DNA from: Acidobacteriota bacterium
GTDB lineage: Bacteria; Acidobacteriota; Blastocatellia; Pyrinomonadales; Pyrinomonadaceae
DNA length: 13,176 nt
Direction of reading: 5' to 3'
NCBI GenBank assembly: GCA_020853255.1
Contig: JADYZI010000128.1
Coordinates: 1 to 13,176, forward strand
The translations under genes and the position numbers were made by a program. Positions within the stretch are counted from its first letter, which is position 1. Each line of letters starts with the position of its first letter. Below the pieces are notes generated by a model. The model was not told the origin of the DNA. It did no database searches and saw only the letters and a program-made list of their open reading frames with translations. This document shows positions 1 to 13,176 of this stretch, piece after piece.

Positions 1-2438
1 ACGAGTACACCGTCGCCGACAAGCACTCCGTCACCGACAAGCACGCCGTCGCCAACGAGAACGCCGTACGAAAGCATCACCGTGCCCGAACCTAACGCTC
101 CGCCGTTGCTTAGCATTACATTGCGGGTCAGGGTAAGGCCGGTCGAGTAATACGTCGAAGTATTAAGCGAAACCGTCGAACCGCTGACGGTGAGTCCCGA
201 ATTCGGAATGTACTCGCGCTTGTAAACAAGCTGGAACTGCGAGATCAGGTTCTGGCCCGTCAGGAACGATGCATTGCCGAACGTCAACTGAGACCAGGTG
301 AACGTGTTGCCGCCGATCGTCGTTGTCGGTGTGGGGGCTACCCAACCGGTCGGGACCATCGAAGCTCCTTTCGTCAGTGTCTGGAAATCAACATCGGTAC
401 GAAGCGATCGTGCTACGCGTACAGCGCCTTCAATGTTGAGTTCACCCGCACCCTGTTCGTACATATCGGCACCGGCAATAGGCCTTGCCGTGTACTGCAG
501 GATCATCTTGACCATGTTCGGCGTCAGGTTCGGGTTGACCTGAAGCAGAAGAGCAGCCGCACCGGCAACCACCGGAGCCGACATCGATGTGCCGCTCATG
601 TACATCATCTTGTCGCCGGCGGGAGTAAGAGCGTCATCGAGAAGATTCAGCGTCGGGCTGAGTATCGACATTTCGTTGCCAGGTGACTTGGCCGAGATGA
701 CTTTGTTTCCCGGAGCGACGATGTCCGGCTTGATCAGGTTGTCATATACCTTGGTACCGGAAGCCGTCGTATAGGAACTGCGCGTCGGTCCACGTGAACT
801 GAACGAAGCGATCGAATCATCCGCCAGCGATGTCGTACCGTAGCTATTGCTCGCTCCGACGGTGATAATATACGGGCTGTTGCCCGGCGAGTGGATGCGT
901 CCGTAAACTTCCTGGCCGCTGCTTGCTTTACCAAGGTTTCCGGCCGCGGCGATGACAACGATGCCGGCATTGGCCAATTCCTTGACCTTTAGACAGACCG
1001 GATCGTTCGTGTATGTGTCGATCGCGTCCGAACCAAGGCTGAGGTTAACAACGCGGATGTTATAAGCCGCGCGATTCTGGAGAACCCAGTTCAAACCATT
1101 GAGCAGCCATGACATCTGGCCTTGTCCCTGATCGTTCAGCACCTTGACGCTGATGATGTTCGCACCCGAAGCAACGCCTTTATATGCGCCGCCGTTGGAT
1201 GAAGAGCTTCCCGCCGCCAAACCTGCGACGTGCGTGCCGTGACCGTAGTTATCGGAGGTCGCCGTCAGCGTCGAGGTCGTGAAATTTACATTAGCGACGA
1301 TGCGCGAATTGCTGCCGTTCTTGAAACCGTTGTGCGAAGAATAAATGCCTGAATCGAGCACCGCAACTCCAACGCCGCTTCCGTCCAGCGTATAGGCCGC
1401 ACGCGAGCCGCTGGCGGGCTGCGACCGCATAAGGGTCAGCCCGGTCGCGTCCTCGATGTGGCCGGTCACGCGTGTCGAACGGTTTGGCGAAACGTAGTTG
1501 ATCATCCCGCTTGTCGACAGCTCTTGAACCGTCGAGAGCGGCATATTGACGACCAGCGTGTCATCCTTGCCGATCCGATCAAGTATCCTCGCCTGGCCGT
1601 TTGCCAAAAGCGAGCGCATCGCGCTGCTGTCGGCATCTTTTGCCTGAAGGATCACGTCAACACGGCTTGAGCCGGATGGATCATTCTTAAGCATTTCGCG
1701 CAGATCCTGCGATACGTTGTCGCCGCGGTATCCGTTCGAACCGCTTGCAGCGGAAGTATCTGAGAACTGTGCAGATCCATCGGTAATGATGATCCCGTCA
1801 AAGAGCGCCGCAACTTCCGGCCGCGTCTTGATCTTGGCGTCGTAAGCTGCCTTCGAGCTTCCGCCGATGATCCGCAGTTTGCCGTTTGCCACGTTTTCGA
1901 GCAGTTTCTGCCCGCCTTTTCCGGCATCGAGAACATTCGTCAGTTCATTGACGAACAATATCGTGTGGGCATTCGAGGTGAGTACCTTATCCAGCACCGA
2001 TTCGATCTTGGCGGAAGCATCCGCTGCCGTTTTTGCGTTGGAGAAGAGATTCGCTGTCTCGAGTTTGAGAATGGAGACACCGGCCAGGCTCTCGTCTACG
2101 CTGCCATTCGCAATGCGGATCGCAAGCTGTTCGACGATAAAGTCCTGATTCTCGCCTTTTTCGTCTACAATGACCGGCTGTCGCTTTCCGTTTCCGGCTA
2201 ACACCTTTATGAGGCGAAGCGTATCGCCTTCAAGGTTTAGGTTCTCACGCAGTCTTCCGTCACGGCCAAGCTGTGTCAGATCGGTGGTAAAGCTAGAAAC
2301 AGCCGATGAGGCGGTCGTGGGGGTGTTTCGGTAGGGGGCGATCACACCGGCGGCGGCCATATTCGTAAAGATAAACGAATATAGCAGCGTCAGCGTGAAC
2401 GCCCTGGTTAAAATTGAATAGTTGGTTAACATTTTCAT
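1..2438 (-). CDS. Secreted S8 (subtilisin-like) serine protease with N-terminal Clp-like pseudo-AAA+ module; C-terminus beyond left edge
   Basis: An open frame encodes at least 812 residues from ATG at 2438, after a GAAGGAG ribosome site 8 nt upstream. A signal peptide (MKMLTNY..., hydrophobic core, AAAG) implies export. Residues about 50-215 match the ClpB-type AAA+ module described for the neighbouring paralogue. A propeptide-like region follows, then the S8 domain: Asp362 in AVLDSG, His400 in HGTHVAG, oxyanion Asn501 in AAAGNLG and Ser618 in SGTSMSAP. All catalytic residues are present, so an active endopeptidase is expected. The visible end is three and a half GVLVGD hexapeptides, cut by the window edge. 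It lies downstream of the paralogue at 2696-5233, on the same strand but behind its own promoter and after a terminator. S8 membership is certain; the substrate cannot be read from sequence. Confidence 0.93.
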   Translation of the reverse strand, partial: MKMLTNYSILTRAFTLTLLYSFIFTNMAAAGVIAPYRNTPTTASSAVSSFTTDLTQLGRDGRLRENLNLEGDTLRLIKVLAGNGKRQPVIVDEKGENQDFIVEQLAIRIANGSVDESLAGVSILKLETANLFSNAKTAADASAKIESVLDKVLTSNAHTILFVNELTNVLDAGKGGQKLLENVANGKLRIIGGSSKAAYDAKIKTRPEVAALFDGIIITDGSAQFSDTSAASGSNGYRGDNVSQDLREMLKNDPSGSSRVDVILQAKDADSSAMRSLLANGQARILDRIGKDDTLVVNMPLSTVQELSTSGMINYVSPNRSTRVTGHIEDATGLTLMRSQPASGSRAAYTLDGSGVGVAVLDSGIYSSHNGFKNGSNSRIVANVNFTTSTLTATSDNYGHGTHVAGLAAGSSSSNGGAYKGVASGANIISVKVLNDQGQGQMSWLLNGLNWVLQNRAAYNIRVVNLSLGSDAIDTYTNDPVCLKVKELANAGIVVIAAAGNLGKASSGQEVYGRIHSPGNSPYIITVGASNSYGTTSLADDSIASFSSRGPTRSSYTTASGTKVYDNLIKPDIVAPGNKVISAKSPGNEMSILSPTLNLLDDALTPAGDKMMYMSGTSMSAPVVAGAAALLLQVNPNLTPNMVKMILQYTARPIAGADMYEQGAGELNIEGAVRVARSLRTDVDFQTLTKGASMVPTGWVAPTPTTTIGGNTFTWSQLTFGNASFLTGQNLISQFQLVYKREYIPNSGLTVSGSTVSLNTSTYYSTGLTLTRNVMLSNGGALGSGTVMLSYGVLVGDGVLVGDGVLVGDGVL
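3..65 (-). repeat. GVLVGD repeat of the left-hand protease, cut by the window edge
   Basis: Three full units and half of a fourth are visible, in the same frame and with the same peptide as at 2753-2860. Again no two full units share the same DNA sequence. The copy number and the protein's end lie outside the window. Confidence 0.88.
1857..2366 (-). repeat. Near-identical 510-bp tract shared with 4649-5158
   Basis: Gap-free alignment at a constant offset of 2792 bp gives about 21 mismatches by my count, about 96% identity, including a run of more than 90 identical bases. It encodes the end of the signal peptide and most of the Clp-like module. The rest of the two genes is much more divergent. 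Confidence 0.9.
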
Positions 2439-2446
2439 CGTTCTGG

Positions 2447-2453
2447 CTCCTTC
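2447..2453 (-). promoter_or_regulatory. Shine-Dalgarno site of the 1-2438 protease
   Basis: On the minus strand this reads GAAGGAG and ends 8 nt before the ATG at 2438. The spacing is ideal for that ATG and too long by 6 nt for the ATG two codons later, so it fixes the start at 2438. Confidence 0.75.
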
Positions 2454-2487
2454 AAGGTTAAAAAGGACCTCGTTGCCAGAGACTCCT

Positions 2488-2506
2488 TTATCAAGGCGCG
2501 TGCCAA
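2488..2506 (-). promoter_or_regulatory. Candidate sigma-54 (-24/-12) promoter of the 1-2438 protease
   Basis: The minus strand reads TTGGCACGCGCCTTGATAA. Against the sigma-54 consensus TGGCACG-N4-TTGCW it matches the whole -24 block with correct spacing, but the -12 block is TTGA rather than TTGC. A nearly identical element lies at the equivalent place before the paralogue (5286-5304). A start site near 2480 would leave a leader of about 40 nt containing the ribosome site. Confidence 0.55.
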
Positions 2507-2564
2507 GGACTTAAGTATTGCTAATAAGTGACTTGTATCGTTTGTTGAGTACGTGATGCAGGCC

Positions 2565-2596
2565 TGATCGGTCAATTTGAATGACCGAATCGGTCA
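2565..2596. promoter_or_regulatory. Cluster of TGACCG half-sites, possible enhancer/operator
   Basis: The half-sites are CGGTCA (2569-2574), TGACCG (2582-2587) and CGGTCA (2591-2596). The last two form a 15-nt palindrome, TGACCGAATCGGTCA, at 2582-2596. The cluster is about 65-92 bp upstream of the -24 element, a usual distance for a sigma-54 activator site. Copies of the half-site also lie upstream of the paralogue. The role is inferred. Confidence 0.45.
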
Positions 2597-2630
2597 GACT
2601 GAATTACGGAAAGAATGTCCGAGGAGGTCG

Positions 2631-2659
2631 AAAAGGCGAGCCGCAAGCGGCCCGCCTTT
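2631..2659 (-). terminator. Rho-independent terminator after the 2696-5233 protease
   Basis: On the minus strand AAAGGCG-G-GCCGC, loop TT, GCGGC-T-CGCCTTTT forms a stem of 12 pairs with one internal mismatch, ending in four U. It begins 36 nt past the protease stop codon and therefore separates the two tandem proteases transcriptionally. The stem is nearly symmetrical and could also act on the other strand. Confidence 0.8.
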
Positions 2660-2695
2660 GATAGATCGGATCTTGATCCGGACGTTTGACGTTAA

Positions 2696-5233
2696 CTACT
2701 GCATTGCAGCGGTATCGTCACCGTTTGTCATGACCGAATGTGACTGAGTGACATCGCCGACCAAAACTCCATCACCAACAAGCACTCCGTCGCCGACCAG
2801 AACTCCATCGCCAACAAGCACACCGTCACCAACCAGGACCCCGTCACCGACAAGTACACCCGAAGGCATTAGGACAGTACCGCCGCCCATGGCTGCACCG
2901 TTACTCCAAAGAACGTTCTTCCCGAGCGTCAGCCCGCCGCCATAATTCGCATTCACTGAGGGCGACCCATTGGAGTTGTATTGAATGCCCGATTCGAACC
3001 AGAAGAAGTTCCGGTAAACCGGCTGGAACTTCTTAACCAGGTTTGCACCAGAAATATAGGTCGCGTTGGCAATAATGCCTTGCGCCCACGGGAACGTGTA
3101 TCCTGCGATCTCTGTACTTGCCGTTGGTATCGACTGTCCGCTTTGAAGGATCGAACTGTCTTTATTGTACTGGTTAAAGTCCTTATCGAACTTGAACGCA
3201 CGTGCAACCCGGATCGCTCCGTCGATATTCAATTGTCCCGCCCCTTGCTCAAACATGTTGTAGCCGTTCAATGGCTGCGCTGTGTATTCGAGCAGCATCT
3301 TGACCATTGTCGGTGTAAGTTTCGGGTTCATCTGGAACAGCAACGCTGCAGCTCCGGAAACCATCGGTGCCGACATAGATGTTCCCGAAAGGTACATCAC
3401 GTCATCATCGTCACCAAGAAGGTCCATATCAGATGTCATCAGCGATGGGTTCGTGGAAATGAGATAGCTCGATGACCGCGCCTTTGCAGCAACGATTTTA
3501 TTTCCCGGAGCCACGATATCGGGTTTAATGACATTGTCATAGTGCGTGCCCGAAGGATCAACGTAATAGCTGCGCGTTGGGCCGTGCGAGCTGTATGTCG
3601 CTACGATGTCGTCCGCACGTGAGTCGGTACCGAGGCCGTTTGACGCTCCAACGGTCAGGACTGACGGATCGTTCCCCGGGCTATGGATCTGTCCGTAGAT
3701 CTTCTGCCCGGAGGCGTTCTTGCCGTGATTACCTGCAGCGGCAACCACAAGAATACCGTAAAAATTCAGCTGCTGTGCCTTACGGCAAAGCGGATCGTTC
3801 GTCCATGTATCGATGGAAGGAACGCCCAAGCTGAGGTTCGCGACGCGGATGTTGTATTCGTCCTTGTGCTCGATCAGCCAGTCCATCGCCGCAAGAAGCG
3901 AGGAAGTGGTTCCCTTGCCCTGTGAATTCAGGACACGCAGGTTGATGAGCTTCGCGTTCGGAGCTATTCCACGATACGCACCAGAATTGCGGCTCATACT
4001 TCCCGCGGCGATCGATGCTACATGAGTACCGTGTCCAAACGCGTCGTCTGTGCTTGTATCACCCTGTACAAAGCTCTTTTGAAACGCTATCTGTGAAACA
4101 TCAAGTTCCTTAAAAGCCTTGTGTCCGCTGTAGACACCTGAATCGAGGATCGCAACCCCAACACCTGACCCATCGATCGTGTAAGCGCGAGATCGTCCGA
4201 ATCCAATTGACTGGGCCCGATTTTGTCCTATACCGCTTGTGTCTTCGAGATGTCCGAGCGCCTCGATCTGGCGGTCCGGAGAAACGTAATTGATAAGGCC
4301 GCTAGTTGAAAGCGTTTGCACGGTCGAGAGCGGCAGATTGACGACGAGCGTCTCGCCCTTACCGATACGATCGCTGATGCGTGCTTCACCGTTGGCCATT
4401 ATGGCCCTGAGCGCGGCGTTGTCAGCATCTTTTGCCTGAAGGATCACATCGACGCGTTCCGTACCAGACGGGTCCTTCGCAAGCATTTCACGCAGGTCCG
4501 GCGAAACATTATCACCGCGAAAGGACTCGGATGCGGTAGGTAGGTTGTTTTCTGAGGCAGTACCTTCAAGATATGCCCCATCAATCTCGATCTTTTCAAA
4601 CAGTGATACGGCGTCCTTGCTTATCTTCGCATCGTATGCTGCTTTTGGGCTTCCGCCGATGATCCGCAGTTTGCCGTTCGCAACGTTTTCGAGCAGCTTC
4701 TGCCCGCCTTTTCCGGCATCGAGAACATTCGTCAGTTCATTGACGAACAATATCGTGTGGGCATTCGAGGTGAGTACCTTATCCAGCACCGATTCGATCT
4801 TGGCGGAAGCTTCCGCCGCCGTTTTTGCGTTGGAGAAAAGGTTCGCCGTCTCGAGTTTAAGTATGGAGACACCGGCCAGGCTCTCGTCTACGCTGCCATT
4901 CGCAATGCGGATCGCAAGCTGTTCGACGATAAAGTCCTGATTCTCGCCTTTCTCGTCAACAATGACCGGCTGTCGCTTTCCGTTTCCGGCTAACACCTTC
5001 ATAAGGCGAAGCGTATCGCCCTCAAGGTTTAGGTTCTCACGCAGTCTTCCGTCACGGCCAAGTTGCGTCAGATCGGTGGTAAAGCTGGAAACTGCCGATG
5101 AGGCGGTCGTGGGGGCGTTTCGGTAGGGGGCGATCACACCGGCGGCGACCATATTCGTCACGATCAACGAATAGACCACCGCAACCAACGTCGCCCTTTT
5201 CAAAATGATGAGGATTTTGTCTAATTGTCTCAT
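2696..5233 (-). CDS. Secreted S8 (subtilisin-like) serine protease with N-terminal Clp-like pseudo-AAA+ module and GVLVGD tail
   Basis: This encodes 847 residues from ATG 5239, or 845 from ATG 5233. The GGAG at 5242-5245 is 2 nt from the first ATG and 8 nt from the second, so 5233 is preferred. Numbering below is from 5239. The signal peptide is about residues 1-34. Residues 53-220 align with ClpB's first AAA+ domain (DLT..GRL, GENQDFIVEQLAIRIANG, TILFVNEL), without a Walker A lysine. Residues about 247-330 resemble an inhibitor-I9-type propeptide. The S8 domain has Asp366 (AILDSG), His403 (HGTHVAS), Asn504 (AAGNHG) and Ser621 (SGTSMSAP). A C-terminal domain (about 690-793) is followed by six GVLVGD units (794-829) and a short polar end. 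It is expected to be an exported, active endopeptidase. The neighbour at 1-2438 is its paralogue. What the N-terminal module binds is unknown. Confidence 0.95.
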   Translation of the reverse strand: MRQLDKILIILKRATLVAVVYSLIVTNMVAAGVIAPYRNAPTTASSAVSSFTTDLTQLGRDGRLRENLNLEGDTLRLMKVLAGNGKRQPVIVDEKGENQDFIVEQLAIRIANGSVDESLAGVSILKLETANLFSNAKTAAEASAKIESVLDKVLTSNAHTILFVNELTNVLDAGKGGQKLLENVANGKLRIIGGSPKAAYDAKISKDAVSLFEKIEIDGAYLEGTASENNLPTASESFRGDNVSPDLREMLAKDPSGTERVDVILQAKDADNAALRAIMANGEARISDRIGKGETLVVNLPLSTVQTLSTSGLINYVSPDRQIEALGHLEDTSGIGQNRAQSIGFGRSRAYTIDGSGVGVAILDSGVYSGHKAFKELDVSQIAFQKSFVQGDTSTDDAFGHGTHVASIAAGSMSRNSGAYRGIAPNAKLINLRVLNSQGKGTTSSLLAAMDWLIEHKDEYNIRVANLSLGVPSIDTWTNDPLCRKAQQLNFYGILVVAAAGNHGKNASGQKIYGQIHSPGNDPSVLTVGASNGLGTDSRADDIVATYSSHGPTRSYYVDPSGTHYDNVIKPDIVAPGNKIVAAKARSSSYLISTNPSLMTSDMDLLGDDDDVMYLSGTSMSAPMVSGAAALLFQMNPKLTPTMVKMLLEYTAQPLNGYNMFEQGAGQLNIDGAIRVARAFKFDKDFNQYNKDSSILQSGQSIPTASTEIAGYTFPWAQGIIANATYISGANLVKKFQPVYRNFFWFESGIQYNSNGSPSVNANYGGGLTLGKNVLWSNGAAMGGGTVLMPSGVLVGDGVLVGDGVLVGDGVLVGDGVLVGDGVLVGDVTQSHSVMTNGDDTAAMQ
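2753..2860 (-). repeat. Six 18-bp units encoding (GVLVGD)6
   Basis: Six perfect hexapeptide units are encoded by six different 18-mers that differ almost only at synonymous sites. The leucine codon alternates between TTG/CTG and CTT from unit to unit, hinting at an older 36-bp doubling. The V-G-x-x-V-x spacing fits the hexad pattern of left-handed beta-helices, but that fold is only a suggestion. Confidence 0.9.
4649..5158 (-). repeat. Near-identical 510-bp tract shared with 1857-2366
   Basis: This is the partner of the tract at 1857-2366 and lies in the same reading frame. Only about five of the differences change an amino acid (for example RNAPTT versus RNTPTT). The identity ends sharply around codon 197, where the proteins start to diverge. 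Confidence 0.9.
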
Positions 5234-5285
5234 TTCCATAACTCCGTACGAGATGAAAAAACTCGGCGCATGCCGTCACCTTCAC

Positions 5286-5304
5286 TTATCAAAGACCGTG
5301 CCAA
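5286..5304 (-). promoter_or_regulatory. Candidate sigma-54 (-24/-12) promoter of the 2696-5233 protease
   Basis: The minus strand reads TTGGCACGGTCTTTGATAA: a full TGGCACG block, N4, then TTGA in place of TTGC. It lies about 52 nt before the preferred start codon, as in the paralogue (about 49 nt). Flanking sequence is poorly conserved, so the match is not just recent duplication. Confidence 0.55.
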
Positions 5305-5368
5305 TTCGCCAACTAATGCAAATACACGACTTAGGCGGAGACAATAGAAAATAAGACCGGATTTTCCT

Positions 5369-5404
5369 GTCAGACTGACCGGATATTTTTGATCAATTTG
5401 ACCG
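5369..5404. promoter_or_regulatory. TGACCG half-sites, possible activator sites
   Basis: TGACCG occurs at 5376-5381 and 5399-5404, with GTCAGACTGA (5369-5378) and TCAATTTGA (5393-5401). All these words also occur upstream of the paralogue at 2569-2600, in a different order. They sit about 70-100 bp above the -24 element. The role is inferred. Confidence 0.4.
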
Positions 5405-5443
5405 ACCGTTGAATGTTTTTCGCGGTGCGGGAGGCTTGGGGCT

Positions 5444-6829
5444 TCAGGCAGTCTGACTATTGGCGATAAGCGTTGGATAATTGCCCGACCAGCAGGCGTT
5501 GCAGGCGGAAGCCGGATCGATGCCAATTGCTTCGAGCATTCCTTCGAGGGATAGATAACCTAACGAGTCAGCGCCTATATAAGCACAGACCTCTTCGGTG
5601 GACATGCGGGCGGCGATCAGGTCCTGGCGATGCGGCGTATCGACGCCGTAGTAGCAAGAGTGTGTCGTCGGCGGGCACGAAATACGCAAGTGGACCTCTT
5701 TGGCCCCGGCTTCGCGGACCATTTCGACAAGTTTCTTTGAGGTGGTCCCGCGTACTATCGAGTCATCCACAAGAACTACGCGCTGGCCGTCGATCAGGTC
5801 CTTTATCGGGTTCAGCTTTAGGCGCACGCCAAAAGATCGGATGGACTGTGTCGGTTCGATAAACGTACGGCCGACATAGTGATTGCGGATTATCGCCTGG
5901 CGGTAATTGATACCTGATTCCTTCGCGTATCCGATCGCAGCGGCAACGCCCGAATCCGGCACCGGCACGATAAGATCGGCCTCGGCTGGCTGTTCGATGG
6001 CAAGCTGCTTTCCCATCTTGTGTCGCGATTCGTTCACTGAGCGCCCAAAGATTATCGAATCGGGCCGTGAGAAATAAACGTGCTCGAAGGTGCAGACCGC
6101 CTTTGGCTTCTGCTCGAACGGATGCCGGGATCCGATTCCGTTCTTATCGACGATGAGCATTTCGCCTGGTTCGATCTCGCGAACGTATTTCGCGTCGATC
6201 AGGTCAAAGGCGCAGGTTTCAGATGCAACGCACCACGCATCACCCAGCTTACCCAAACTAAGCGGGCGAAACCCGCGCGGATCGCGCACGGCGACCAGAC
6301 AGTCCGGCGTCAGGAAGAGGAGAGAAAATGCGCCCTCGGTATCCTTTAGCACCTTCTCTATGGCCTCGATCACACTGTTTGCCTTTGTCCGGGCAATGCT
6401 GTGCAGGATAGTTTCGGTATCGGACGTGGACGAAAAGATAGCACCATCCTTTTCGAGCTCCCGCCGCCGGGCCTCAGCAAACGGCAGATTGCCGTTGTGA
6501 CAAACCGCAATATCGCCATGCTGGCACGTGACCGAGAACGGCTGAACTTCTTTGATCGTGTTCCGGCCGCTGGTCGAATAACGCGTATGCCCGATCGCAG
6601 CCGTACCGACAAGCCGTTTGAGCACATCCTCATTCAGCACATCGGCGACCAGTCCCTGCGAACGGAACTGGTGCAGGTCGCGGCCGTCGCTGGAAACTAT
6701 CCCGCATGCCTCCTGTCCGCGATGCTGCTGCGCGAACAGGCCAAGTTGAGTGAGGGTCGAAGCCTCGTGATGCCCGAAAATGCCAAAGACCCCGCACTCT
6801 TCCTTAAATTTATCCAGAACAAGGTCCAT
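5444..6829 (-). CDS. purF: Amidophosphoribosyltransferase (glutamine PRPP amidotransferase)
   Basis: This enzyme catalyses the first step of de novo purine synthesis: PRPP plus glutamine gives 5-phosphoribosylamine. The protein is 461 residues, the usual length. After an 11-residue propeptide comes Cys12 (EECGVFGI), the expected N-terminal nucleophile of the class II glutaminase domain (about 12-230), with HTRYSTSG and CHNGNL motifs. The phosphoribosyltransferase domain carries the PRPP loop VLVDDSIVRGTT (352-363). Cys246, Cys392, Cys443 and Cys446 match the spacing of the four [4Fe-4S] ligands of the Bacillus subtilis enzyme, so this is the iron-sulfur, processed type. No other purine gene adjoins it here. 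The upstream gap has a palindromic repeat and no strong ribosome site. The start is supported by the propeptide and Cys12 position. Confidence 0.98.
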   Translation of the reverse strand: MDLVLDKFKEECGVFGIFGHHEASTLTQLGLFAQQHRGQEACGIVSSDGRDLHQFRSQGLVADVLNEDVLKRLVGTAAIGHTRYSTSGRNTIKEVQPFSVTCQHGDIAVCHNGNLPFAEARRRELEKDGAIFSSTSDTETILHSIARTKANSVIEAIEKVLKDTEGAFSLLFLTPDCLVAVRDPRGFRPLSLGKLGDAWCVASETCAFDLIDAKYVREIEPGEMLIVDKNGIGSRHPFEQKPKAVCTFEHVYFSRPDSIIFGRSVNESRHKMGKQLAIEQPAEADLIVPVPDSGVAAAIGYAKESGINYRQAIIRNHYVGRTFIEPTQSIRSFGVRLKLNPIKDLIDGQRVVLVDDSIVRGTTSKKLVEMVREAGAKEVHLRISCPPTTHSCYYGVDTPHRQDLIAARMSTEEVCAYIGADSLGYLSLEGMLEAIGIDPASACNACWSGNYPTLIANSQTA

Positions 6830-6840
6830 CTTTTATTATT

Positions 6841-6923
6841 CTAACCACAGAGGACACCGAGAGCACGAAGGCATAATCGATTTTCTCCGACGGTTCAGTG
6901 TTCCCTTTGGTTAGATTTCTTAA
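6841..6923. repeat. Imperfect palindrome of the 'accacagag' family between mobA and purF
   Basis: The left arm begins CTAACCACAGAGGACACCGA. The right arm, read on the other strand, begins CTAACCAAAGGGAACACTGA. About 16 of these 20 positions agree, and the arms are separated by about 30 nt. A related element lies at 7597-7662. It could fold at the end of the mobA transcript; no clear U-run supports a classical terminator. Confidence 0.6.
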
Positions 6924-7567
6924 CTTCCCAAAAGTTTGCGTTCTAATTCGTGCGCTTCCTTAAGATCGTCTTCGGTATTTATGTTGTTGAAATACGATGC
7001 GATCGGCGGCTCCGCGGACGGGCCGTACTCTGCCGGGCTCACTGTCCGCGCCTCCAGGCGTTCGACAATGCTTTGCATCGACGGTGCCGGACGCGGCCGG
7101 ACGATCATCTCTTCGACGATCGGCCCTGCCGCCGCCACCCGATAGAAACCGCACAGAGGCTGTATCCGGCCATCCGCCTGCTCAGGAACAACGGCCCCGA
7201 TACTGCCGTGAACTCCGCAGGTAAAGGCGGCCAGCCGCTTGATCAATTCAGCCGTCACAAAAGGCAGGTCGCACGCAAGAATAAAGGCCCACTCCGCCGA
7301 GGTATTCGTCAACGCCGTGCGGAGCCCGCCTACCGGCCCGCGTCCTTCGATAGTATCGAAGATAAATGGTGCCGAAAGGCGCTCAGCCTCGATGGCAAAC
7401 GCGACCCTGCTGCCGGCGACAAAGGTGATCTTTTCCGCAATGCCCGAATCTCGAACAGCCGCTAGCGCCCGCTCCGCAAGCGTCTTGCCACCAAGCTGCT
7501 CCAACGCCTTATCGCGGCCCAGCCTGGCCGATCGGCCGCCGACCAAAATAAAAGCTTCAATGCTCAA
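6920..7567 (-). CDS. mobA: Molybdenum cofactor guanylyltransferase
   Basis: The predicted reaction is transfer of GMP from GTP to molybdopterin-Mo, giving the guanine dinucleotide cofactor in the cytoplasm. From the TTG at 7567 the protein is 215 residues, normal for MobA. The nucleotide-binding signature is AFILVGGRSARLGRDKA (residues 5-21), then GPVGGL (77-82), CDLPFV with Asp100 likely binding metal, and NINTEDDL near the end. An ATG at 7618 is in frame but lies inside the intergenic palindrome and would add 17 residues unlike the family, so the TTG is preferred; no strong ribosome site decides it. No other cofactor gene is adjacent. A relative such as MocA or another nucleotidyltransferase is possible but less likely. 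Confidence 0.88.
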   Translation of the reverse strand: MSIEAFILVGGRSARLGRDKALEQLGGKTLAERALAAVRDSGIAEKITFVAGSRVAFAIEAERLSAPFIFDTIEGRGPVGGLRTALTNTSAEWAFILACDLPFVTAELIKRLAAFTCGVHGSIGAVVPEQADGRIQPLCGFYRVAAAGPIVEEMIVRPRPAPSMQSIVERLEARTVSPAEYGPSAEPPIASYFNNINTEDDLKEAHELERKLLGS

Positions 7568-7596
7568 TAGTTGAATCTTAGCAAACGACGTGGTCA

Positions 7597-7662
7597 AACC
7601 ACAGAGACACGGAGACACAGAGCAAATCTCAATTCTTGTCTGCGTCTCCGCGTTTCTGCGTT
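7597..7662. repeat. Imperfect palindrome of the 'accacagag' family between fumarylacetoacetase and mobA
   Basis: The left arm AACCACAGAGACACGGAGAC (7597-7616, continuing to 7620) pairs with a right arm at 7640-7662. Apart from one bulged base, 16 of 20 positions in the paired part match, and all four mismatches are transitions. It sits just after the fumarylacetoacetase stop codon and may end that transcript. Confidence 0.65.
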
Positions 7663-7667
7663 AAAAT

Positions 7668-8996
7668 TCACCCCGCCGGAATGATGCGCCCCCGGCACTC
7701 GCCCAGGCCGATACGGCGAAAGCCTTCGCGTTCGCAGAAGCCTTTCATTATTATCTCGTCGCCGTCTTCAAGAAAGCGCCGCTGTTCGCCAGACGGCAGT
7801 TCAAGCGGTTCGGTGCCGCGCCATGTGCGTTCGAGCAAACAGCCGCGTTCGTCTTTTTCCTTGCCGCTTACCGTTCCCGTCGCCATCAGGTCGCCGGTTT
7901 GCAGATTGCAGCCGTTCGATGCGTGGTGCGTCAACATCTGGCCGACGGTCCAATATAGGTCTTTCGTGTTCGAGCGGCTAAGGCGGTGCGGTTCGATCTT
8001 CTCGTCCCGCATCTTCTCGGTCTGAATATAAACCTCAAGATTGATATCGAGGCCGCCGAACTTTTGATTTTGCCGATCATTCAGATAATCAAGCGGCTGC
8101 GGATCGTCCGGGTCGCGTTCGAATGCCGGTGTTCTGAATGGAGCCAACGCCTCCATCGTCACAACATACGGCGAGATCGTTGTCGCAAAGTTCTTCGCCA
8201 AAAACGGCCCAAGCGGCTGGTACTCCCAAGCCTGAATATCGCGTGCCGACCAGTCGTTCACGAGGCAAACGCCAAAAATATGCTCCTCAGCTTCGCCGAT
8301 CGGTATCGGCGTTCCGAGATCGTTCCCCTGCCCGACAAAAAAGCCAAGCTCCATCTCATAATCCAAATTCTTCGCCGGAATAAAAACCGGCGGCTTCTCC
8401 ACATCGCTCCGATTCTGCCCATACGGCCGCTTGATGTCCGTACCCGAAATAACGATCGACGAAGCCCGCCCATGATATCCGATCGGCACGTACTTATAAT
8501 TCGGCATCAACGGATTGTCCGGCCGAAACATTGACCCGACATTCGTCGCGTGATAGATCGAGCAGTAGAAGTCGGTGTAGTCGCCGATAACGGCGGGAGT
8601 ATCTTCAAACATGCAATCCGTGCGATTCGATAGATGTTTTTGAACTACACTCTGTTTATCGAAACGTTGAGAAAGAATTTCACATATTCGCTTACGGAGT
8701 TCCGTGCGACGATAAATCGGAAAATCCATCAGCCCATCCAGACCGGACCACATTCTGCGGCTTCCCAAAAATTCATGATACGAACCATCGAATAAGCCGT
8801 CCTCGAAACAGAAATCAACATTCAGTACCTGATCCCCAATCAAAACCCCAATTTGAATTTCCTTGTGTTCCTTTATATCGTCGAAAAAGACACAAAACGG
8901 CAAATTCTGTATCGGAAAATCCGTATTCGGGTCATTAGCGGATTCGACCCAGCTTCGCAAATTCGGGTCATGGGTTTCGTTGATCGCGTAGGTCAT
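7668..8996 (-). CDS. fahA: Fumarylacetoacetase
   Basis: This enzyme hydrolyses fumarylacetoacetate to fumarate and acetoacetate, the last step of tyrosine and homogentisate breakdown. The protein is 442 residues, slightly longer than the mammalian enzyme, with an SH3-like N-terminal domain and the FAH hydrolase domain. The signature DYTDFYCSIYHATNVGSMFR holds Asp142 (metal) and His149 (catalytic base). Glu214 and Glu216 (LDYEMELGFF), Asp248 (NDWSARDIQ) and Lys268 follow at the same spacing as mouse Glu199, Glu201, Asp233 and Lys253. No other gene of the pathway is visible. The gap upstream is filled by the REP array, which may have separated it from former operon partners. The start ATG has only a weak purine-rich site before it. 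Confidence 0.97.
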   Translation of the reverse strand: MTYAINETHDPNLRSWVESANDPNTDFPIQNLPFCVFFDDIKEHKEIQIGVLIGDQVLNVDFCFEDGLFDGSYHEFLGSRRMWSGLDGLMDFPIYRRTELRKRICEILSQRFDKQSVVQKHLSNRTDCMFEDTPAVIGDYTDFYCSIYHATNVGSMFRPDNPLMPNYKYVPIGYHGRASSIVISGTDIKRPYGQNRSDVEKPPVFIPAKNLDYEMELGFFVGQGNDLGTPIPIGEAEEHIFGVCLVNDWSARDIQAWEYQPLGPFLAKNFATTISPYVVTMEALAPFRTPAFERDPDDPQPLDYLNDRQNQKFGGLDINLEVYIQTEKMRDEKIEPHRLSRSNTKDLYWTVGQMLTHHASNGCNLQTGDLMATGTVSGKEKDERGCLLERTWRGTEPLELPSGEQRRFLEDGDEIIMKGFCEREGFRRIGLGECRGRIIPAG

Positions 8997-9010
8997 ATTA
9001 GTCTTTGATT

Positions 9011-9312
9011 CGCTACCGCTCAGGTTTCTGCCTCGAAGGCGGAAACACGACCGGTAGGGAGTGTGCCCCCTTAGCCAATGTACGGAAAGACTCCTTTCTC
9101 TTTTGTATCATTCGGGCACCCTCGCTACCGCTCAGGTTTCTGCCTCGAAGGCGGAAACACGACCGGTAGGGAGTGTGCCCCCTTAACCAATGTACGGAAA
9201 GACTCCTTTCTCTTTTGTATCATTCGGGCACCCTCGCTACCGCTCAGGTTTCTGCCTCGAAGGCGGAAACACGACCGGAAGGAAGTTGCCCCCTTAACCA
9301 ATGTACGGATAG
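9011..9312. repeat. Array of three REP-like units, period 112 bp
   Basis: Units start at 9011, 9123 and 9235; the first two are almost identical (TTAGCC versus TTAACC). Each has a nested hairpin: in unit 1 an outer stem CTACCG/CGGTAG (9013-9018, 9052-9057) encloses GTTTCTGCCT-CGA-AGGCGGAAAC (9024-9046). The third unit has lost the outer stem (CGGAAG) and decays after about 9312. The array lies next to an RAYT gene, the typical partner of REP sequences, and fills most of the 346-bp gap between fumarylacetoacetase and that gene. Confidence 0.88.
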
Positions 9313-9342
9313 CTCGTGTTACCTGAGTCCGTATGCCGACCT

Positions 9343-9861
9343 TCAGAAGTCAGGCAGATCGTCGCCTTGGCCGTTAACCGTATAATCGACCGCTCTCGCC
9401 ACGTTACTACGTTTCCACAAATACCGAGTGCTTCCGCCGCGGGACCAGACGCGCTGATCCGGTCCAATTAAACCTGCCTCTCGGAGTTCTCGCGTCGCGT
9501 TCGACTTAAAGGCGTTCATGACCGAATTCGGTGGTGCTTGGGCGGAGGCTACTATGTGCGCGTGATTGGTTCTAACGTGAATGGCGGACAGGCCAAAGAC
9601 ACGATGAACACAAACGTTCCGGATAGCTAACTCCACAACGGCTCGCTGCGGACCGTCAAGCAAAAAAACCTCGGAACTCATGTTCCTTTCCATTGTTACC
9701 GAATACACCGGATCGAGGGCTATTCGGTCGGCACCATACAGGTTCTTGCCGTGCCTGTCCACCGACCCTCGCTGATCACCGTGGAGCCACGTGCCGTAGG
9801 TCCTGATGGTGATGAGGTAGGCTAGGGGAAATTGGTTATCGTCCCATTCGTGATCAGACAT
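9343..9861 (-). CDS. REP-associated tyrosine transposase (RAYT, IS200/Y1-like)
   Basis: A 172-residue single-strand DNA nuclease of the Y1 HUH class, which acts on REP hairpins. The frame is intact. The N-terminal part has the subfamily motif ITIRTYGTWLHGDQRGSVDR (about 18-36). The HUH metal site is His100-Ala-His102 in HVRTNHAHIV. The candidate catalytic tyrosine is Tyr160 in AVDYTVNGQG. REP-like units flank it: a three-unit array after its stop codon and an inverted REP core at 9940-9972 upstream. Only a weak ribosome site precedes the ATG, and expression is probably low, as is common for these genes. I see no IS termini or target duplication, so a domesticated RAYT is more likely than a full insertion sequence. 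Confidence 0.9.
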   Translation of the reverse strand: MSDHEWDDNQFPLAYLITIRTYGTWLHGDQRGSVDRHGKNLYGADRIALDPVYSVTMERNMSSEVFLLDGPQRAVVELAIRNVCVHRVFGLSAIHVRTNHAHIVASAQAPPNSVMNAFKSNATRELREAGLIGPDQRVWSRGGSTRYLWKRSNVARAVDYTVNGQGDDLPDF

Positions 9862-9939
9862 AGTTGTTTGTACGGGGAGTACTTCCTGGCGGTCATCTAT
9901 CTGCCGGGGGCAGGCTCCTTACGGATGTGTATATGTCCA

Positions 9940-9972
9940 GGGGCACACTCCCTACCGGTCGTGTTTCTGCCT
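9940..9972 (-). repeat. Inverted REP core upstream of RAYT
   Basis: This matches the unit-1 core in opposite orientation at 32 of 33 positions. It continues into a short hairpin, CTGC-CTAGA-GCAG (9969-9981), whose loop contains the stop codon of the 9971-10882 gene. Confidence 0.85.
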
Positions 9973-10882
9973 AGAGCAGGCCTAAGGCCTTCAGGTCATC
10001 GACCGGTTCTGTAAAGGAGCATGAGCCGAATGAGATCATGCCTTTGCGCCGCAGGATGTCGAGTTGGGCGGCTGATAGGAAATATTCGCCCCGCCAGGCC
10101 ACGCCATCGTCGCGAAAGGCAAATATCTCGTCGAACTCTTCCTCCATCAGTTCTTCAAGCAGGGCGACGCGAAAGCTTTCGCGGGCAAAGCCTGTCATCA
10201 GCAGAACGTTCAAAAAGCCGTGCATTGTTCCGCGCGGCGCGTTCACGGCGTAGGTCAGCGGGCGAAAGCAGCGTATGGGATGATGCAGCCCCGCCGTTGC
10301 CTTGAACGGCACATTTGCCGCCATGCATGTTCGCACAAACCGAACGATCTCGCGCGTCGGCGGAAAATCTTCATGTGTCGTGCCGCCAGACCGTATCTTT
10401 GCCCGCTGTCGTTTTATCGAAAGCATCGAGAGCAGGTCGGCAAAATTTTCGCCCGTTGAGATCTCAAAATACGTCGTCAGATCATCCGGCAGGGCCGCGA
10501 CCGTATTCTCGATCTTTGAGGCGGTGTTCGCCTTGACCTCCAGCGAATCGCACACCGCACGGCCTGCGTTCTGTGAATTGAACAGCTTTATCTCACGGAT
10601 CGTCGTCGCGATATCCTCGCCCGCCAACACACTAAGCCGCCACGGGTCGCCGTCGGAGAAAAGGTCTTCGCCAGCCTCAAGAAATTCATTAAGGCGCGCG
10701 ACCGGCAAAACGAATCTGCCAAGCATCCAGCCGTGTTCCCCGGAACGATACTGCGCATAATTGGCGACCGCTTCTTTCATCGACAAAAGCGATGGCGGAA
10801 ACAATCCGGCGTAATCGACGATCTCGGCGAGCAGTGTGCTGATAGATCGTTTTGGGGGTAGGGCGGCGGCTTGAGCGTTCAT
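9971..10882 (-). CDS. Uncharacterised protein, possible TIM-barrel-like enzyme
   Basis: A 303-residue cytoplasmic protein that I do not recognise; no signal peptide or membrane segment is seen. Clear motif-like stretches are VDYAGLFPP (22-30), AKIRSGG (161-167), FKATAGLHHPIRCFRP (193-208), NAPRGTMHGFLNVLL (214-228) and FGSCSFTEPVDDL (285-297). Lys162 and Lys194, and His and Ser residues at what could be beta-strand ends, would suit a TIM-barrel active site, but this is inference. GAGG lies 3 nt before the ATG. It is on the same strand as fumarylacetoacetase, with the RAYT island between, so the two may once have been co-transcribed. The stop codon lies inside a REP hairpin, so the last residues may be altered relative to relatives. 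Confidence 0.75.
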   Translation of the reverse strand: MNAQAAALPPKRSISTLLAEIVDYAGLFPPSLLSMKEAVANYAQYRSGEHGWMLGRFVLPVARLNEFLEAGEDLFSDGDPWRLSVLAGEDIATTIREIKLFNSQNAGRAVCDSLEVKANTASKIENTVAALPDDLTTYFEISTGENFADLLSMLSIKRQRAKIRSGGTTHEDFPPTREIVRFVRTCMAANVPFKATAGLHHPIRCFRPLTYAVNAPRGTMHGFLNVLLMTGFARESFRVALLEELMEEEFDEIFAFRDDGVAWRGEYFLSAAQLDILRRKGMISFGSCSFTEPVDDLKALGLL

Positions 10883-11020
10883 TTTCCTCGTCTTATGGGC
10901 GCAAAAGTGTATCCTGAAATCATAAGGTTTCTTGCGTCATTATACAAAATGCGAATGCTTCCCGACGAACAACTGCCCCATCGTGCATAAACGCCATAAA
11001 CCCATGCTGATCTGCGGTCA

Positions 11021-11032
11021 TCTTGCGCAAGA
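11021..11032. promoter_or_regulatory. 12-bp perfect palindrome in the divergent gap before ruvC
   Basis: TCTTGCGCAAGA is a perfect palindrome, 65-76 bp before the ruvC start, in the 214-bp gap between divergent genes. It may be an operator; nothing else supports this. Confidence 0.25.
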
Positions 11033-11044
11033 GTTGCATCCTTG

Positions 11045-11060
11045 GATAACCTGCGTTATC
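11045..11060. promoter_or_regulatory. Palindrome GATAAC-N4-GTTATC, possible LexA-type operator of ruvC
   Basis: Two perfect 6-bp arms are separated by CTGC, centred about 45 bp before the ruvC start. The AAC-N4-GTT core equals the core of the Gram-positive SOS box (CGAAC-N4-GTTCG), and ruvC is a DNA-repair gene. The LexA motif of this organism is unknown to me. Confidence 0.3.
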
Positions 11061-11096
11061 TTGTCAGCATTTCCGCATCCCGAATAATCAGGCCAG

Positions 11097-11606
11097 ATGA
11101 GAGTTTTAGGTATCGACCCAGGCAGCGAAACGCTCGGTTGGGGTGTCGTCGAAGGCAGCGGGAACAAGTATTCGCTTGTCGAGTTCGGCGTCGTTCGGTC
11201 AAACCCGCGCCAGGCGTTCTCAAAGCGGCTGGCCAAGATCTTTGTCAGCGTTGATGAGGTGGCCGAACGCCTCCGGCCGGACGCAATGGCGATCGAAGAA
11301 GCTTTCTATTCGGTGAACGTAAATGTCGCGATGAAGCTCGGCCAGGTCCGCGGCGTGATGCTGCTTATGGCAGAACAGCGCGGGTTGTCGATCGCTGAAT
11401 ACGCCCCGCGGTTGGTCAAGAAAACGGTCGTCGGATACGGCAATGCCGAAAAACAGCAGGTCGGCGAGATGGTGCGGCTGCTGCTCGGACTTAAGGCTGC
11501 GCCGACGCCACATGACGCGGCCGATGCCCTGGCGATAGCGATCTGTCATTTTCATCACGCCGGCCTCAATGAAAAGTTGGACAAGGCGATACGCGGTGCC
11601 AGATAA
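11097..11606 (+). CDS. ruvC: Crossover junction endodeoxyribonuclease RuvC
   Basis: This Holliday-junction resolvase works with the RuvAB branch-migration motor in recombinational repair. The protein is 169 residues, close to the family norm. The RNase-H-like fold carries its four acidic ligands: Asp7 (GIDPGSETLGWG), Glu67 (AIEEAFYSVN), Asp140 and Asp143 (HDAADALAIAICH), spaced like E. coli Asp7, Glu66, Asp138 and Asp141. ruvA and ruvB are not adjacent in the window. The gene is divergent from the 9971-10882 gene, with two palindromes in the shared upstream gap. The next plus-strand gene begins 21 nt downstream, so the two are probably co-transcribed. Confidence 0.98.
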   Translation: MRVLGIDPGSETLGWGVVEGSGNKYSLVEFGVVRSNPRQAFSKRLAKIFVSVDEVAERLRPDAMAIEEAFYSVNVNVAMKLGQVRGVMLLMAEQRGLSIAEYAPRLVKKTVVGYGNAEKQQVGEMVRLLLGLKAAPTPHDAADALAIAICHFHHAGLNEKLDKAIRGAR

Positions 11607-11627
11607 CACGTTCATGCGGTTGAAAGT

Positions 11628-12407
11628 ATGAGCTTTTCACGCAAAATTGGAACAGCATTGATGCTGATCATGTCTTTCGCATTTGCTGCCGATGCGCAAC
11701 GGCGGCCGCGAACGACTGTGAAAAGGCCGGCTGCCCTCTCCGCAAAGCCAAAAGAGACAGGCAGTTGGGCGGTTGTGATGGATGAAACGCTTTCGGTCTT
11801 GCGAGCAAGGCCGAGCCTTTTTGCCGAGGCCGTCCAGCGAATGCGGCGCGGCAGAAAGGTGCGAATACTCGGCGTTGCCGAAGCGGACGGCGTCAAATTC
11901 TATCGCGTGTCCGCTCCGCCCGGTTATTCCGGCTGGGTGCAGGCCGACGCAGTTTTCGGCAAATTCCGCGAGGGCGATGATGCCCGGCTTGCACGGTTGA
12001 TACAGGCATCGAGCGGGTTTGAACAGATAGAACTTGCGGCCGCCTTTTTTGAACATTTCCCGCAATCTCAATTTCGCCCGGCGGTACTGCTCCTTTACGG
12101 CGATCTGTTGGAAGAAGCGGCCGCAAAACTTTCAAAAGACGCGTCCTCAAGGCTTAGCCGCCGAGAGATGGCCGCGTCCGCCGCTCCGCTTCACAGCTAC
12201 TATCTCAACTTCAATATGCTCGACCGGTACCGAAAGATCGGGATCATTTTTTTATTCAATCCAAATACGCGGCTTTATCATTACGAGGGAGCAAGTTGGC
12301 GTGAATTGACCGAGAAGTTCCCCGCGTCTGCCGAGGCGTTGGAGGCTGAAAAGCGGATGGCGTCATTGAAAACAAAAATGGACCGCGGGAACGCAGCGAC
12401 GCCGTAG
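11628..12407 (+). CDS. Secreted or periplasmic SH3-domain protein with helical repeat-like C-terminus
   Basis: This encodes 259 residues. The N-terminus is a typical signal peptide (MSFSRKIGTALMLIMSFAFA) with likely cleavage at ADA-Q. A basic proline-containing linker follows (QRRPRTTVKRP). Residues about 46-112 form a bacterial SH3-type domain: VLRARPSLFAEAVQRMRRG, then KVRILG, FYRVSAPPGYSGWVQADAVFG. Residues about 118-255 are mostly helical, with a TPR-like stretch (FEQIELAAAFFEHFPQSQFRPA) and a second FPASAEALEAEKR segment. Bacterial SH3 domains often bind cell-wall peptides, so an envelope role is plausible. It starts 21 nt after ruvC, with only a weak GAAAG before the ATG, and converges on psuG with 11 nt between the stop codons. 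No specific function can be assigned. Confidence 0.85.
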   Translation: MSFSRKIGTALMLIMSFAFAADAQRRPRTTVKRPAALSAKPKETGSWAVVMDETLSVLRARPSLFAEAVQRMRRGRKVRILGVAEADGVKFYRVSAPPGYSGWVQADAVFGKFREGDDARLARLIQASSGFEQIELAAAFFEHFPQSQFRPAVLLLYGDLLEEAAAKLSKDASSRLSRREMAASAAPLHSYYLNFNMLDRYRKIGIIFLFNPNTRLYHYEGASWRELTEKFPASAEALEAEKRMASLKTKMDRGNAATP

Positions 12408-12418
12408 GGCCGGCTTGT

Positions 12419-13176
12419 CTATCGTTCTATTCTAAGCGAAACCTCCGCCGCGACGCGGGCGTTGTTTTCAAGCAGTGCAATGTTTGCCGCCAGCGTCTTT
12501 CCGCCGCTGATCTCGGAGAGTTGAGACAGCAGAAACGGCGTTATCTCCTTGCCGCTGATCGAACTTTTCTCGGCGAGAGCCATCGCCTTTTCCAGCATTG
12601 CTTCTAACTCATCCGCGTCGATAGCCGCGTGCTCAGGCACCGGCACGGCCAAAACGACAGCACTTCGCAGCCCAAGTTCATCCCGTGCTTTTAACACTGC
12701 CGCCGCTCCGCGATCTGTCTCAACACGCCCGTCGATGGCGAGGCCGCTGGAACGTGAATAGAACGCGGGCAATTCATCACATCCCCACCCAAGCACCACA
12801 ACACCGTACGTCTCAAGCCATTCGCGCGTTGCGGGAAGATCAAGCACAGATTTTGCGCCCGAACACACAACAAGGATCGGCGTATTCGCAAGGACCGGCA
12901 GATCGGCCGAAACGTCATAGACCCCGCCGCGGTGAACACCGCCAATGCCGCCGGTCGAAAAGACGCGAATGCCCGCAAGATCGGCTATCAAACTCGTCGT
13001 CGCGACCGTCGTCGCTCCGTTGCGCTTTCCGGCGATAACAAGCGGCAGGTCGCGAACAGAAACCTTCCGCACATCCGTCGCGGTCGCCAATGACTCGATC
13101 TGTGCGTCGTTCAGCCCAACGCATATCTCACCGTCAAAGATCGCGATCGTCGCCGGCGTCGCTCCGTTCTCGCGAA
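12419..13176 (-). CDS. psuG: Pseudouridine-5'-phosphate glycosidase (IndA/PsuG family), N-terminus beyond right edge
   Basis: The enzyme splits pseudouridine 5'-phosphate into uracil and ribose 5-phosphate (reversibly). The frame is open to the window edge: upstream of an internal TTG at 13090 it continues as RENGATPATIAIFDGEICVG, typical of the family, so the gene is 5'-truncated here. Visible motifs are VSVRDLP, GATTVATT, FSTGGIGGVHRGG, VYDVSADL (metal-binding Asp) and VCSGAKSVLDLPATREWLE, whose Lys forms the ribose Schiff base in characterised PsuG. The C-terminal half (TPFLLSQLSEISGG, then LLENNARVAAEVS) is complete. The usual partner, a PfkB kinase (PsuK), is not in view and could lie upstream beyond the edge. 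It converges with the SH3 gene. Confidence 0.95.
   Translation of the reverse strand, partial: RENGATPATIAIFDGEICVGLNDAQIESLATATDVRKVSVRDLPLVIAGKRNGATTVATTSLIADLAGIRVFSTGGIGGVHRGGVYDVSADLPVLANTPILVVCSGAKSVLDLPATREWLETYGVVVLGWGCDELPAFYSRSSGLAIDGRVETDRGAAAVLKARDELGLRSAVVLAVPVPEHAAIDADELEAMLEKAMALAEKSSISGKEITPFLLSQLSEISGGKTLAANIALLENNARVAAEVSLRIER

Follow-up and report, generated by a model that had tools for sequence, protein, structure and literature searches.

The described systems closest to the locus treated here are the ClpB/Hsp104 chaperones on the one side and the subtilases with an I9 propeptide on the other. The first nucleotide-binding domains (NBD1) of AAA+ proteins pack side by side in Clp hexamers. 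Removal of the I9 propeptide of a subtilase normally frees everything that lies upstream of it, and we know of no I9 subtilase in which an AAA+-derived domain precedes the propeptide. The SMXL proteins are plant regulators which keep the Clp-N/D1/M/D2 layout of their ClpB relatives and which, in the part of the article drawn on here, are described as having Walker motifs (PMC9133912). The prodomain of the Plasmodium subtilase Sub1 has an N-terminal subunit, the belt, that drives dimerisation and autoinhibition, again according to the part of the source used here (PMC10936178).

The window, by which we mean the whole stretch of 13,176 nucleotides that was analysed (contig JADYZI010000128.1 of an Acidobacteriota bacterium, assembly GCA_020853255.1), contains two paralogous subtilase genes, here called A and B. 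They form a tandem pair on the minus strand downstream of an ORF which we take to be purF. Pfam Peptidase_S8 matches A at residues 357-668 (2e-47) and B at 6e-50, and the catalytic triad of A is D366, H403 and S621. The order of domains in A is a ClpB-like module, an I9-type propeptide and the S8 domain (Table 1). Both genes end in 18-bp repeats coding for GVLVGD; a Hexapep match in A at 795-828 stays under the Pfam cut-off, and the repeats perhaps form a short hexapeptide-type solenoid. Elsewhere in the window three tandem repeats, an ORF presumably coding for a transposase and an inverted copy beyond it look like a REP-type element with its transposase.

Table 1. Positions of the features discussed in the text, numbered from the first nucleotide of the window.
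Feature	Positions	Strand	Basis
Gene A, S8 subtilase with signal-like N-terminus, 847 aa	2696..5239	-	ORF and Pfam
Gene B, subtilase paralogous to A, open at the window edge	3..2438	-	ORF and Pfam
Signal-peptide-like N-terminus of A, residues 1-33	5141..5239	-	hydrophobic segment, by inspection
Dead ClpB NBD1 large subdomain of A, residues 45-220	4580..5107	-	
Former Walker A of A, residues 95-103, DEKGENQDF	4931..4957	-	aligned with ClpB GEPGVGKTA
Former Walker B of A, residues 163-169, ILFVNEL	4733..4753	-	alignment
Former arginine-finger end of the module of A, residues 206-216, both Arg lost	4592..4624	-	
I9-type propeptide of A, residues 241-330	4250..4519	-	
S8 catalytic domain of A, residues 340-690	3170..4222	-	Pfam; triad motifs DSG, GHGTH, GTSMS
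GVLVGD C-terminal repeats of A	2754..2860	-	18/36-bp tandem array
GVLVGD C-terminal repeats of B	10-67		
Dead ClpB NBD1 module of B, residues 42-217	1788..2315	-	ClpB profile, 2.4e-20 at 41-219
Sigma-54-type -24/-12 promoter-like site of A, TTGGCACGGTCTTTGATAA	5286..5304	-	pattern match
Sigma-54-type promoter-like site of B, TTGGCACGCGCCTTGATAA	2488..2506	-	pattern match
Enhancer-like half-site TGACCGA upstream of A	5399..5405	.	
Three enhancer-like half-sites upstream of B (2568, 2582, 2590)	2568..2596	.	
Three 112-nt tandem repeats	9010-9345		
Transposase-like ORF	9343-9861		
Inverted 33-nt copy beyond the transposase-like ORF	9939-9972		

The ClpB-type module and the protease behind it

A sequence-only reading of the window had likened the N-terminal residues of A to NBD1 of ClpB, with about a third of the positions identical, and the translated segments it quoted were found where it had placed them. 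The likeness is far beyond chance, both among the NCBIfam profiles and in a phmmer search of the PDB. The ClpB profile TIGR03346 of NCBIfam matches A at residues 43-211 (E=2.5e-21) and B nearly as well (Table 1), the part of the profile that is matched being positions 149-323 of 853, and the ClpV, ClpA, ClpK and ClpG profiles match as well. All these matches lie under the curated whole-protein cut-offs, as expected of a single domain. The best PDB match of A, over residues 46-225, is the ClpB NBD1 structure 4hse (1e-19), and 1jbk is matched at 5.4e-19; the identity is 31% to 4hse over 175 residues and 29% to 1jbk over 183, close to the third that had been estimated by eye. Paralogue B carries the same module, as had been claimed, with 98.1% amino acid identity to that of A.

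Pfam AAA (PF00004), which the earlier reading had named as a check next to the ClpB profiles, matches neither A nor B, and of eight relatives scanned only L084 and L086 attain the cut-off of this profile. The case for a ClpB origin therefore does not rest on Pfam. The missing Pfam match could be taken to favour a likeness by chance or convergence, but that explanation is refuted by the present results and is extremely improbable. It should be noted that the ClpB profiles here reveal a domain which Pfam AAA misses. In the predicted structure the RecA-like alpha/beta core of ClpB NBD1 is present, and the fold of the module is predicted with confidence; for the ClpB profiles and for the fold, the outcomes which the earlier reading had named as refuting it thus did not come about. 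A model of the whole protein is weak, with a mean pLDDT of 60, too weak to place the module on the protease. The small helical subdomain, the M-domain and NBD2 of ClpB were not found after the module, where a low-confidence linker and the propeptide follow. We identify the module as the large alpha/beta subdomain from NBD1, the first AAA+ domain, of a ClpB-type chaperone, and regard it as next to certain that it is a dead domain of this type.

The protease keeps its triad motifs. An S8 match is found in 64 of the 65 proteins scanned, and DSG/GHGTH/GTSMS-type motifs are all present in 61; in three of the others the Asp motif alone is missing from the part that was scanned, and one is a contig-end fragment. 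The propeptide of A has a structural match to pro-subtilisins, and the Pfam I9 profile matches neither A nor B. The N-termini pass a hydrophobicity test in 60 of 63 relatives, with two just under the limit and one with only 10 residues upstream, and the proteases may be exported. In L002 and L004 the module gene is adjoined by a module-less subtilase with a signal-like N-terminus, an S8 domain, a GVLVGD tail and, by eye, a propeptide-like stretch. The existence of such paralogues marks the module as an addition; it is joined at a clean junction and is not generally needed by this type of protease.

Loss of the ATPase residues

A first alignment held 26 module-bearing rows and 5 Clp rows. From fetched loci we gathered 77 distinct module ORFs, 63 motif-less rows and 14 Clp rows, after leaving out 9 duplicate loci and a further 9 Clp loci that were short, overlapping, truncated or masked; the 63 are a subset of the relatives matched in the genomes of the order. 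This split was itself made by the absence or presence of the Walker A motif GxxxxGK[TS], so that a count of 0/63 for that motif is circular. In a non-circular recount S8 was judged by a profile built from protease relatives, and gave 62 ORFs with S8 and without the motif, 14 with the motif and without S8, and one contig-end fragment with neither; the motif is absent in 62/62 S8-bearing ORFs of the fetched loci. Three protein searches yielded 164 module proteins, of which 36 have S8 without the motif, 126 the motif without S8, one both and one neither. The sole protein with both is P0017, where the motif lies in the linker (residue 216) and the Walker A site reads DEDKAVQEA. P0006, a module without the motif and without an S8 match, was left out of alignment A2.

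For gene A the alignment bears out the two substitutions that had been read from the sequence, Lys to Gln in Walker A and Asp to Asn in Walker B. The further claim that the arginine-finger segment is deleted needs correction, as this does not hold in general: the segment of A is two residues shorter than that of B, at the point where the stretch copied between A and B ends, but B and most relatives keep a substituted segment (EVAALF in B for ALERRF in ClpB). Among the 63 relatives the lysine position is Q in 41, and the lysine is kept in one (L086, GETPYGKA); both Asp and Glu of Walker B are kept in 18, and A reads VNEL; arginine is found at the first finger in none and at the second in three, and A and B have neither. 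Each of the 14 Clp rows retains the Walker A lysine, the arginine fingers and the Walker B Asp and Glu. The pore-loop tyrosine is present in no protease row versus 8/14 Clp rows.

The relatives were sorted into classes I, II and III, labels coined in this analysis. In class I (53 rows) 16% of the Clp-conserved catalytic columns are kept versus 37% of the other Clp-conserved columns, a value reached or undercut in 323 of 20000 column permutations, and in class III (7 rows) the values are 30% versus 54% (282/20000). In class II (3 rows) the catalytic columns are not preferentially lost (23% versus 28%; 7796/20000).

Going by its motifs the module cannot be an ATPase. A module which still binds or hydrolyses nucleotide outside the cell would fit the GETPYGKA of L086 and the Walker B residues of the 18 rows, but a complete Walker A at its own site is found in none of the S8-bearing ORFs, the arginine fingers are lost and ATP is scarce outside cells, all of which makes it very improbable. 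The core fold is kept, and leftover AAA+ interfaces might assemble the pro-proteases into a ring or another oligomer. The arginine fingers and the nucleotide-site residues which organise Clp rings are gone, which disfavours a Clp-like ring; the pore-loop tyrosine is missing from every protease row and no small helical subdomain follows the module. We consider such an assembly improbable.

Origin, distribution, exchange and upstream sequences

In a tree of 53 modules, whose rows were hand-picked and in which the long branches L027, P0044, L070 and L077 call for caution, all 33 protease-borne rows fall into a single clade (98/98). It groups with ClpB, ClpC and ClpA, apart from TssH, and the tree singles out no sister among these three; the Clp labels other than ClpB are our assumption. 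One capture, after which the ATPase motifs were lost, is the simplest reading. The earlier proposal, in which a Clp unfoldase was the source and the captured domain lost its ATPase motifs but was retained in proteases with signal-like N-termini, is supported by the profile search, the predicted structure, the phylogeny and the motif counts. The tree of the S8 domains does not show a single gain: it has five changes between module and no module, of which the starred branches force two, 15 of its 23 inner branches are open, and gains and losses cannot be separated there. Its row L101 is wrongly labelled as without module, being the protease half of a copy in genome G007 whose module half bears a stop. 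In that copy (C1:2065118-2067462) an in-frame TGA lies inside the module/propeptide stretch and a separate protease ORF adjoins. L074b (G035) is a module ORF of 290 aa which runs into a contig end.

The class III modules are strikingly ClpB-like. L089 is 48-54% identical, over about half of the query, to ClpB proteins among the matches listed, the best 120 of 2566 from a search in which scoring covered the 7993 candidates with most words in common. Its relative P0045 has GEPGPGVAE at the site of GEPGVGKTA in ClpB. With relatives ranging from about 50% (L089) to about 30% (gene A) identity to ClpB, the order in which the motifs were lost can be studied. P0057, scored among the subtilases, was set aside as a multi-domain Clp; this protein of 1233 aa has two NBD1-like stretches by eye and bears no relation to the module finding.

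A profile of module plus propeptide finds a best match of E 1e-60 or better in 75 of the 119 genomes of the order to which L002 belongs, which is probably Pyrinomonadales. In the remaining 44 the matches stay within the ClpB background (5.8e-50 or weaker), and at 1e-60 none of 43 other genomes of the same class is matched. In a phylum-wide draw, for which at most five candidates per genome were scored, 24 of 396 genomes pass 1e-52, all 24 in this order. One search of a large protein database ranks 20 proteins with this N-terminus before ordinary Clp, 19 of them with precomputed S8, and searches with class II and class III members gave further subtilases.

The module is under purifying selection. 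Its dN/dS is 0 to 0.12 in six compared pairs, and between B and L001 there are 18 synonymous and no nonsynonymous changes in 162 codons. Between L002 and L004 the modules are 75% and the catalytic domains 74% identical. A functionless fusion relic in decay might explain the wide divergence between the classes and the 44 genomes in which nothing was matched at the cut used; the low dN/dS, the confident predicted fold and the retention in 75/119 genomes argue against it, and we find it quite improbable.

The modules of A and B are 94.7% identical in DNA over 162 codons (dS 0.22, dN/dS 0.04), while the catalytic domains are only 56.7% identical in DNA and 56.1% in protein, with dS saturated. In the S8 tree the catalytic domain of A groups with L100 and L104 and that of B with L001, in two separate lineages, whereas in the module tree the modules of A and B are sisters. 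The copied stretch spans about codons 30-206, and gene conversion or a module exchange ending near codon 206 is the natural explanation; the 23 synonymous differences between the two modules disfavour a mere assembly artefact. Among the three within-genome pairs compared recent copying is clear for A/B only; L004/L092 in G004 (module 65% in amino acids, S8 58%) and L055/L091 in G065 (48% and 57%) gave no sign of it.

The pattern TGGCA[CT]N5TTG, taken from the sigma-54 consensus, occurs at a near-constant position upstream of 54 of 62 module-subtilase genes, including A and B; in the same stretches the reverse strand gave 0 and dinucleotide shuffles a mean of 0.10. When the upstream stretch is defined by one rule for all genes, the pattern precedes 52/61 module-subtilase genes, 0/14 Clp genes and 3/161 neighbouring ORFs, where the neighbouring ORFs are uncurated and the upstream stretches belong to related genes and are not independent. 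A first Clp control was weak, its stretch lying inside the Clp genes; the 0/14 uses true upstream stretches. Of 12 distinct module-less subtilases 5 have the pattern. Half-sites GACCGA/TCGGTC are found in 57 of 62 module-subtilase stretches (112 sites versus 11.9 in shuffles), and in genes with the promoter pattern 102 of 104 lie upstream of it, at a median of 89 bases. They also precede 54/161 neighbouring ORFs and 2/14 Clp genes and are thus far less specific than the promoter. Searched for in 8 genomes, the two-part promoter pattern marks mostly module-subtilase genes and also other ORFs, and a backwards control pattern matched as well. Promoter and half-sites together suggest a possible regulon under a sigma-54 activator. 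The three neighbouring ORFs with the pattern upstream have signal-like N-termini (L002:2015-2740, L003:1061-1699 and L003:105-839). Two of the three are similar exported-looking ORFs of L002 and L003; these neighbours are possible further members of the regulon.

Role of the module and comparison with known systems

We propose that a subtilase in a single acidobacterial order acquired the large subdomain of a ClpB-type NBD1, probably in one event, that this domain lost the residues for binding and hydrolysis of ATP, and that it became an extra subdomain of the pro-region of the protease. It would most likely fold outside the cytoplasm as a rigid non-catalytic scaffold, act in the zymogen together with the adjoining I9 propeptide by helping to fold, cap or pair the inactive enzyme, and be released with I9 when the protease cleaves itself. 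To this mechanism as a whole we give a probability of about one half. The binding, folding or inhibitory role suggested earlier seems reasonable, and since the module lies upstream of an I9-type propeptide, this role can be narrowed to that of a pro-region subdomain. A module which precedes the propeptide, is no ATPase by its motifs, is constrained and is optional across paralogues favours the non-catalytic role in the zymogen. Counting against it are the 44/119 genomes without a match at 1e-60 and class II, whose catalytic columns are not preferentially lost.

That the module is as conserved as the catalytic domain (L002/L004) might just as well reflect a function which persists in the mature enzyme. 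In that case the module would stay on the mature protease and bind a substrate or a partner at the surface, as a legacy of the chaperone scaffold, and the exchange between A and B could retarget a protease. Its place N-terminal to the I9-type propeptide speaks against this, and we hold it to be possible, though unlikely. More speculative is an exported, ATP-free analogue of the Clp proteases, in which the motorless ClpB scaffold would recognise unfolded or aggregated polypeptide outside the cell and couple recognition to release or steering of the protease, the module being a cassette exchangeable between paralogous proteases and switched on via sigma-54; we think this improbable too. If the pro-region role is correct, the family shows a prodomain acquiring a new module, in a case that is open to testing. 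It is also a well-populated case of a part of an ATP machine turned structural pseudo-ATPase in exported-looking proteins, where ATP is scarce. Among the titles and abstract openings listed from open-licence PubMed Central we found no account of a subtilase with a ClpB-derived domain, and within that literature the architecture appears to be previously undescribed.

Compared with NBD1 of ClpB/Hsp104 (PDB 1jbk, 4hse, 2p65) the module is without Walker A, arginine fingers and pore-loop tyrosine, and without the small subdomain, M-domain and NBD2 of these chaperones; it is joined to a protease with a signal-like N-terminus. With the I9 subtilases (ProN-Tk-SP, 3afg; pro-subtilisin E, 3whi) genes A and B share the propeptide, the S8 fold and the triad motifs. 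The plant SMXL/SMAX1 proteins (PF23569, NBD_SMAX1) resemble the module in having a diverged ClpB-type NBD1 with another job. The PF23569 cut-off of 27 bits is not reached by P0001 (14.2), L089 (19.3) or L086 (13.2), and A and B give no match. SMXLs differ from the module as plant regulators with the whole Clp layout kept, and by analogy, on the part of the source used, they may serve as a precedent for ClpB relatives with other jobs (PMC9133912). The belt of Sub1 is, like the module, a lineage-specific extra subdomain in the prodomain of a subtilase, which in Sub1 controls dimerisation and latency (PMC10936178, in the part used). No homology is claimed; as an analogy drawn from that part of the article, the belt would be a precedent for an added prodomain subunit which dimerises and silences a subtilase (PMC10936178).
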